Part shown: positions 1 through 64,000 of the stretch, piece by piece
Position numbering within the stretch: position 1 is the first letter of the stretch
Layout: every line of letters starts with the position of its first letter
Source of the DNA: Limnobacter sp. MED105
GTDB taxonomy: Bacteria; Pseudomonadota; Gammaproteobacteria; Burkholderiales; Burkholderiaceae_B
Direction: 5' to 3'
NCBI RefSeq assembly: GCF_000170915.1
Contig: NZ_ABCT01000008.1
Span: forward strand, 1-64,000
DNA: 64,000 nt
Translations under genes and position numbers: made by a program
The notes under the pieces: generated by a model
What the model was told of the DNA's origin: nothing
What the model saw: the letters and a program-made list of their open reading frames with translations, nothing else
Databases searched by the model: none

Positions 1-82
1 CCCAAGTCCTTGTGATTGCAGTATTTTTACGCTCGGTCTAACTTTCATGTAAAGATTCTTTGAGTTTATTTGCCAAAAGTGT

Positions 83-111
83 TTGACAGTTGGAAAGATG
101 ATGTGCATAAT
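83..111 (+). promoter_or_regulatory. rrn P1 promoter
   Basis: A perfect -35 TTGACA at 83-88 is followed after exactly 17 bases by a -10 CATAAT at 106-111. The preceding ~60 bases are T/A-rich, as expected for an upstream activating region. Transcription should start near 118, leaving a leader of about 300 bases before the 16S gene. The same -35, spacer length and -10 recur in front of rplU. Confidence 0.8.
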
Positions 112-217
112 CTCGTTTCTCTGCTGCACGACAAGCAGCACGAAACGAAGCAAACAAGCGGTTCTTCAAGGTTTTAAGTAGTACCGAAGAGCAGCAAGGT
201 TAGCAGAAATTTCGAAG

Positions 218-229
218 CGATCTTTAACA
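218..229 (+). promoter_or_regulatory. boxA antitermination element, rrn leader
   Basis: CGATCTTTAACA matches the rRNA boxA core (TGCTCTTTAACA). In this family boxA binds the NusB/NusE antitermination complex on the nascent rRNA leader. A second boxA lies before 23S. Confidence 0.7.
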
Positions 230-238
230 AGTTAACAG

Positions 239-255
239 CCGATAAGTGTGGGCAC
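239..255 (+). other. 16S rRNA processing stem, 5' arm
   Basis: This 17-base arm (starts CCGATAAGTG) pairs with 1989-2005 after the 16S gene, with 16 Watson-Crick pairs and one G-U. The two arms bring the ends of pre-16S together and would form the RNase III substrate. Confidence 0.7.
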
Positions 256-412
256 TGACCAGATGGGTTTAAGGTTTGTTCTTTTCTCAAAAAGAATGAC
301 TTTGAATCACGATTCAGAGTTAGTGCTCACGGAATAAAGTAAATGAATGTGAAAGCTGTCAAGGCTTTTATAAACATCTACTCCGTCGAGTTTAGTAAAT
401 TTTGCAGAGATT

Positions 413-1946
<1,534 letters not shown>

Positions 1947-2107
1947 GAGAAAGAGAAGTAGATCAAGTCTTGAATTTGTTTGGTTTTAGTGCTCACACTT
2001 ATCGGTTTGTTTAGACGCGAAGATACAAGCAGCAAAAAAGAGGGCCTTTCAGTTCGATGTGAAAGCGTTGGCTAAGAGGTCAGGGCCCTGGGGCTGAAAA
2101 GTTTACG

Positions 2108-2184
2108 GGGTCTGTAGCTCAGTTGGTTAGAGCACCGTCTTGATAAGGCGGGGGTCGATGGTTCGAGCCCATCCAGACCCACCA
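2108..2184 (+). tRNA. tRNA-Ile (GAT)
   Basis: A 77-base cloverleaf with acceptor GGGTCTG pairing with CAGACCC, anticodon GAT in the loop CTTGATAAG, a GGTTCGAGCCC T-arm and an encoded ACCA end. It sits in the usual rrn spacer position next to tRNA-Ala. Confidence 0.97.
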
Positions 2185-2214
2185 TCGGTTTGAAGTAGTT
2201 GTTGTAAAACACCT

Positions 2215-2290
2215 GGGGGTGTAGCTCAGCTGGGAGAGCACCTGCTTTGCAAGCAGGGGGTCATCGGTTCGATCCCGTTCACCTCCACCA
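2215..2290 (+). tRNA. tRNA-Ala (TGC)
   Basis: A 76-base cloverleaf with acceptor GGGGGTG pairing with CACCTCC (one G-U), anticodon TGC in the loop CTTTGCAAG, T-arm GGTTCGATCCC and an encoded ACCA end. It follows tRNA-Ile by 30 bases. Confidence 0.97.
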
Positions 2291-2737
2291 AGTTTTTGCT
2301 GCCAACGGTGTGTTGCCAACTCGGTTTGGTTTGTATCAAGTGTGTAAATGACGGATCTTTGAATAAAAGATTGGCTGTTAGTGAAGTTGGCAAGTAAGCA
2401 ATGCAAGCATTGCCCTTGCGGTCAAATGAATAAGCGCATGGTGCTGGGCACTGAGGTGTTTATTCATTTGGCTGTAAGAGTCGCCAGATCTTCAGGATCT
2501 GGACTTGTTCTTTAACAATTTGGAAATGATGAGATATCGAGATAGATACTCCTTTTAACGAAGGTGTAGATATTTTGATTGATGCGATTGCATCATCGTT
2601 CTTCTCAAGAAGTGGGTGTGTATTGTTCCTAATACGCACCGGCGCTTGAAATTTAGAATACACACAAACTACTTTGCTTTTTATGGTGATTACAGTGTTG
2701 TTCTTGTGAATAACTTGAGCAGGGCTTAACGCTATAG
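2291..2737 (+). other. tRNA-Ala/23S spacer with boxA and processing arm
   Basis: No gene lies in these ~450 bases. A second boxA (TGTTCTTTAACAA) is at 2506-2518. Just before 23S, an arm starting GCTATAGAG (2731-2745) pairs with the segment ending CTCTATAGC (5611-5625) after 23S, forming the pre-23S processing stem. The rest is A/T-rich spacer without recognised elements. Confidence 0.7.
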
Positions 2738-5620
<2,883 letters not shown>

Positions 5621-5864
5621 ATAGCATTGAGCCTTGCTTAAAAGATACGCACATGAAACAACACAGTAAATCTACCTCGGGGTAAAACCCGAATGAAAAC
5701 CAAGGTAGTTTGTTAGATATAGATATACCCGCAACACGCATCAACAAGATAGCAGCGCTGTCTCAAAGATAACTCATCAGTTCCAAATCGAGCCAATCAG
5801 CCGCAACGCTGGTTAGCTAACAAGTAAGTGCAATCAAGGCACCGCACTTACAGCCAACCCTCTT

Positions 5865-5980
5865 TGCCTGACGACCATAGCAAGGTGGTACCACCCCTTC
5901 CCATCCCGAACAGGACCGTGAAACGCCTTAGCGCCGATGATAGTGTGCATTCGCATGTGAAAGTAGGACATCGTCAGGCT
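5865..5980 (+). rRNA. rrf: 5S ribosomal RNA
   Basis: The terminal helix is TGCCTGACGA pairing with TCGTCAGGCT. The conserved CCCATCCCGAAC and TGAAACGCC blocks lie inside. Length of about 116 bases is normal. A strong terminator follows within 15 bases. Confidence 0.96.
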
Positions 5981-5991
5981 CTCCAATACCG

Positions 5992-6029
5992 AAAAACCCC
6001 GCTCTTCTGCTCAGATGGCGGGGTTTTTT
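5992..6029 (+). terminator. rrn operon rho-independent terminator
   Basis: An 11-base stem, AAAAACCCCGC (5992-6002) with GCGGGGTTTTT (6018-6028), is followed directly by a T run. It closes the rrn operon. Confidence 0.9.
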
Positions 6030-6147
6030 ACTTCTACATTCTCAATCTACAATCAGAACGAAGCTGCTTTTTCGAAGCGTCTCCCTCCTCATCTTGTTTT
6101 GTACTTATTCCTATATCTTCTCTGCTTTCCATTTGTTTTCGTTGTAA

Positions 6148-7173
6148 TTGAATTTGGCGCATTTATTAATCCATTGTTTGCAGTGTCTTCTTGGCCTGTT
6201 TATTTTTCTGTTTCCTTGTGTTGTTTGCGCGGAAGGGGATGCATCAAGATATTCCCATCTCGATAAGCACTTTCAACACACCCTGGTCACTCAAACCGGG
6301 AGTTTGAAATTGAAACTCAACGCTCTACTTTCTTTGGCTGCGACTGATGAGGAGAAGGCGTGGTTGATTTACCGGTGGGTGACCTATCATTTCAAACACG
6401 ATTCTGGACTAGCCAGCAAAATTGGAGATCCAGCCCAGCATTCGCTTGAAAAACTCCATGCGTTTGGAGGTGGTAGTTGTGCTGTGTATGCCAATGTTAC
6501 TCATCGCTTAATGCAAATGGCTGGCCTGGAGGTGAAGACAATTTACGGCTTGGTGAAAGGTGGGCCTGCAACCTCTCGCCGCAATGGTAAATCAGTCAAT
6601 CATGTATGGAACGCGGTCAAGGTGAAAGGTGTTTGGAAGGTCGTGGATTCTACCTGGGGGGCTGGTTTTATCGGTCGACAAGGATTTCAGCCCCAGCACA
6701 GCGATCTTTTTTTTCTTCTAACGCCGGAGAAGGCCATTCTCAGTCATTTTGATGAAGCAGATGAATTGGGTTACCAGCAGGCCTTTGGTGTCAATCAATT
6801 GTTGTTTGCCAGGTTGCCTGAAGATGCCTTGTATGCGGCTGCAGTCGGTTTGAATCCCACTTTAATAGTAGACGCTGTTCGAAGGGCGTCGAATATGAGT
6901 CTGGTGTCCACCTTTGATTTGCACGCTGACGTTTTTCGTGTGCTGTCAGTACCGGTCAATAGGCTGCTTGATCGGAAAACACAAAGTTTTGTGATCGAGT
7001 CCGAGGTTTTTGAGGAGCTGATGATTGTCCAGGGAAGGTCTTGGCTGCCACTAAAGAAAAGTGGCAAGGTTCATTCCCTGACTCTTTTGCCGAGTCAGGG
7101 TGAGTTGCTAGTCATGGGGCGGCGCCCAAAAGAATATGAGTTTGAGGCTTTGTTGGGCTATCAAGTGAAGTGA
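6148..7173 (+). CDS. secreted transglutaminase-like superfamily protein
   Basis: A 341-residue protein with an N-terminal hydrophobic stretch (residues 6-28) that looks like a signal peptide cut near VCA-EG. Residues ~60-172 carry a transglutaminase/protease-like core with the expected triad: Cys111 in GGSCAVYA, His152 in NHVWNAV and Asp167 in VVDSTWGAG. Such domains act as transglutaminases, peptidases or amidases; the substrate cannot be told from sequence. The C-terminal ~170 residues match nothing I recognise. Start is a TTG without a clear ribosome site; a second TTG two codons later is possible. It stands alone between the rrn terminator and a convergent gene. Confidence 0.75.
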   Translation: MNLAHLLIHCLQCLLGLFIFLFPCVVCAEGDASRYSHLDKHFQHTLVTQTGSLKLKLNALLSLAATDEEKAWLIYRWVTYHFKHDSGLASKIGDPAQHSLEKLHAFGGGSCAVYANVTHRLMQMAGLEVKTIYGLVKGGPATSRRNGKSVNHVWNAVKVKGVWKVVDSTWGAGFIGRQGFQPQHSDLFFLLTPEKAILSHFDEADELGYQQAFGVNQLLFARLPEDALYAAAVGLNPTLIVDAVRRASNMSLVSTFDLHADVFRVLSVPVNRLLDRKTQSFVIESEVFEELMIVQGRSWLPLKKSGKVHSLTLLPSQGELLVMGRRPKEYEFEALLGYQVK

Positions 7174-7174
7174 C

Positions 7175-8356
7175 TCAAGTGTTCTTGAGAAAGGCTTGCG
7201 TAATTGCCAGCCACGCCGTAACACCCAGTGGGAGTATTTTGTCGTTGAAGTCGTAGCTTGGGTTATGCAAGGTGCACGGCCCTATGCCATGCCCATGGGT
7301 GCGGTGTCCGCCATCTCCATTGCCGATCCACAAGTATGCTCCGGGTTTGTGTTGAAGCATAAAGGCAAAGTCTTCTGCACCCATGGTCGGTGGAAGATTG
7401 GTGTGAACCGCTATTACTTCCGGTATTTGTTGTAACGCAATTTTCGCCAATTCGGCCATGTCAGCTGAATTGATGGTGGGCGGATACTTGCGCTCAAATT
7501 CCATTTCAGCGGTGGCACCAAAAGCGGCACAAAGCTCGGTGCTCAGCTTTCTCATGTGCTGCTCAATCAGGTCCAGTGTTTCAATACTGAAGGTACGGAC
7601 GGTGCCTTGCAATACCGCATGATCGGGTATCACATTGATTGCTTCGCCTGCTTGAATCTGGGTGACTGACAATACTGCGGGTTCCACAGGTTTGCAGCTT
7701 CTGCTAACTATGGTTTGAAACGCGAGAATAAGTTGTGCTGCAATAACCACAGGGTCGATACCCAGATCGGGCATGGCTGCATGCGCACCTTTGGCTTGAA
7801 TTTTTACTGAAAATTCATTGCTGGATGCCATGACCGCTCCAACGTGTGCTGCAAATTCACCTTCTTGCAAGCCAGGCCAGTTGTGCATGGCAAACACCGC
7901 ATCGACTGGGTAGCGCTGAAAAAGGCCATCGTCGATCATGCGTTGTGCTCCGGCCCCGCCTTCTTCTGCCGGTTGAAAAATAAGCGCAACACTGCCCTTG
8001 AAGTTGCGATTTTCAGCAATTTCCTGGGCGGCACCCAACAGCATGGCCACGTGACCATCATGGCCACAAGCGTGCATTTTGCCGGGGTGGCGAGACGCGT
8101 GAGGAAATTGGTTCCGTTCCTGGATGGGTAAAGCATCCATGTCGGCTCGCAGACCGATCATTTTGCCTGGTCCCTGAGTTCCTTGAATCAGGCCAACCAC
8201 ACCAGTGCGTCCAATCCCGGTTTCCACTGCGTATCCAAGTTCAACAAGTCGCTTGGCGACAATGTCAGCGGTACGGTTTTCTTCGTAACGCAATTCGGGG
8301 TGGGCGTGGATGTCTCGACGGGTATTGACCCAGGATTCAATTTTGCTCGGATTCAC
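7175..8356 (-). CDS. M20D family amidohydrolase (hippurate/N-acyl-amino-acid hydrolase type)
   Basis: A 393-residue cytosolic metallopeptidase-fold enzyme of the M20D group, which removes acyl groups from N-acyl amino acids such as hippurate. Visible metal and catalytic motifs: LRADMDALPI near 69-78, HACGHDGH at 95-102 (Cys97 and His99 as ligands in this subfamily), and the catalytic PAEEGG at 129-134. An AMHNWPG motif follows. Length is normal. The true substrate is not determinable. The gene converges with its left neighbour, one base separating the two stops, and diverges from the lipoprotein metallopeptidase on its right. Confidence 0.9.
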   Translation of the reverse strand: MNPSKIESWVNTRRDIHAHPELRYEENRTADIVAKRLVELGYAVETGIGRTGVVGLIQGTQGPGKMIGLRADMDALPIQERNQFPHASRHPGKMHACGHDGHVAMLLGAAQEIAENRNFKGSVALIFQPAEEGGAGAQRMIDDGLFQRYPVDAVFAMHNWPGLQEGEFAAHVGAVMASSNEFSVKIQAKGAHAAMPDLGIDPVVIAAQLILAFQTIVSRSCKPVEPAVLSVTQIQAGEAINVIPDHAVLQGTVRTFSIETLDLIEQHMRKLSTELCAAFGATAEMEFERKYPPTINSADMAELAKIALQQIPEVIAVHTNLPPTMGAEDFAFMLQHKPGAYLWIGNGDGGHRTHGHGIGPCTLHNPSYDFNDKILPLGVTAWLAITQAFLKNT

Positions 8357-8461
8357 AACAAACTTCGCTGGTTGGTACAGGCGTTAAGAATCGCAGGTTT
8401 TGCTCTCCGTGGCAATCACCGTGCTTTACTATGAATGTTCTTCACACGAGGTAGGGCAGGA

Positions 8462-9553
8462 ATGATTCAGCGAAGTGCGTTGGTGGGCTGGATGCTGGCT
8501 TGCATTTTTCTATTGAATGCTTGCAGCACGGGGGCTTACTTTTGGCAGGCCACAACTGGTCACTTGAAAGTCTTGGCTGCCGCAGACACCATAGACGACA
8601 TATTGTCTCGTCCTGATGTTCCCGAGAAATTACGGAATCAATTGCAGCATGTTCAGGACATTCGGGAATTTTCGGTGGCTCACTTGGCGCTTCCTGACAA
8701 TCGCAGTTATCGGACTTATGCTGACTTGAATCGTGCCTATGCTGTATGGAATGTGGTCGCTTCCCAGTCTGACAGTTTGAGTTTGGAGACATGGTGTTTT
8801 CCGCTATTAGGTTGTATTTCTTACAAGGGATTTTATTCAGAGTCCAGTGCAGTGGACCTTGCGGACACCTTGCGTAAACAGGGTTTGGATGTCGCGGTTT
8901 TGGGTGTGCCTGCGTATTCAACCTTGGGTTTTACGCCAGACCCGGTTTTGAACACTTTTGTGAATTATCCAGCAGGTGAATTGGCTCGTCTGGTTTTTCA
9001 TGAACTTGCACATCAGGTGGTTTATATCGCCGACGATTCGATGTTCAACGAAAGTTTCGCCACGGCAGTCGAAGAGTTGGGAGTGGTTGCCTGGCTGGCT
9101 GAGCCAGGGCGGGAGGCGTTGAAGACTCAATACGAAATATTCGATTCGCGCAGAAACGCTTTCAGACTGATGCTGGCGAAGGCCCGCGATGATCTGGAGC
9201 AAATTTATGAGAACCGCAACAAGTTGGACAAACAGCATGTTTTGAGATTGAAAAAAATGCGTTTTGATCAGCTGTTGGCCGATTACGCGGCGTTAAAAGA
9301 TTCTTGGGGTGGATGGGCTGGTTATGACCGGTTCATGGCTGAAGATTTGAACAATGCGAAGTTGGGCGTGTCGGGTTTGTACACTCAATATGTGCCTGCA
9401 TTCAAATCCTTGCACAGGCTCTGTGATCAAAGTTTTCCACGTTTTTATGCCGCAACCGAAGCATTGGGTGAATACCCTCGCGATCAGCGTGAAAGGGTGC
9501 TGACCGAGTTGCAACTAGGCGAGCCCTTGTCTTTTGGCTTCAAATGTTTATGA
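8462..9553 (+). CDS. putative lipoprotein aminopeptidase (Pfam Aminopep type, zinc metalloprotease)
   Basis: A predicted lipoprotein: a hydrophobic N-terminus ends in the lipobox LNAC, with the lipidated Cys at residue 21. The zinc motif HELAH (His180, Glu181, His184) is followed by a Glu197 in FNESFAT that fits a third ligand, as in the uncharacterised aminopeptidase family COG4324/PF10023. The sequence around it (VFHELAHQ, FNESFATAVEELG) is typical. The ATG at 8462 is preferred to the in-frame ATG at 8435 because a GAGG lies 9 bases upstream and it gives a better signal peptide. Biochemical activity of this family is largely inferred. It ends 6 bases beyond the convergent next gene's stop. 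Confidence 0.82.
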   Translation: MIQRSALVGWMLACIFLLNACSTGAYFWQATTGHLKVLAAADTIDDILSRPDVPEKLRNQLQHVQDIREFSVAHLALPDNRSYRTYADLNRAYAVWNVVASQSDSLSLETWCFPLLGCISYKGFYSESSAVDLADTLRKQGLDVAVLGVPAYSTLGFTPDPVLNTFVNYPAGELARLVFHELAHQVVYIADDSMFNESFATAVEELGVVAWLAEPGREALKTQYEIFDSRRNAFRLMLAKARDDLEQIYENRNKLDKQHVLRLKKMRFDQLLADYAALKDSWGGWAGYDRFMAEDLNNAKLGVSGLYTQYVPAFKSLHRLCDQSFPRFYAATEALGEYPRDQRERVLTELQLGEPLSFGFKCL

Positions 9554-10351
9554 AAGCAGGCAGTGGCCGTTCTTCAATACAGGTCTGCCATCTTCGAACA
9601 CCAAAAAAGATTGGGGTTCAAAAGGTGTCCAAATTTCGTCGTCAGTGAGCGCAGCGGTTGCAATCACCGCGACTCGATCATTCTGTGTGGTCACGGCACC
9701 AAAGTCGACTTGGATGTCGCAGTCGACCAAATGTGCGGCTTTAAATGGATGCGCGCGAACAATGTACTCAAGCTTTGTGGAACAGTGTGTATACATCGCT
9801 TCGCCGTTGGACAGCAGCATGTTGAATGTGCCGTGTTCCGCGATCTTGGAACACACCGGGCGGAGTACCTCATCCACTTCAGCGACACTGGGGCGGTTGT
9901 TCGCAGTGCGGTAGCCGAATTTGTTTTTCAGGGTTTGCAGCAATAGGCAGAATGCGAGTTCGCTGTCAGTTTCACCAATGGGCAAAAAGTCGCCTTGAAG
10001 ACTTGGGTTGAAATCTTTCAGATCGCCGTTGTGCGCAAATACCCACGCCTGCCCCCAAAGTTCTCGAATGAACGGATGGCAGTTTTGGAGTTTAACCTGT
10101 CCGACTGTGGCTTTGCGTATGTGGGAAATCACGTTGTAAGAGCGGATTGGGTAGTTTCGGATCAATTCCGCCACTGGCGAATCGGATGCGGGGCGATGGT
10201 CGATGAAGCATCTTGCCGCAGAGCCCTCAAAAAATGCGATGCCCCAGCCGTCTGCATGTTCATCGGTCAGGCCGCCTCTTTTGGCAAAGCCTTCAAACGA
10301 AAATTGGATGTCGGTTGGCGTGTTGCAGTTCATGCCGAGCAATTGACACAT
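9548..10351 (-). CDS. class II glutamine amidotransferase (YafJ-like)
   Basis: A 267-residue protein starting MCQLLGMNCN, so Cys2 is the N-terminal nucleophile after Met removal, as in Ntn-hydrolase glutaminase domains. GWGIAFFEG near residue 36-44 and HNGDL near 109 are the usual substrate-binding segments. There is only the glutaminase domain and no synthetase partner domain, as in the YafJ group, whose acceptor is not well defined. It overlaps the upstream convergent gene by 6 bases at the stop and diverges from the glycerate kinase across a short A/T-rich gap. Confidence 0.88.
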   Translation of the reverse strand: MCQLLGMNCNTPTDIQFSFEGFAKRGGLTDEHADGWGIAFFEGSAARCFIDHRPASDSPVAELIRNYPIRSYNVISHIRKATVGQVKLQNCHPFIRELWGQAWVFAHNGDLKDFNPSLQGDFLPIGETDSELAFCLLLQTLKNKFGYRTANNRPSVAEVDEVLRPVCSKIAEHGTFNMLLSNGEAMYTHCSTKLEYIVRAHPFKAAHLVDCDIQVDFGAVTTQNDRVAVIATAALTDDEIWTPFEPQSFLVFEDGRPVLKNGHCLLS

Positions 10352-10404
10352 GGTTTAATTGGTAAATTGTTGATTAATTGATTTTTTATTTTAAGAGACT
10401 TTTC

Positions 10405-11751
10405 ATGTCTGAGAAGGATGATTTTTACAAAGACCTTTTAACTGAGGTTTTTGATGTGGGTGTTTTGGCAGCGCAGCCCGATCAAGCGTTGAAGGAAGCC
10501 TGGCAAGAGCAAATCATGCCTTGGTTGAGCCAACTGGCCCCAGAGAGAGAGCGGGTTTGGGTTTTTGGGGCGGGCAAGGCAGCTGCATCCATGGCCAAGG
10601 CCTTGGAGGGTGTGGTTGGCTCAACAGAGAAACTGCAAGGTTTTGTAGTAACCCGGCGTGGACATGAGGTTAAAACTTCGACCATCGAAGTGGTTCAGGC
10701 GGCGCACCCTGTGCCGGATGAAGATGGTCAACGTGCTGCGCGCAGGCTGCACAAAGCCATTTCGGAGGTGCCCTCTAGTGACGCAGTAATCGCGCTGGTG
10801 TCGGGGGGCGGTTCAAGTTTGCTCAGTGTGCCGGTTCGCGACATTCCTTTTGTTGATTTACAGCAGTTGAACCGAGCTTTGTTGGCCTGCGGTGCGCCGA
10901 TCGACGAAATGAATATTGTGCGCAAGCATGTGACCCAAACATTGGGAGGGCAGTTGGCGCAAATTTGCCGTGCGCCCGTGTTTCAGTTGCTGATTTCGGA
11001 TGTGCCGGGAGATGACCCTTCATCGATTGCATCGGGTCCGTTCAGTCCGGATGAGAGCACATTCCACGACGCCATGGAGGTGATTAAGCGGTGGGCAGTG
11101 CAAGTACCACATTCGATTGCCAGATATCTCGAGAAAGGGGTAAAGGGTACCGTGCCTGATACTCCCAAGCGCAGTTCGCTGGTTTTTCGCAAAGTGAAAA
11201 CCCATTTGCTGGCCAGCAATTTAAAATCGTTGAATGCGGTAACCCAGCACCTTGAGGGCAAGGGCTACAAGGTGCTCAACCTTGGCGACACCCTGGAGGG
11301 TGAGGCGCGTGATGTGGCACAGGTGCATGCAGCGATTGCAAGACAGGCGGCCATGGGCCAGGGAGGCTGGCCAGAGGCACCCTTGGCCATCATTAGCGGA
11401 GGCGAATGCACCGTAACCCTGAACGACACTCAGTTAAGGCAAGCGCGGGGCGGGCGGAATTCCGAGTTTTTGTTGGCCTTGGCTTTTTACCTTCGTGATT
11501 TGAACGCGCCCGTGGAGGTTGCCGCAATTGCCGCAGATACGGACGGAATTGACGGGATTGGCGGGCATGCTGGTGCATTGCTGTTGCCCGGCGACAGGCA
11601 ATTGTGCAAGGCAGCCAAACTTGCCCCTCAGCTGCACTTGGACCAACACACCAGTTACGACTACTTTAAACGCTTGGACCGATTGTTGATGACGGGGCCC
11701 ACGATGACCAATGTGAATGACTTGAGGATTATTTTGATCGGCAAGCCCTGA
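10405..11751 (+). CDS. glycerate 2-kinase (MOFRL family, TtuD/GckA type)
   Basis: A 448-residue enzyme of the glycerate kinase type II family, often annotated as hydroxypyruvate reductase. It phosphorylates D-glycerate to 2-phosphoglycerate. Visible features: FGAGKAAASMAKALE near the N-terminus, ALVSGGGSSLL in the middle, and the C-terminal MOFRL domain with SGGECTVTL, GGRNSEFLLALA and a DTDGIDG motif. The ATG at 10405 is chosen over 10378 because AAGAGA lies just upstream and the protein then starts MSEKDDF. It stands alone before pyrC. Confidence 0.88.
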   Translation: MSEKDDFYKDLLTEVFDVGVLAAQPDQALKEAWQEQIMPWLSQLAPERERVWVFGAGKAAASMAKALEGVVGSTEKLQGFVVTRRGHEVKTSTIEVVQAAHPVPDEDGQRAARRLHKAISEVPSSDAVIALVSGGGSSLLSVPVRDIPFVDLQQLNRALLACGAPIDEMNIVRKHVTQTLGGQLAQICRAPVFQLLISDVPGDDPSSIASGPFSPDESTFHDAMEVIKRWAVQVPHSIARYLEKGVKGTVPDTPKRSSLVFRKVKTHLLASNLKSLNAVTQHLEGKGYKVLNLGDTLEGEARDVAQVHAAIARQAAMGQGGWPEAPLAIISGGECTVTLNDTQLRQARGGRNSEFLLALAFYLRDLNAPVEVAAIAADTDGIDGIGGHAGALLLPGDRQLCKAAKLAPQLHLDQHTSYDYFKRLDRLLMTGPTMTNVNDLRIILIGKP

Positions 11752-11812
11752 GAAATTCTGGGCAATCCGTGTAAGGTAAAATACACATCATTCCGAACTT
11801 TATTTGGCCCCA

Positions 11813-12934
11813 ATGATTCAGACTATCCAAATTGCACCGCCCGATGATTGGCATTTGCACCTTCGCGACGGCGAGGCGCTGGAGTGTGTTGTTGCAGCCA
11901 CGGCGCTGAATTTTCGGCGTGCGATTGTGATGCCCAATTTGAAACTACCCGTGACTACAGTGGATCAGGCTATGGCCTATCGTCAGCGTATTTTGGTTGC
12001 AGTGGAGAAAGCTTGTCAGACTGGTTGCTACTCTACTGAAGAGCAGGCAGTCATGCGTCTGTTTGAGCCCCTGATGGTCCTTTACCTGACTGGTGCTACC
12101 AGTCCGCAGGAAATTGAGAAAGCCGCCAGCAGTGAGGTGGTCCGTGCAGTGAAGTTGTATCCGGCCGGCGCCACTACGAATTCTGAGGCAGGTGTTTCAG
12201 ATTTGTTGGGTCAGTGTGGCGCGGTGTTGGAGTCTATGGAGCGTCATGGTTTGCCTTTGCTGGTACATGGTGAAGTGACGGATGCGGATGTGGATGTGTT
12301 TGATCGCGAAGCCGCATTTGTAGAGACGGTGATGAAGCCTTTGCGTCGGCAGTTTCCAAATTTGCGCGTGGTGTTTGAGCACATCACCACTGAGCAGGCG
12401 GCTACTTTTGTGACTGAGAATTCTGGCCATGATGCGCAGGGCAGGTTGCTGCTGGCTGCAACCATCACACCGCAGCACCTGCTGTACAACCGCAACGCTT
12501 TGTTCAAGGGTGGTTTACAGCCCCACTGGTATTGCTTGCCGGTGTTGAAGCGTGAAGTGCATCGCAAGGCGCTGTTGAAAGCAGCAACTAGTGGTTTGCC
12601 GCAATTTTTCCTGGGCACAGACAGTGCCCCGCACGCCAGGCATTTGAAAGAAATGTCGTGTGGTTGTGCGGGTTGCTACTCTGCACCTTATGCCATGGCC
12701 ATGTATGCGGAGGCCTTCGAACAGACGGGGGCGCTGGAGACCACTGAACTGTTTGAAAAATTTTGTAGTTTGAATGGCCCCGCGTTTTATGGTTTGCCTG
12801 TAAACGAAGGTGTGTTTGAGCTACAGCGCAGGTCTTTTGAGGTGCCACAAAAGCTGCCTTTTGTCACTGACAGTGGCATTGTGCCTTTAAGGGCAGGTGA
12901 GGTGCTGGATTGGACCGTCACCCGCCTTCGGTGA
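11813..12934 (+). CDS. pyrC: dihydroorotase
   Basis: The third step of pyrimidine synthesis, interconverting carbamoyl aspartate and dihydroorotate. It is the class II (E. coli PyrC) type: DDWHLHLRD gives zinc ligands His14 and His16, Lys114 in VKLYPAGATTNS is the carbamylated lysine, and HITPQH-like, GTDSAPHAR and CGCAGC motifs follow. Compared with E. coli PyrC from memory it has about 14 extra residues around 62-85 (a Cys-containing loop). The ATG at 11813 is preferred over an upstream TTG. It is followed after 6 bases by the DUF3025 gene, so the two may be cotranscribed. Confidence 0.95.
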   Translation: MIQTIQIAPPDDWHLHLRDGEALECVVAATALNFRRAIVMPNLKLPVTTVDQAMAYRQRILVAVEKACQTGCYSTEEQAVMRLFEPLMVLYLTGATSPQEIEKAASSEVVRAVKLYPAGATTNSEAGVSDLLGQCGAVLESMERHGLPLLVHGEVTDADVDVFDREAAFVETVMKPLRRQFPNLRVVFEHITTEQAATFVTENSGHDAQGRLLLAATITPQHLLYNRNALFKGGLQPHWYCLPVLKREVHRKALLKAATSGLPQFFLGTDSAPHARHLKEMSCGCAGCYSAPYAMAMYAEAFEQTGALETTELFEKFCSLNGPAFYGLPVNEGVFELQRRSFEVPQKLPFVTDSGIVPLRAGEVLDWTVTRLR

Positions 12935-12940
12935 CCGTTG

Positions 12941-13840
12941 GTGGCAAATTTAACGGTTAGTCCTTGGCTATGGCCGTATGGTGAAAACCAGGCCTGTTTC
13001 GATTCTCGAATGGATAGCGAGGGTGCCGTCTCTTGCCGCTTGAATGATCTGCGCAATGAGTCTGCCGAGGCTGCACCGGTTTTTGTTCATTCAACCGAAA
13101 ACCTGGGGGCGATTGACTATGAACGCCTTGTGCACATTGGCCAGGTCCCGACAAGAGATATTTCCCACGATTGGTATAACGGCCAAGTGTGGCTTGCCTT
13201 TCCCAAAGTAAAGCAACTGATCAATACGCTTCATGTTCAGGATGCTGTTAAATGTGCGGAACAGCCCGGTCGTCTGCCTGCCAATGGTCGAAGTCGCTTG
13301 CGCGATGCCCTGACTTTGTTTGATGAAAGCGGCGCGCTTCTGCTGACCACGGAGTGGTCGCTTTGCAATGCTTTGTTGCAGCACGATTGGAGGAGTTTGC
13401 TGCTTGATCAGCGAGGAAACTGGGATGCCCGGGCCAAGGTTCTTTTGTTGGGGCATGGCTTGCTTGATAGCATGAGCAAGGCTCACAAAGGTTTGTGTGC
13501 AAAGGTGGTGCCGGTGCAGGTTCCTTCGCTTGATATCGAATTACCAGAGTTGCAGCGATTGCTGTTATTTGTGGTGGAACAACTTCGCGCACCTGGTAAC
13601 TTGAGCCCGTTGCCAGTGATGGGAGTTCCGGGCTGGTTTCGAGATTCTGAGCGACCGGGCTTTTACGACGATTCTTCTGTTTATCGCGCGAAGCCAACAC
13701 GTGGGATTTCTTCATCTCATGAAAGATTGGCTTTTATTTGGGATGGGTCTACACTAACTCCCGGAAAGTGCGTCGGACAGTCGCTGCCTGAATTTCAGGG
13801 AGAGGAAAGTCCGGACTCCAGTGAGCACGGTGCTGGTTAA
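12941..13840 (+). CDS. DUF3025 family protein, 3' end overlapping rnpB
   Basis: A ~299-residue protein of unknown function resembling the DUF3025 family: AFPKVKQLINTLH, RSRLRDALTLFDESGALLL and the C-terminal VMGVPGWF...FYDDSSVYR are the recognisable parts. The start is a GTG (a TTG lies one codon earlier); no clear ribosome site. The conserved domain ends near residue 257. The last ~40 codons run through the rnpB promoter and into the RNase P RNA, and the stop codon at 13838-13840 is inside rnpB. The C-terminal ~25 residues are therefore dictated by RNA sequence and are unlikely to be conserved. Confidence 0.75.
   Translation: MANLTVSPWLWPYGENQACFDSRMDSEGAVSCRLNDLRNESAEAAPVFVHSTENLGAIDYERLVHIGQVPTRDISHDWYNGQVWLAFPKVKQLINTLHVQDAVKCAEQPGRLPANGRSRLRDALTLFDESGALLLTTEWSLCNALLQHDWRSLLLDQRGNWDARAKVLLLGHGLLDSMSKAHKGLCAKVVPVQVPSLDIELPELQRLLLFVVEQLRAPGNLSPLPVMGVPGWFRDSERPGFYDDSSVYRAKPTRGISSSHERLAFIWDGSTLTPGKCVGQSLPEFQGEESPDSSEHGAG
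13727..13755 (+). promoter_or_regulatory. rnpB promoter, inside the upstream coding region
   Basis: TTGGCT at 13727-13732 and TACACT at 13750-13755 are spaced by exactly 17 bases. The first G of the predicted RNase P RNA (13763) is 8 bases after the -10. The whole promoter is in the coding sequence of the DUF3025 gene. Confidence 0.75.
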
Positions 13841-14168
13841 CGACCAGGCGCTATAAGGTTTTGGTGACAAAACTGAAAGCGACGGAAAGTGCAACAGAAA
13901 ACACACCGCCGATGGAAAGGCAACTTTCACAGGCAAGGGCGAACCGGAGGTGTAAGAGACCCCCGCAGACTTGGTAACAAGGCTGGCTAGGTAAACCCCA
14001 CTTGGAGCAACACCAAATAGGCGCGCAGGCGCTTTCGGGCGTCAACGGCGCTCCCCGTGCGCGCGGGTAGGTGGCTTGAGCTGAAGAGTAATTTTCAGCC
14101 TAGAGGAATGATTGTCACTTTGGCTGCAAGGCCATTGAACAGAATCCGGCTTACAGGCGCGCTTTCTA
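13763..14168 (+). ncRNA. rnpB: RNase P RNA (M1-type)
   Basis: The catalytic RNA that trims tRNA 5' leaders. The conserved GAGGAAAGTCCGGACTCC is at ~13801-13818, the AGGGCGAACCGG block is near 13933, and GGTAAACCCCAC is near 13992. The P1 helix is GAAAGTGCG (13764-13772) with CGCGCTTTC (14158-14166). Length of about 405 bases fits bacterial type A. The 3' end is inferred from P1. No obvious rho-independent terminator follows. Confidence 0.93.
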
Positions 14169-14323
14169 CTTCCCTTCATCAAGATTTAATTCCCAGGCGT
14201 TTCTTAAGACATTACTTTCAGTGTTGTCTTTATGCTCTTATTTTTTCAGTCATTTTTTCTGCGTTAATTTCTTCAAAGTGCTTCTAAGTCCTTGGTTGTA
14301 AAGCGTTTTCCCGAGAGAACTGC

Positions 14324-14352
14324 TTGACCACCCATTTCATAATGCGTAAAGT
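14324..14352 (+). promoter_or_regulatory. promoter of the mra/dcw cluster
   Basis: TTGACC at 14324-14329 and TAAAGT at 14347-14352 with a 17-base spacer. The start point would be near 14359, so the promoter's -10 and early transcribed region are covered by the repeats at 14351-14390. The ~150 bases between rnpB and this promoter are A/T-rich with nothing else recognised. Confidence 0.6.
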
Positions 14353-14390
14353 GGTGATTCGTGGGGATTTGTGTGATTTTGTGGGAAATT
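14351..14390 (+). promoter_or_regulatory. MraZ operator: four 10-bp tandem repeats
   Basis: Four successive decamers, GTGGTGATTC, GTGGGGATTT, GTGTGATTTT and GTGGGAAATT, lie one helical turn apart directly before mraZ. MraZ proteins are known to bind GTGGNG-type repeats with short A/T-rich spacers upstream of their own gene, so this is probably the autorepression site. The third repeat is the most degenerate. Confidence 0.75.
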
Positions 14391-14397
14391 AATTCGC

Positions 14398-14826
14398 GTG
14401 TATCAGGGCAGTTCTTCCTTATCAATGGATGCAAAAGGGCGCATGAATGTGCCGCAGAAGCATCGTGACGCGCTGCAAACGCAGTGCGAGGGAGCCTTGA
14501 CGCTTACAAAACACCCCAACGGTTGTTTGCTGATGTTTCCGCGCCCGGTTTGGGAGCAGCATCGAGAAAAAATTGCCGCTTGGCCCATGTCTGCCCGCCC
14601 TTGGCAGCGCATTTTCCTTGGTTTTGCAACAGATGTTGAAATTGATTCTGCAGGTCGTATTCTGGTGTCGCCAGAATTGCGGGAAGCGGCGTCACTGAGC
14701 AAGGAAGTCATGTTGCTGGGCATGGGTAGTCATTTTGAAATCTGGGATTCCACGCTGTTGAAGGTGGAAGAGGAAAAGGCAATTGCTGCGGGCATGCCTG
14801 AATCACTGAACGAATTTAGTTTCTGA
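14398..14826 (+). CDS. mraZ: transcriptional regulator MraZ
   Basis: A 142-residue DNA-binding protein made of two SpoVT/AbrB-like halves; [14 protein letters not shown] in the first and [14 protein letters not shown] in the second are the family signatures. In other bacteria it forms a ring that binds tandem repeats upstream of its own operon and represses it. The start is a GTG only 7 bases after the operator repeats; the ribosome site is weak. First gene of the division/wall cluster, followed immediately by rsmH. Confidence 0.95.
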
Positions 14827-14828
14827 AG

Positions 14829-15800
14829 GTGAGTACCGATGAACACATCCCCGTGCTACTTCAACCCACGGTTGACGCCCTGTTGCACACGCCCGACGGA
14901 CTGTACCTCGATTGCACCTTTGGCAGGGGCGGACACAGCCGCGCTCTGCTCGAAAAGCTTTCAGCGCAGGGACAGTTGGTGGCCCTTGATCGGGACCCTC
15001 AAGCAGTCCAGGCCATGGGAGAAATCAAAGACTCCCGTTTTCGGGGAGTTCGCAGCGCATTCGCCGATCTCGAGTCAGCGCTTGATTCACTGGGTATCGA
15101 TCAAGTGGATGGTGTGTTGATGGATATCGGCGTCTCTTCACCCCAAATTGATCAGGCTGAGCGGGGATTCAGTTTCCGCCGGGATGGTCCACTGGACATG
15201 CGCATGGATCCGCAGACTGGAGAGTCCGCGGCCGATTTTCTTGCTCGGGCAGACGCCCGGGAAATCAAAGAGGTGATAAAGAATTATGGGGAAGAACGGT
15301 TTGCTGTTCAGATTGCAACAGCGATTGTTGCTCGCCGCACGGAGCGGCCGATCACTACAACACTCGACCTTGCCCAGATCGTGGCAGGGGCAGTTCGCAC
15401 GCGGGAGCCGGGCCAGGACCCTGCAACGCGCACCTTTCAGGCTTTACGGATTCACGTCAACCAGGAGCTTGCGCAGCTCGAACAAGGTTTAACAGCGGCC
15501 TTCAAAAGATTGCGGGTGGGTGGCAGGCTGGCGGTGATCAGCTTTCACTCGCTTGAGGATCGGATCACAAAGCAATTCATCGAAAAGCTGGCGAATCCAA
15601 AATCGCAACAAGATGCGCGTTTGCGCAAGCTGCCCTTGCCTGAACCCACGCCGTTGATGAAAAAGCTGGATCGAATCAAGCCGACCAAAGAAGAGTGTGA
15701 GTTGAATCCGCGTTCCCGCTCATCCGTGCTGCGTGTGGCAGAGAAGCTGGCGGAATGGCCAGCCAGTTCTTCGGCCGGGGGGAGCACATGGGGCGCCTGA
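14829..15800 (+). CDS. rsmH: 16S rRNA (cytosine-1402-N4)-methyltransferase
   Basis: A 323-residue SAM-dependent methyltransferase acting on C1402 in the decoding centre of 16S rRNA. The SAM site is [11 protein letters not shown] near the N-terminus; [15 protein letters not shown] and the [11 protein letters not shown] motif follow, and [14 protein letters not shown] is in the C-terminal half. The start is the GTG at 14829, two bases after the mraZ stop, giving [11 protein letters not shown]. The 3' end overlaps ftsL by 13 bases. Confidence 0.96.
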
Positions 15801-16069
15801 ATATTCTGTTACTGGCATTGGTAATTTTCTGCGCCATGTTGGTGGTTGAACAACAGCACACTGCGCGAACCTTGTTTGTTGCCTTGGGTCAAGAGCAGCA
15901 GGCTGAACACCAGATAGAAGTGGCTTTTACGCGTTTGCAACTACAGCAAGTGGCCTTGGCCAAAGGTGAGCGTGTGGATGAAGTTGCACGGACAAGACTG
16001 GATATGAATCCCCCAGCCCCAGGCTCGGTGGTGTTCATGCAGTTGGAGGGAGGCTTTAAGCGTGAGTAA
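15788..16069 (+). CDS. ftsL: cell division protein FtsL
   Basis: A 93-residue bitopic membrane protein: a short N-terminus, one membrane span (about residues 4-22), then a periplasmic heptad-rich coiled coil around 30-60. FtsL acts with FtsB and FtsQ to activate the FtsWI septal synthase. The ATG at 15788 has a GGGGGGAG ribosome site and overlaps rsmH by 13 bases; the in-frame ATG at 15755 would lie deeper in rsmH. Identity rests on position and topology as much as on sequence. Confidence 0.9.
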
Positions 16070-17822
16070 AGCTGTTCGGTTCGGCGGATCAGAATTGTTG
16101 GAAATGCGATTGCCAGCCTGGCGATCGCGTTTTGTTTTGGTGTGTATCTTTCTGGCCTTTGGTGGCTTGATTGCGCGCGCAGCTTACTTGCAGATTATTT
16201 CCAATGACTTTTTGCAGGAGCAGGGAGCAAAACGCCTTGAGCGAACGCTGCCTTTGCAGGCCAGCCGGGGCAGCTTGCTTGACCGAAACATGGTGGTGTT
16301 GGCGCAAAGCGTTCCTGCCCAAGCTGTGTGGTATGACGGCCGCCGGATTGTTGATGCTAAAGATGAAGATTTGCGCAAACTTGCTGCTGTACTCGGCCTG
16401 AAGCCAGATCGAATGATTGCCCAGATGCGAAAAGACAGCAAGCGCGCATTTGTCTATCTGGACCGCCAGGTTGATTCCGATGTTGCTGCAAAAGCCAAGG
16501 CATTGAAAATTCCTGGTGTTGGGTTTGTGACCGAAAGCAAGCGCTACTACCCACAAGGCGAGACGATGGCGCATTTGGTGGGTTTTACCAGCATCGAGGA
16601 CAAAGGCCAAGAGGGCGTTGAACTTGCATTCAATGACAGGCTGACCGGTGAGGATGGCGAGCGCAATGTGTTGCGCGATCGTCTGGGAAATGTGATTGAA
16701 GACATTCGCGAATTGCGCCCGCCGGTCAATGGACAGGATTTGGTCTTGTCCGTGGATGCTGATGTGCAATATATCGTGTTGTCTGAACTGAAAAAAGCGG
16801 TTGAACAGCACAAGGCAAGGGCGGCAGCGGCTGTAGTACTGGATGCGAAAACCGGTGAGTTACTGGCCATGGCCAACATTCCCACCTACGACCCCAACAA
16901 CAGGGGGCAGTTGCATGGTGAGAAGTTGCGCAACCGTGTATTCACAGACATGTTTGAGCCCGGTTCAACATTGAAGCCTTTCGGTGTGGCCTTGGCCATG
17001 GACCAGGGCAAGGTGAAAGCCAGTACAAAAATTGATACCGGCAACGGTCGCATGTCGATCGGCCCCGCCACAATTAGTGATACAAAGCCGCACGGTGTCA
17101 TGACTGTTGAGGAAATTATTCAGAAGTCCAGCAACGTGGGGACTTCCAAAATTGTGCTTGAGCTTGAGCGCAAGGATTTGTGGGACTTTTTCAATTTGCT
17201 AGGGTTCGGGCAAACTCCCTCAATTGCGTTTCCTGGTTCAGTGGCTGGTCGTGTGCGTCCCTGGAATAAATGGCGCCCCATTGAGCAGGCGACTATGTCG
17301 TATGGGCACGGTATTTCTGTGTCCCTGATTCAGTTGGCGCAGTCTTACACCATCTTTGCCAACAAGGGTCACTTTGTACCTGCGTCCTTGATTAAACGTG
17401 GGCCGCAAGACCCGGTGGTGTCCCATCGCGTTATCAGTGAGAAGGTTGCTGACAGCATGTTGCATATGCTGGAGTTGGCCTCCGGACCTGAAGGAACTGC
17501 GATCAAAGCCCAGGTGCAAGGCTATCGGGTTGCCGGTAAAACCGGTACAGCCCACAAGCAAGAGGGTGGACGGTACGTGAACAAGTATGTCTCGTCTTAT
17601 GTGGGCCTGGCGCCTGTTTCTGACCCCCGTGTAATTGTCGCCATCATGGTGGATGAACCCAAGAGCGGTGTGTACTTTGGTGGTCTGGTTGCAGCACCAG
17701 TGTTCTCGACCATCACGAAAAGCGTATTGACCCGTTTGAATGTACAGCCCGATGCAATTGAATCTACGGAACAGTTGCGCAAGTTTGTGGCGGCACCGGG
17801 CGCTGCGGGGAGTCGCTTATGA
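16062..17822 (+). CDS. ftsI: peptidoglycan transpeptidase FtsI (PBP3)
   Basis: The septal D,D-transpeptidase, 586 residues, anchored by one membrane span (~24-44). A pedestal domain (~60-230) precedes the penicillin-binding domain with catalytic Ser302 in the STLK motif, SSN at 356-358 and KTGTA near 495. Start is a GTG overlapping the ftsL stop by 8 bases. It ends in a 4-base ATGA overlap with murE. Confidence 0.97.
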   Translation: MSKAVRFGGSELLEMRLPAWRSRFVLVCIFLAFGGLIARAAYLQIISNDFLQEQGAKRLERTLPLQASRGSLLDRNMVVLAQSVPAQAVWYDGRRIVDAKDEDLRKLAAVLGLKPDRMIAQMRKDSKRAFVYLDRQVDSDVAAKAKALKIPGVGFVTESKRYYPQGETMAHLVGFTSIEDKGQEGVELAFNDRLTGEDGERNVLRDRLGNVIEDIRELRPPVNGQDLVLSVDADVQYIVLSELKKAVEQHKARAAAAVVLDAKTGELLAMANIPTYDPNNRGQLHGEKLRNRVFTDMFEPGSTLKPFGVALAMDQGKVKASTKIDTGNGRMSIGPATISDTKPHGVMTVEEIIQKSSNVGTSKIVLELERKDLWDFFNLLGFGQTPSIAFPGSVAGRVRPWNKWRPIEQATMSYGHGISVSLIQLAQSYTIFANKGHFVPASLIKRGPQDPVVSHRVISEKVADSMLHMLELASGPEGTAIKAQVQGYRVAGKTGTAHKQEGGRYVNKYVSSYVGLAPVSDPRVIVAIMVDEPKSGVYFGGLVAAPVFSTITKSVLTRLNVQPDAIESTEQLRKFVAAPGAAGSRL

Positions 17823-19315
17823 TTAGCGCATACCTGCATTCTGTATCTGAGGTGCTGGCCGAGCTTCATGAGCGCGGCTTTTATGCGGATTGCTCGGGCC
17901 TGGTGACGGATCACCGGCGCCTGACAGGACCTCGGGATGTGTTTCTTGCAGTACCCGGTGAAAAATTTGATCCGCGCAATTTGGCAGATGACTTGCTGAC
18001 TGAGCAGCGTTGTGGCCTTGTATTGGTCGATTACGATGATCAGCGCGCCTACCAAAGCGCCAGTGTATTGCCAGTACTGCATTTGAAAACCATGTTGGCT
18101 GACCTGGCCTTTGGTTACTACGAAACCCCAAGCGATGCCATGACAATTATCGCGGTGACGGGCACCAATGGGAAAACCACAGTCACTCGCTGGTTGGCAC
18201 AGTCACTTAACCAACTCGGTAAAAAGGCTGCCGTGATCGGTACCTTGGGTTATGGCGAACCTGATCAGTTGAAGGCCCACACCGGTTTGACCACCCCAGA
18301 TGTGGTGGGTGTTCATCACTTGCTACACGAGTTGCGGCAAGCCGGTTTCGATACGGTTTGTATTGAGGCTTCCTCGATTGGGCTTGAGCAGCGTCGATTG
18401 GCTTGTGTCAGCATTGATGTGGCTTTGTTTACCAATTTGTCTCAGGATCACCTTGATTATCACGGGGACATGGCTGCTTATGGCCGCTCCAAAATGATTC
18501 TGGCCAGCTGGCCAACTTTGCGATTGGCTGTAGTCAATGCAGATGACTCTTTCGGCGTGGAGTTTTTGGCGCATGTTCAGCACAGAAATATTGATTGCTC
18601 TGCTGTCGGGCATGTAAGCACTGCGGACTGCCAAATTGTAAGTGTTGCCCATCAGGAGAAGGGGCAACGGATTGAACTGAAGATCAATGGTGCAATTACC
18701 CAAATTGACACGCCCATTATCGGTGAATTCAATGCCGACAACATGGCTTTGGTATTTGCCACATTGGTGAGGCTCGGGTATGACGCAAGCGAGGTGAAGA
18801 GGGCTTTGGCTGGGGTCACTCCTGCCCCCGGACGCATGCAACACATTGAAGGTGAGCCTGCGGTGGTGGTTGATTATGCACACACTCCTGATGCGCTGGA
18901 AAAGACGTTGTTGGCGCTTCGCCCTTTTGCCAACAAGCGTATGGGTAAGCTTTGGGTGGTGTTTGGTTGTGGTGGCGATCGAGACCGCAGTAAGCGCCCC
19001 TTGATGGGTGCAGCGGCAGTCGCAAAAGCTGATTTTGTGGTGCTTACGTCGGACAACCCGCGCAGTGAGAAACCTGAAACGATTCTGCAGGAAATTATTG
19101 CCGGGATCGACGCGCCGCTACAGAACAATATTCATGTTGAGGTTGATCGACCGGTTGCGATTGAATTTGCAGTTCGCAAGGCCAATGCTCAAGACGTGGT
19201 GTTGTTGGCGGGGAAGGGGCACGAAAGTACACAAACGATCGGTACACAAGTGATTGCACACTCCGATGCGCAATGCGCATTGACTGCGCTGAGCAAGCGA
19301 GGTGCGCATGCTTGA
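17819..19315 (+). CDS. murE: UDP-N-acetylmuramoyl-tripeptide synthetase MurE
   Basis: A 498-residue cytosolic ligase that adds the third peptide residue to UDP-MurNAc-L-Ala-D-Glu. GTNGKTT (115-121) is the ATP loop. The DNPRSE motif near 412 is the signature for meso-diaminopimelate as substrate, in line with a Gram-negative wall. The gene overlaps ftsI by 4 bases and murF by 8. Confidence 0.97.
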   Translation: MISAYLHSVSEVLAELHERGFYADCSGLVTDHRRLTGPRDVFLAVPGEKFDPRNLADDLLTEQRCGLVLVDYDDQRAYQSASVLPVLHLKTMLADLAFGYYETPSDAMTIIAVTGTNGKTTVTRWLAQSLNQLGKKAAVIGTLGYGEPDQLKAHTGLTTPDVVGVHHLLHELRQAGFDTVCIEASSIGLEQRRLACVSIDVALFTNLSQDHLDYHGDMAAYGRSKMILASWPTLRLAVVNADDSFGVEFLAHVQHRNIDCSAVGHVSTADCQIVSVAHQEKGQRIELKINGAITQIDTPIIGEFNADNMALVFATLVRLGYDASEVKRALAGVTPAPGRMQHIEGEPAVVVDYAHTPDALEKTLLALRPFANKRMGKLWVVFGCGGDRDRSKRPLMGAAAVAKADFVVLTSDNPRSEKPETILQEIIAGIDAPLQNNIHVEVDRPVAIEFAVRKANAQDVVLLAGKGHESTQTIGTQVIAHSDAQCALTALSKRGAHA

Positions 19316-20714
19316 GTTGAACTGGGCCTTTGAACACATTGCGACTGCTTTGAGCAAGTTGCTGATTGCGCAGGTAAACCAGGGTGTGCCGGAGTTACCG
19401 AGTGCTGTTCGTCTGATTCAAACAGACAGTCGACTGGTAGAAAAAGGCGATTTATTCGTGTGCCTGATTGGCGAGCGATTCGACGCACATGATTTTGCCG
19501 GGCAGGTCATGAAATCGGGTGCCGCGGCATTGGTAACCAATCGCGTACTTGATTTGCCGATTCATCAGTTTGTGGTGAACGACACTCGCCTTGCCTTGGG
19601 TGCGTTGGCCAGTGCCTGGCGACAGCAGTTTGATTTGAAAGTGTTGGCTGTTGTAGGCAGCAATGGAAAGACAACCAGTAAAGAAATGCTGGGTGGAATT
19701 TGCAAGGCGCAGTGTGGCGACGATCAGGTACTGGTGACCGCAGGTAACTTGAACAACGATATCGGTGTGCCACAAACATTACTAAAGTTGCGGCCTCAGC
19801 ATCAAATGGCTGTGATCGAAATGGGCATGAATCATCCGGGCGAGATTGATTATCTGGCAGGGTTGGTAAAACCTGATGTCGTGCTGTTGACGAATGCACA
19901 GCGAGAGCATCAAGAATTCATGAAAACGGTGCTGGCTGTTGCCAATGAAAACGGTAGTGCCTTTACTCATTTGTCGTCAAATGGTTGTGCAGTGTTCCCG
20001 GTAAGTGATGAATTCGATGCCTGTTGGCAAGCGCTGTCAACCGGTAAAAGTACCTTGCGTTTTGGATCCGGTGCCGATTTCGAAATCTTGCCGCCCCGCA
20101 GTGATTTCGGGCAATCCGCCGTCGTGCTTCGTGCCTTGGATGCTCCGATCGAATTACGCCCTAACTTTATTGGCGAGCATAACTATGCTAATGCGGCAGG
20201 AGCCGCTGCTGCTGCACATGCTGCGGGTTGTACTCATGAGGCGATTCAAGCAGGTTTAAATGCATTTCAGCCGGTGAACGGTCGCCTGCAGGTTGCCCTG
20301 AATACGCCGTCGATATTGCTGATCAATGACAGTTACAACGCAAACCCTGATTCTGTGAATGCAGCAAGCAAAGTGCTGGGCCAGCAGGCAGGCAGTACTT
20401 TGCTGGTGCTCGGTGACATGGGCGAGGTAGGTAATCAGTCAGATGAATACCATGCCGAAGTCGGGAGTTATGCAAAACAGGCTGGCGTCAAGCACTTGTA
20501 TGCCTTGGGCGATGCGACCACTCACACAGTGCTGGCATTCGGTGAGGGCGCAATGCATTTCAAGACTATAGAAACCTTAATAGAAAACACCATGAATACA
20601 ACAAAGCAAGGCCGATGGTCTGTGCTGGTCAAAGGCTCCCGGTTCATGAAAATGGAGCGAGTCGTTCAAGCGCTGGTTCAACATCATTCAGGGGAGGCTA
20701 ACCATGCTTCTTGA
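19308..20714 (+). CDS. murF: UDP-N-acetylmuramoyl-tripeptide-D-alanyl-D-alanine ligase MurF
   Basis: Adds D-Ala-D-Ala to the UDP-MurNAc-tripeptide. The ATP loop is GSNGKTT (117-123); MGMNHPGEI and [10 protein letters not shown] are the family motifs. The ATG at 19308 is preferred over the GTG two codons earlier because GAGG lies 5 bases upstream. About 468 residues, normal length. It overlaps murE upstream and mraY downstream by 11 bases. Confidence 0.96.
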
Positions 20715-21858
20715 GCTTACCCAATGGCTTGCGCAAGACATTCGCGCGTTTGGTGTTTTCAATTATTTGACGTTACGTGCGGTGCTGGCTTGTGCCACGG
20801 CACTACTGGTTGGGCTGGTGGCTGGGCCCATGGTGATTCGCAAATTGACCCAATACAAAATCGGCCAGTCCGTGCGCGACGATGGTCCTCAAACTCATTT
20901 GGCCAAAGCAGGCACACCCACGATGGGCGGTGCGCTTGTCTTAATTGGCATTGGCATTTCAACTTTGTTGTGGGCAGATCTGTCCAACCGCTTTGTATGG
21001 GTTGTGATGCTTGTGACATTCGGTTTTGGCTGGATCGGCTGGGTTGATGATTATCGCAAAGTGGTATATCGCAACCCCAAGGGTTTGCCTGCGAAATGGA
21101 AATACTTTTGGCAAAGCGTGGTGGGATTGATTTGCGCGTTCTATCTGGCTTTTGCAGTGTCTGCACAAAGCGGGCAAGAGGTATTGGATATTTTTGTGGC
21201 ATGGGTTGAAAGTGGTTTTTCAATGCACCTGCCCAACAATGCCGATCTGATTGTTCCCTTCTTCAAGTCGATTAGCTACCCATTGGGTGTATGGGGCTTT
21301 ATTGCCCTGACTTATTTTGTGATCGTGGGTACCAGCAACGCCGTGAATTTGACCGATGGGCTGGATGGCTTGGCGATTATGCCCACAGTGATGGTGGCGT
21401 CAGCTTTGGCAATTTTTGCCTACGTAGCCGGCAACGCCGTGTATTCCAAATACCTGCTGCTTCCGTACATTCCGGGCGCTGGTGAGCTTGCGGTTTTCCT
21501 GGCGGCAATTGCTGGTGCAGGTTTGGCTTTCCTGTGGTTCAACGCTTACCCGGCGCAAGTATTTATGGGCGACGTAGGTGCACTCGCTCTGGGCGGTGCG
21601 TTGGGAACGGTTGCTGTGATTGTTCGACAGGAAGTGGTGCTGTTCATCATGGGCGGCGTGTTTGTTGCTGAAACACTCTCGGTCATGATTCAAGTGCTCT
21701 ATTTCAAGTACAGCGGTGGCAAGCGGGTGTTCCGAATGGCGCCGCTGCACCACCACTACGAACTGAGCGGTTGGAAAGAAACCCAGGTGGTAGTTCGCTT
21801 CTGGATCATCACGATGATTCTGGTGTTGATTGGTTTGTCCACGCTGAAACTGCGTTGA
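20704..21858 (+). CDS. mraY: phospho-N-acetylmuramoyl-pentapeptide transferase MraY
   Basis: An integral membrane enzyme (384 residues, about ten spans) that makes lipid I from UDP-MurNAc-pentapeptide and undecaprenyl phosphate. The Asp-Asp pair in [18 protein letters not shown] and the HHHYEL loop near the C-terminus are the catalytic and substrate motifs. The extra-membrane loop around 155-185 is of the longer Gram-negative form. It overlaps murF by 11 bases. Confidence 0.97.
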
Positions 21859-21885
21859 AATGACGTTCAAATTGAGTTGAAACGA

Positions 21886-23373
21886 ATGAATTTGCTTCTT
21901 GATCAATCGGTTTTACAAGTCGGACTCGGAGAGTCTGGTTTGGCTTGCGCGCGCTGGGCGCTTGCGCAGGGTGCCCGATTGACCGTGATTGACACACGTG
22001 AAATGCCACCAGGATTACAGGAGTTGCAATCCATTCAGTCCGATGTGCGCTTGTTCAATTCAGTCAGTGATTTGAACTGGGATTTTGACCGCGTGGTGGT
22101 CTCACCTGGTTTGCCGCCCTCTCACCCGCTGATGGTAGCAGTGCTTGCACAGGCTGCCGCGCATGGCACCCCGGTAGATTCAGAACTTGATCTGTTTGCT
22201 GATGCGCTCGACGCTTTGCAGCAAGAAAAGAATTATCAACCGCAAGTGGTGGGTATTACTGGAACCAACGGAAAAACCACCACAACTCGGATGGTGGAAT
22301 GTCTTACGCAATTTGCCGGGAAGAAAGCTGTGGCTGCGGGCAATATCAGTCCGGCTGCTTTAGATGCTTTGCGTGAGCAATTGGAAGTGGGCGATTTACC
22401 TGATATTTGGGTACTTGAGCTATCGAGTTTCCAGTTGCATTGGACCAAGCGTTTGAAATTTGATGCATCGACAGTGCTCAACATTACGCAAGATCATCTG
22501 GACTGGCACCCTGATATGCAGGAGTACGCCCAGGACAAATTCCGAATCTTTTCGGAAAATGGTGTGTGCGTGATCAACCGGGATGACGCCTTGGTGCTCG
22601 ATGCCAATTTGCCAGCTGGAACAAGGGTGTCCACCTTTGGCACAAGTGCGCCTGCTCAAGTCGATGATTTCGGCCTGATTCGAGAAGGTGGCATGCTGTG
22701 GTTGGCTCAGTTGGTGGGTGATCAGGAGAAATCGCAGGAAACACCAATTTCCACTCGCCGCAGAAAGCAGGAAGAAGTAGAGCCACGGCAAAAGCTGCTA
22801 ATGCCAATCGAGGCTTTGCAAGTGGTTGGTTTGCACAACGCAAGCAATGCACTGGCGGCCTTGGCGTTGTGCCAGGGCCTGGGCTTGCCAATGGCCAAGT
22901 TGTTACACGGTTTGCGCAGCTACCAAGGCGAACCGCACCGCGTTCAGCATGTCGTCCAAATCGACGGAGTCGACTATTTCGATGACAGCAAAGGTACCAA
23001 TGTGGGAGCCACTGTGGCCGCGTTGAACGGATTGGCCAAACCCACTGTATTGATTGCTGGCGGTGATGGCAAAGGGCAGGACTTCTCTCCCTTGGTGCAA
23101 CCTGTGTCGAATTACTGCAAGCATGTGGTGTTGATTGGGAAGGACGCGGACAACATGATGAGCGCCCTTGCCCTAGCGCAGGTGCCTTGTGAAAAAGCAG
23201 CAACTTTGGAACAGGCTGTGCAAGTGGCAGCCAGCAAAGCTCGGGAAGGAGACTGTGTGTTGCTGAGCCCGGCGTGCGCAAGCTTGGACATGTTCAGGAA
23301 TTATGTGCACCGCGCTGAGGTTTTTGTGGATGCTGTTCGAGCCATTGCGGCGGACAGGGGGCAGCCATGCTGA
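21886..23373 (+). CDS. murD: UDP-N-acetylmuramoylalanine-D-glutamate ligase MurD
   Basis: Adds D-Glu to UDP-MurNAc-L-Ala. GLGESGLACARW at the N-terminus is the UDP-binding turn, GTNGKTTTTR (126-135) the ATP loop, and NITQDHLDWH and DDSKGTN are family motifs. At 495 residues it is longer than E. coli MurD (438, from memory); a charged, low-complexity stretch at about 278-304 (rich in Gln, Glu, Arg) looks like an insertion in the central domain. The ATG at 21886 is preferred to a TTG three codons earlier. It overlaps ftsW by 7 bases. Confidence 0.95.
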   Translation: MNLLLDQSVLQVGLGESGLACARWALAQGARLTVIDTREMPPGLQELQSIQSDVRLFNSVSDLNWDFDRVVVSPGLPPSHPLMVAVLAQAAAHGTPVDSELDLFADALDALQQEKNYQPQVVGITGTNGKTTTTRMVECLTQFAGKKAVAAGNISPAALDALREQLEVGDLPDIWVLELSSFQLHWTKRLKFDASTVLNITQDHLDWHPDMQEYAQDKFRIFSENGVCVINRDDALVLDANLPAGTRVSTFGTSAPAQVDDFGLIREGGMLWLAQLVGDQEKSQETPISTRRRKQEEVEPRQKLLMPIEALQVVGLHNASNALAALALCQGLGLPMAKLLHGLRSYQGEPHRVQHVVQIDGVDYFDDSKGTNVGATVAALNGLAKPTVLIAGGDGKGQDFSPLVQPVSNYCKHVVLIGKDADNMMSALALAQVPCEKAATLEQAVQVAASKAREGDCVLLSPACASLDMFRNYVHRAEVFVDAVRAIAADRGQPC

Positions 23374-24623
23374 GCAAGTGGGGCAAGAAAGATCAAAGCA
23401 ACATGCAATTCAAAAGCCTGATCCCTGCCACGGCGGCAGGAGGTGGTTTGTCATCTTCCATGTACAGAGTCAACCGTGGGCCTGCAGTGTCTCAGGTGAT
23501 TGACCAAGGGCTGATTTGGGCTGTGTTGGCGTTGCTGTTTCTGGGTCTTGTGATGGTGTATTCGGCCACAGTGGCTTTACCCGATTCCAACAAGTACGCC
23601 AACTATCAAACCACACACTTTCTGGTTCGGCATGCGGTGTCCATTGCCGTGGCATTTGTAGCAGCCTTCTGTGTTTTCCAGATTCCAATGAAAACCTGGC
23701 AAGAGTTGGCGCCCTTGGTGTTTTTGTGTTGTATCGCTTTGCTGGTGTTGGTGTTGATTCCCGGTATTGGCAAAGAGGTGAATGGTGCTCGCAGATGGCT
23801 ATCACTGTATGTGTTGAATATTCAACCGTCTGAATTGATGAAGGTGTGCGCGATCATTTATGCAGCCGACTACACCGTGCGCAAGCAAGCCTACATGCAG
23901 CGTTTTGGGAAGGTTTTGTTTCCCATGTTCATGGCTATGTTTTTGGTAGGCATGCTGCTTTTGCTTGAGCCTGACATGGGCGCATTCATCGTGATTGTCA
24001 CAGTGGTGTTCGGAATCCTGTTTTTGGGTGGCATCAATGGCCGGGTATTTTTTGGTGTGTTGTTTGCGCTCAGCGCAGCATTTGCTTTGTTGATTGCATT
24101 CAGTGATTACCGTCGGGCTCGTTTGCTGGCGTACCTCGACCCGTGGGAGGGCGACAATGCCCTGAACAAGGCCTACCAGCTATCGCATTCCTTGATCGCA
24201 TTTGGCCGGGGTGAAGTACTGGGCGTAGGTTTGGGTGGCAGCGTTGAAAAGTTGCATTACCTGCCTGAGGCCCACACCGACTTCTTGCTTGCAGTGATTG
24301 GCGAAGAGCTGGGCTTTGTGGGTGTGACGGTTGTTATTTTGCTGTTCATGTACATCGTTAAACGATGCTTTGCAGTGGGTGCCCAAGCCATTGCACTGGA
24401 GCGCACATTCTCCGGTTTGGTGGCCAAAGGGGTGGGTATCTGGATCGCGGTTCAGTGCTTCATCAACATGGGTGTGAATTTGGGGGTTCTGCCTACAAAA
24501 GGCTTGACCTTGCCATTGATGAGTTATGGAGGCTCCGCAATCCTCGTGACCTGCGCAGCCCTTGCCTTAGTGCTCCGGATTGATCATGAAAACCGAACCA
24601 TGATGCGGGGAGGTGCTGCATGA
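23367..24623 (+). CDS. ftsW: septal peptidoglycan glycosyltransferase FtsW
   Basis: A 418-residue SEDS-family membrane protein that polymerises septal glycan with FtsI. About ten membrane spans follow a ~45-residue cytoplasmic N-terminus. Family motifs include NGARRWL, QPSELMK and, near the end, LPLMSYGGSA. The start at 23367 lies inside murD. The gene ends in a 4-base overlap with murG. Confidence 0.96.
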   Translation: MLSKWGKKDQSNMQFKSLIPATAAGGGLSSSMYRVNRGPAVSQVIDQGLIWAVLALLFLGLVMVYSATVALPDSNKYANYQTTHFLVRHAVSIAVAFVAAFCVFQIPMKTWQELAPLVFLCCIALLVLVLIPGIGKEVNGARRWLSLYVLNIQPSELMKVCAIIYAADYTVRKQAYMQRFGKVLFPMFMAMFLVGMLLLLEPDMGAFIVIVTVVFGILFLGGINGRVFFGVLFALSAAFALLIAFSDYRRARLLAYLDPWEGDNALNKAYQLSHSLIAFGRGEVLGVGLGGSVEKLHYLPEAHTDFLLAVIGEELGFVGVTVVILLFMYIVKRCFAVGAQAIALERTFSGLVAKGVGIWIAVQCFINMGVNLGVLPTKGLTLPLMSYGGSAILVTCAALALVLRIDHENRTMMRGGAA

Positions 24624-25693
24624 GCAAAGCCCAGCGATTGGCATTGATTGTAGCGGGTGGTACCGGTGGCCATATTTTTCCGGGTTTGAGCGTTGCATCT
24701 GAATTGAAAGCCCGTGGTTGGCAAGTTCAATGGGCGGGAAACCCACAGGCCATGGAAGGTCGTTTGGTGCCAGCAAACGGCGTTGAAATGAACACCTTGG
24801 TGTTCTCGGGTTTTCGCGGAAAAGGTATCTTGCAGCAGGTTTTCATGCCATTGAAATTGCTGCGTGCATTCTGGACTTCTGTTCAGATCCTTCGTCGCAC
24901 CCGGCCCGCAGTGGTATTGGGTATGGGAGGGTATGTGGCTTTCCCGCTGGGTATGATGGCCAGTTTGCTGAATATTCCTTTGGTGGTCCATGAGCAAAAC
25001 TCGGTTGCAGGCCTGACGAACAAAGTGTTGGCCAAGTTGGCAGATCGCAACCTGGTTGCTTTTCCGTACGCTTTGCCAAATTCCAATTGGGTTGGTAACC
25101 CTGTGCGCGAAATGATCTATAGCCAGCCCGAGCCCCGCGCGCGTTTTCAAGGGCGCAGTGGTCCGTTGAAATTGTTGGTGCTGGGTGGAAGTTTGGGCGC
25201 ACAAGCCTTGAATGAGGTGGTACCCAAAGCCTTGGCGATGTTGCCTGCTGATTGCAGACCCGAGGTTGTGCACCAGGCGGGAGAGAAAAACTTGCCAGCT
25301 TTGCGCGATAACTACGAAAAGGCAGGTGTCGGTGCGCAGCAGTTGGCATTTATTGATGATGTTGCGGCGGCCATGGCCACGGCTGATCTGGTCATTTGCC
25401 GGGCTGGGGCAATGACCGTCGCTGAAGTTGCAGCCATTGGGGTTGCGGCATTGTTTGTGCCTTTTCCCCATGCTGTTGATGATCACCAAACCCACAATGC
25501 AGGTTTTCTGGTGAAAGAGAATGCCGCGTGGCTGCGCCAGCAACATGAATTGGATGCCGCGTGGCTGGCCAACTGGTTGCAACAAACCAGCCGGGACACA
25601 TGCCTTGCACAAGCAGAGCGTGCAAGGGCCTTGGCCAAACCACAAGCCACGCAGGAAGTGGCGAATTACATTGAACAGGTTGCGAAGGTATGA
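24620..25693 (+). CDS. murG: UDP-GlcNAc:lipid I N-acetylglucosaminyltransferase MurG
   Basis: Makes lipid II at the inner face of the cytoplasmic membrane. GGTGGH at 13-18, [11 protein letters not shown] and [11 protein letters not shown] are the GT28 motifs, and a [11 protein letters not shown] segment binds the sugar nucleotide. 357 residues, normal. Overlaps of 4 bases with both ftsW and murC suggest translational coupling. Confidence 0.97.
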
Positions 25694-27090
25694 AACACAA
25701 AGTCAAACATGTGCACTTTGTCGGTATTGGTGGTTCCGGGATGAGCGGAATCGCCGAGGTATTGATTAACCTGGGTTACAAGGTGAGCGGATCGGACTTG
25801 TCTGACTCTGCGGTAACCCAGCGACTGGCCAAATTGGGTGCCACCGTGTTTACGGGGCACGAACGGTCGAACATTGCCGGTGCAGATGCGGTGGTGACAT
25901 CGACCGCGGTTGGCGGCAGCAACCCCGAGGTGTTGGCTGCGCGTGCAGCACGTGTGCCAGTGGTGCCCCGTGCTGTCATGTTGGCTGAACTGATGCGCTT
26001 GAAGCAAGGCATCGCTGTGGCCGGTACGCACGGCAAGACCACCACCACCAGTTTGGTGGCTAGCATTTTGGCTGAAGGCAAGCTAGACCCCACATTCGTG
26101 ATTGGTGGTCGTCTGAATTCTGCAGGTGCCAATGCCAAACTTGGCACTGGCGAATTCATGGTGGTTGAGGCGGATGAATCGGATGCCTCTTTTTTGAACC
26201 TGATGCCTGTCATCGCTGTGATCACCAACATTGACGCGGATCACATGGAAACCTATGGACATGACTTCGCACGCTTGAAGCAAGCCTTTGTCGAGTTCAC
26301 GCAGCGCCTGCCATTCTACGGCGTGGCCGCAGTGTGTGTGGACGATCCTTGCGTACGCGAGATCATGCCTTTTGTTTCGAAAACAATTGTGACTTACGGT
26401 TTGTCTGAACAAGCGCAAATTCGCGCGGTGAATGTTCAGGCTTGCCAAGGGCAAATGAAATTCACGGTGTTGCGTGAAGACGAAGCACCGCTGGACATTA
26501 CCTTGAATTTGCCAGGCGACCACAACGTACGCAATTCACTTGCGGCAATCGCGGTGGCCACGGAAATCGGTGTTTCTGATGAAGCGATTGTTGCTGCGCT
26601 TGAAAAATTCAATGGTGTTGGTCGCCGTTTCCAGCATTACGGCGAGGTGGCCGCCAAAGAGGGAGGCCACTTTCTGGTGGTCGATGATTATGGACATCAC
26701 CCCGTTGAAATGGCCGCTACACTTGCGGCCGCGCGGGGTGCCTACCCGGACAAGCGATTGGTGCTTGCCTTTCAGCCCCACCGCTATACACGCACACGCG
26801 ACTGTTTTGAAGACTTCGTCAAGGTACTGGGTACACCAGACCTGGTGATTTTGTCAGAAGTGTATTCCGCCGGGGAAGCGCCGATTGTCGCCGCCGACGG
26901 CCGCTCACTGGCGCGTGCTGTGCGCGTGGCTGGGCGCACTGAACCCGTATTTGTAGAAGACATGAATGAGATGAAAAGTACGATTTTAAACATTGCCCGC
27001 GATGGTGATTTGGTCATCACGATGGGTGCAGGCTCAATTGGTGCCTTGCCTGGTCGATTGGTGGCCAGTACTCAAGGAGGAAAACCATGA
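25690..27090 (+). CDS. murC: UDP-N-acetylmuramate-L-alanine ligase MurC
   Basis: The first Mur ligase, adding L-Ala to UDP-MurNAc. [12 protein letters not shown] near residues 12-23 binds the UDP moiety; GTHGKTTTT at 112-120 is the ATP loop; DDYGHHP is the C-terminal signature. 466 residues, normal. It overlaps murG and ddl by 4 bases each. Confidence 0.97.
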
Positions 27091-28058
27091 GCACACGTGT
27101 TGATGCAAAAAGCCTGGGCAAAGTGGTGGTGCTTTTCGGTGGTCGTTCCGCTGAACGGGAAGTGTCGCTGAAATCAGGCAGCATGGTGCTGGCTGCTTTG
27201 AAACGCAACGGCGTGGATGCGCATGGATTCGATCCGGCTGAGCGCAGCATGGTCGAGCTGGCACAGGGCGAGTTTGACCGCGCAGTGATTTCTCTACACG
27301 GACGCTTCGGCGAAGACGGCACGATTCAAGGTGTTCTGGAGTGGCTGAACATTCCCTACACTGGAAGTGGTGTGACTGCATCGGCCTTGGCCATGGACAA
27401 AATACTGACCAAGGCAGCGTGGATCAGCCAGGGCTTGGCCACGCCCGATTATGTTCGCCTTGAGCCTGGTTTCAACGTGAGTGAAGTGGTACAGCGCTTG
27501 GGTTTGCCCTTGATCGTGAAACCCGCTCAGGAAGGCTCAACCCTGGGTTTGACCAAAGTAAAAACAGTGGATCAATTGCAGGCCGCATTTGATTTGGCCT
27601 ACAAATATGACCCTAATGTACTGGCAGAAAAATTTGTCAGCGGACAAGAGTTGACCGTGCCGGTCATGGGTGAAGGCGCTGGTGCGCACGCTTTGCCTGT
27701 GATCCGCATTCAGGCGCCCGATGGCAACTACGACTACCACAACAAATACATCGGCAATGAAACCAAGTACTTCTGTCCAAGCGGTTTGAATAGTGACTTT
27801 GAAGCCGAGGTACAAGCGCTTTGCGTCAAGGCCTACCAAGTCTTGGGTTGCGCTGGGTGGGGGCGCGCCGACGTGTTGGTCGACGAAAGCGGCAAGCCCT
27901 GGTTGCTGGAAATGAACACATCGCCCGGCATGACTGACCATTCTTTGGTGCCCATGAGCGCACGCGCAAGCGGTGTTGAGTACGACGACCTGGTGCTGCA
28001 GATCGCAGCCAGCGCACGCCTAAAAGCATCCGGTTTGAATGTGGGAGGCGCGCGCTAA
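27087..28058 (+). CDS. ddl: D-alanine-D-alanine ligase
   Basis: An ATP-grasp ligase of 323 residues that supplies D-Ala-D-Ala to MurF. The N-terminal [17 protein letters not shown], the LHGRFGEDG loop, the [12 protein letters not shown] segment and the C-terminal [12 protein letters not shown] are typical. It overlaps murC by 4 bases; the next gene's ATG follows its stop with no gap. Confidence 0.97.
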
Positions 28059-28838
28059 ATGCTGGGAGCAATCTGGAACGACGACAAACTCATGAGCATT
28101 ATTGCAGGGCTGTTTTCAGCGCTGGCATTGGTGCTCTTGGGCTATGCGTGTATTCAGTGGTTGATTCAGCGCCCGGTGTTTGAACTGAAGCGCGTGGAAT
28201 TGGTCGGCGATGTAGAGCGTGTGAACTTGATTGGTTTTAAGGCCAATGTGCTGCCGAAAATCGAGGGCACTTTTTTCTCGGCCAATTTGCAGAAAGTACG
28301 GGAACAGGTGGAAGCCCAACCTTGGGTGCGGAAGGCGGTTGTGCAGCGTACCTGGCCTAGTGGCTTACGTATCCAGATTCAGGGGCACACACCTTTGGCC
28401 TTGTGGGGCGAAACACGGTTGGTCAACACGTATGGAGAAGTCTTCTCTGCCAACTTGGCTGAAGTCGCAGAAGACCAGCAGTTGGCAGTATTGAACGGGC
28501 CTGCGGGCAGTGAATTGCTTGTATCGAAAATGTATGTGTCAAGCATCGAAAAACTGAAAACCTTGGGCATGTGGCCCTCGCGAGTGGAGTTGTCAGATCG
28601 TTACGCATGGTCGATTGAAACAGACACGGGCATCACGATTGAACTGGGACGCGCGCAAGAGAATTTCAGCATTGAACAGAAAATGGATCGACTGCTGGCG
28701 GTTTATCCAAAAATTACAAGCCAGGTGATGGCGGCAGTGGAAAGAATTGACCTGCGCTATCCAAGGGGTGTGGCAGTAAAGGGCGAGCGTTTGGCGGTGT
28801 CAAAACCTGCTGGCGCTTCAAGCATGAAATTGAACTGA
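28059..28838 (+). CDS. ftsQ: cell division protein FtsQ
   Basis: A bitopic divisome protein of 259 residues. A short cytoplasmic tail is followed by one span (~13-35), a POTRA domain beginning at FELKRVELVGDVERV, and a periplasmic beta domain. It recruits FtsL and FtsB. It abuts the ddl stop and is followed by ftsA after 25 bases. Confidence 0.94.
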   Translation: MLGAIWNDDKLMSIIAGLFSALALVLLGYACIQWLIQRPVFELKRVELVGDVERVNLIGFKANVLPKIEGTFFSANLQKVREQVEAQPWVRKAVVQRTWPSGLRIQIQGHTPLALWGETRLVNTYGEVFSANLAEVAEDQQLAVLNGPAGSELLVSKMYVSSIEKLKTLGMWPSRVELSDRYAWSIETDTGITIELGRAQENFSIEQKMDRLLAVYPKITSQVMAAVERIDLRYPRGVAVKGERLAVSKPAGASSMKLN

Positions 28839-28863
28839 ATATGAAAAATTGAAACTGGGCACC

Positions 28864-30093
28864 ATGAACAAAGAGCCGAAAGATTTGATAGTTGGGCTGG
28901 ACATTGGCACTGCGAAAGTTGTGGCCATGGTTGCGGAGTTGCTGCCTGATGGCCGCTTCGAAGTCATAGGCGGGGCGCAACATGATTCGCGGGGATGAAA
29001 AAGGCGTAGTGGTCAATATGGAGTCCACAGTGCATTCCATTCAGCAGCCCTTTGAAGAGGCCGAGTTGATGGCAGATTGCAAATTCAAACCGTGCTCACG
29101 GGCATGGGGGGCAGCCACATTCGCAGTTTCATTTCTTCGGGCATGGTGGCCATTAAAGAACGTGAAGTCACACAGGCCGATGTCGCCCGCGTGATCGAAA
29201 CCGCCAAGGCTGTGAATATTCCAACTGACCAGCAAATTTTGCATGTGTTGCCACAAGAATTCATCGTGGACGGGCAGGAAGATGTGCGTGAACCGTTGGG
29301 TATGAGCGGTGTTCGTTTGGAAACCCGTGTGCACATTGTGACCGGCGCAGTTTCAGCTGCACAGAACATCGTGAAGTGTGTGCGCCGTTGCGGTTTGGAA
29401 GTACAGGACCTGATGCTTCAGCCACTGGCCTCCAGCATGGCTGTGTTGACTGAAGATGAAAAAGAACTGGGTGTGGTGCTGATCGATATTGGCGGTGGCA
29501 CCACCGATATCGCCGTGTTCACTGGCGGTGCAATTCGTCACACTGCGGTGATTCCAATTGCTGGCGATCAAATTACCAACGACATTGCAATGGCCCTGCG
29601 CACACCAACGCCAGATGCAGAGGAAATCAAAATTCGTCACGGCGTGGCCAAACAAGTACTGGCTGATCCACACGCAAAAATCGACGTGCCCGGCATTGGC
29701 GAGCGCGACCCGAGAACTTTGTCCAAACAAGCCTTGGCCGCTGTCATCGAACCACGCCTTGAAGAGTTGTTCTTAATGGTGCAGCAAGTGTTGCGCGAAT
29801 CGGGTTACGAAGAGTTGTTGTCCTCGGGGGTGGTGTTGACCGGTGGTACCAGCCTGATGCCAGGTATTGCAGAACTGGGTGAAGACATTTTCATGAAACC
29901 TGTGCGGATTGGCGTTCCTGATTACGCGGGAGGTTTGGCTGATATGGTTCGCACCCCGCGCTTTGCAACAGCGATGGGTTTGCTGCACGAAGCGCGCGCG
30001 CAACATTTGCGTGGCCGCAGGGTGGCCTCGCAAGGTGGCGGCCTGAAGCAAACGGTACAGAAAATGAAAGAGTGGTTTTTGGGTAATTTTTAA
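28864..30093 (+). pseudogene. ftsA: cell division protein FtsA, reading frame broken in this sequence
   Basis: FtsA is the actin-like protein that tethers FtsZ to the membrane. Translation from the ATG at 28864 gives a good FtsA start (VGLDIGTAKVVAMVAE) but hits TGA at 28996. The homology then continues in the +1 frame (KGVVVNMESTVHSIQQ) to about 29083 and returns to the original frame (IQTVLTGMGGSHIRS) to the stop at 30091-30093. Restoring one base in each of the runs at 28991-28994 (G), 28998-29002 (A) and 29081-29083 (A) would give an unbroken ~410-residue FtsA with the conserved SRGMKKG and ADCKIQT junctions. The rest (DIGGGTTDIAV, VLTGGTS, C-terminal KEWFLGNF amphipathic tail) looks sound. 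Sequencing or assembly error is more likely than true loss. Confidence 0.85.
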
Positions 30094-30156
30094 TTGCGGT
30101 TTTTTTAATTAGTTTTTTCGGCGATGTTAATTTTTGCTAGATAGGAGGCAAACACC

Positions 30157-31326
30157 ATGTCATTTGAAATTCTCGAGACAGAAACCCAAGGGACTGTCAT
30201 TAAAGTTGTAGGTGTAGGCGGCGCAGGCGGTAACGCGGTGGCCCACATGATTGCGCAAGGCGTTCAAAACGTCGAATTCATTTGCGCCAACACGGATGCA
30301 CAGGCGCTGGCAAAAACCAAAGCCAATGTACTTATTCAGCTGGGCAAAACCGGTCTGGGTGCGGGTGCAAAACCCGAGGCAGGTCGCCAAGCGGCTGAAG
30401 AAGACCGTGACCGTATTCGCGATGCATTGCGTGGGGCACACATGGTGTTCATCACAGCCGGCATGGGCGGTGGTACAGGTACAGGCGCTGCACCGGTGGT
30501 TGCTGAAGTGGCCCAAGAGTTGGGTATTCTGACCGTGGCCGTAGTGACAAAGCCTTTCGAATTTGAAGGGACCAAACGCTGCAAGGCTGCAGAAGAAGGT
30601 CTGGAGAAATTGTCCAGCAAAGTGAACTCACTGATTATCGTGTTGAACGAGAAGCTGCTGGAAGTGGTTGGCGACGATGCAACCCAGGAAGATTGTTTCA
30701 TTGCTGCCGACGATGTGTTGCACAACGCATGCGCTGGCATCGCAGAAATCATCAACGTGGAAGGCAACGTGAACGTCGACTTCGAAGACGTGAAAACAAT
30801 CATGTCTGAAGTAGGCAAAGCCATGATGGGTACGGCAACTGCCAACGGTCCTGACCGTGCACGCGAAGCGGCCGAGCAAGCTATCGCTTCTCCTTTGCTG
30901 GAAGGTGTTGATTTGTCGGGTGCACGTGGTGTGTTGGTGAACATCACTTCAAGCAAGAGCCTGAAGCTGAAGGAAACCAAAGAAGTGATGAACATCATCC
31001 GTGCCTACGCAGCTGAAGACGCAACCGTGATTTTCGGTACAGCTTACGATGAAACCATGGGCGATGACCTGCGAGTCACTGTAGTTGCCACTGGATTGGG
31101 TCGTAAAGCAGCCAAGCCCACTTTGGTGCAGGCCGAGCAGTACCAGCCAATGGCTCGTACTGGTACGTTCGACGCTGTAAGCGGTCAGCAAGGTGAAACG
31201 GATTACGCCATTCCGGCTGTATTCCGCAATCCACGCGACAACGCAGCTTCACGCGTACAGGCTTTGCAAGACAGTGGCATGGATCGGTTTGACATTCCCG
31301 CATTTTTGCGACGTCAAGCAGACTGA
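30157..31326 (+). CDS. ftsZ: cell division GTPase FtsZ
   Basis: The tubulin-like Z-ring protein, 389 residues. The tubulin signature GGGTGTG is at 104-110, GVGGAGGNAV is near the N-terminus, and the C-terminal peptide DIPAFLRRQAD is the usual binding site for FtsA and other partners. A strong ribosome site, AGGAGG, precedes the ATG. The 63-base gap after ftsA is T-rich but lacks a clear terminator hairpin. Confidence 0.98.
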   Translation: MSFEILETETQGTVIKVVGVGGAGGNAVAHMIAQGVQNVEFICANTDAQALAKTKANVLIQLGKTGLGAGAKPEAGRQAAEEDRDRIRDALRGAHMVFITAGMGGGTGTGAAPVVAEVAQELGILTVAVVTKPFEFEGTKRCKAAEEGLEKLSSKVNSLIIVLNEKLLEVVGDDATQEDCFIAADDVLHNACAGIAEIINVEGNVNVDFEDVKTIMSEVGKAMMGTATANGPDRAREAAEQAIASPLLEGVDLSGARGVLVNITSSKSLKLKETKEVMNIIRAYAAEDATVIFGTAYDETMGDDLRVTVVATGLGRKAAKPTLVQAEQYQPMARTGTFDAVSGQQGETDYAIPAVFRNPRDNAASRVQALQDSGMDRFDIPAFLRRQAD

Positions 31327-31521
31327 ACGTAGCAGGACTGCGAGTGCCACAATAAAAGCAAGCGATCTGCTTTTCGAGAACATTTTCGAGAAGTGAATGT
31401 CCTATCAACACCCTCGGTGGTTCGCGGGTGAAGTTTGCAGTTTTGCCGAAGACTGCAGATCCGCGATCTACCCAGGGTCGCTTGTGTGGTGTATTTTTGA
31501 GGTTTTAGGAGAAGTATAAAA
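31327..31521 (+). other. intergenic region before the peroxiredoxin gene
   Basis: 195 bases without a gene. A direct repeat TTTTCGAGAA occurs at 31371-31380 and 31383-31392 (12-base period). A weak inverted repeat, TGCAGT and ACTGCA, is near 31436-31457. I see no convincing terminator or promoter; the AGGAG at ~31508 is the ribosome site of the next gene. Confidence 0.4.
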
Positions 31522-32025
31522 ATGACAATCAACATCGGTGACAAGTTGCCCAATGCAACCGTGTTCGAGTTTTTTCATGAAGAAACAGAGGGCTGTTCTT
31601 TGGGCCCAAACAAATTTGAAGTGGAAAAAGAGTTGGCCGGTAAAACGGTTGCGATTCTGGCCTTGCCTGGCGCGTACACACCTACCTGCTCTGCAAAACA
31701 CGTTCCGGGTTTTATTGCGAACTATGATGCGTTTAAAGCCAAGGGTGTTGATGAAATTTGGTGTATATCGGTGAACGATGCATTCGTGATGGGCATGTGG
31801 GGCAAGTCTTTGGGTGCGGAAGGCAAAGTACGCATGTTGGCTGACGGTTCAGCAGAATTCACCAAGAAAATTGGCATGGAACTGGACCTGACGGCACGCG
31901 GCATGGGTGTTCGGTCAAATCGTTATTCGATGCTGGTGAAAGACGGCGTAGTGACCCAATTGAATGTGGAAGCGCCCGGTGTATTCGAGAACAGCACGGC
32001 TGAAAAGCTGTTGTCGCAAATTTAA
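31522..32025 (+). CDS. peroxiredoxin (Prx5 type)
   Basis: A 167-residue thiol peroxidase of the Prx5/hybrid type. The peroxidatic Cys56 is in PGAYTPTCS; FVMGMWGKSLG, MLADGSAEF and RSNRYSMLV are typical of this subfamily. There is a second Cys in DEIWCISV. It reduces peroxides, probably with glutaredoxin/glutathione or thioredoxin. It lies between ftsZ and lpxC, a placement I recall from other Burkholderiales. Confidence 0.93.
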   Translation: MTINIGDKLPNATVFEFFHEETEGCSLGPNKFEVEKELAGKTVAILALPGAYTPTCSAKHVPGFIANYDAFKAKGVDEIWCISVNDAFVMGMWGKSLGAEGKVRMLADGSAEFTKKIGMELDLTARGMGVRSNRYSMLVKDGVVTQLNVEAPGVFENSTAEKLLSQI

Positions 32026-32117
32026 GAAATAACCGAGAAAACAGGGTAATTCGTGCAATTTTGCGACACTTTTACCCCGTTTTAACCCTAATTGGAGTTT
32101 GACCTCCATAAAAAATC

Positions 32118-32146
32118 TTGGGTTGAACTGACCGGGTGGTTACACT
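32118..32146 (+). promoter_or_regulatory. candidate lpxC promoter
   Basis: TTGGGT at 32118-32123 and TACACT at 32141-32146 with a 17-base spacer, 26 bases before the lpxC start codon. The -10 hexamer matches that of the rnpB promoter exactly. This suggests lpxC can be expressed apart from ftsZ and the peroxiredoxin. Confidence 0.5.
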
Positions 32147-32171
32147 TCGGTGACAATTCAAGGAAAGTTGT

Positions 32172-33092
32172 GTGAAACAAAGAACCCTAAAACAAGTGTT
32201 GAGTGCCACGGGCATCGGCTTGCATTCCGGCAAGCGGGTGACCATGACGCTGCGACCCGCGCCACCCGACACAGGTATTGTGTTCAGGCGAGTCGACCTG
32301 CCAGAACCAGTGGATTTCCCTGTGAATGCGCTGGCAATTGGTGACACCCGCATGGCCTCCACACTCGAGAAAGACGGTGCCAAAGTTTCCACGATTGAAC
32401 ACCTGATGTCCGCTTTGTGTGGCCTGGGTGTCGACAACGCCTACATTGATTTGACTGCGGTAGAAGTTCCCATCATGGATGGCAGCGCCATCTCTTTTGT
32501 GTTTCTTATTCAGCAGGCTGGCCTGGTTGAACAATCCGCCTTGAAGAAGTTTATTCGGGTGAAGAAGTCGATCGAGGTTCGAGAAGGTGAGGGCGCAAGC
32601 CTGAAATATGCCAGTTTGAAGCCCTACGATGGTTTCCGCTTGAAATTCGAAATTGATTTTGGTCATCCCGCGATCGACAAGACCGGGCAAATGGTTGAAA
32701 TCGACTTTTCCAGCACATCCTTTACCCGCGATATTGCCCGTGCGCGCACCTTTGGCTTCACGCAAGATGTTGAAACCTTGCGTAATCTGGGTTTGGCGCT
32801 GGGTGGTAACCTCGACAATGCGATTGTGATGGATGAGTATCGAATCCTGAATTCAGATGGTCTGCGTTACGACGATGAGTTTGTGAAACACAAGGTACTG
32901 GACGCGATCGGCGACCTGTACGTGATTGGCCATCCTATTATTGGCGAATACCAGGCTTACCGTTCTGGTCACGGTTTGAACAATCAGCTGATTCGAGCCC
33001 TGATTGAAGACCCCTCCTCGTACGAAGTGGTGACCTTTGAAAGTGTCAGGGAAACACCTACCGTATTTAGAGCAGATTGGGCGGTTGCCTAA
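32172..33092 (+). CDS. lpxC: UDP-3-O-acyl-N-acetylglucosamine deacetylase LpxC
   Basis: The committed zinc-dependent step of lipid A synthesis, 306 residues. The duplicated fold shows IGLHSGK and the zinc ligand His77 in EHLMSAL in domain [12 protein letters not shown] and the SGHGLNN loop are in domain II. The start is a GTG ([10 protein letters not shown]) with AGGAAAG upstream. It confirms an outer membrane with lipopolysaccharide. Confidence 0.97.
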
Positions 33093-33157
33093 GCGCCCGA
33101 TTGTAAAATAATATTAAACACAACAAAATCTTGTGGTTTTCGGATACATTCTAGAAA

Positions 33158-33607
33158 CTACTTGAATTTGTGGTGTTTGTTCAGGGCTTGGGTGGCCTCC
33201 TTCACTGGCGAATCCCCCAGCCGGTTTTCAAGGTCCAGCCATGCTTTTCTGGCAGCATCCGAGAAAACAGCCCTTTTTGGGCGACGCTCCAACTGCTTCG
33301 ATGTCAGCGGATTGGTTTGTATTTGTAGCTGGATTTCGTTTATATTCATGCCCGAACCCTGCAGATGTTGAATCAGGCTGGGTAAGGATTGCCTCAGGCG
33401 CGTCAGCGCCGCCGGGGTCGACACGAAAATTTTTAGTTTGTCTTTTTTGATTGGTCCAACACTAAAGGTCACACCGCGAAGCGATGGCCATGTGTGAATA
33501 ATCTTTTCAAGTCGACGCGATTGCGCCGCTTGAGTGATTAAAGAGCTGGTTTGTGGTTCCTGCATCAGGCTTGCCAAGGGAGATAATGCGGAATGCTTTG
33601 GTTTCAC
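33158..33607 (-). CDS. DUF721 (DciA-like) family protein
   Basis: A 149-residue basic protein. The central ~85 residues (IIHTWPSLRGVTFSVGPIKK, then LKIFVSTPAALTRLRQ and LPSLIQHLQGSGMNINEIQ) have the pattern of the DUF721/DciA domain; DciA loads the replicative helicase in bacteria without DnaC. The similarity is modest, so the role is inferred. It is on the reverse strand between lpxC and the M23 peptidase, converging with lpxC. Confidence 0.6.
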   Translation of the reverse strand: MKPKHSALSPLASLMQEPQTSSLITQAAQSRRLEKIIHTWPSLRGVTFSVGPIKKDKLKIFVSTPAALTRLRQSLPSLIQHLQGSGMNINEIQLQIQTNPLTSKQLERRPKRAVFSDAARKAWLDLENRLGDSPVKEATQALNKHHKFK

Positions 33608-33678
33608 CGGGGTGTTCTCACTAAAACCCGTTAAAAACGGGTGAATTCGGTTCGCTACGCGGATTGAGGAGGTTATAC

Positions 33679-34656
33679 ATGCAGTTAATTCTTATGCGGG
33701 GTCCTTTTTCTCGCACCAGTGTACTCAGTATAAAGACCAGCCACGTTGCATTGTTGCTTGTTTTGCTGGTTATGTTGGCGGGGTCTTTCATGGCAGCCGG
33801 CCTGTATTTGGCCGCGCGCTACGGTGAACAAATCCCGGTCGTTCAAGACATTGTCTATTCCCAACAATTGGCAAAGCATCATGACGTGGCTGAAACCGGA
33901 AGCCCGCTGGACGCCATGGCTATTCGTTTGGCTGAAATGCGGGCTCAACTTGCCCGCCTGGATGCAGTGAGCGTGCGATTGTTAAAATCCAACGGGCTGG
34001 ATACCAAAGTCACTCTAACGGAGCAACTGGGTCAGGGTGGTTTGCAGCAAAAAGATGAAAAGTCATTGAACTACAGGGAAGTCAAAACCGCCATTTCGGA
34101 CGTGGCAAACCAGATTGAGCGACAGGCGGATGTCTTCAGTATCATCGACACCGACCTTCAAAGCGCCCGAGTCAAGTTTCTCAGTGTTCCCAACGAGTCC
34201 CCCCTCACAGACACCATTGCAGTCAGCAACTTCGGTAACCGGATCGACCCGTTCACCGGCCGTCGGTCTGTTCATGAAGGGATCGATTTTATTGCACCCA
34301 CCGGTACGCCTATTTTGGCTGCGGCAGCCGGTGTAGTGGTGGAGGCCAAGTGGCATCCAGGCTACGGCAATATGGTCGAAATTGAGCACAACAACAAAAC
34401 CACCACACGCTACGCCCATGCGTCCAGGCTGCTGGTCAAACCCGGCGACATCGTACGGCTGGGTCAAAAAATTGCCTTGGTGGGCAGCACTGGCCGCTCT
34501 ACGGGTCCTCACTTGCATTTTGAGGTGCGTGTAGATGGCGTGCCACAAAACCCCAATAAGTTCTTGGAAAAGAACGGTCTTCCCCGCCCTGGCCCTTCGA
34601 CAGTGGCCGCCTTGAACGGCTTATTCTCGGAAAGCGCTCCTGTCCCGCTGGACTAG
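33679..34656 (+). CDS. M23 family metallopeptidase (LytM domain), membrane-anchored
   Basis: A ~325-residue protein with one N-terminal span (~24-46), a region likely to be helical (~80-160) and a C-terminal LytM domain. Zinc and catalytic residues are intact: His199 and Asp203 in HEGIDF, His247 in RYAHAS, and HLH at 278-280. It is probably a periplasmic peptidoglycan endopeptidase. The ATG at 33679 is set by an AGGAGG six bases upstream; an in-frame TTG at 33664 overlaps that site. It lies directly before secA, as in other betaproteobacteria. Confidence 0.9.
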   Translation: MQLILMRGPFSRTSVLSIKTSHVALLLVLLVMLAGSFMAAGLYLAARYGEQIPVVQDIVYSQQLAKHHDVAETGSPLDAMAIRLAEMRAQLARLDAVSVRLLKSNGLDTKVTLTEQLGQGGLQQKDEKSLNYREVKTAISDVANQIERQADVFSIIDTDLQSARVKFLSVPNESPLTDTIAVSNFGNRIDPFTGRRSVHEGIDFIAPTGTPILAAAAGVVVEAKWHPGYGNMVEIEHNNKTTTRYAHASRLLVKPGDIVRLGQKIALVGSTGRSTGPHLHFEVRVDGVPQNPNKFLEKNGLPRPGPSTVAALNGLFSESAPVPLD

Positions 34657-34689
34657 GCTTCGCGTGCTAAACTTCTAGGCTGTTTTTGG

Positions 34690-34718
34690 AATCGACCGGA
34701 CCCAAAACCCGGTCGATT
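34690..34718 (+). promoter_or_regulatory. stem-loop in the secA leader
   Basis: A perfect 10-base stem (AATCGACCGG with CCGGTCGATT) and a 9-base loop lie 38 bases before the secA start. There is no T run after it, so it is not a standard terminator. A smaller CCCT/AGGG hairpin follows. It may affect secA translation or mRNA stability. Confidence 0.5.
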
Positions 34719-34756
34719 GACTTTCAGGCCCCTCAAGGGTCGAACCAGCCGACATT

Positions 34757-37519
34757 ATGATCACAGACACTCTGAAAAAGCTTTTTGGCAGCCGCAATGA
34801 ACGGTTGCTAAAGACCTACCGTAAAACCGTCAACCAAATCAATGCGCTCGAACCCACCATTCAGGCCTTGAGCGACGATGCCTTGCGTGCAAAAACTGCT
34901 GAATTCAAAGAGCGCCTGTCCAAAGGCGACACGTTGGACAGTTTGCTGCCCGAGGCCTTTGCCGTGGTTCGCGAGGCCAGCGTGCGGGTGTTCGGCATGC
35001 GGCACTTCGATGTGCAGTTGATCGGTGGCATGGCCCTGCATCAGGGCAAAATTTCAGAAATGCGCACGGGTGAAGGTAAAACACTGGTGGCTACTCTGCC
35101 AGCCTACCTGAATGCACTGGAAGGAAAAGGCGTTCATGTGATTACCGTGAACGACTATCTGGCTTCTCGCGATGCTGCCTGGATGGGCAAGCTTTACAGC
35201 TTCCTCGGCCTGACAGTGGGTTGTAACCTGTCCCGCATGCCACATGACCAGAAGCAAGCTGCTTATGCGTCTGACATCACTTACGGCACCAACAACGAAT
35301 TCGGTTTTGATTACCTGCGCGACAACATGGTGTACAGCGTGGGCGAGCGTGTGCAGCGTGGTTTGAATTACGCGATCGTCGACGAAGTGGATTCGATTTT
35401 GATCGACGAGGCGCGCACGCCATTGATCATTTCCGGCCAGGCTGACGATCACACCGAGATGTATCGCAAACTGGACAGCTTGCCCAAGCAACTGGTGCGC
35501 ATGCAAAGCGAGCAAAAGCCTGGCGAGGAAGAGGTGCCGGGTGATTTCTATGTGGATGAGAAAGGTCACCAAATCCAGATGAGCGAGGCCGGCCATGAAA
35601 AAGCCGAGCAGATTCTAAGCCAGATGGGTTTGTTGCCCGAAGGCGCCAGCCTGTACGATGCGGCCAACATTTCGCTGATGCACCACGTGATGGCCGCTTT
35701 GCGTGCCCACAATCTGTTTCACAAAGACCAGCACTATGTTGTTCAAAACGGTGAAGTGATCATCGTTGACGAATTCACGGGCCGCTTGATGCCGGGTCGT
35801 CGTTGGTCAGATGGCCTGCACCAGGCTGTGGAAGCCAAGGAAGGTGCCCGCATTCAGGCCGAGAACCAGACACTGGCCTCCATCACGTTCCAGAATTATT
35901 TCCGGATGTACAAGAAGCTGTCGGGCATGACCGGTACTGCGGACACGGAAGCGTTTGAGTTCCAGTCCATTTATGGCCTTGAAACAGTAATCATTCCAAC
36001 GCACCGCCCAATTACCCGCAAAGATGCGCAAGACAAAATCTACAAAAGTGCGCGCGAGAAATACAACGCCATTCTTGAGGACATCAAGGACTGCTATGAG
36101 CGCGGTCAGCCTGTACTGGTGGGTACCACCTCGATTGAGAACTCTGAGCTGATCGCCAGTTTCCTGGAGAAGGAAAAGCTGCCGCACAACGTGTTGAATG
36201 CCAAGCAGCATGAACGCGAGGCCGAGATTGTGGCCCAAGCCGGGCGCCCCAAGGCCATTACCATTGCGACCAACATGGCAGGCCGGGGAACCGACATTGT
36301 GTTGGGTGGCAACTTGGAGCGTGAGCTGGCGGGCATTGAAAACAATGCTGAAATTGACGAAGCCGCCAAGCCAGCGCTGATCGAGAAAGCGCGCGCCGAA
36401 TGGAAGCTGCGAAACGAGGCCGTGTTGGCCTCGGGTGGTTTGCACATTATTGGTTGTGAGCGCCATGAAAGCCGCCGAATTGACAATCAGCTGCGCGGCC
36501 GTGCAGGTCGACAGGGCGATGCGGGCTCATCGCGTTTTTATCTGTCGATGGAAGACCAGTTGCTGCGTATTTTCGCAGGCGACCGTGTCCGCGCGATTAT
36601 GGAGCGCCTCAAGCTGCCAGAAGGCGAGGCCATTGAAGCAGGCATCGTGTCCCGCTCAATCGAGTCTGCCCAGCGCAAAGTTGAAGGCCGCAACTTCGAC
36701 ATTCGCAAGCAATTGCTGGAATACGATGATGTGTCGAACGAGCAGCGCAAAATCATCTACGCGCAGCGCAATGAAATTCTGGAATCCGCAGAAATTCGTG
36801 AAACCATCGGCAACTTGCGTCATGGTGCCCTGGAGGCAGTGTTCCGTGAGTACATCCCTGAAGAGTCTGTTGAAGAACAATGGGATCTCGAAGGCTTGGA
36901 AACCGTGCTGCGCAATGAATACCAGCTTGAGGCAACCTTGCGCAAATGGCTGGAAGAGGATGCCAAAAGCTCCGATGAAGACTTCCTGAAACGCATTCTG
37001 CAAATGGCCGATGAAATTTACGAAGCCAAAGTTCAATTGGTTGGTGTGGATTCCTTCGCCAAGTTTGAGAAAACACTGCTGTTACAAAGCATTGACACCC
37101 ACTGGCGTGAACATCTGGCTGCGCTGGACTACCTGCGCCAAGGCATTCACTTGCGTGGCTATGCCCAGAAAAACCCAAAACAGGAATACAAGCGCGAAGC
37201 GTTTGAACTGTTTGGTGCCTTGCTGAACCGTGTGCGTGACGAGGTGGCCAAGGTGCTGCTGACCGTGCGTGTTCAAACAGCCGAGCAAGTGCAGCAGGCG
37301 GAGCAACAGCTGGAGCAGGAAGCCGCCGCGCATCTGGACAATATGCAGTACCAGCACCCCGATGCCAGTGGTGAAGAAGAGGAACAGGCCTCTGAAGAAG
37401 ATCGTTCTGCCGCGCCGGCAAATGTTCCCCGCAGGGTGAGTGAAAAAGTGGGCCGTAACGACCCTTGCCCTTGTGGTTCCGGCAAGAAGTACAAGCAATG
37501 CCACGGAAAAATTTCCTGA
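34757..37519 (+). CDS. secA: preprotein translocase ATPase SecA
   Basis: The motor of Sec export, 920 residues. The Walker A is TGEGKT at 104-109; [15 protein letters not shown] is Walker [25 protein letters not shown] and [12 protein letters not shown] are helicase motifs. The C-terminal zinc tail [14 protein letters not shown] binds SecB and phospholipid. It is preceded by the M23 gene rather than by secM. argJ follows after 49 bases. Confidence 0.98.
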
Positions 37520-37568
37520 GATTATTGAAATATTTGCGCGAAGCCCGCGTGCCAAGGAGTTGATTGCC

Positions 37569-38798
37569 ATGCCTGTGAATTTGAATGTACCTGCTGCTGA
37601 TGCACTGTTTCCAGTTGCTGGTTTGGACATGGGTTATGCCATGGCTCAAATTCGCAAACCCAACCGGAAAGATGTGCTGGTGGTGCGTGTGGCTGAAGGC
37701 AGTAGCGTGGCAGGTGTATTCACAAAGAACCGGTTTTGCGCCGCGCCCGTTCAGGTATGCCAAGCCCATTTGAAAGCAGGCAAAGGCATTCGAGCCTTGG
37801 TGGTGAACACCGGTTGCGCCAACGCGGGCACGGGCGAACGTGGTTTGGCGGATGCACGTGCAACCACGGCCAAGGTGGCCGAGCTGCTGGGTGTGCTACC
37901 TGAGCAGATTCTGGTGTTTTCAACCGGCGTTATTCTTGAGAACTTGCCCATGGATCGTCTGTTGTTGGGCATTGACCAGGCGGTTGCAGGTTTGGGCAAA
38001 GCCGACTGGCTGGATGCAGCCACTGCAATCATGACCACCGACACATTGCCCAAGGCCAGCAGCCGCAGGCTGAAGGTGGGTTCCGGTGAAATTGCAATCA
38101 CTGGTGTGTCCAAGGGTGCTGGCATGATTCGCCCCAACATGGCCACCATGCTGGGTTACCTGGCCACCGATGCAGCAATCGCTCAGCCGGTGCTGGAAAA
38201 GTGGACGACAGCCATGGCCGATGCGTCGTTCAACCGAATTACGATCGATGGCGACACCTCGACGAATGACAGCTTCGTGGTGATTGCCACTGGCAAAAGC
38301 AAGGCAGTCAATATTCAAACCGGAGAAGAGCCCGAAGCAGCAGCAGTATTCGAGACACTGAAGGCCGAATCGATCAAGCTGGCGCAGGCCATTGTGCGCG
38401 ACGGCGAAGGGGCCACCAAATTCATTACAGTGAAGGTAGAGCAGGCTGGTAACGAAGAAGAGGCTTTGAAAGTGGCTTATGCCATTGGTCACTCTCCTTT
38501 GGTGAAAACTGCTTTCTTTGCATCAGACCCCAACCTGGGCCGCATTTTGGCGGCGGTTGGATACGCCGGCATTGATGATCTGGATCAAACCAAGATTCAG
38601 CTGTACCTGGGCGACGTGTACGTGGCTCAAAATGGCGGCCGTCATCCGGATTATCGTGAGGAACAGGGCCAGGCCGTGATGAACGACGCAGAAATTACCG
38701 TGCGGGTTCAATTGGGGCGGGGCAGTGCCAGCACCACCGTGTGGACCACCGACTTTTCGCATGACTATGTCACCATCAACGCGGACTACCGCAGTTAA
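37569..38798 (+). CDS. argJ: bifunctional ornithine acetyltransferase / N-acetylglutamate synthase
   Basis: Catalyses acetyl transfer from N-acetylornithine to glutamate in the cyclic arginine pathway. The precursor is cut autocatalytically before Thr193 in the motif NMATMLGY to give alpha and beta chains; Thr is the nucleophile. The C-terminal part ([15 protein letters not shown]) is typical. The ATG at 37569 with AAGGAG upstream is used; the longer frame into secA is not plausible. 409 residues, normal. Confidence 0.95.
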
Positions 38799-38810
38799 CT
38801 GCGGAGCGCC

Positions 38811-39677
38811 ATGAGTACCCAGCACAACGACGGCAAGGCCATTCTTGAGCAACTGAGCCGTATCGCCCAAGCCTTGGAGCAGGGGGTGATGAAGGCCCCC
38901 ACAAACTGGAATGCCTCGACTGCATTCCGGCTGCATCACCGGGCAGGTCAGTTGCGACTTGAGCCAGTCAAAACTGTCGAGTCCCTGGATGCCGCAGTGC
39001 TTAAAAACATTGGTCCACAACTCGAAAAAGTGGATCGGAACACCCACCAGTTTGTGAAAGGCCTGCCAGCCAACAATGTGTTGCTGACTGGTGCGCGTGG
39101 CACAGGCAAATCGAGTTTGGTGCGTGCCATGTTAAGCCGCTATTCGGCACAAGGCCTGCGCCTGATCGAGGTCGACAAAACAGATTTGTTGTTTTTGCAA
39201 GATGTGGTGGATTTGGTGAATGGGCGACCTGAGCGTTTTATTGTGTTTTGTGACGACCTTTCCTTCGAAGAGGGAGAGGCCGGGTACAAGGCGCTGAAAA
39301 GCGTGCTCGATGGCTCTATCGCGGGCACCTCTGACAATGTGTTGATTTACGCCACATCGAACCGACGCCATTTGTTGCCGCAAATGATGAAGGACAATCT
39401 TCAAACCCAGCACATGGAAAACGGAGAAATCCGTCCAGCTGAAGGCATCGAAGAAAAGGTATCGCTGTCGGATCGATTCGGTGTGTGGGTGTCCTTCCAT
39501 GCGTTTAATCAAGATGAATATCTGGCTGCGGTGCAAGTGTGGCTGGAGCATTTCAATATGCCTTACACCGATGAGGCTCGCCACATTGCACTTCGGTGGA
39601 CGATTGAGCGCGGTAGCCGCAGTGGTCGACTGGCTTATCAGTTTGCCAAACACTGGGCAGGCTCGAACGGCTTGTGA
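38811..39677 (+). CDS. DUF815 family P-loop ATPase
   Basis: A 288-residue AAA-like protein of the uncharacterised DUF815 family. The Walker A is GARGTGKSS (94-102), FCDDLSFE is Walker B-like, and YATSNRRHLLP fits sensor 1. The C-terminal RSGRLAYQFA holds a likely arginine finger/sensor region. It sits between argJ and a Nudix gene and overlaps the latter by 4 bases, an arrangement I recall in other betaproteobacteria. Function unknown. Confidence 0.85.
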   Translation: MSTQHNDGKAILEQLSRIAQALEQGVMKAPTNWNASTAFRLHHRAGQLRLEPVKTVESLDAAVLKNIGPQLEKVDRNTHQFVKGLPANNVLLTGARGTGKSSLVRAMLSRYSAQGLRLIEVDKTDLLFLQDVVDLVNGRPERFIVFCDDLSFEEGEAGYKALKSVLDGSIAGTSDNVLIYATSNRRHLLPQMMKDNLQTQHMENGEIRPAEGIEEKVSLSDRFGVWVSFHAFNQDEYLAAVQVWLEHFNMPYTDEARHIALRWTIERGSRSGRLAYQFAKHWAGSNGL

Positions 39678-40648
39678 ACCAAATGGCGAGTTCGCATGTG
39701 AAACCCCGAATTGATGTTGCAGTGGCCGTGGTCTTCAACGCCGCTGGGCAAGTACTTTGGGGTTGCCGGCCAGAGGGCAAGCCTTATGCCGGTTATTGGG
39801 AGTTTCCTGGCGGTAAAGTAGAGCCAGACGAGACAGTGTGGCAAGCCCTTGTGCGTGAGCTGAAAGAAGAACTGGACATTACCGCACTGGAGGGTGGGCC
39901 TTGGTTCCGCATTGAACACGATTACGAGCACGCCAATGTGCGCCTGCATTTGTACCGAGTTTGGCATTTTGAAGGTACACCCAAATCGCTGGAGCAACAG
40001 CCCTTTACCTGGGCCAGCCTCGACAGTTCCGACCTTTCCCCGATTTTGCCTGCGACTGAACCGCTGTTGCCCAAATTGGCCCAGCCCACGGTGATGGCGT
40101 TGAGTAACTATGAAGCCGGGTTCGAAGCCTGTGCCGAGCGATTGGAGCGGGGCTTGAACGCGACCAAGCTCCCGGTTTATGTTCAGTTTCGTGAAAAGAC
40201 CCTGAGCGGCGATGCCTTGATTCAGGCTTTTGAGCACTGTTATGGCTTGTGCCAGAAAACCGGACAGGCGATGTTGTTGAATTCGGATACCTGGGTTAAT
40301 TTGCGTGAGCACCTGGACGCTTTGCCATGTCCGCTGCATTTGACGCAAGCGCATTTGCTGTCCGGGCAATTTCAGGATTTACAGTGCGCTGGCGCTTCTG
40401 TGCATGATGCAGGCAGCCTGCGAATTGCCTTTGATCGTGGCTTGAGTTATGCCGTGTTGGGTGCTGTGAAACAAACTACATCGCATCCGGAACAGTCGGG
40501 TTTGGGCTGGGAAAGGTTTCTTGAAATAACGCAAGCTGCGCGATTGCCAGTGTTTGCGATTGGGGGACTGGCCGGCTACGATATTCCTGACGCTCGTTTG
40601 CACGGCGCTCATGGCATTGCCATGCTCAGTCAGTTCGGGGTTGCCTAG
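39674..40648 (+). CDS. Nudix hydrolase fused to a thiamine-phosphate-synthase-like domain
   Basis: Residues ~12-140 are a MutT-like Nudix domain: Gly47, Glu53, Arg61-Glu62 and Glu65-Glu66 fit the Nudix box, with Asp68 where Gly is usual. Residues ~160-324 resemble the TMP synthase (ThiE) barrel (LPVYVQFREKTL, GASVHDAGSLRIA, LPVFAIGGLAGYDI), but its ThiE catalytic residues are degenerate. MutT hydrolyses 8-oxo-dGTP; the fused half is of unknown role. A similar MutT/ThiE-like fusion is known in Pseudomonas and relatives. Start is the GTG at 39674 or the ATG at 39683. Confidence 0.85.
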   Translation: MNQMASSHVKPRIDVAVAVVFNAAGQVLWGCRPEGKPYAGYWEFPGGKVEPDETVWQALVRELKEELDITALEGGPWFRIEHDYEHANVRLHLYRVWHFEGTPKSLEQQPFTWASLDSSDLSPILPATEPLLPKLAQPTVMALSNYEAGFEACAERLERGLNATKLPVYVQFREKTLSGDALIQAFEHCYGLCQKTGQAMLLNSDTWVNLREHLDALPCPLHLTQAHLLSGQFQDLQCAGASVHDAGSLRIAFDRGLSYAVLGAVKQTTSHPEQSGLGWERFLEITQAARLPVFAIGGLAGYDIPDARLHGAHGIAMLSQFGVA

Positions 40649-40653
40649 GCGAT

Positions 40654-41526
40654 TTACAGGTTACAAAGCCTGATCTTGAATTCAATCGGTTCGAGGTAAG
40701 GGTTATTTTTGCTAACCCCGTTCGCATTCGGAATGTTGAATCGAATCCACAACATATACTTGTTGGCGCTGAATTCGGGCACCACTTCCAGGTCGCTTGG
40801 TAAATCAACTCGCAACAGCTGAAATGTTTTGCCACTCATCTGCTGGGTGTAATTGCCTTGCTCGGCAGTCACTACGCTCATTTCGCCGCTGTGGCGCAAA
40901 ATTTTCAGCACCAGTTCAATGGCTTTGGCCAGGGGCCGCATGGGCTCAAACCAGGCCTCAATATCGACGCGTCGCGCTTGGGCAGAACGGGACTGCCAGC
41001 GGTGATAACCAGGCAGGTCAAATTCGCAAACGCCGCCTGGAATAGTGCAGCGGCTGCGAATAATCATCAGGAATTCATTGTCTCGCAGGTGGTAGCCCAG
41101 TCGACCATTGCACTGGTTCAATTGCGTGGCGGTGGAGTCAATGCTGGCCAGTGTTTCCTCGAGCATGTTGCGATCGACGCCTGGGTGTCCTCTGAATTGA
41201 ACCAGCGATGCGCGCTGCCGGTCCAGCTCCTGGAGCAAATCACTTTTTAAATCAGCACGCGAGCCGACTTCAATGATTTCAAACAGAGTGAGCAGGGCAG
41301 TGTGGTGGTCAAGTCGGTGGTCTTGCGACATGAAGAAGCCGAATTTGGCGAATAAATCTTCAAGGCGCAACAGCGTGCGAATTCTCTCGTTGAGTGGAAA
41401 CTCGTATGTGGTGATTTGAGTGACCGGATTGGTGGTCTGTTGTTCGTCTGTAACTTGAGTCACCGAGCCATCGCAATTAAAAGGAACATCAGGTGTGATT
41501 GTGGCGCACCTGTGGTTTTCATGCAA
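40654..41526 (-). CDS. zapD: cell division protein ZapD
   Basis: ZapD binds the FtsZ C-terminus and bundles Z-ring filaments. The protein from TTYEFPLNERIRTLLRLE onward matches the family along its length, with LPGYHRWQSRS-type and NKYMLWIRFNI segments. The frame has ~38 extra N-terminal residues; a GTG at 41463 (giving MTQVTDEQQ) is a plausible true start, since no ribosome site supports 41526. It is the last gene of the pil-coaE-zapD run. Confidence 0.9.
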   Translation of the reverse strand: MHENHRCATITPDVPFNCDGSVTQVTDEQQTTNPVTQITTYEFPLNERIRTLLRLEDLFAKFGFFMSQDHRLDHHTALLTLFEIIEVGSRADLKSDLLQELDRQRASLVQFRGHPGVDRNMLEETLASIDSTATQLNQCNGRLGYHLRDNEFLMIIRSRCTIPGGVCEFDLPGYHRWQSRSAQARRVDIEAWFEPMRPLAKAIELVLKILRHSGEMSVVTAEQGNYTQQMSGKTFQLLRVDLPSDLEVVPEFSANKYMLWIRFNIPNANGVSKNNPYLEPIEFKIRLCNL

Positions 41527-41535
41527 ATAGCAAGG

Positions 41536-42162
41536 TCATTTTTGCGCTTTTTTTATTAATTTTTGGTGCAGAAAGTCGATTTTTTTAATCAGTTCGGCTA
41601 GCCCGCCATTGTTTTCGATCACCTCTGTTGCACCTGCCAACCGCTTCTCTCGGGTGGCCTGGTTCTGTATTACGGCGCGTACTTGTGTTTCAGGCCAACC
41701 GTTGCGTTGAATCACCCTTTGAACCTGCTGTTCCACTGGGCAATCGACCACAATGATTTCATCCATCAGTTCGCCCCAGCCCCCTTTTTCAAACAGCAGC
41801 GGCACCACCAGTACGAAGTACAGTGTTGCGCCGGTGTCAAGTTGTTGCTGAACAAGCTGGCGGATTTTTGGGTGAAGAATTTTCTCCAGCGCAATACGCT
41901 TCTCGGGTTCTTTGAATACCAAAGCCCGCATGTGATCGCGATTCATGCTGCCGTCGGGAAGCAATGCCTCACGGCCAAACGCTTTCTGTATGTCGGGTAT
42001 CGCCAGGCCTCCGGTTTTGGTCAGGCTGTGGGCAATTTCGTCGGTATCGATGATCGTGGCGCCCAAGGTTTGAAGTCGACTGGAAACCGCAGTTTTCCCG
42101 GATCCAATTCCGCCGGTCAGGCCCACCACCAACTGCTTGGGTTTGTTTAAGGCTATGTGCAT
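41536..42162 (-). CDS. coaE: dephospho-CoA kinase
   Basis: The last step of coenzyme A synthesis, 208 residues. The P-loop GLTGGIGSGKT is at 14-24; DTDEIAH, the RALVF region and the LVVPLLFE segment are typical. It has the usual betaproteobacterial place between pilD and zapD. Confidence 0.96.
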   Translation of the reverse strand: MHIALNKPKQLVVGLTGGIGSGKTAVSSRLQTLGATIIDTDEIAHSLTKTGGLAIPDIQKAFGREALLPDGSMNRDHMRALVFKEPEKRIALEKILHPKIRQLVQQQLDTGATLYFVLVVPLLFEKGGWGELMDEIIVVDCPVEQQVQRVIQRNGWPETQVRAVIQNQATREKRLAGATEVIENNGGLAELIKKIDFLHQKLIKKAQK

Positions 42163-42169
42163 GGCTTGT

Positions 42170-43009
42170 TTAAATCCACTTGGTCAGGTCAAAGCCTGCC
42201 ATCCACGCCAATGCACCCATGACCAGGCAAGGGCCAAAGGGGAATGCATCGGTTTTTTTCTTTCCGCGAATGGTTTGAATAATCAGGCCGAATACAATGC
42301 CGGATACAGAGGCAAACAACACCACGCTGAAAAGGGATGTGACTCCCAACCAAGCGCCAATTGCAGCCAACAGTTTGAAATCTCCGTAGCCCATGCCTTC
42401 TTTTCCTGTGGCCAGTTTGAAGAGTTGGTAGATTAGCCACAACACCAGATAACCCATGGCTGCCCCAGAGACCGCGCTGGCCAAAGGCACAAATTCGACA
42501 AAAAGGTTAAACAGCAAACCAGCCCACAACAGGGGTAGGGTAATGCTGTCGGGCAACAGGTAAGTGTCGAGGTCAATCAGTGCCAAAGCCAGCAGGCTGG
42601 CTGCAAATACCATCAAGGCCAAGGCCACAACGCCGGGTGGGTGAAGCAAGCCAATGGCCAGAAAAAGCCCCCCGCACAACAGTTCAACGACAGGGTAGCG
42701 CAAGGAGATCTTGCTTTTGCAATGATCACACTTACCCCGCAGAAGCAGGTAAGAAATCACGGGAATGTTATGCCAGGCTTTCAAAGGCGTTTTACAAGCC
42801 GGGCAATGGGACGCGGGCAGAAACAGGTTAAACCGCGGAAATTCCTCGGGCTCACGGCCCTGGGCTTCAGCAAGGTCTGCATCCCAGGCTCGTTGCATCA
42901 TGATGGGCAAGCGGTGGGCCACCACATTCAGAAACGAACCGATACAAAGCCCCAGCAGCACGCTTAGCACAAGCCATTGGGCTGGCTCCAAACCATTCAG
43001 TGCGGTCAA
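42170..43009 (-). CDS. pilD: prepilin peptidase / N-methyltransferase PilD
   Basis: A membrane aspartic peptidase that cleaves and N-methylates type IV prepilins, ~279 residues with about eight spans. The four cysteines at 69, 72, 94 and 97 form the cytoplasmic zinc site. One catalytic Asp is in LIDLDTYLLPD and the other in GYGDFKLLAAIGAW. I place the start at a TTG overlapping the pilC stop (TTGA), with GGGAG about 7 bases upstream. The longer frame lies in pilC and lacks similarity. Confidence 0.9.
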   Translation of the reverse strand: MTALNGLEPAQWLVLSVLLGLCIGSFLNVVAHRLPIMMQRAWDADLAEAQGREPEEFPRFNLFLPASHCPACKTPLKAWHNIPVISYLLLRGKCDHCKSKISLRYPVVELLCGGLFLAIGLLHPPGVVALALMVFAASLLALALIDLDTYLLPDSITLPLLWAGLLFNLFVEFVPLASAVSGAAMGYLVLWLIYQLFKLATGKEGMGYGDFKLLAAIGAWLGVTSLFSVVLFASVSGIVFGLIIQTIRGKKKTDAFPFGPCLVMGALAWMAGFDLTKWI

Positions 43010-44244
43010 ACAATGTCTCCCATATTGAAGATCGGCATGTACATGCCCACGATGAGCACGCCCACCAGTATGCCAATAATGCACATAATCATGGGCTCCA
43101 TGACGGTGGACAGTGTATCCACTTTGTCATCAAGATTGGTTTCATACTGATTGGCCAGTCGTTCCAGCATCGAGTCCATCCTGCCCGACTCCTCCCCAAT
43201 CCGAATCATCTGGATCGATTCTGGCGGAAACAGTCGACTGTTCTCCATGCTGTCGGAAACCCGACCACCCGAGGCAACGGCTTGCCGTATTTCAAGCGTG
43301 GCATCCTGAAAGCTTCGAATTTGGGACACACTGGCCACCGATTCCAGTGCTGAAGTAATCGGCACGCCCGAAGCGCTCAAGGTTGCGAAAGTGCGTGTCC
43401 AGCGTGCATGAACCGCGGTTTTCATCAGGTCGCCAACCAATGGCATTCGCAACAACAGAATGTCCATTGAGTTTTTGAATTTTTGATTTCGGCGATACAT
43501 TTGAAACAGGCTGTACATACCCAGGCCCATGCCGGCCAGCACCATCAACCCGTATTCCTGAAGAAAGTCGGAGGCTTGCAGCAGCAGCGTGGTGAGCAAA
43601 GGCAGCTCAGCATCAAACTGAGAGTAAATGGACTTGAACGAAGGCAGGACAAACAGCAACATGCCCACTGTGACACCAATTGCCACCAACACCACAATGC
43701 TTGGGTAAATCATGGCTTTGCGCACTTTTTGCCGAATTCGCAATGTTTTTTCAATGTGGGTGGCCAAACGCCCCAGTGCTGAGTCGAGTTCACCGGCGTT
43801 CTCGCCGGCGGCCAGGGTGTTACAAAACAGATTGTCGAAACAGCGTGGGTGTTTGCGCATGGCCTCGCTGAGTTTCAAGCCGCTTTCCACGTCAGCCCGA
43901 ATGGCTCTAACCACTGTTTGAATGGCTCTTTTGGATTTGCTGGTCATGCCGCCCGCAATCAAACCAAGGCTTTGCCCCAGCGGTACGCCTGACTGAATCA
44001 TGACCGCAAGCTGCCTGACAAACGAGGCCACCAAGACCAATTGGATATTGCTGCCAGTGTAGGGTTTGGCTTTTCGAAGTGAGCTGGCTTTGACACCTTG
44101 CCGGCTTAGCTGATAGCGGGCATGGTCAATTGACCTTGCCCTGATTTCGCCTGATCGGGCCTTTTGTGCTTTGCCTTTGGGTTTCTCTGTCCACAAAAAC
44201 AGCAAGTCCCCTGAAGGGGGTTTCTCTCTCAGGTTTGCATTCAT
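43006..44244 (-). CDS. pilC: type IV pilus inner membrane platform protein PilC
   Basis: A 412-residue protein of the T2SS F family, which couples the PilB ATPase to pilus assembly. There are two similar halves, each beginning with FVRQLAVMIQSGVPLGQ- and ARWTRTFATLSASGVPI-type segments, and three spans (LVAIGVTVGMLLFVLP, LMVLAGMGLGMY and the C-terminal MCIIGILVGVLIVGMYMPIF). It overlaps pilD by 4 bases and is 18 bases after pilB. Confidence 0.95.
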   Translation of the reverse strand: MNANLREKPPSGDLLFLWTEKPKGKAQKARSGEIRARSIDHARYQLSRQGVKASSLRKAKPYTGSNIQLVLVASFVRQLAVMIQSGVPLGQSLGLIAGGMTSKSKRAIQTVVRAIRADVESGLKLSEAMRKHPRCFDNLFCNTLAAGENAGELDSALGRLATHIEKTLRIRQKVRKAMIYPSIVVLVAIGVTVGMLLFVLPSFKSIYSQFDAELPLLTTLLLQASDFLQEYGLMVLAGMGLGMYSLFQMYRRNQKFKNSMDILLLRMPLVGDLMKTAVHARWTRTFATLSASGVPITSALESVASVSQIRSFQDATLEIRQAVASGGRVSDSMENSRLFPPESIQMIRIGEESGRMDSMLERLANQYETNLDDKVDTLSTVMEPMIMCIIGILVGVLIVGMYMPIFNMGDIV

Positions 44245-44262
44245 TGTGCGCTCGCAAGCAGA

Positions 44263-45960
44263 TTAATCGGCTTTTGTCGCGCCCAGAATTTCCTCGATGC
44301 TGGTGATGCCCAAGCGAACTTTGGCAACGCCCGATTCACTCATGCTGGCAATGCCCTCTTGGCGGGCAAGGCGCTCCATGTCGAGAGCAGATGCACCCGA
44401 AATGATGAGTTCCTGCATGGCCTCGGACACGGGTAACACTTCGTAAATCCCGGTGCGACCAGAGTATCCTGTGCCATTGCAGGCCTCGCAGCCCACCGCG
44501 CAGAAGGGTGTCCAATCCTCTTGGGGGACCTCTTTTAAAAGGCCTGAGGTGGTCAATGCCTGCAGCCCGAGCGGGTGCGGTGACTTACAACTGCAAAGTT
44601 TGCGCACCAGTCTTTGCGCAATAATAAGACTGACCGACGAGGCGATGTTGAAGGTTTCAACACCCATGTTTTTCAAGCGGATGATGGACGACACGGCGTC
44701 GTTGGTGTGCAAGGTGGACAGTACCTTGTGACCTGTTTGTGAGGCTTTGATTGAAATGTCTGCTGTTTCAAGATCCCGGATTTCGCCGACCATGATGACG
44801 TCGGGATCCTGACGCAGCAGGGCTCGCAAGGCCTTGGCAAAAGTCAGGCCGATCCGCTCGTTGATATTGACCTGGTTGATGCCCGGCAGATTGATTTCTG
44901 CGGGGTCTTCTACGGTGCTGATGTTGATGGAGTCGTTGTTCAGCATTTGCAGAAAGGTGTACAGGGAGACTGTTTTCCCGCTGCCAGTGGGCCCGGTGAC
45001 CAGAATCATGCCGTGTGGTTTTGCCAGGGCTTTTTCGACAGCCGTGCGCTGGGTCGTGTCAAACCCCAGTTGCTCAAGTTTTAGCAGCGATTTGCTGGAG
45101 TCGAGCAAACGCATCACAATTTTCTCACCAAACAAGGTGGGCAGGGTGCTGACCCGGAAGTCGATTTTGCGTTCATCGGCTCCGAGAGTGAGTCGGATTC
45201 GGCCGTCTTGGGGAACACGTGTTTCGGTGGTGTTCAGACGGCTCATAATCTTGATCCGAGCCGCAATTTTTGATTTGGCGGCCAGTGGGGGCTGTGAGGT
45301 TTCCTGAAGTACGCCGTCAATGCGGAATCGAACCCGGTAGCTTTTTTCATAGGGTTCAAAGTGGATGTCCGAGGCCCCTTTTTTCAGGGCATCACTCAGC
45401 ACTCGCTGAACGAACCGCACAATTGGAGCATCGTCGACGTCCGGTGAGGCTTCCTCATTGTTTGAATTGCCAGCGTCAGATTCAACCTCGGTCAGCAGGC
45501 CTTCATCCATGCCTTGAGAGGGATCATTTTTTTCGATGCGGCTAAGTAACTTGTCGTATTCAACCACGACAGGTTCCACCTGCAACTGGGTGCGAAACTT
45601 CAGTTGCTGAATGGTGCTGAGGTCAGTGGGGTCGGCCATGGCTACACTGAGCGAGCCGTGGCGGCGATTCAATACAAAAGCTTCCAGCCCCTTCTCAGCC
45701 TGAATCAAATCCGACTCAAGGCCTTCGCGGGTATCGTCAAACTGGCTGAGGTCAAGCAGAGGGTAGCCAAAATGCTGCGAAACGGTGCTGGCCAAAAGTT
45801 CGGCGCTCACCAATCCGTTGTTCACAATCCACTCGGCCACGGATCGGCCCTGGGCTTCCTCTGCCGTCAATTGCTCCAGCTGGGCGTTGTCCAGAATTCC
45901 TTTGGCGGTCAGTGCCCGCACAAGCCCCGAGCTTTTGACAATTGCACTACTGATGCTCAT
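44263..45960 (-). CDS. pilB: type IV pilus assembly ATPase PilB
   Basis: The extension motor, 565 residues. An N-terminal MshEN-type domain (~20-150) precedes the GspE-type ATPase with Walker A GPTGSGKT, the Asp box region DPDVIMVGEIRD and the HTNDA His box. A tetracysteine zinc motif (CSCKSPH, then CAVGCEACNGTG) is present. First gene of a pilB-pilC-pilD run; no pilin gene is in the window. Confidence 0.96.
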   Translation of the reverse strand: MSISSAIVKSSGLVRALTAKGILDNAQLEQLTAEEAQGRSVAEWIVNNGLVSAELLASTVSQHFGYPLLDLSQFDDTREGLESDLIQAEKGLEAFVLNRRHGSLSVAMADPTDLSTIQQLKFRTQLQVEPVVVEYDKLLSRIEKNDPSQGMDEGLLTEVESDAGNSNNEEASPDVDDAPIVRFVQRVLSDALKKGASDIHFEPYEKSYRVRFRIDGVLQETSQPPLAAKSKIAARIKIMSRLNTTETRVPQDGRIRLTLGADERKIDFRVSTLPTLFGEKIVMRLLDSSKSLLKLEQLGFDTTQRTAVEKALAKPHGMILVTGPTGSGKTVSLYTFLQMLNNDSINISTVEDPAEINLPGINQVNINERIGLTFAKALRALLRQDPDVIMVGEIRDLETADISIKASQTGHKVLSTLHTNDAVSSIIRLKNMGVETFNIASSVSLIIAQRLVRKLCSCKSPHPLGLQALTTSGLLKEVPQEDWTPFCAVGCEACNGTGYSGRTGIYEVLPVSEAMQELIISGASALDMERLARQEGIASMSESGVAKVRLGITSIEEILGATKAD

Positions 45961-46068
45961 AGATCAAGATCCTTGAAAGTGAACGGTTTGGATCAACAGT
46001 TGTATTGCCCAACTATGCGTATTCAGTATGTACTTATCAATCACCTAGGCGGATGTTTTTCGCGCGGA

Positions 46069-47061
46069 TCAAGTGTTGCGATTCACGGCAACATCGCACA
46101 GCACCGCCAGTGCTTCAGTATACGGGTTGCTGGTGAGTGATCCCAGGCGGGTTTTCGCCGAATCTGCCAGCGCCTGCGCCTTGTTGCGCGTGTAAGCCAG
46201 TGAGCCGGTTTGCTCTATGCTCGCCATAATGACGCTCACATCCTGGGTGCCGCCATTGGCAATCGCATCCCGAATTTGGTTTTGTACCTGTGGTTTGGCG
46301 TGCTGCATGGCGTGGATCAGGGGCAGGGTGGGTTTGCCTTCGCGAAGGTCGTCGCCCACATTTTTGCCCAAAGCTGCACTTTCTCCAGCGTAATCAAGTA
46401 CGTCATCGATCAGTTGAAACGCACTGCCTACTTCTGCGCCGAAACGGCCCAGGTTTGTGATCGCTTCCTTGCTCTGCCCGGTGACAATGCCCGCCAGTCG
46501 GCAGGAGGCTTCAAACAGCTTGGCAGTTTTAAAGTCGATGACCTGCATGTAGCGCGCTTCTGTGACATCGGGGTCTTTGCAGTTTAACAGTTGCAATACT
46601 TCGCCTTCGGCGATGGTGTTGGTGGCCTCTGACAGTACGTCCATGACATCCATCAAGCCAATTTTTACCATCATCTGAAACGAGCGGGAATACAGGAAGT
46701 CGCCCACCAGCACTGCAGCCGAGTTTCCGTACTCTGCATTCGCAGTCAGGCGGCCACGGCGCATGTCCGACTCATCGACCACATCATCGTGCAGTAGTGT
46801 GGCGGTGTGAATAAATTCAACAATTGCAGCCAATTCAATGGTTTGCTGCATTTGTTGCTGGGTTGCGCCCAAGGCCCGTGCGGTCAATATAACCAATGCG
46901 GGGCGCAACCGCTTTCCACCTGCATTGATAATGTAATCGCTGATCTGGTTGATCAGGCTGACCTCGGAATGCAGGCTGGTTCGAATGACCTGATCAAGTT
47001 GCTGCATGTCGGCCGCGATGGGGGACAACACACTTTTCACACTGGGAACTGGGCTGGGCAT
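46069..47061 (-). CDS. ispB: polyprenyl (octaprenyl) diphosphate synthase
   Basis: A trans-prenyltransferase of 330 residues that makes the side chain of ubiquinone. The first aspartate motif is LLHDDVVDESDMRRG and the second LIDDVLDY. GGKRLRPALV is typical. Product length (octaprenyl) is inferred from the family in betaproteobacteria. It diverges from rplU. Confidence 0.93.
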   Translation of the reverse strand: MPSPVPSVKSVLSPIAADMQQLDQVIRTSLHSEVSLINQISDYIINAGGKRLRPALVILTARALGATQQQMQQTIELAAIVEFIHTATLLHDDVVDESDMRRGRLTANAEYGNSAAVLVGDFLYSRSFQMMVKIGLMDVMDVLSEATNTIAEGEVLQLLNCKDPDVTEARYMQVIDFKTAKLFEASCRLAGIVTGQSKEAITNLGRFGAEVGSAFQLIDDVLDYAGESAALGKNVGDDLREGKPTLPLIHAMQHAKPQVQNQIRDAIANGGTQDVSVIMASIEQTGSLAYTRNKAQALADSAKTRLGSLTSNPYTEALAVLCDVAVNRNT

Positions 47062-47168
47062 GGGTTCACTGCATGTCGGGATGATTTATGTTGCGCTTAT
47101 TGTACTTGACGGTGTTTGCGAAAAGCCGCACCGGGTCAACAGAATGAACGCTGGATGATCACAAGGCT

Positions 47169-47197
47169 TTGACAACATTGCACTTTCCGAGCATAAT
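47169..47197 (+). promoter_or_regulatory. promoter of rplU-rpmA
   Basis: TTGACA at 47169-47174 and CATAAT at 47192-47197 with a 17-base spacer, identical in both hexamers to the rrn P1 promoter. The start point would be near 47204, giving a ~60-base leader. Confidence 0.8.
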
Positions 47198-47263
47198 TGC
47201 GGGCTATCCGAATTTTTTCGGGTTCATTAATTGAAAGTTAGTTTAAAGAAATAAGGGTCAACT

Positions 47264-47575
47264 ATGTACGCGGTCATAAAAACCGGCGGCAAGCAATACA
47301 AAGTTGCTGCTGGCGAAAAATTGAAAATAGAACAGATACCTGCTGACATTGGCCAAGAAATCTCTCTGAACGAAGTGCTTGCTTGCGGTAGCGGCGACAC
47401 AGTTAAAGTGGGTACTCCACTGGTTCAAGGGGCTTCGGTCACTGCAGTTGTTTTGGCACACGGTCGTCACGACAAAGTGAAGATCTTCAAGATGCGTCGT
47501 CGCAAGCACTACCAAAAGCGTCAAGGCCATCGCCAGAACTTCACTCAAATCCAGATCCAAGCCATCAACGCTTGA
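47264..47575 (+). CDS. rplU: 50S ribosomal protein L21
   Basis: 103 residues, starting [14 protein letters not shown], with [16 protein letters not shown] in the C-terminal half, both family signatures. It binds 23S rRNA near L20. It is cotranscribed with rpmA after 16 bases. Confidence 0.98.
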
Positions 47576-47591
47576 TAGAGGAGAATGACTC

Positions 47592-47852
47592 ATGGCAAGT
47601 AAGAAAGGCGGCGGCTCTACGCGCAACGGACGTGACTCAGAAGCCAAGCGACTGGGTGTGAAGGTGTTTGGCGGTCAGGCAATCAATGCCGGCGGCATCA
47701 TCATTCGCCAACGCGGTACACGTTTTCATGCTGGCGACAACGTCGGCATGGGCAAAGATCACACATTGTTCGCCCTGACAGACGGTCAGGTGCAGTTCTC
47801 AGTGAAAGGCGCTCTGCGCCGCAAAACTGTGAGCGTGGTCAACGAGGGTTAA
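47592..47852 (+). CDS. rpmA: 50S ribosomal protein L27
   Basis: 86 residues, starting [16 protein letters not shown], whose N-terminal tail reaches the peptidyl transferase centre. [11 protein letters not shown] and [10 protein letters not shown] are conserved. AGAGGAGAA precedes the ATG. Confidence 0.98.
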
Positions 47853-47886
47853 TCCTTCGTTTGCACCGCACACCGTGCTTGGTCCG

Positions 47887-47919
47887 ATAGCCCTGCATTG
47901 CAGGGCTATTTTCGTTTTT
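47887..47919 (+). terminator. terminator between rpmA and obgE
   Basis: A 10-base stem, ATAGCCCTGC with GCAGGGCTAT, a 3-base loop and a T-rich tail. It probably attenuates rather than blocks, since obgE usually shares the transcript in related bacteria. Confidence 0.8.
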
Positions 47920-47960
47920 GGACAGGTACATTCAAATTTAAAGTTAAAAGGCGCAGTTAG

Positions 47961-49100
<1,140 letters not shown>

Positions 49101-49105
49101 TTTTC

Positions 49106-50227
49106 GTGGCAGAGAAATCTCTGGCAAATCAACGTGTGGTGGTCAAAGTTGGCAGCTCGCTTGTTACCAAGGGTGGCAAGGGTGTGGACATGGAGTCCAT
49201 TCGTGCATGGGCGGCACAAATCGCGGAATTGACCAATCAAGGTTGTGAGGTGGTGCTGGTTTCTTCAGGCGCAATTGCCGAGGGCATGAAACGCCTGAAA
49301 TGGGCCAAACGCCCCAAAGAAATTCATGAGCTGCAAGCTGCTGCGGCGGTGGGGCAAATGGGTTTGGTACACGCCTACGAAATTTGCTTTGCTGAACATG
49401 GCCTGGTGTGTGCGCAAGTGTTGTTGACCCACGCAGATTTGGCCGATCGCGAACGCTACCTGAATGCACGTTCTACCCTGTATTCCTTGTTGGGCCACAA
49501 AGTAGTGCCCATCATCAATGAAAACGACACAGTCGTGACCGACGAAATTCGCTTTGGTGACAACGACACCCTGGGCGCACTGGTCACCAACCTGGTTGAA
49601 GCCGACACCTTGGTTATTTTGACCGACCAGGTTGGCCTGTACAGTGCCGACCCTCGCAAGAACCCTGACGCCAAATTCATTCATGAGGAAACTGCGGGCA
49701 ACCCCGAGCTTGAGAAAATGGCAGGTGGTGCGGGCAGCAGTGTGGGTACCGGCGGCATGATCACCAAGATTCTCGCAGCCAAACGTGCTGCAAGAAGTGG
49801 CGCGGCCACGGTCATTGCCAGCGGTCATGAGCCTAATGTGCTGGTTCGCCTGATGAAGGGTGAGCCGGTGGGCACTTACCTGAAAGCCCCACTGGGTCGC
49901 TTGGCGGCGCGAAAACAGTGGATGGCCGACCATTTGAAATTGAAAGGTTCGCTGTTGTTGGACGCAGGCGCGGCCGATGCTTTGCGCAAGAAAAAAGGCA
50001 GTTTGTTGCCCATTGGCGTAACAGGTTGCCAGGGCAATTTCCAGCGAGGTGACGTGGTAGCCTGCCTGAGCCCAGAGGGCGAGGAAGTGGCACGTGGCTT
50101 GGTAAATTATGCAGCCGCCGAGGTTAAAAAAATTGCCAAGCAACCCACCAGCGCGATAGAGTCCATCCTTGGTTATCTGGATGAACCTGAGTTGATACAC
50201 CGAGACAACATGGTGGTATTGGCCTGA
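49106..50227 (+). CDS. proB: glutamate 5-kinase
   Basis: First step of proline synthesis. The 373 residues comprise an amino acid kinase domain ([42 protein letters not shown]) and a C-terminal PUA domain (~280-360, [19 protein letters not shown]). Start is a GTG five bases after the obgE stop. No proA is adjacent. Confidence 0.97.
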
Positions 50228-50258
50228 CACAACAAATTTGCAAGGAAGGAGTGGGCTG

Positions 50259-51119
50259 ATGGAGCTGTCGATGTGGAAAAACAGCGGGCAGTTTTTCGAC
50301 TGGGAAGGCCACTCCATCTTTGTGCAAGACACAGCGGCATCCAATAAACCAGTCTTGCTGCTTATTCATGGTTTTCCAACCGCCAGTTACGACTTTCATT
50401 TGCTGTGGCCTGATCTGGCCGAAACTCATCGTTTGATCGCATTCGACATGCTGGGCTATGGCTATTCCGACAAGCCGCGCACCTGGCAGCATTCCATTTT
50501 TAACCAGGCCGACATTGCAGAAGCATTGTTGAAAAGCAAAGGTGTGGATGAATGCACAATGATTACGCACGATGTGGGCGACACCGTGGGCCAGGAGTTG
50601 CTGGCCCGCCATGCTGAGGGAAAACTGGGTTTTCGCTTAAAGCGAGTGGTGATGCTGAACGGCGGCCTCTTCCCCGAAACACACCGAGCCATTCTGGTTC
50701 AAAAACTGCTCCTCAGTCCCTTCGGGTTTGTGTTCACCCGATTCATGAAAAAGGAAAAGCTGTCTGCCAGCCTGCGCAGCGTGTGCTCGGCGGGATTAAG
50801 CGATGCTGATATTGATGCGGCCTGGACGTTGATGGCCCACAAGAAAGGCAACTTGTGCATGCACCTGTTGATTCAGTACATGCGCGAAAGGCGCGAAAAC
50901 CGTGACCGTTGGGTAGAAGCCTTGCAAAAAGCCGACATGCCCTTTGCGTTGATTGATGGCGTTGAAGACCCGATTTCCGGCGAGCACATGGTGCAGCGCT
51001 TTGAAGAACTGGTACCCGGCAAACAAACCATTCGATTGGCAGGTTTGGGGCACTATCCACACCTGGAAGACGCTGCAAAAGTGTTGGGTGCATTGAAACC
51101 CCTGCTGGATAGGCAATAG
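50259..51119 (+). CDS. alpha/beta hydrolase, MEST/Peg1-like
   Basis: A 286-residue hydrolase. LLLIHGFPTASYDF is the oxyanion-hole region; the nucleophile position is Asp105 in the elbow THDVGDTVGQE, as in haloalkane dehalogenases and epoxide hydrolases. An acid in DGVEDPISG and His in GLGHYPHLED complete a triad. LNGGLFPETHR-ILVQKLLL closely resembles, from memory, vertebrate MEST (Peg1), whose substrate is unknown. The ATG at 50259 follows AAGGAAGGAG by 7 bases. It follows proB closely and may share its transcript. Confidence 0.85.
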   Translation: MELSMWKNSGQFFDWEGHSIFVQDTAASNKPVLLLIHGFPTASYDFHLLWPDLAETHRLIAFDMLGYGYSDKPRTWQHSIFNQADIAEALLKSKGVDECTMITHDVGDTVGQELLARHAEGKLGFRLKRVVMLNGGLFPETHRAILVQKLLLSPFGFVFTRFMKKEKLSASLRSVCSAGLSDADIDAAWTLMAHKKGNLCMHLLIQYMRERRENRDRWVEALQKADMPFALIDGVEDPISGEHMVQRFEELVPGKQTIRLAGLGHYPHLEDAAKVLGALKPLLDRQ

Positions 51120-51121
51120 AA

Positions 51122-51157
51122 TAAAAAAAACGCGAACCTGGTGGTTCGCGTTTTTTT
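51122..51157. terminator. bidirectional terminator between the hydrolase gene and rppH
   Basis: An 8-base stem, CGCGAACC with GGTTCGCG, and a TGGT loop, flanked by eight A on one side and seven T on the other, so it can work for both convergent genes. The rppH stop codon is in its T run. Confidence 0.9.
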
Positions 51158-51716
51158 ATGTCGACTCAGGTTTTTCTTGGGTTTCTTCGGTTTTAACAGC
51201 AGGCTCCCAGTGGTCGCCCCTAGGCAGTCGCCTTGGGTCATTTCTGGAAAACAGCAGTTTGGCCAACTCTCCCAATGCTTGTTTGTACACTTCCCGTTTG
51301 AAATCAATTACGTTTTCAAGTGGAACCCAATACTCGTTCCAACGCCAGGCATCAAATTCGGGGTGTTCAGTAGCCCGCAGGCTGACATCACAATCCCTTC
51401 CAACCAATTTCAGCAAAAACCAGATTTGTTTCTGGCCCTTGTAGCTTCCCCGCCATTCCCGTCGAATCCAGTGATCAGGCACGGTGTACCGCAGCCAATT
51501 CCTGGTTCTTCCTATAATTTCAACATGTTCTGGCAACAAGCCAACTTCTTCGTGGAGTTCCCGGTACATGGCTTGTTCAGGCGATTCACCATGTTTAATT
51601 CCGCCCTGCGGAAATTGCCAGGAATGTTCACGAATTCGCTTACCCCAAAAGACCTGCTTTCGGGAATTGGTCAAAATAATGCCGACGTTGGGACGGTAGC
51701 CTTCTTTATCAAGCAT
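51156..51716 (-). CDS. rppH: RNA pyrophosphohydrolase RppH
   Basis: A Nudix enzyme that removes pyrophosphate from mRNA 5' ends and triggers decay. It begins [15 protein letters not shown], as RppH proteins do, and has [17 protein letters not shown] and the Nudix REL-EE-GL core, then RNWLRY and GQKQIWFLL. The ATG at 51716 is chosen over 51779 on homology. About 186 residues with a short charged tail. It diverges from proS. Confidence 0.92.
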
Positions 51717-51856
51717 ACGCGCCCCGCAGATTTCTTTACAATTTAGAGTCATTATAAGCACCCGCCTGCGTTTGTACACCTAGGGTATCCGCGCTGCGAG
51801 CGGATAAAAGTACAATCGCAGTTCTAACCAATTCATTACTCACGAGTTTTTTGCAA

Positions 51857-53617
51857 ATGCGCGCCACCCAGTTTTTTTTGAATACCCTGAAAGAAGCCCC
51901 TGCTGACGCAGAAGTGATCAGCCATCAACTGATGATGCGGGCTGGAATGATCAAGCGCTTGGCCGGTGGCATTTACACCTACATGCCTGTGGGTCTGCGT
52001 TCAATTCGCAAAGTGGAAAATATTGTTCGCGAAGAAATGAACCGCGCTGGCGCGCTTGAGTTGCTGATGCCAGCCGTTCAGCCTGCCGAGCTGTGGCAGG
52101 AAAGCGGCCGTTGGGAAAAGTACGGCCCCGAGCTGTTGCGCATGAAAGACCGGCACGATCGTGATTATGTGATTGGCCCGACGCACGAGGAAGTGATCAC
52201 CGACGTGGTGCGCAAGGAAGTGAAAAGTTACCGACAACTGCCACTGAACCTGTACCAGATTCAAACCAAGTTTCGAGATGAAATTCGTCCCCGTTTTGGT
52301 GTGATGCGTGGTCGCGAATTCGTGATGAAAGACGCCTATTCTTTTGATCGCACGCAAGAAGCCGCCCTGAAAACCTATGATGTGATGTACGACGCTTACC
52401 GCCGTATCTTCACCCGCCTTGGTTTGAACTTCCGGGCTGTGAATGCAGACACCGGTTCAATTGGCGGCAACCGCAGCCACGAGTTTCATGTGATCGCCGA
52501 CACAGGTGAAGATGCAATTGCATACTGCCCCAGTTCAGACTATGCCGCCAACGTTGAATTGGCTGAGGCCGTGTGCACCGCGCAACGCCCAGTCGCCAGC
52601 AAGACCATGGACAAGGTACACACCCCCGGCAATTCGACCTGCGAAGCAGTAGCTGCGCAGTTGGGGCTGGCTTTGACCGCAACTGTTAAAAGTGTGGTGT
52701 TTGCCAATGAGTACCTGGAAAAAGATGAAACCAAGCCAGTCAAGAAGGTACAAATTGTATTGGCGTTGGTGCGCGGTGACCACGAGGTAAACGACATCAA
52801 GTTGGGCAAACTGGCGGGCGTTCAGGAACTGCGCCTGGCCACTGAAGCTGAAATTGTGGCTGCTTTTGGCACCCAACCAGGTTATTTGGGCCCAGTTGGC
52901 TTGTCGCCAGATGTGCGGGTGGTGGCTGACCGCAGCGTCGCCGCCATGGGTGATTTTGTATGCGGTGCCAACGCCGCAGACTATCACTACGCGGGCGTGA
53001 ATTGGGGGCGTGACTTACCCGAGCCCGAGGTGTCCGACATTCGAAATGTTGTTGAAGGCGATCCCTCGCCAGACGGCAAAGGTGTGCTGGCCATGTGTCG
53101 TGGTATTGAGGTGGGCCACGTGTTCTATTTGGGCACCAAGTACTCGGAAGCCCTGCAAGCCAAGTTTTTGGAAGAAAACGGCAAGCCAGCAGTGATTGAA
53201 ATGGGCTGCTATGGCATTGGTGTTACCCGTATTTTGGGTGCTGCCATTGAGCAAAATTTCGACGATCGCGGCATTATTTGGCCATTGAGCATAGCGCCTT
53301 TTGAAGTGGTCTTATGCCCAATCGGCTACAAGAAAAGCGACGAAGTGAAGGCGCAGGCCGACAAGCTTTATCAGATGCTGAAAGATGCTGGCGTGGATGT
53401 GATGCTGGACGACCGCGATGAGCGCCCAGGCGTGATGTTCGCAGATTGGGAGTTGATTGGCGTGCCGCTGCGGGTTACCTTGGGTGACCGTGGCCTGAAA
53501 GAGGGCAAAGTAGAGTTTCAGTCCCGCGATGGCAAGGTTGAAAAGCGCGATGTTGAAGTTGGGGAAATTTTTGAGCAGTTGTGTGTTGAGCTTGCCAGCA
53601 GGCAAGTCAGTTTGTAA
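51857..53617 (+). CDS. proS: prolyl-tRNA synthetase
   Basis: A 586-residue class II synthetase of the bacterial type with an editing (INS) domain inserted between motifs 2 and 3 (~230-390), followed by the catalytic core end ([10 protein letters not shown]) and the anticodon-binding domain. Motif 2 has the [17 protein letters not shown] segment. The ATG at 51857 ([15 protein letters not shown]) is used rather than a TTG two codons earlier. Confidence 0.97.
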
Positions 53618-54284
53618 TCCGTTTGCCCGGTTGGTGCGCAGTGCCCGCCGGGTGTTTGTGCTTGTTGCGGTTGTAGTGGCTGCGACCGGTGTTGGTTCAC
53701 CGGTCTTTGCCAATCAGCAATACGAACCCATGGCAGACCATGTGCGCCTGGCGCTTCGTACCGCCTTGAATGCCCCTGCGGCACCACGTCCAATTTTTGA
53801 TTCCGTAAGCCACCGTATCGACTGGATGGCCGACATGTCACGCCGCCTGGCCCGCCGTGTACCTGATTTCACCCAGCGAACAGAGCTCATCAAGATTATT
53901 CGCTATGAGGCGCAACGAGTTGGCATTGATCCTCAAATTATTTTCGCTTTAATTGAGGTTGAAAGTAACTTCCGTGCCGATGCGGTGAGCCATGCCGGGG
54001 CCATTGGTTTGATGCAGGTGATGCCGTTTTGGACTGATGTATTGTCCAGCGGAAGTTCTCGGGAGTTGTTTGAGCCGCGCGTGAATATTCGCTATGGCTG
54101 CCTTATTTTGCGGCATTACCTCGACATTGAAAAAGGCAATCTGGACCGGGCCCTGGGGCGTTACAACGGCAGCCTTGGGAAAATGACCTACCCGAATCTG
54201 GTGTATGACCGTTTGGATCGCAATTGGGGCTACAGCTATGTTGAACCCCCGAAGCCTGCGCCGCGCATTGCGGGTGACTTTTGA
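53583..54284 (+). CDS. lytic transglycosylase, SLT domain
   Basis: A secreted or membrane-anchored peptidoglycan lytic transglycosylase. A hydrophobic segment ([16 protein letters not shown] then VFA-NQ) looks like a signal peptide. The SLT domain has the catalytic Glu in [13 protein letters not shown], then [10 protein letters not shown] and the RYNGSLG motif. The start is uncertain: the frame is open from 53529, and candidates are ATG 53550, GTG 53583 and TTG/GTG near 53631, all but the last inside proS. The stop codon falls in the first copy of the repeat that opens the hairpin region downstream. Confidence 0.85.
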
Positions 54285-54767
54285 GCTGAACTTGAAGGTT
54301 CGCCGTTTCGGTTTATTGCCCACTCCGCGTGGGTTGTTTGTGTCGCACTGGACCGGTGACGTGGGAGCTGAACTTGAAGGGTCACCGCTGCCCGAAAACT
54401 TGGCATTTCGGCTTGTCGTCTTGAGCCTGCACTAAGCCAAGCCCTCCAAAAGTAACGGTCGGGTCTTGGCTTTCGCGCCAAGGCGCGATCGTTAGTCTCG
54501 GCGCGCCAAGCCGGCAAGTTTTCTGACTGGTCATCGTGCGACCCATTGCAAGTTCAGCTCCCAATCGGCGGCGGTGTTTCGATCGCCTCGCCTTCAAGAA
54601 AACCTGCCCTTGCGTGCCGAGCAGGGCCGGTGTTGCCCAGCATGGGCGACAGAGAACGGACCCGACCCGCAGTTTAGGAGGGTCGTTCTCAGGCATCGCA
54701 AGGCTCAGCAAGGGGAATACAGGTTTTCTGGCGAGAGATCGGAACCCAAGACGATTGGGCCTGAATC
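54273..54767. repeat. palindromic intergenic element: two long hairpins sharing one arm
   Basis: No gene is supportable here. A 26-base direct repeat (23 identical; core GAGCTGAACTTGAAGG) lies at 54273-54298 and 54355-54380. Hairpin A spans 54363-54562: outer stem 54363-54376 with 54549-54562 (14 of 14), then 54379-54383/54540-54544, 54394-54402/54515-54523 (9 of 9), 54409-54415/54507-54513 (7 of 7) and an inner 54434-54441/54465-54472 (8 of 8). Hairpin B spans 54553-54765: 54553-54557/54761-54765, 54560-54567/54752-54759 (8 of 8), 54580-54584/54737-54741, 54587-54592/54730-54735, 54597-54606/54720-54729 (10 of 10), 54607-54613/54708-54714 and a tip 54652-54658/54684-54690. The arm at 54553-54562 is used by both. 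It could be a multicopy palindromic repeat, a structured RNA or a decayed mobile element. Confidence 0.7.
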
Positions 54768-54776
54768 CGCAGTTGA

Positions 54777-56174
54777 TTACATGCCTGGAAACCCGCCACC
54801 CGGTGGCATGCCGCCTCCAGGGAAGCCGCCTTTTCCGCCGCCACCCATTTTTTTCATCAACTTGGCCAGTCCGCCTTTCTGCATGCTCTTCATCATGTCG
54901 CGCATTTGCTCAAACTGTTTCAGCAAGCGGTTTACTTCCTGAACCTGCACGCCCGCACCCGCAGCAATGCGGCGCTTGCGGGAAGCTTTCAAAATATCGG
55001 GCTTGGTGCGTTCGGCAATGGTCATTGAGAAAATAATGGCTTCGGTGCGCTTCATCTGCTTTTCTGCGGCGGTGGCATCCACATCGCCCGCACCTTTCAT
55101 CAGTTGGCTGGGCAATTTGTCCATCAGCCCTTGCAGGCCACCCATGTTTCGCATCTGGCTGATTTGCGCCAAAAAGTCGTTTAAATCAAAAGCCTTGCCA
55201 CTTTTCAGTTTCTTGGCGAGTTTTTCCGCTTCGTGCTGGTCAATGCCTTTTTTGGCCTCTTCCACCAAGGAAACGATGTCGCCCATGCCCAGAATTCGGC
55301 CCGCCACACGGTCGGGGTGAAATTTCTCAAAGCCAGTCAGCTTTTCGCCCACACCCATGAATTTGATGGGTTTGCCCGTAATTTGGCGCACGGAAAGGGC
55401 GGCACCCCCACGCGCATCGCCGTCCATTTTGGTGAGTACCACGCCGGTCAGGGGCAGGGCTTCGTTGAAGGCCTTGGCAGTGTTGGCGGCATCCTGACCC
55501 AACATCGCATCGATCACAAACAAGGTTTCAGTCGGGTTAACTGCTGCATGCAAAGCCTTGATTTCATTCATCATGGCTTCATCAATGCCCAAGCGGCCTG
55601 CCGTGTCCAGAATCAGCACATCAAAAAACTGGCGTTTGGCGTGGTTCAGCGCCGCCAAGGCAATGTCGACTGGTTTTTGAGTGATGTCGGAAGGAAAGAA
55701 CTCGGCGCCTGCCTGCCCGCTGACTGTTTTTAGCTGTTCAATCGCCGCAGGGCGATACACGTCGGCTGAAACGGTCAGCACTTTCTTTTTCAGGTTGTCT
55801 TTTAAATACTTGGCCAGCTTGCCGGTGGTGGTTGTTTTACCAGCACCTTGCAAACCTGCCATCAAAATCACCACCGGGGGCTGCGCGGCCAGGTTGATTT
55901 CTTCTGTTTTCTCGCCAATCAGCTTGATTAGCTGCTTGTGAACAATGCCCACCAGGGCTTGGCCGGGGGTTAAGCTGTTCAGCACTTCCTCGCCCAGCGC
56001 CTGTTCCTTCACCTGATTGATGAACTCTTTCACCACGGGCAGGGCCACGTCGGCCTCCAGAAGCGCCAAGCGAACTTCACGCAACATTTCCTGCGTGTTG
56101 GCCTCGGTAATGCGGGCTTCGCCTTTGATATTTTTGACAACGCGCGTTAGGCGATCGGAGAGGTTTTCAAACAT
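54777..56174 (-). CDS. ffh: signal recognition particle protein Ffh
   Basis: The SRP GTPase, 465 residues. The N domain starts MFENLSDRLTRVVKNIKGE; the G domain has GLQGAGKTTTTGKL, DTAGRLGIDEAMM and TKMDGDARGG; the C-terminal M domain is methionine-rich and ends in a glycine/proline/methionine tail (GGMPPGGGFPGM). The ATG at 56174 is chosen on homology; the longer frame has no similarity upstream. 4.5S RNA, its partner, is not in the window. Confidence 0.96.
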   Translation of the reverse strand: MFENLSDRLTRVVKNIKGEARITEANTQEMLREVRLALLEADVALPVVKEFINQVKEQALGEEVLNSLTPGQALVGIVHKQLIKLIGEKTEEINLAAQPPVVILMAGLQGAGKTTTTGKLAKYLKDNLKKKVLTVSADVYRPAAIEQLKTVSGQAGAEFFPSDITQKPVDIALAALNHAKRQFFDVLILDTAGRLGIDEAMMNEIKALHAAVNPTETLFVIDAMLGQDAANTAKAFNEALPLTGVVLTKMDGDARGGAALSVRQITGKPIKFMGVGEKLTGFEKFHPDRVAGRILGMGDIVSLVEEAKKGIDQHEAEKLAKKLKSGKAFDLNDFLAQISQMRNMGGLQGLMDKLPSQLMKGAGDVDATAAEKQMKRTEAIIFSMTIAERTKPDILKASRKRRIAAGAGVQVQEVNRLLKQFEQMRDMMKSMQKGGLAKLMKKMGGGGKGGFPGGGMPPGGGFPGM

Positions 56175-56221
56175 CGTATGGTGCCCCTGACTCGTGCTAT
56201 GAATCGAGTAAACTGATTGGT

Positions 56222-57061
56222 ATGAACAACACAATATTGTACGCGCTCGCAGTGCCGCTGCTGTCCGCCTCGGGTGGATTGGCGGCGCTGAACGTTTTCG
56301 GCAAATGGTCTGCACCTGCAGGGTTAAACCGTGCGTTGGTTGCTTTGGCGTTGCTGGTGTCGGGTTATTTGTTGGGCACCCTGTTGTTTCAAACCGATGG
56401 CATGCACTTCGGTTTTGTTCTTGGCTTGATGTGCGTGGCCTGGCTGGCCTCCTTGGTCGCCTTTGTTGAAAGTTTTTTCAACCGTGTGCCACTGCTTGAG
56501 TTAATTGTGTTTCCGCTGTGTGCCGTGGTGTTTTTGCTTCCACTGTGGATGGGCGAAGACGCTGCAATTCGCATGGCTGGCGATCATTTGTTTCAGTTGC
56601 ACCTGTTGATTGCACTGGCAGCCTATAGTTTGTTGGGTATTGCGGCTGCCCATGGCATCGTGATGGCCTTTCAGGAAAAAGCCCTGCACCAGCCTGTGGC
56701 GTCTAATCAGGAAAACCGCGTGCTGCGGGAACGGCTTCTGGATCAATTGCCCTCGCTGCTCACCATGGAGTCGATTCTGTTCCGGCAGCTTTGGGCGGGC
56801 TTTGTGTTGTTGTCGCTCACCCTGATCACAGGTTTTCTGTTTTCTGAAGAGTGGAGCGGCAGCAGTTGGCGATTTGATCACAAAACCCTGTTCGCCATCA
56901 TTTCATGGTGTTCATTCGCGGTATTGCTGGGCGGGCGTGTGGTATTTGGCTGGCGTGGCAAAGTGGCTTTGCGCTGGTGTTTGGGCAGCTATGCGGTGTT
57001 GGTATTGGCTTATTTTGGTACCCAGTTTGTGCTGGAATTTATTTTGAAAAGGGCAGTTTGA
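56222..57061 (+). CDS. cytochrome c assembly family membrane protein (YpjD/CcsA-like)
   Basis: A 279-residue membrane protein with about eight spans. The WRFDHKTLFAIISW segment near the C-terminus and the HLLIALAAYSLLGIAAAHG span resemble the CcsA/YpjD (HemX-like) family. Members take part in cytochrome c maturation or are of unknown role. It diverges from ffh across 47 bases, and adjacency to ffh is common in Proteobacteria. The stop overlaps the next gene's ATG. Confidence 0.85.
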   Translation: MNNTILYALAVPLLSASGGLAALNVFGKWSAPAGLNRALVALALLVSGYLLGTLLFQTDGMHFGFVLGLMCVAWLASLVAFVESFFNRVPLLELIVFPLCAVVFLLPLWMGEDAAIRMAGDHLFQLHLLIALAAYSLLGIAAAHGIVMAFQEKALHQPVASNQENRVLRERLLDQLPSLLTMESILFRQLWAGFVLLSLTLITGFLFSEEWSGSSWRFDHKTLFAIISWCSFAVLLGGRVVFGWRGKVALRWCLGSYAVLVLAYFGTQFVLEFILKRAV

Positions 57062-57318
57062 TGGGTCGTATTCTGTTTTTCCTGGGCCTGGCGTTGGTGG
57101 CCTGGATTCTTTTCAAAAGCTGGCAGCGCAAACAATTGGGTGAAAAACCCGGTGTAGACGTTAAACAAAAAGGCAATCTGGGCCGTAAAACCCAGGAAGA
57201 GATCATGCCTTGCCAGCATTGCGGCGCTTACAGCCCCATGTCTGAGGGCGTGATGATGCAGGGGCGCTTTTATTGCGGCATGGAGCATGCCAAGGCGGCC
57301 GGAGAGAAAGTTCGCTAA
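57061..57318 (+). CDS. PP0621-like small membrane protein with a Cys motif
   Basis: An 85-residue protein with one N-terminal span (MGRILFFLGLALVAWILFK) and a C-terminal cytoplasmic part holding MPCQHCGAYSPMSEG and FYCGMEHA, which may bind zinc. It resembles the PP0621 family, unknown function. Its ATG overlaps the previous stop by one base, so the pair is probably translationally coupled. Confidence 0.8.
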   Translation: MGRILFFLGLALVAWILFKSWQRKQLGEKPGVDVKQKGNLGRKTQEEIMPCQHCGAYSPMSEGVMMQGRFYCGMEHAKAAGEKVR

Positions 57319-57332
57319 CGAAGGGGCAGGCC

Positions 57333-57896
57333 ATGTGGCTGGACGAAGGCTGGATTGAAGAAGACTGGGTACACCGCCTGCAAAGCCCCAATCAGGATGC
57401 GCGCCCCATGGGCACTGTGGTGGATACCCTGGTTGTTCATTGCATCAGCTTGCCCGAGCGTGGGCGAGACTCCGCCTTAATCACCGACCTGTTTTTGAAT
57501 CGGCTCGATTGCCATTCCCATGCCTCGTTTGGCGAGTTGATCGGCCTGCATGTGTCCTCTCATTTTCTGATTGATCGGGATGGGTCTGTGACTCAATTTG
57601 TCTCGTGTGAAAAACGGGCCTGGCATGCCGGAATTTCAGCCGCAATGGACCGCAGTAATTTCAATCATTTTTCAATCGGCATTGAGTTGCTGGGCGATAT
57701 TTACACCCCGTTTGAGCAAACCCAATACGCCAGCCTGAAGCGCCTTGCTTTGGAGTTACAAGCACGTTATCCACTGAAATATGCAATGGCGCACAGCGAG
57801 ATAGCACCCACCCGGAAAACCGACCCCGGACCCTTCTTTGACTGGAAAGGTCTACGCAAATCAAACACCTACGAACTTCAGATTAACGGTCTTTAA
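57333..57896 (+). CDS. ampD: 1,6-anhydro-N-acetylmuramyl-L-alanine amidase AmpD
   Basis: A cytosolic zinc amidase that recycles anhydro-muropeptides, 187 residues. Zinc ligands fit His in LVVHCISLP, His in YAMAHSEIAP and Asp in KTDPGPFFDW; RAWHAGIS and GIELLGD are typical. AmpD loss often raises AmpC beta-lactamase in other bacteria; no ampC is seen here. The ATG at 57333 follows AAGGGG by about 9 bases. Its TAA stop is inside the terminator stem. Confidence 0.93.
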   Translation: MWLDEGWIEEDWVHRLQSPNQDARPMGTVVDTLVVHCISLPERGRDSALITDLFLNRLDCHSHASFGELIGLHVSSHFLIDRDGSVTQFVSCEKRAWHAGISAAMDRSNFNHFSIGIELLGDIYTPFEQTQYASLKRLALELQARYPLKYAMAHSEIAPTRKTDPGPFFDWKGLRKSNTYELQINGL

Positions 57897-57910
57897 AAGG
57901 CCGTTTTTTT
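57885..57910 (+). terminator. terminator after ampD
   Basis: AACGGTCTT pairs with AAGGCCGTT around a very small loop, followed by a run of T. It overlaps the ampD stop codon and insulates the nrd operon. Confidence 0.75.
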
Positions 57911-57922
57911 GTTGCACTGCGG

Positions 57923-57984
57923 TTATCCCATGCTTGTCCACAAGTTGTTCACAGGGGATAACTCTGTGCACAAGTTGGGGATAA
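57923..57984. promoter_or_regulatory. cluster of DnaA-box-like sites upstream of nrdA
   Basis: Nonamers resembling the DnaA box TTATCCACA: TTGTCCACA (57934-57942), TTGTTCACA (57945-57953), the palindrome-like TGTGCACAA (57965-57973), and on the reverse strand TTATCCCCA (57976-57984) and TTATCCCCT (57953-57961); a weaker one starts at 57923. DnaA is known to act on nrdAB transcription in E. coli. Confidence 0.6.
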
Positions 57985-57992
57985 GAAAGTGT

Positions 57993-58021
57993 TTGCCAAA
58001 TCGTGTTTCGACCACTACAAT
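57993..58021 (+). promoter_or_regulatory. nrdA promoter
   Basis: TTGCCA at 57993-57998 and TACAAT at 58016-58021 with a 17-base spacer. The start point would be about 58028, ~95 bases before the nrdA ATG. The -10 lies inside the first NrdR-like box. Confidence 0.7.
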
Positions 58022-58058
58022 TAGTTCCAAGCCACATACAAAACACAAGATATAGTGG
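58012..58058 (+). promoter_or_regulatory. paired NrdR boxes
   Basis: Two 16-base sites start 31 bases apart: a degenerate one at 58012-58027 (CCACTACAATTAGTTC, about 10 of 16 to the ACACWATATATWGTGT consensus) and a good one at 58043-58058 (ACACAAGATATAGTGG, 14 of 16). Paired boxes about three helical turns apart are typical of NrdR, the ATP/dATP-sensing repressor of ribonucleotide reductase genes. Confidence 0.65.
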
Positions 58059-58123
58059 TTGCCAGTTTTACCCCACTACAAAAACAAACCCTCAAGAACA
58101 CGTTTATTCCAGGAGAAAGATGC

Positions 58124-61060
58124 ATGCTAACTAGCCATGGAACCTCAGATTTGGCGAGCAATTTGGCAACTGATGCGCCCTTGTCCACCTCTAAGCCTGC
58201 TGGTGCAGCGCCTGTGGTTGACAGCGCGTACTCAAACTACAAAATTATTCGCCGAAATGGTGCCGTGGTTGGTTTTGAGCCCAGCAAAATTGCCGTGGCC
58301 ATGACCAAAGCATTTCTGGCAGTGAATGGTGGCCAGGGTGCTGCTTCTGCACGCATTCGTGAACTGGTTGAACAGATGACCGGCAGCGTGGTGAATGCCT
58401 TGGTTCGTCGCCAGCCTTCCGGTGGTATTTTCCACATTGAAGACATTCAAGACCAGGTTGAGCTGGCCCTGATGCGCTCTGGTGAAGCTGAAGTGGCTCG
58501 CGCCTATGTGTTGTACCGCGAGCGCCGTGCGCAAGAACGCGCAGCCAAGCAGGTTGAGCAAGCCGAGCAGCATGCTCTGAATGTAATGGACGGCGACATC
58601 AAGCGCCCCCTCGATGTTGAAGCACTGAAAGCGTTGATTGAGAGTGCTGCCGTTGGCTTGAATGAAATTGACGTTGCACACCTGCAGAAAGAAACCCTGA
58701 AGAATCTGTACGACGGCGTGAAAATCGACGAAGTCTTCAAGTCTGCGATTTTGGCCTCACGCGCCATGATCGAGAATGAACCCAGCTACACGCTGGTTAC
58801 ATCGCGCCTGTTGCTGCACACAATTCGCCGTGAAATTATTGGCCGCGAAATTGCGCAAGATGAAATGGCGCAGGTGTACCCCGAGTACTTCCCCCAGTTC
58901 ATCAAGAAAGGCATTGCCGCTGGCCTGCTCGATAATCGCCTGGCCCAGTTTGACATGAAGAAATTGGGCGCGGCCCTGAAGTACGAACGCGATTTGCAGT
59001 TCGATTACCTTGGTCTGCAAACCCTGTACGACCGCTACTTCCTGCACGTAGAAGGCACCCGCATTGAAATGCCACAGGCGTTTTACATGCGCGTGGCCAT
59101 GGGCCTGGCCTTAAATGAAGTGGATCGCGAAGCACGCGCCATTGAATTCTATGAAGTGCTGTCCACATTCGACTTCATGAGCTCTACGCCCACATTGTTC
59201 AACAGCGGCACCATTCGTTCGCAGTTGTCTTCTTGTTACCTCACCACCATTGGTGACGACCTTGACGATATCTATGAAGGCATCAAAGAAAACGCGCTGT
59301 TGAGCAAGTTTGCTGGCGGCCTGGGTAACGACTGGACGCCTGTTCGTGCCTTGGGCAGCCACATTAAGGGCACCAACGGCAAGTCACAAGGTGTTGTGCC
59401 ATTCCTGAAAGTGGTGAATGACACGGCTGTTGCCGTGAACCAAGGTGGCAAGCGCAAAGGCGCGGTGTGTGCCTACCTTGAAACCTGGCACATGGACATT
59501 GAAGAGTTTCTGGAATTGCGCAAGAACACTGGCGACGACCGCCGCCGCACGCATGACATGAACACCGCGAACTGGATTCCTGACCTGTTCATGAAGCGTG
59601 TAATGGAAGGTGGTAACTGGACCCTGTTCAGCCCATCCGATTGCCCCGATTTGCACGACCTGTACGGCAAAGCCTTCGAAAAAGCCTACGTGGGTTACGA
59701 AGAGAAGGCTGCCCGTGGCGATTTGAAATTGTTCAAAACCGTGGAAGCAGCCAAGCTGTGGAGAAAGATTCTCTCCATGCTGTTTGAAACCGGTCACCCC
59801 TGGATTACGTTCAAAGACCCTTGCAACATTCGCAGCCCCCAGCAACACGTGGGCGTGGTGCACTCGTCCAACCTGTGTACAGAAATTACCCTGAACACGA
59901 ACGAGAATGAAATTGCGGTGTGTAACCTGGGCTCCGTGAACCTGACGCGTCACCTGAAGCCCGCCGACAACGGCGAGCTGGTGCTAGACCACGAGAAGCT
60001 GCAGAAAACTGTGGGCGTGGCCATGCGCATGCTGGACAACGTGATCGACATCAACTACTACGCAGTGGCCAAGGCGCGCAATTCCAACCTGCGTCACCGC
60101 CCTGTGGGCATGGGCATGATGGGCTTCCAGGATGCACTGCACATGATGCGCAAGCCTTATGCATCCCGTGATGCAGTTGAATTCGCCGATGAAAGCATGG
60201 AAGCCATTTGCTACTACGCCTACGAAGCCTCGACTGAGTTGGCGGCCGAACGCGGTGCTTACAGCACCTTCAAGGGCTCGCTGTGGGACAAGGGCATCAT
60301 GCCTTTGGATTCACTGAAGCTGCTGGAAGAAGAGCGTGGCGGTTATGTTGAAGTGGATACAAGCAGCCGTATGGACTGGGACGCACTGCGCGCACGCATC
60401 AAGAAGCACGGCATGCGCAACTCGAACTGCGTGGCCATTGCGCCCACGGCAACCATTTCCAACATTATTGGTGTAGCGGCTTCCATTGAGCCCACATTCC
60501 AGAACCTGTATGTGAAGTCGAACCTGAGTGGTGAATTCACGATCGTGAACGAACACTTGGTGCGCGACTTGAAGCGCTTGGGCATTTGGGACGAAGTGAT
60601 GATTTCTGACCTGAAGTACTTCGACGGTTCGGTCATGAAGATTGACCGGATTCCAGAAGACCTGAAGCGCCTGTACGCCACAGCGTTTGAAATGGACCCA
60701 CGCTGGCTGGTTGAAGCTGCAGCCCGTCGCCAAAAATGGATTGATCAAGGCCAAAGCTTGAACATTTACATGGCGGGTGTCAGCGGCAAGCGTTTGGACG
60801 ACACGTACAAACTGGCCTGGATTCGCGGTTTGAAAACCACTTACTACCTGCGCACTATTGGTGCCACGCATGCTGAGAAATCAACCTTGGCAGGCGGTGA
60901 GTTGAATTCCGTGAATGCGGAAGGCGGTGCGTCTGCTGCGTTTACATCAGCCCCGGCCACTGGCTTGGTGCCTAACCTGCCTGAGCAAGAAATTGAAGGC
61001 AAGGTGTGCACCATGCGCCCAGGCGATGCGGGCTTCGACGAGTGCGAAGCTTGCCAGTAA
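58124..61060 (+). CDS. nrdA: ribonucleoside-diphosphate reductase, alpha subunit (class I)
   Basis: The catalytic subunit that reduces ribonucleotides, ~978 residues. An N-terminal ATP-cone (~35-130; YKIIRRNGAVVGFEPSKIAVAM) senses ATP/dATP. The barrel has Cys371 in QLSSCYL and Cys585 in NLCTEI, matching the redox-active pair, and NLGSVNL. The C-terminal tail ends FDECEACQ, the shuttle Cys pair. The ATG at 58124 follows AGGAGA by 7 bases; the GTG at 58055 would lie in the regulatory region. nrdB follows after 116 bases. Confidence 0.96.
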   Translation: MLTSHGTSDLASNLATDAPLSTSKPAGAAPVVDSAYSNYKIIRRNGAVVGFEPSKIAVAMTKAFLAVNGGQGAASARIRELVEQMTGSVVNALVRRQPSGGIFHIEDIQDQVELALMRSGEAEVARAYVLYRERRAQERAAKQVEQAEQHALNVMDGDIKRPLDVEALKALIESAAVGLNEIDVAHLQKETLKNLYDGVKIDEVFKSAILASRAMIENEPSYTLVTSRLLLHTIRREIIGREIAQDEMAQVYPEYFPQFIKKGIAAGLLDNRLAQFDMKKLGAALKYERDLQFDYLGLQTLYDRYFLHVEGTRIEMPQAFYMRVAMGLALNEVDREARAIEFYEVLSTFDFMSSTPTLFNSGTIRSQLSSCYLTTIGDDLDDIYEGIKENALLSKFAGGLGNDWTPVRALGSHIKGTNGKSQGVVPFLKVVNDTAVAVNQGGKRKGAVCAYLETWHMDIEEFLELRKNTGDDRRRTHDMNTANWIPDLFMKRVMEGGNWTLFSPSDCPDLHDLYGKAFEKAYVGYEEKAARGDLKLFKTVEAAKLWRKILSMLFETGHPWITFKDPCNIRSPQQHVGVVHSSNLCTEITLNTNENEIAVCNLGSVNLTRHLKPADNGELVLDHEKLQKTVGVAMRMLDNVIDINYYAVAKARNSNLRHRPVGMGMMGFQDALHMMRKPYASRDAVEFADESMEAICYYAYEASTELAAERGAYSTFKGSLWDKGIMPLDSLKLLEEERGGYVEVDTSSRMDWDALRARIKKHGMRNSNCVAIAPTATISNIIGVAASIEPTFQNLYVKSNLSGEFTIVNEHLVRDLKRLGIWDEVMISDLKYFDGSVMKIDRIPEDLKRLYATAFEMDPRWLVEAAARRQKWIDQGQSLNIYMAGVSGKRLDDTYKLAWIRGLKTTYYLRTIGATHAEKSTLAGGELNSVNAEGGASAAFTSAPATGLVPNLPEQEIEGKVCTMRPGDAGFDECEACQ

Positions 61061-61083
61061 AGTTTGAATAAAAGACCAGCGAT

Positions 61084-61154
61084 TTGGGCAAGTGACCAAG
61101 ACTTGCCCAAGTGAATAAAAATGAACATAATGACACTGTGACTTTATACAGTGT
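61084..61154 (+). promoter_or_regulatory. two stem-loops between nrdA and nrdB
   Basis: TTGGGCAAGT (61084-61093) pairs with ACTTGCCCAA (61101-61110), a perfect 10-base stem with a 7-base loop. A second stem, ACACTGT (61133-61139) with ACAGTGT (61148-61154), follows. Neither has a T run, so they are more likely to shape mRNA processing or stability, and hence the subunit ratio, than to end transcription. Confidence 0.5.
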
Positions 61155-61176
61155 ATTAGTTAAGGAGTTAGAAAAT

Positions 61177-62376
61177 ATGCTGTCTTGGGACGATGAATTT
61201 GATGCAACCATGGGCAAAACAGCAGCAGCGGCCAAGCCTGCCATGCCTGCCATGGGTTCTGTGGCTTCGGGTTTTGCTGCGCCTGCAGCCAGCCAGGGTT
61301 TGTATCAGCAAGCTGCGCGCCCTGTGGTGCAGCAACCTGCGGCTGAAGGTGCAAAGGCTGGCCGTGTAAACGCCGCCGACAAGCGCGTAATTAACGGCAC
61401 CACCGATGTGAACCAGCTTGTGCCCTTCAAGTACAAGTGGGCTTGGGAAAAGTACCTGAGCCAGTGCGCCAACCACTGGATGCCGCAAGAAATCAACATG
61501 GACCGCGACATTGCGCTTTGGAAAGACCCCAACGGTTTGACCGAAGACGAACGCCTGATCGTGAAGCGTAACCTGGGCTTTTTTGTAACAGCCGATTCAC
61601 TGGCTGCCAACAACATTGTGCTGGGTACCTACCGCCACATTACAGCGCCCGAGTGCCGCCAGTTTTTGCTGCGCCAAGCGTTTGATGAAGCCATTCACAC
61701 CCATGCTTACCAATACATTGTAGAAAGCCTGGGTATTCCTGAAGCGGAAACATTCAACGCGTACAACGAAATTTCCTGCATCAAGGCCAAAGACGATTTC
61801 TTGCTGCCGTTCATTGATGTGTTGACTGACCCGTCATTCAAAACCGGCACGCTTGAAGCAGACCAAACATTGCTGAAGAGCCTGATCGCTTTTGCCTGCA
61901 TTATGGAAGGCATGTTCTTCTACGTAGGCTTTGTGCAAATTCTGGCGCTGGGCCGCCAAAACAAAATGATTGGTGCTGCCGAGCAGTTCCAGTACATTTT
62001 GCGCGACGAGTCTGCACACTGCACATTCGGTATCGACCTGATCAACACCGTGAAACTGGAAAACCCACACCTGTGGACACCCGAGTTCAAGGAAGAGATC
62101 AAGGCCATGTTCCGCAAGGCTGTTGAACTTGAACACGCGTATGCCGTAGACACCATGCCACGCGGCGTGTTGGGTTTGAATTCTGCCCAGTTTATGGAAT
62201 ACATGAAGTTTATTTGCAACCGCCGTTCCAACCAGATTGGCTTGGGCACCTTGTACGAAGGCGCAACCAACCCATTCCCATGGATGAGCGAAATGATGGA
62301 CTTGAAGAAAGAAACCAACTTCTTCGAACGCCGTGTAACTGAGTACCAAACTGGCGGTGCGTTGAGCTGGGATTAA
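61177..62376 (+). CDS. nrdB: ribonucleoside-diphosphate reductase, beta subunit (class I)
   Basis: The metal-cofactor subunit, ~399 residues. It starts MLSWDDEF and has a ~60-residue Ala/Pro-rich linker before the ferritin-like core. Metal-ligand segments are the [10 protein letters not shown] and DESAHC helices with further Glu residues around EGMFFYVGF; the Tyr radical region is near HTHAYQY. The C-terminus carries the peptide that docks in NrdA. The ATG at 61177 follows AAGGAG; a GTG at 61111 is open but has no ribosome site. Confidence 0.95.
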
Positions 62377-62405
62377 TCTTTCAGTTGCATGCCGTGATGT
62401 AAAAG

Positions 62406-62430
62406 AAAGCAGCCTTCGGGCTGCTTTTTT
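62406..62430 (+). terminator. terminator after nrdB
   Basis: A 9-base stem, AAAGCAGCC with GGCTGCTTT, closed by a TTCG tetraloop and followed by T. It ends the nrdAB transcript. Confidence 0.92.
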
Positions 62431-62541
62431 ATTGGGCCTTTCAAGTATCACCCTGAGTGGGTGGCAGCAACCTAAATTTCTACCCTCTATCGCTGGCTGA
62501 CTACACTTCCCGATTATTTAAATTCTTGGAGTTGGGGCACC

Positions 62542-63024
62542 ATGTCAGCAGATCTGTTTTTGAAATTGGGCAATGTGAAAGGCGAGTCGGTTGACTTGAA
62601 GCACGCGGGCGAAATGGAGCTGCTAAGTGCACGTTGGGGCATGCAAGTGGCGGTGGGTGCCAATGGTGGCGTGTTGGCCCCAGCAGGGCGCGCGGAAGTG
62701 AAATCTTTACGTGTTGAAAAGCGCGTAGACCGTGCTTCCCCCACGCTGCATGCACAAACCTGTATCGGTCAGCTTTACGACACCATGGTGTTGACCAAGA
62801 GAAAATCTGGCCTTGTTCCGCTTGAATATTTGCGCATTACTTTCAAAGACGTGATTGTGAGTGACATTGATATTTCGCTGGGCGCAGGTGACGATGGTGA
62901 CCTAGAAGTGGTCACCTTCGCGTTCACAGAGTATCAGGAAGAATACAAACCGCAGAATGGTGATGGCACGGGCGGTGCTGCTGTCACCGCCGGTTTTAAT
63001 TGTATTAAGTGCGTGAAGATTTAA
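62542..63024 (+). CDS. hcp: Hcp family type VI secretion tube protein
   Basis: A 160-residue protein of the Hcp family: MSADLFLKLGNVKGES is the first strand pair, the middle KRVDRASPTLHAQTCIG and the LEYLRITFKDVIVSDIDIS strand are typical. Hcp forms the hexameric-ring tube that the type VI system ejects, and it can carry small effectors in its lumen. GGAG precedes the ATG. No tss genes are in the window, so this is an orphan or satellite hcp as far as can be seen. Its 3' end overlaps the convergent membrane-protein gene by 20 bases. Confidence 0.88.
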   Translation: MSADLFLKLGNVKGESVDLKHAGEMELLSARWGMQVAVGANGGVLAPAGRAEVKSLRVEKRVDRASPTLHAQTCIGQLYDTMVLTKRKSGLVPLEYLRITFKDVIVSDIDISLGAGDDGDLEVVTFAFTEYQEEYKPQNGDGTGGAAVTAGFNCIKCVKI

Positions 63025-63868
63025 CTTCGTTCTGGAGGCGTTCATACTCCTCCACATGTTGGTTGAACAGCCTCAGGTTAAGTTTGCGGATTGGGGCGGG
63101 CAGGTGGTACTTCACGTAGTCGTGGCGCCATTTCATACGCAAATGATGATTTCGAAAGGTAAGTGGATTACCCAATTCGCGTTCTAGTCTCATCACACTG
63201 GTTGTTTGTCCCATAAACATGAAGAGGATGCCAACCAAGGCAGCTGTGGGTATCATCGCCCCAACCTTGGCGAGTAATAGTTTTAGATCATCTGGTTCTG
63301 TGGTAATTGTTGGCAGAACAAAAACGTAGATCATCATGACCCCAATCAAAACCCAGGTTATGACCAATGCAGTTAGGCTCTTTTGTTTGTCTCTGTCCTC
63401 AAAAGAATGATCTGCAAGATAGACGTTAATAGTCCATAGTTCGATGGGCTTCCGAATGTCAACTTTGCCTTTGTTGATCTGTACGTTTGTATCAATTAAG
63501 GCCCAGATGTAACTGATTGTTGCGACAGCAAGTGCGTACCAAGAGTTGAAGTAACGGGATTCGTTGCTCAGAAAAATTGGAGCGTCTAGTACCATGCCCA
63601 AGACTTCAGGAAAAGTTGTCAGGCATGTGATTGGGAGAATAAAGATTGAAAGCTTGAGAGCATTTGCAATGTTGACCTGTGCAACAAACACGACGTAATA
63701 CAAAACTGAAATCACGAGCAAGCTAACGGTTGCGAATAATGCGGTGATAGCCTGTTCGGAAAGGTCAAATAAGTAGGCTAACGGAACTACAACCCCATAG
63801 GCATAGAAGAACGCGAGGCAAAAGGAAGAGGTAAAAAAATCATTGAAGGGGAGGTAGGATTTAATCAT
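63005..63868 (-). CDS. multi-span membrane protein, unknown; possible immunity protein
   Basis: A 287-residue protein I do not recognise. About six membrane spans can be seen (roughly residues 11-33, 37-62, 68-92, 106-125, 161-185 and 194-219), with a ~70-residue soluble loop between spans four and five and a basic cytoplasmic tail of ~65 residues. It begins two bases after the stop of the upstream partial gene and converges on hcp. Local G+C is lower (40-48% in three hand-counted lines) than in neighbouring nrdB (57% in one line). An immunity role against the upstream gene's product is inference from context only. Confidence 0.6.
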   Translation of the reverse strand: MIKSYLPFNDFFTSSFCLAFFYAYGVVVPLAYLFDLSEQAITALFATVSLLVISVLYYVVFVAQVNIANALKLSIFILPITCLTTFPEVLGMVLDAPIFLSNESRYFNSWYALAVATISYIWALIDTNVQINKGKVDIRKPIELWTINVYLADHSFEDRDKQKSLTALVITWVLIGVMMIYVFVLPTITTEPDDLKLLLAKVGAMIPTAALVGILFMFMGQTTSVMRLERELGNPLTFRNHHLRMKWRHDYVKYHLPAPIRKLNLRLFNQHVEEYERLQNEVKSSRT

Positions 63869-63870
63869 GC

Positions 63871-64000
63871 TTAATTTGCCCCGAAAAAAGCTTTCGCTTT
63901 CTGCTCAATATGATTCGGCGCGCTAGACAGGTTATAAGCAACTCCGATCAAAACGCCAGCACCTAGCCCGATAAGTACGAGAGGTGCACCTGCGACAGTA
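63871..64000 (-). CDS. 3' end of an unidentified gene cut by the window edge
   Basis: Reading the reverse strand from the edge gives about 42 residues ending ...NHIEQKAKAFFGAN and TAA. The visible part includes a hydrophobic, glycine-spaced stretch (VLIGLGAGVLIGVAYN) that could be a membrane hairpin or glycine zipper. The stop is two bases before the ATG of the membrane-protein gene, implying one operon. The family cannot be named from this fragment. Confidence 0.55.
   Translation of the reverse strand, partial: TVAGAPLVLIGLGAGVLIGVAYNLSSAPNHIEQKAKAFFGAN

Follow-up and report, generated by a model that had tools for sequence, protein, structure and literature searches.

ERIC repeats are single palindromes of about 127 bp, and integron attC sites work as a folded single strand with one-sided unpaired bases. 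For long palindromic repeats of the ERIC and BOX kind, a mover or maintainer is mostly not known. Copy numbers of ERIC range from 30 to 711 per genome, and both ERIC and Correia copies affect transcripts, according to PMC10969869. REP sequences measure 20-40 bp (PMC3733652). In Streptococcus pneumoniae, PMC3049150 describes BOX, RUP and SPRITE as structured and dispersed sequences enriched between convergent genes, BOX being also modular, and reads this enrichment as a possible sign of parasitic mobile elements. Here we compare with these systems a structured array of Limnobacter sp. MED105, found in the window (the whole stretch of 64,000 nucleotides that was analyzed), and its relatives in the genus.

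The array fills a gap of about 495 bp between the stop of a transglycosylase gene (54284) and the end of the convergent gene ffh (54777). The former is a plus-strand open reading frame at 53529-54284, the start of which is not settled; the latter lies on the minus strand at 54777-56174, with a start taken from a simple gene caller. Both gene names come from the preliminary description of this gap, and relatives of ffh occur in all 16 genomes of the genus. Within 54273-54767 we recovered the inverted-repeat arms that had been named there, namely a perfect 15-bp pair (54362-54376/54549-54563) and the internal arms GAAAACTTG/CAAGTTTTC (54394-54402/54515-54523) and AGAAAACCTG/CAGGTTTTCT (54597-54606/54720-54729). 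The direct repeat opening the region is also present: its copies at 54273-54305 and 54355-54387 share 85% identity over 33 nt, 23 of the first 26 nt match by eye and, in the list of open reading frames, the transglycosylase stop (54282-54284) falls inside the first copy. The claim of more structure than expected for an ordinary spacer was borne out, with fold z-scores of -7.8 for unit B read as RNA and -6.2 for unit A read on the minus strand (in both cases 0 of 200 dinucleotide shuffles were as good), and of -7.8 for the whole gap region as DNA (0 of 100 shuffles).

Two units compose the array. The core of unit A (A/C class; 54388-54530, minus strand) is a branched hairpin that runs from AGAAAACTTGCC to GCCAAGTTTTC and bears the apical loop CCGACC-N-TTTTGGA. 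Its low-coordinate outer arm (54355-54387, minus strand) holds TGGGAGCTGAACTTGAAGGGTCACCG and pairs with the other outer arm (54531-54563, minus strand), the two including the 15-bp perfect inverted repeat. The core of unit B (subtype B1; 54590-54734, plus strand) runs from AGAAAACCTGCCC to AAGGG, a one-sided bulge and CAGGTTTTCT. It is preceded by a 5' outer arm (54551-54589, plus strand) that holds CCCAATCGGCGGCGGTGTTTCGATCGCCTCGCC, is paired in the minimum-energy fold and is common to B1 and B2 copies in the alignment, and is followed by a 3' outer arm (54735-54767, plus strand), which in some other copies recurs outward as tandem repeats with a period of 42-43 or 21-22. We searched the genomes with a covariance model, R1, built from 22 B- and C-type cores. 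Although no A-type core was among its sequences, the model detects unit A, with 36.1 bits and a genome-wide E of 7.5e-5 on the minus strand. It matches unit B on the plus strand (85.5 bits, E 2.2e-16), the B core itself being one of the 22. A and B are therefore diverged copies of one design, lying in opposite orientation and head to head. The homology had been anticipated; the orientation and the existence of two classes had been missed.

Adjoining the first copy of the direct repeat, positions 54286-54350 (minus strand) are probably what is left of the outer arm of a C-type unit since lost, as they match at 75% over 65 nt the outer arm of the C-type unit found at the same site in another species (G005, L072). 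Judging from this alignment, unit A seems to have taken the place of a C unit at this slot. The proposal of a decayed mobile unit thus holds for the probable loss, and not for the cores of A and B, which are intact. The array also belongs to the group with the shortest spacer, in which the closing arms of the two units fuse at CCCA, the end of the 54531-54563 arm that is common to the outer arm of unit B. In the longer array L103, the A-side and B-side arms are separate. The fusion in a short spacer explains the shared closing arm of the preliminary description, which does exist here and is confined to the arrays with spacers of 59-60 nt (4 of 36 pairs). Because arm sharing needs such an unusually short spacer, mutually exclusive folding is not general in the family, and the suggested structured RNA with a switch is not upheld as a switch.

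BLASTN with 54250-54780 as a query returned 39 matches, the query included, in the 3.39-Mb source genome, where R1 finds 51 cores, unit A among them. These matches and the strong covariation reported below confirm that the gap structure is a real, dispersed element, as one of the initial options had it. R1 also identifies 43-44 cores in a close relative assembled into a single contig (G007). Considering the best 150 candidates per genome, the matches in the 16 genomes of the genus are 51, 61, 14, 3, 60, 43, 48, 0, 0, 21, 21, 45, 93, 0, 35 and 92, so that the family is present in 13 of them, with 3-93 model matches each. The three genomes with no match are G002, G010 and G015, with G002 and G010 being 85% and 65% complete, respectively. 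Under filters stricter than those of the per-genome counts, the taxonomic family has 13 positive genomes among 268, all of them in Limnobacter, and 252 genomes from 42 other genera gave no match. A blast of 40 genomes (the source and 39 relatives) found matches in 11, the source included, again all within the genus. A pattern scan of named genomes matched Limnobacter parvus, L. alexandrii and Limnobacter sp. 130, sp. P1 and sp. CACIAM 66H1, as well as metagenome assemblies titled only Burkholderiales or Gammaproteobacteria. So far, the element family is found only in one bacterial genus, Limnobacter. No description of it emerged from the literature on Limnobacter repeats or palindromes and on dispersed repeats, searched through titles and the beginnings of abstracts and mostly outside subscription journals.

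The canonical unit is composed, in order, of TTCAAGAAAAC, a stem, two successive hairpins (the second with the apical loop RCC-N-TTTTG), AAGGG, a one-sided bulge and GGTTTTCT. Its core spans about 136 model positions, and long complementary outer arms extend the stem. Of 96 cores, 84 have an apical loop motif that a simple pattern recognizes. The bulge could be read by pattern in 71 cores (the 25 unreadable ones are mostly of A type), and is 5 nt long in 67, 6 nt in three and 4 nt in one. We labeled four recurring subtypes, A, B1, B2 and C, of which A and C behave as one class and B1 and B2 have outer arms in common. Further core types outside these labels occur at L123, L125, L126, L128, L161 and L162. 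At 18 of 57 loci we found tandem repeats no farther than 120 bp from a unit. Most have a period of 42-43, 21-22 or 28 (three have a period of 7), and several of them carry the 3' arm.

The fold of the units covaries. In the alignment of 22 sequences, 29 of 43 pairs show two-sided changes, a figure favored by the prediction of the consensus structure on the same alignment, and none of 500 shuffles reaches any of the observed measures. Overall, 90.6% of the alignment cells pair, compared with 77.1% in shuffles and 33-50% in slid controls. When all 98 model-aligned matches are considered (94 distinct), two-sided changes are found in 41 of 43 pairs, which counts for less as this alignment is fitted to the model. 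The fold may act as RNA or as single-stranded DNA.

To describe the arrangement of the units, we grouped into arrays 96 of the 98 model matches in the source genome and G007, leaving out two weak ones (one on L148 and one on L147), each lying opposite a counted unit on the other strand, and keeping the weak matches at L138 (E 0.46), L126 (E 0.0011) and L128 (E 0.00019); one core of the source genome near a contig end (C12) is outside the set. The resulting 60 arrays consist of 36 pairs and 24 single units. All 36 pairs are head to head, with the minus-strand unit first, and so are all 44 pairs in the pattern-scan records (113 of 117 matches, excluding four cut by locus ends), which may share species with the genus genomes, so that the two counts are not independent. 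By label, 34 of the 36 pairs join one B with one A or C core; the other two (L126 and L128) are unlabeled and by eye join a B-like core with one of a further type. No labeled pair among the 36 is B-B or A/C-A/C. Similarly, 38 of the 44 pattern-scan pairs are labeled B + C and four more are so by reading, the last two being C plus an unclassified type. Under random pairing, the chance of obtaining only mixed pairs is approximately 10^-4.5 with 18 units per class and 10^-9.8 with 36 units each; the former figure is the safer one, because sites common to both genomes are not independent (the source genome alone has 19 pairs). The distance between cores in these two genomes is 59-60, 81-85, 113-118, 136, 145, 154-157 or 172-173 nt; the shortest spacer occurs in four pairs (two of which are one site in two species) and spacers of 81-173 nt in 32. 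In the pattern-scan records the distances spread over 98-234 nt, which weakens the idea of fixed spacer steps.

On balance, we favor the view that the family is a dispersed and non-autonomous element of Limnobacter, a palindromic heterodimer with a layout similar to that of MITEs and REPINs or BIMEs, that is kept by recombination or moved in trans. A full copy would be made of two ends of different class, one A or C and one B, forming branched hairpins that face each other. One folded strand would be recognized or copied, which we infer because the one-sided bulge and the apical-loop motif persist while the stems change. Copies may turn over via recombination or gene conversion through the common outer arms and, beside recombination, transposition by an enzyme supplied in trans may or may not contribute.

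The arrays sit at gene 3' ends. Thirty-six of the 60 lie between convergent genes and the other 24 between co-directional ones; no array separates divergent genes, compared with 16 convergent and 34 divergent cases among 205 element-free control junctions (P-value 1.6e-16 and 1.1e-4, respectively, Fisher test). The signal is detectable in the source genome alone, both for convergent (21 of 34 versus 11 of 135, P-value 1.4e-10) and for divergent genes (0 of 34 versus 21 of 135, P-value 0.0085). Tight operon junctions are part of the control set and exaggerate the convergent contrast, and the flanking genes were called by a simple codon-usage method that missed the transglycosylase gene beside the array in the window. 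The simplest account of this location would be tolerance, as copies there leave promoters unbroken.

Such a location, together with the absence of arrays between divergent genes, could instead reflect a function as RNA: the hairpins would be transcribed as 3' UTRs and take part in termination, in the protection of mRNA 3' ends or in RNase processing for the flanking genes, the two classes serving the two convergent transcripts. The strong covariation, with its recurring loop motif and bulge, and the high identity at some shared slots fit this explanation. Nevertheless, we deem it unlikely. The ffh gap has no promoter-like site, and its three terminator-like sites compare with 1.0 (sd 1.1) in shuffles. 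Units show no fixed strand relation to the genes, since in convergent pairs the transcript of each gene would carry the nearest unit in antisense, whereas nine of ten lone units flanked by co-directional genes have the sense orientation. In addition, the junctions are element-free in several species. Finally, the Rfam search proposed in the preliminary description matched no curated RNA family in the units of the two regions tested, which argues against a known RNA family: the sole match in 54000-55000 scored 12.9 bits (gathering score 100) and lies outside the units, and positions 2250-2900 of L146 gave none.

Between species, 22 of 33 loci of the source genome match array loci of G007 by their flanks. 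Units that occupy one side of a shared slot belong to one class in 32 of 32 comparisons, with the cross comparisons at L129 excluded, and differ in subtype in nine. Same-slot cores with agreeing subtype are 89-100% identical, and cores at different sites of the source genome reach 97-99%, as high as many same-slot cores. These comparisons show that slots are common to species and that cores within a slot are swapped only within their class. At the ffh gap, the source genome and G007 host the same pair with 98.6% identity, compared with 90.5% and 93.0% in the flanking genes. Long-lived slots and an identity above that of the flanking genes could indicate a selected function.

By reading, the same slot hosts C + B1 in G005, C + B2 in G011, G006, G009 and G008, a short unit-free junction in G012 and none in G001, G003, G015, G004 and G002; G013 and G010 are unread. 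G014 (L267-L273 and L064) has a different hairpin at this place, which is also found beside three diverged relatives of the units whose sequence was read; the diverged relatives in this genome (14 model matches) have a similar apical loop. Of the 11 source-genome loci with no G007 match in our set, we tested three (L130, L131 and L133), and for each of them the G007 junction is present and unit-free. Arm-like remnants are visible by eye at array-free sites in G007 and G013 (sites of L130 and L131) and in G012 (ffh gap), so that such sites may be losses, and gain and loss are not separable. We established no clean target duplication by eye at four sites: at the ffh gap, the comparison with G012 returns only a possible short match, CTTGAA/CCTGAA, and the array-free sites may be deletions.

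Further observations concern the surroundings of the arrays. The flanks of one locus of the source genome (L132, G000:C40:43800-48800) match two G007 arrays, L103 and L104 (G007:C1:663400-675100), one each, and the approximately 6 kb between them are absent from the matching place in the source genome; arrays may thus serve as recombination points. Identity between the two genomes also steps at arrays, from 97.8-98.9% to 82.4% at L129/L097 and from 90.7% to 98.6% at L146/L111, which hints at imported segments ending there. In G001, the slot of the L130 site hosts a hairpin (L242) that by eye combines B and C parts, with broken inner pairs.

Turnover of this kind could also be ascribed to passive palindromes, that is to an old repeat whose palindromic form is maintained by template-switch repair and which spreads through homologous recombination alone, no protein recognizing its fold. 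Core swapping in fixed slots, the chimeric look of L242, the 6-kb difference between the two genomes and the arm remnants at array-free sites are all in line with it. Still, we regard this explanation as improbable, because template switching should, by our reasoning, erase one-sided bulges, yet a bulge of 5 nt persists in nearly all readable cores, and because the strict head-to-head geometry and the mixed class of the pairs would be unexpected.

The search for a mover covered Y1 and Y2 transposases and reverse transcriptase. RAYT mobilization was rejected, since the source genome and 15 of the 16 genus genomes have no Y1 transposase (PF01797; RAYT), while five of 14 control genomes are positive; the sole Y1-positive genome of the genus, G008, has 93 copies, and G009 has 92 with no Y1 (best 150 candidates per genome). 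An IS91-type Y2 transposase is found only in G014 (1 of 16), which has only weaker matches, and is absent from the source genome and G007, so that we rejected it as a mover. The same applies to reverse transcriptase (RVT_1), the distribution of which does not follow the family: it occurs in five of 16 genomes, including the element-free G002, and is absent from the source genome and G007. In the arrays of these two genomes, no gene is flanked by a B end on one side and an A/C end on the other, and the simple caller, which missed the transglycosylase gene, called none inside the 60 arrays. In both genomes a pair is separated from a lone C unit by an MFS transporter gene (L129:3089-4339 and L097:2988-4238); as this is a transporter, L129 was discarded as an autonomous copy. 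A plasmid or phage origin was rejected for lack of blast matches in 72,556 plasmid and 50,697 phage records, and two pattern matches in viral contigs are taken as chance, as by our reading they overlap open reading frames of a phage-like contig and have no model match.

A bolder version of the favored reading, which we put forward as a doubtful but conceivable extension, is that the family represents a mobile or maintained element of a new design. Two obligately different, strand-asymmetric branched hairpins would act as left and right ends of a miniature unit, their folded strands would be recognized by a putative non-RAYT protein of Limnobacter, and cores would be exchanged like cassettes in long-lived slots at gene ends. 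With the covarying fold, the two end classes, the shared slots and the array-free junctions available in a family that spans 13 of 16 Limnobacter genomes, the unit, its ends and its turnover are directly testable. The arrays also provide a marker for recombination between Limnobacter species.

Among described systems, the family resembles REPINs and BIMEs, which according to PMC3116915 have an inverted doublet as the unit, are intergenic and in many copies, and have singlets beside doublets. Likewise, the Limnobacter doublets consist of two inverted palindromic units (36 of 36 and 44 of 44 pairs), and 24 of 60 arrays are single units. However, the Limnobacter units differ in size, with about 136 model positions plus arms rather than 20-40 bp, and in having pair members of different classes; moreover, there is no RAYT-type Y1 gene in 15 of 16 genomes. 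Since two of the three tested REPIN features (RAYT and unit size) fail, we did not file the family as REPIN/BIME. Like BOX, RUP and SPRITE, the family is structured, dispersed and enriched between convergent genes, but modules and host are others, and strict two-class head-to-head pairing is not described in the part of PMC3049150 at hand. The family shares with ERIC- and Correia-type MITEs the nature of intergenic structured repeats, as depicted in PMC10969869. Unlike ERIC, it joins two branched hairpins into a heterodimer, in some cases with tandem repeats of the outer arm, and has no established target duplication. With attC sites it shares the folded strand and the one-sided bulge, the comparison with attC, ERIC and BOX being by description only. 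Terminal inverted repeats with no gene inside are a feature of MITEs, and the arrays have head-to-head homologous ends with no gene called inside by the simple caller; the Limnobacter family is called here a member of the dispersed palindromic, MITE-like repeats.
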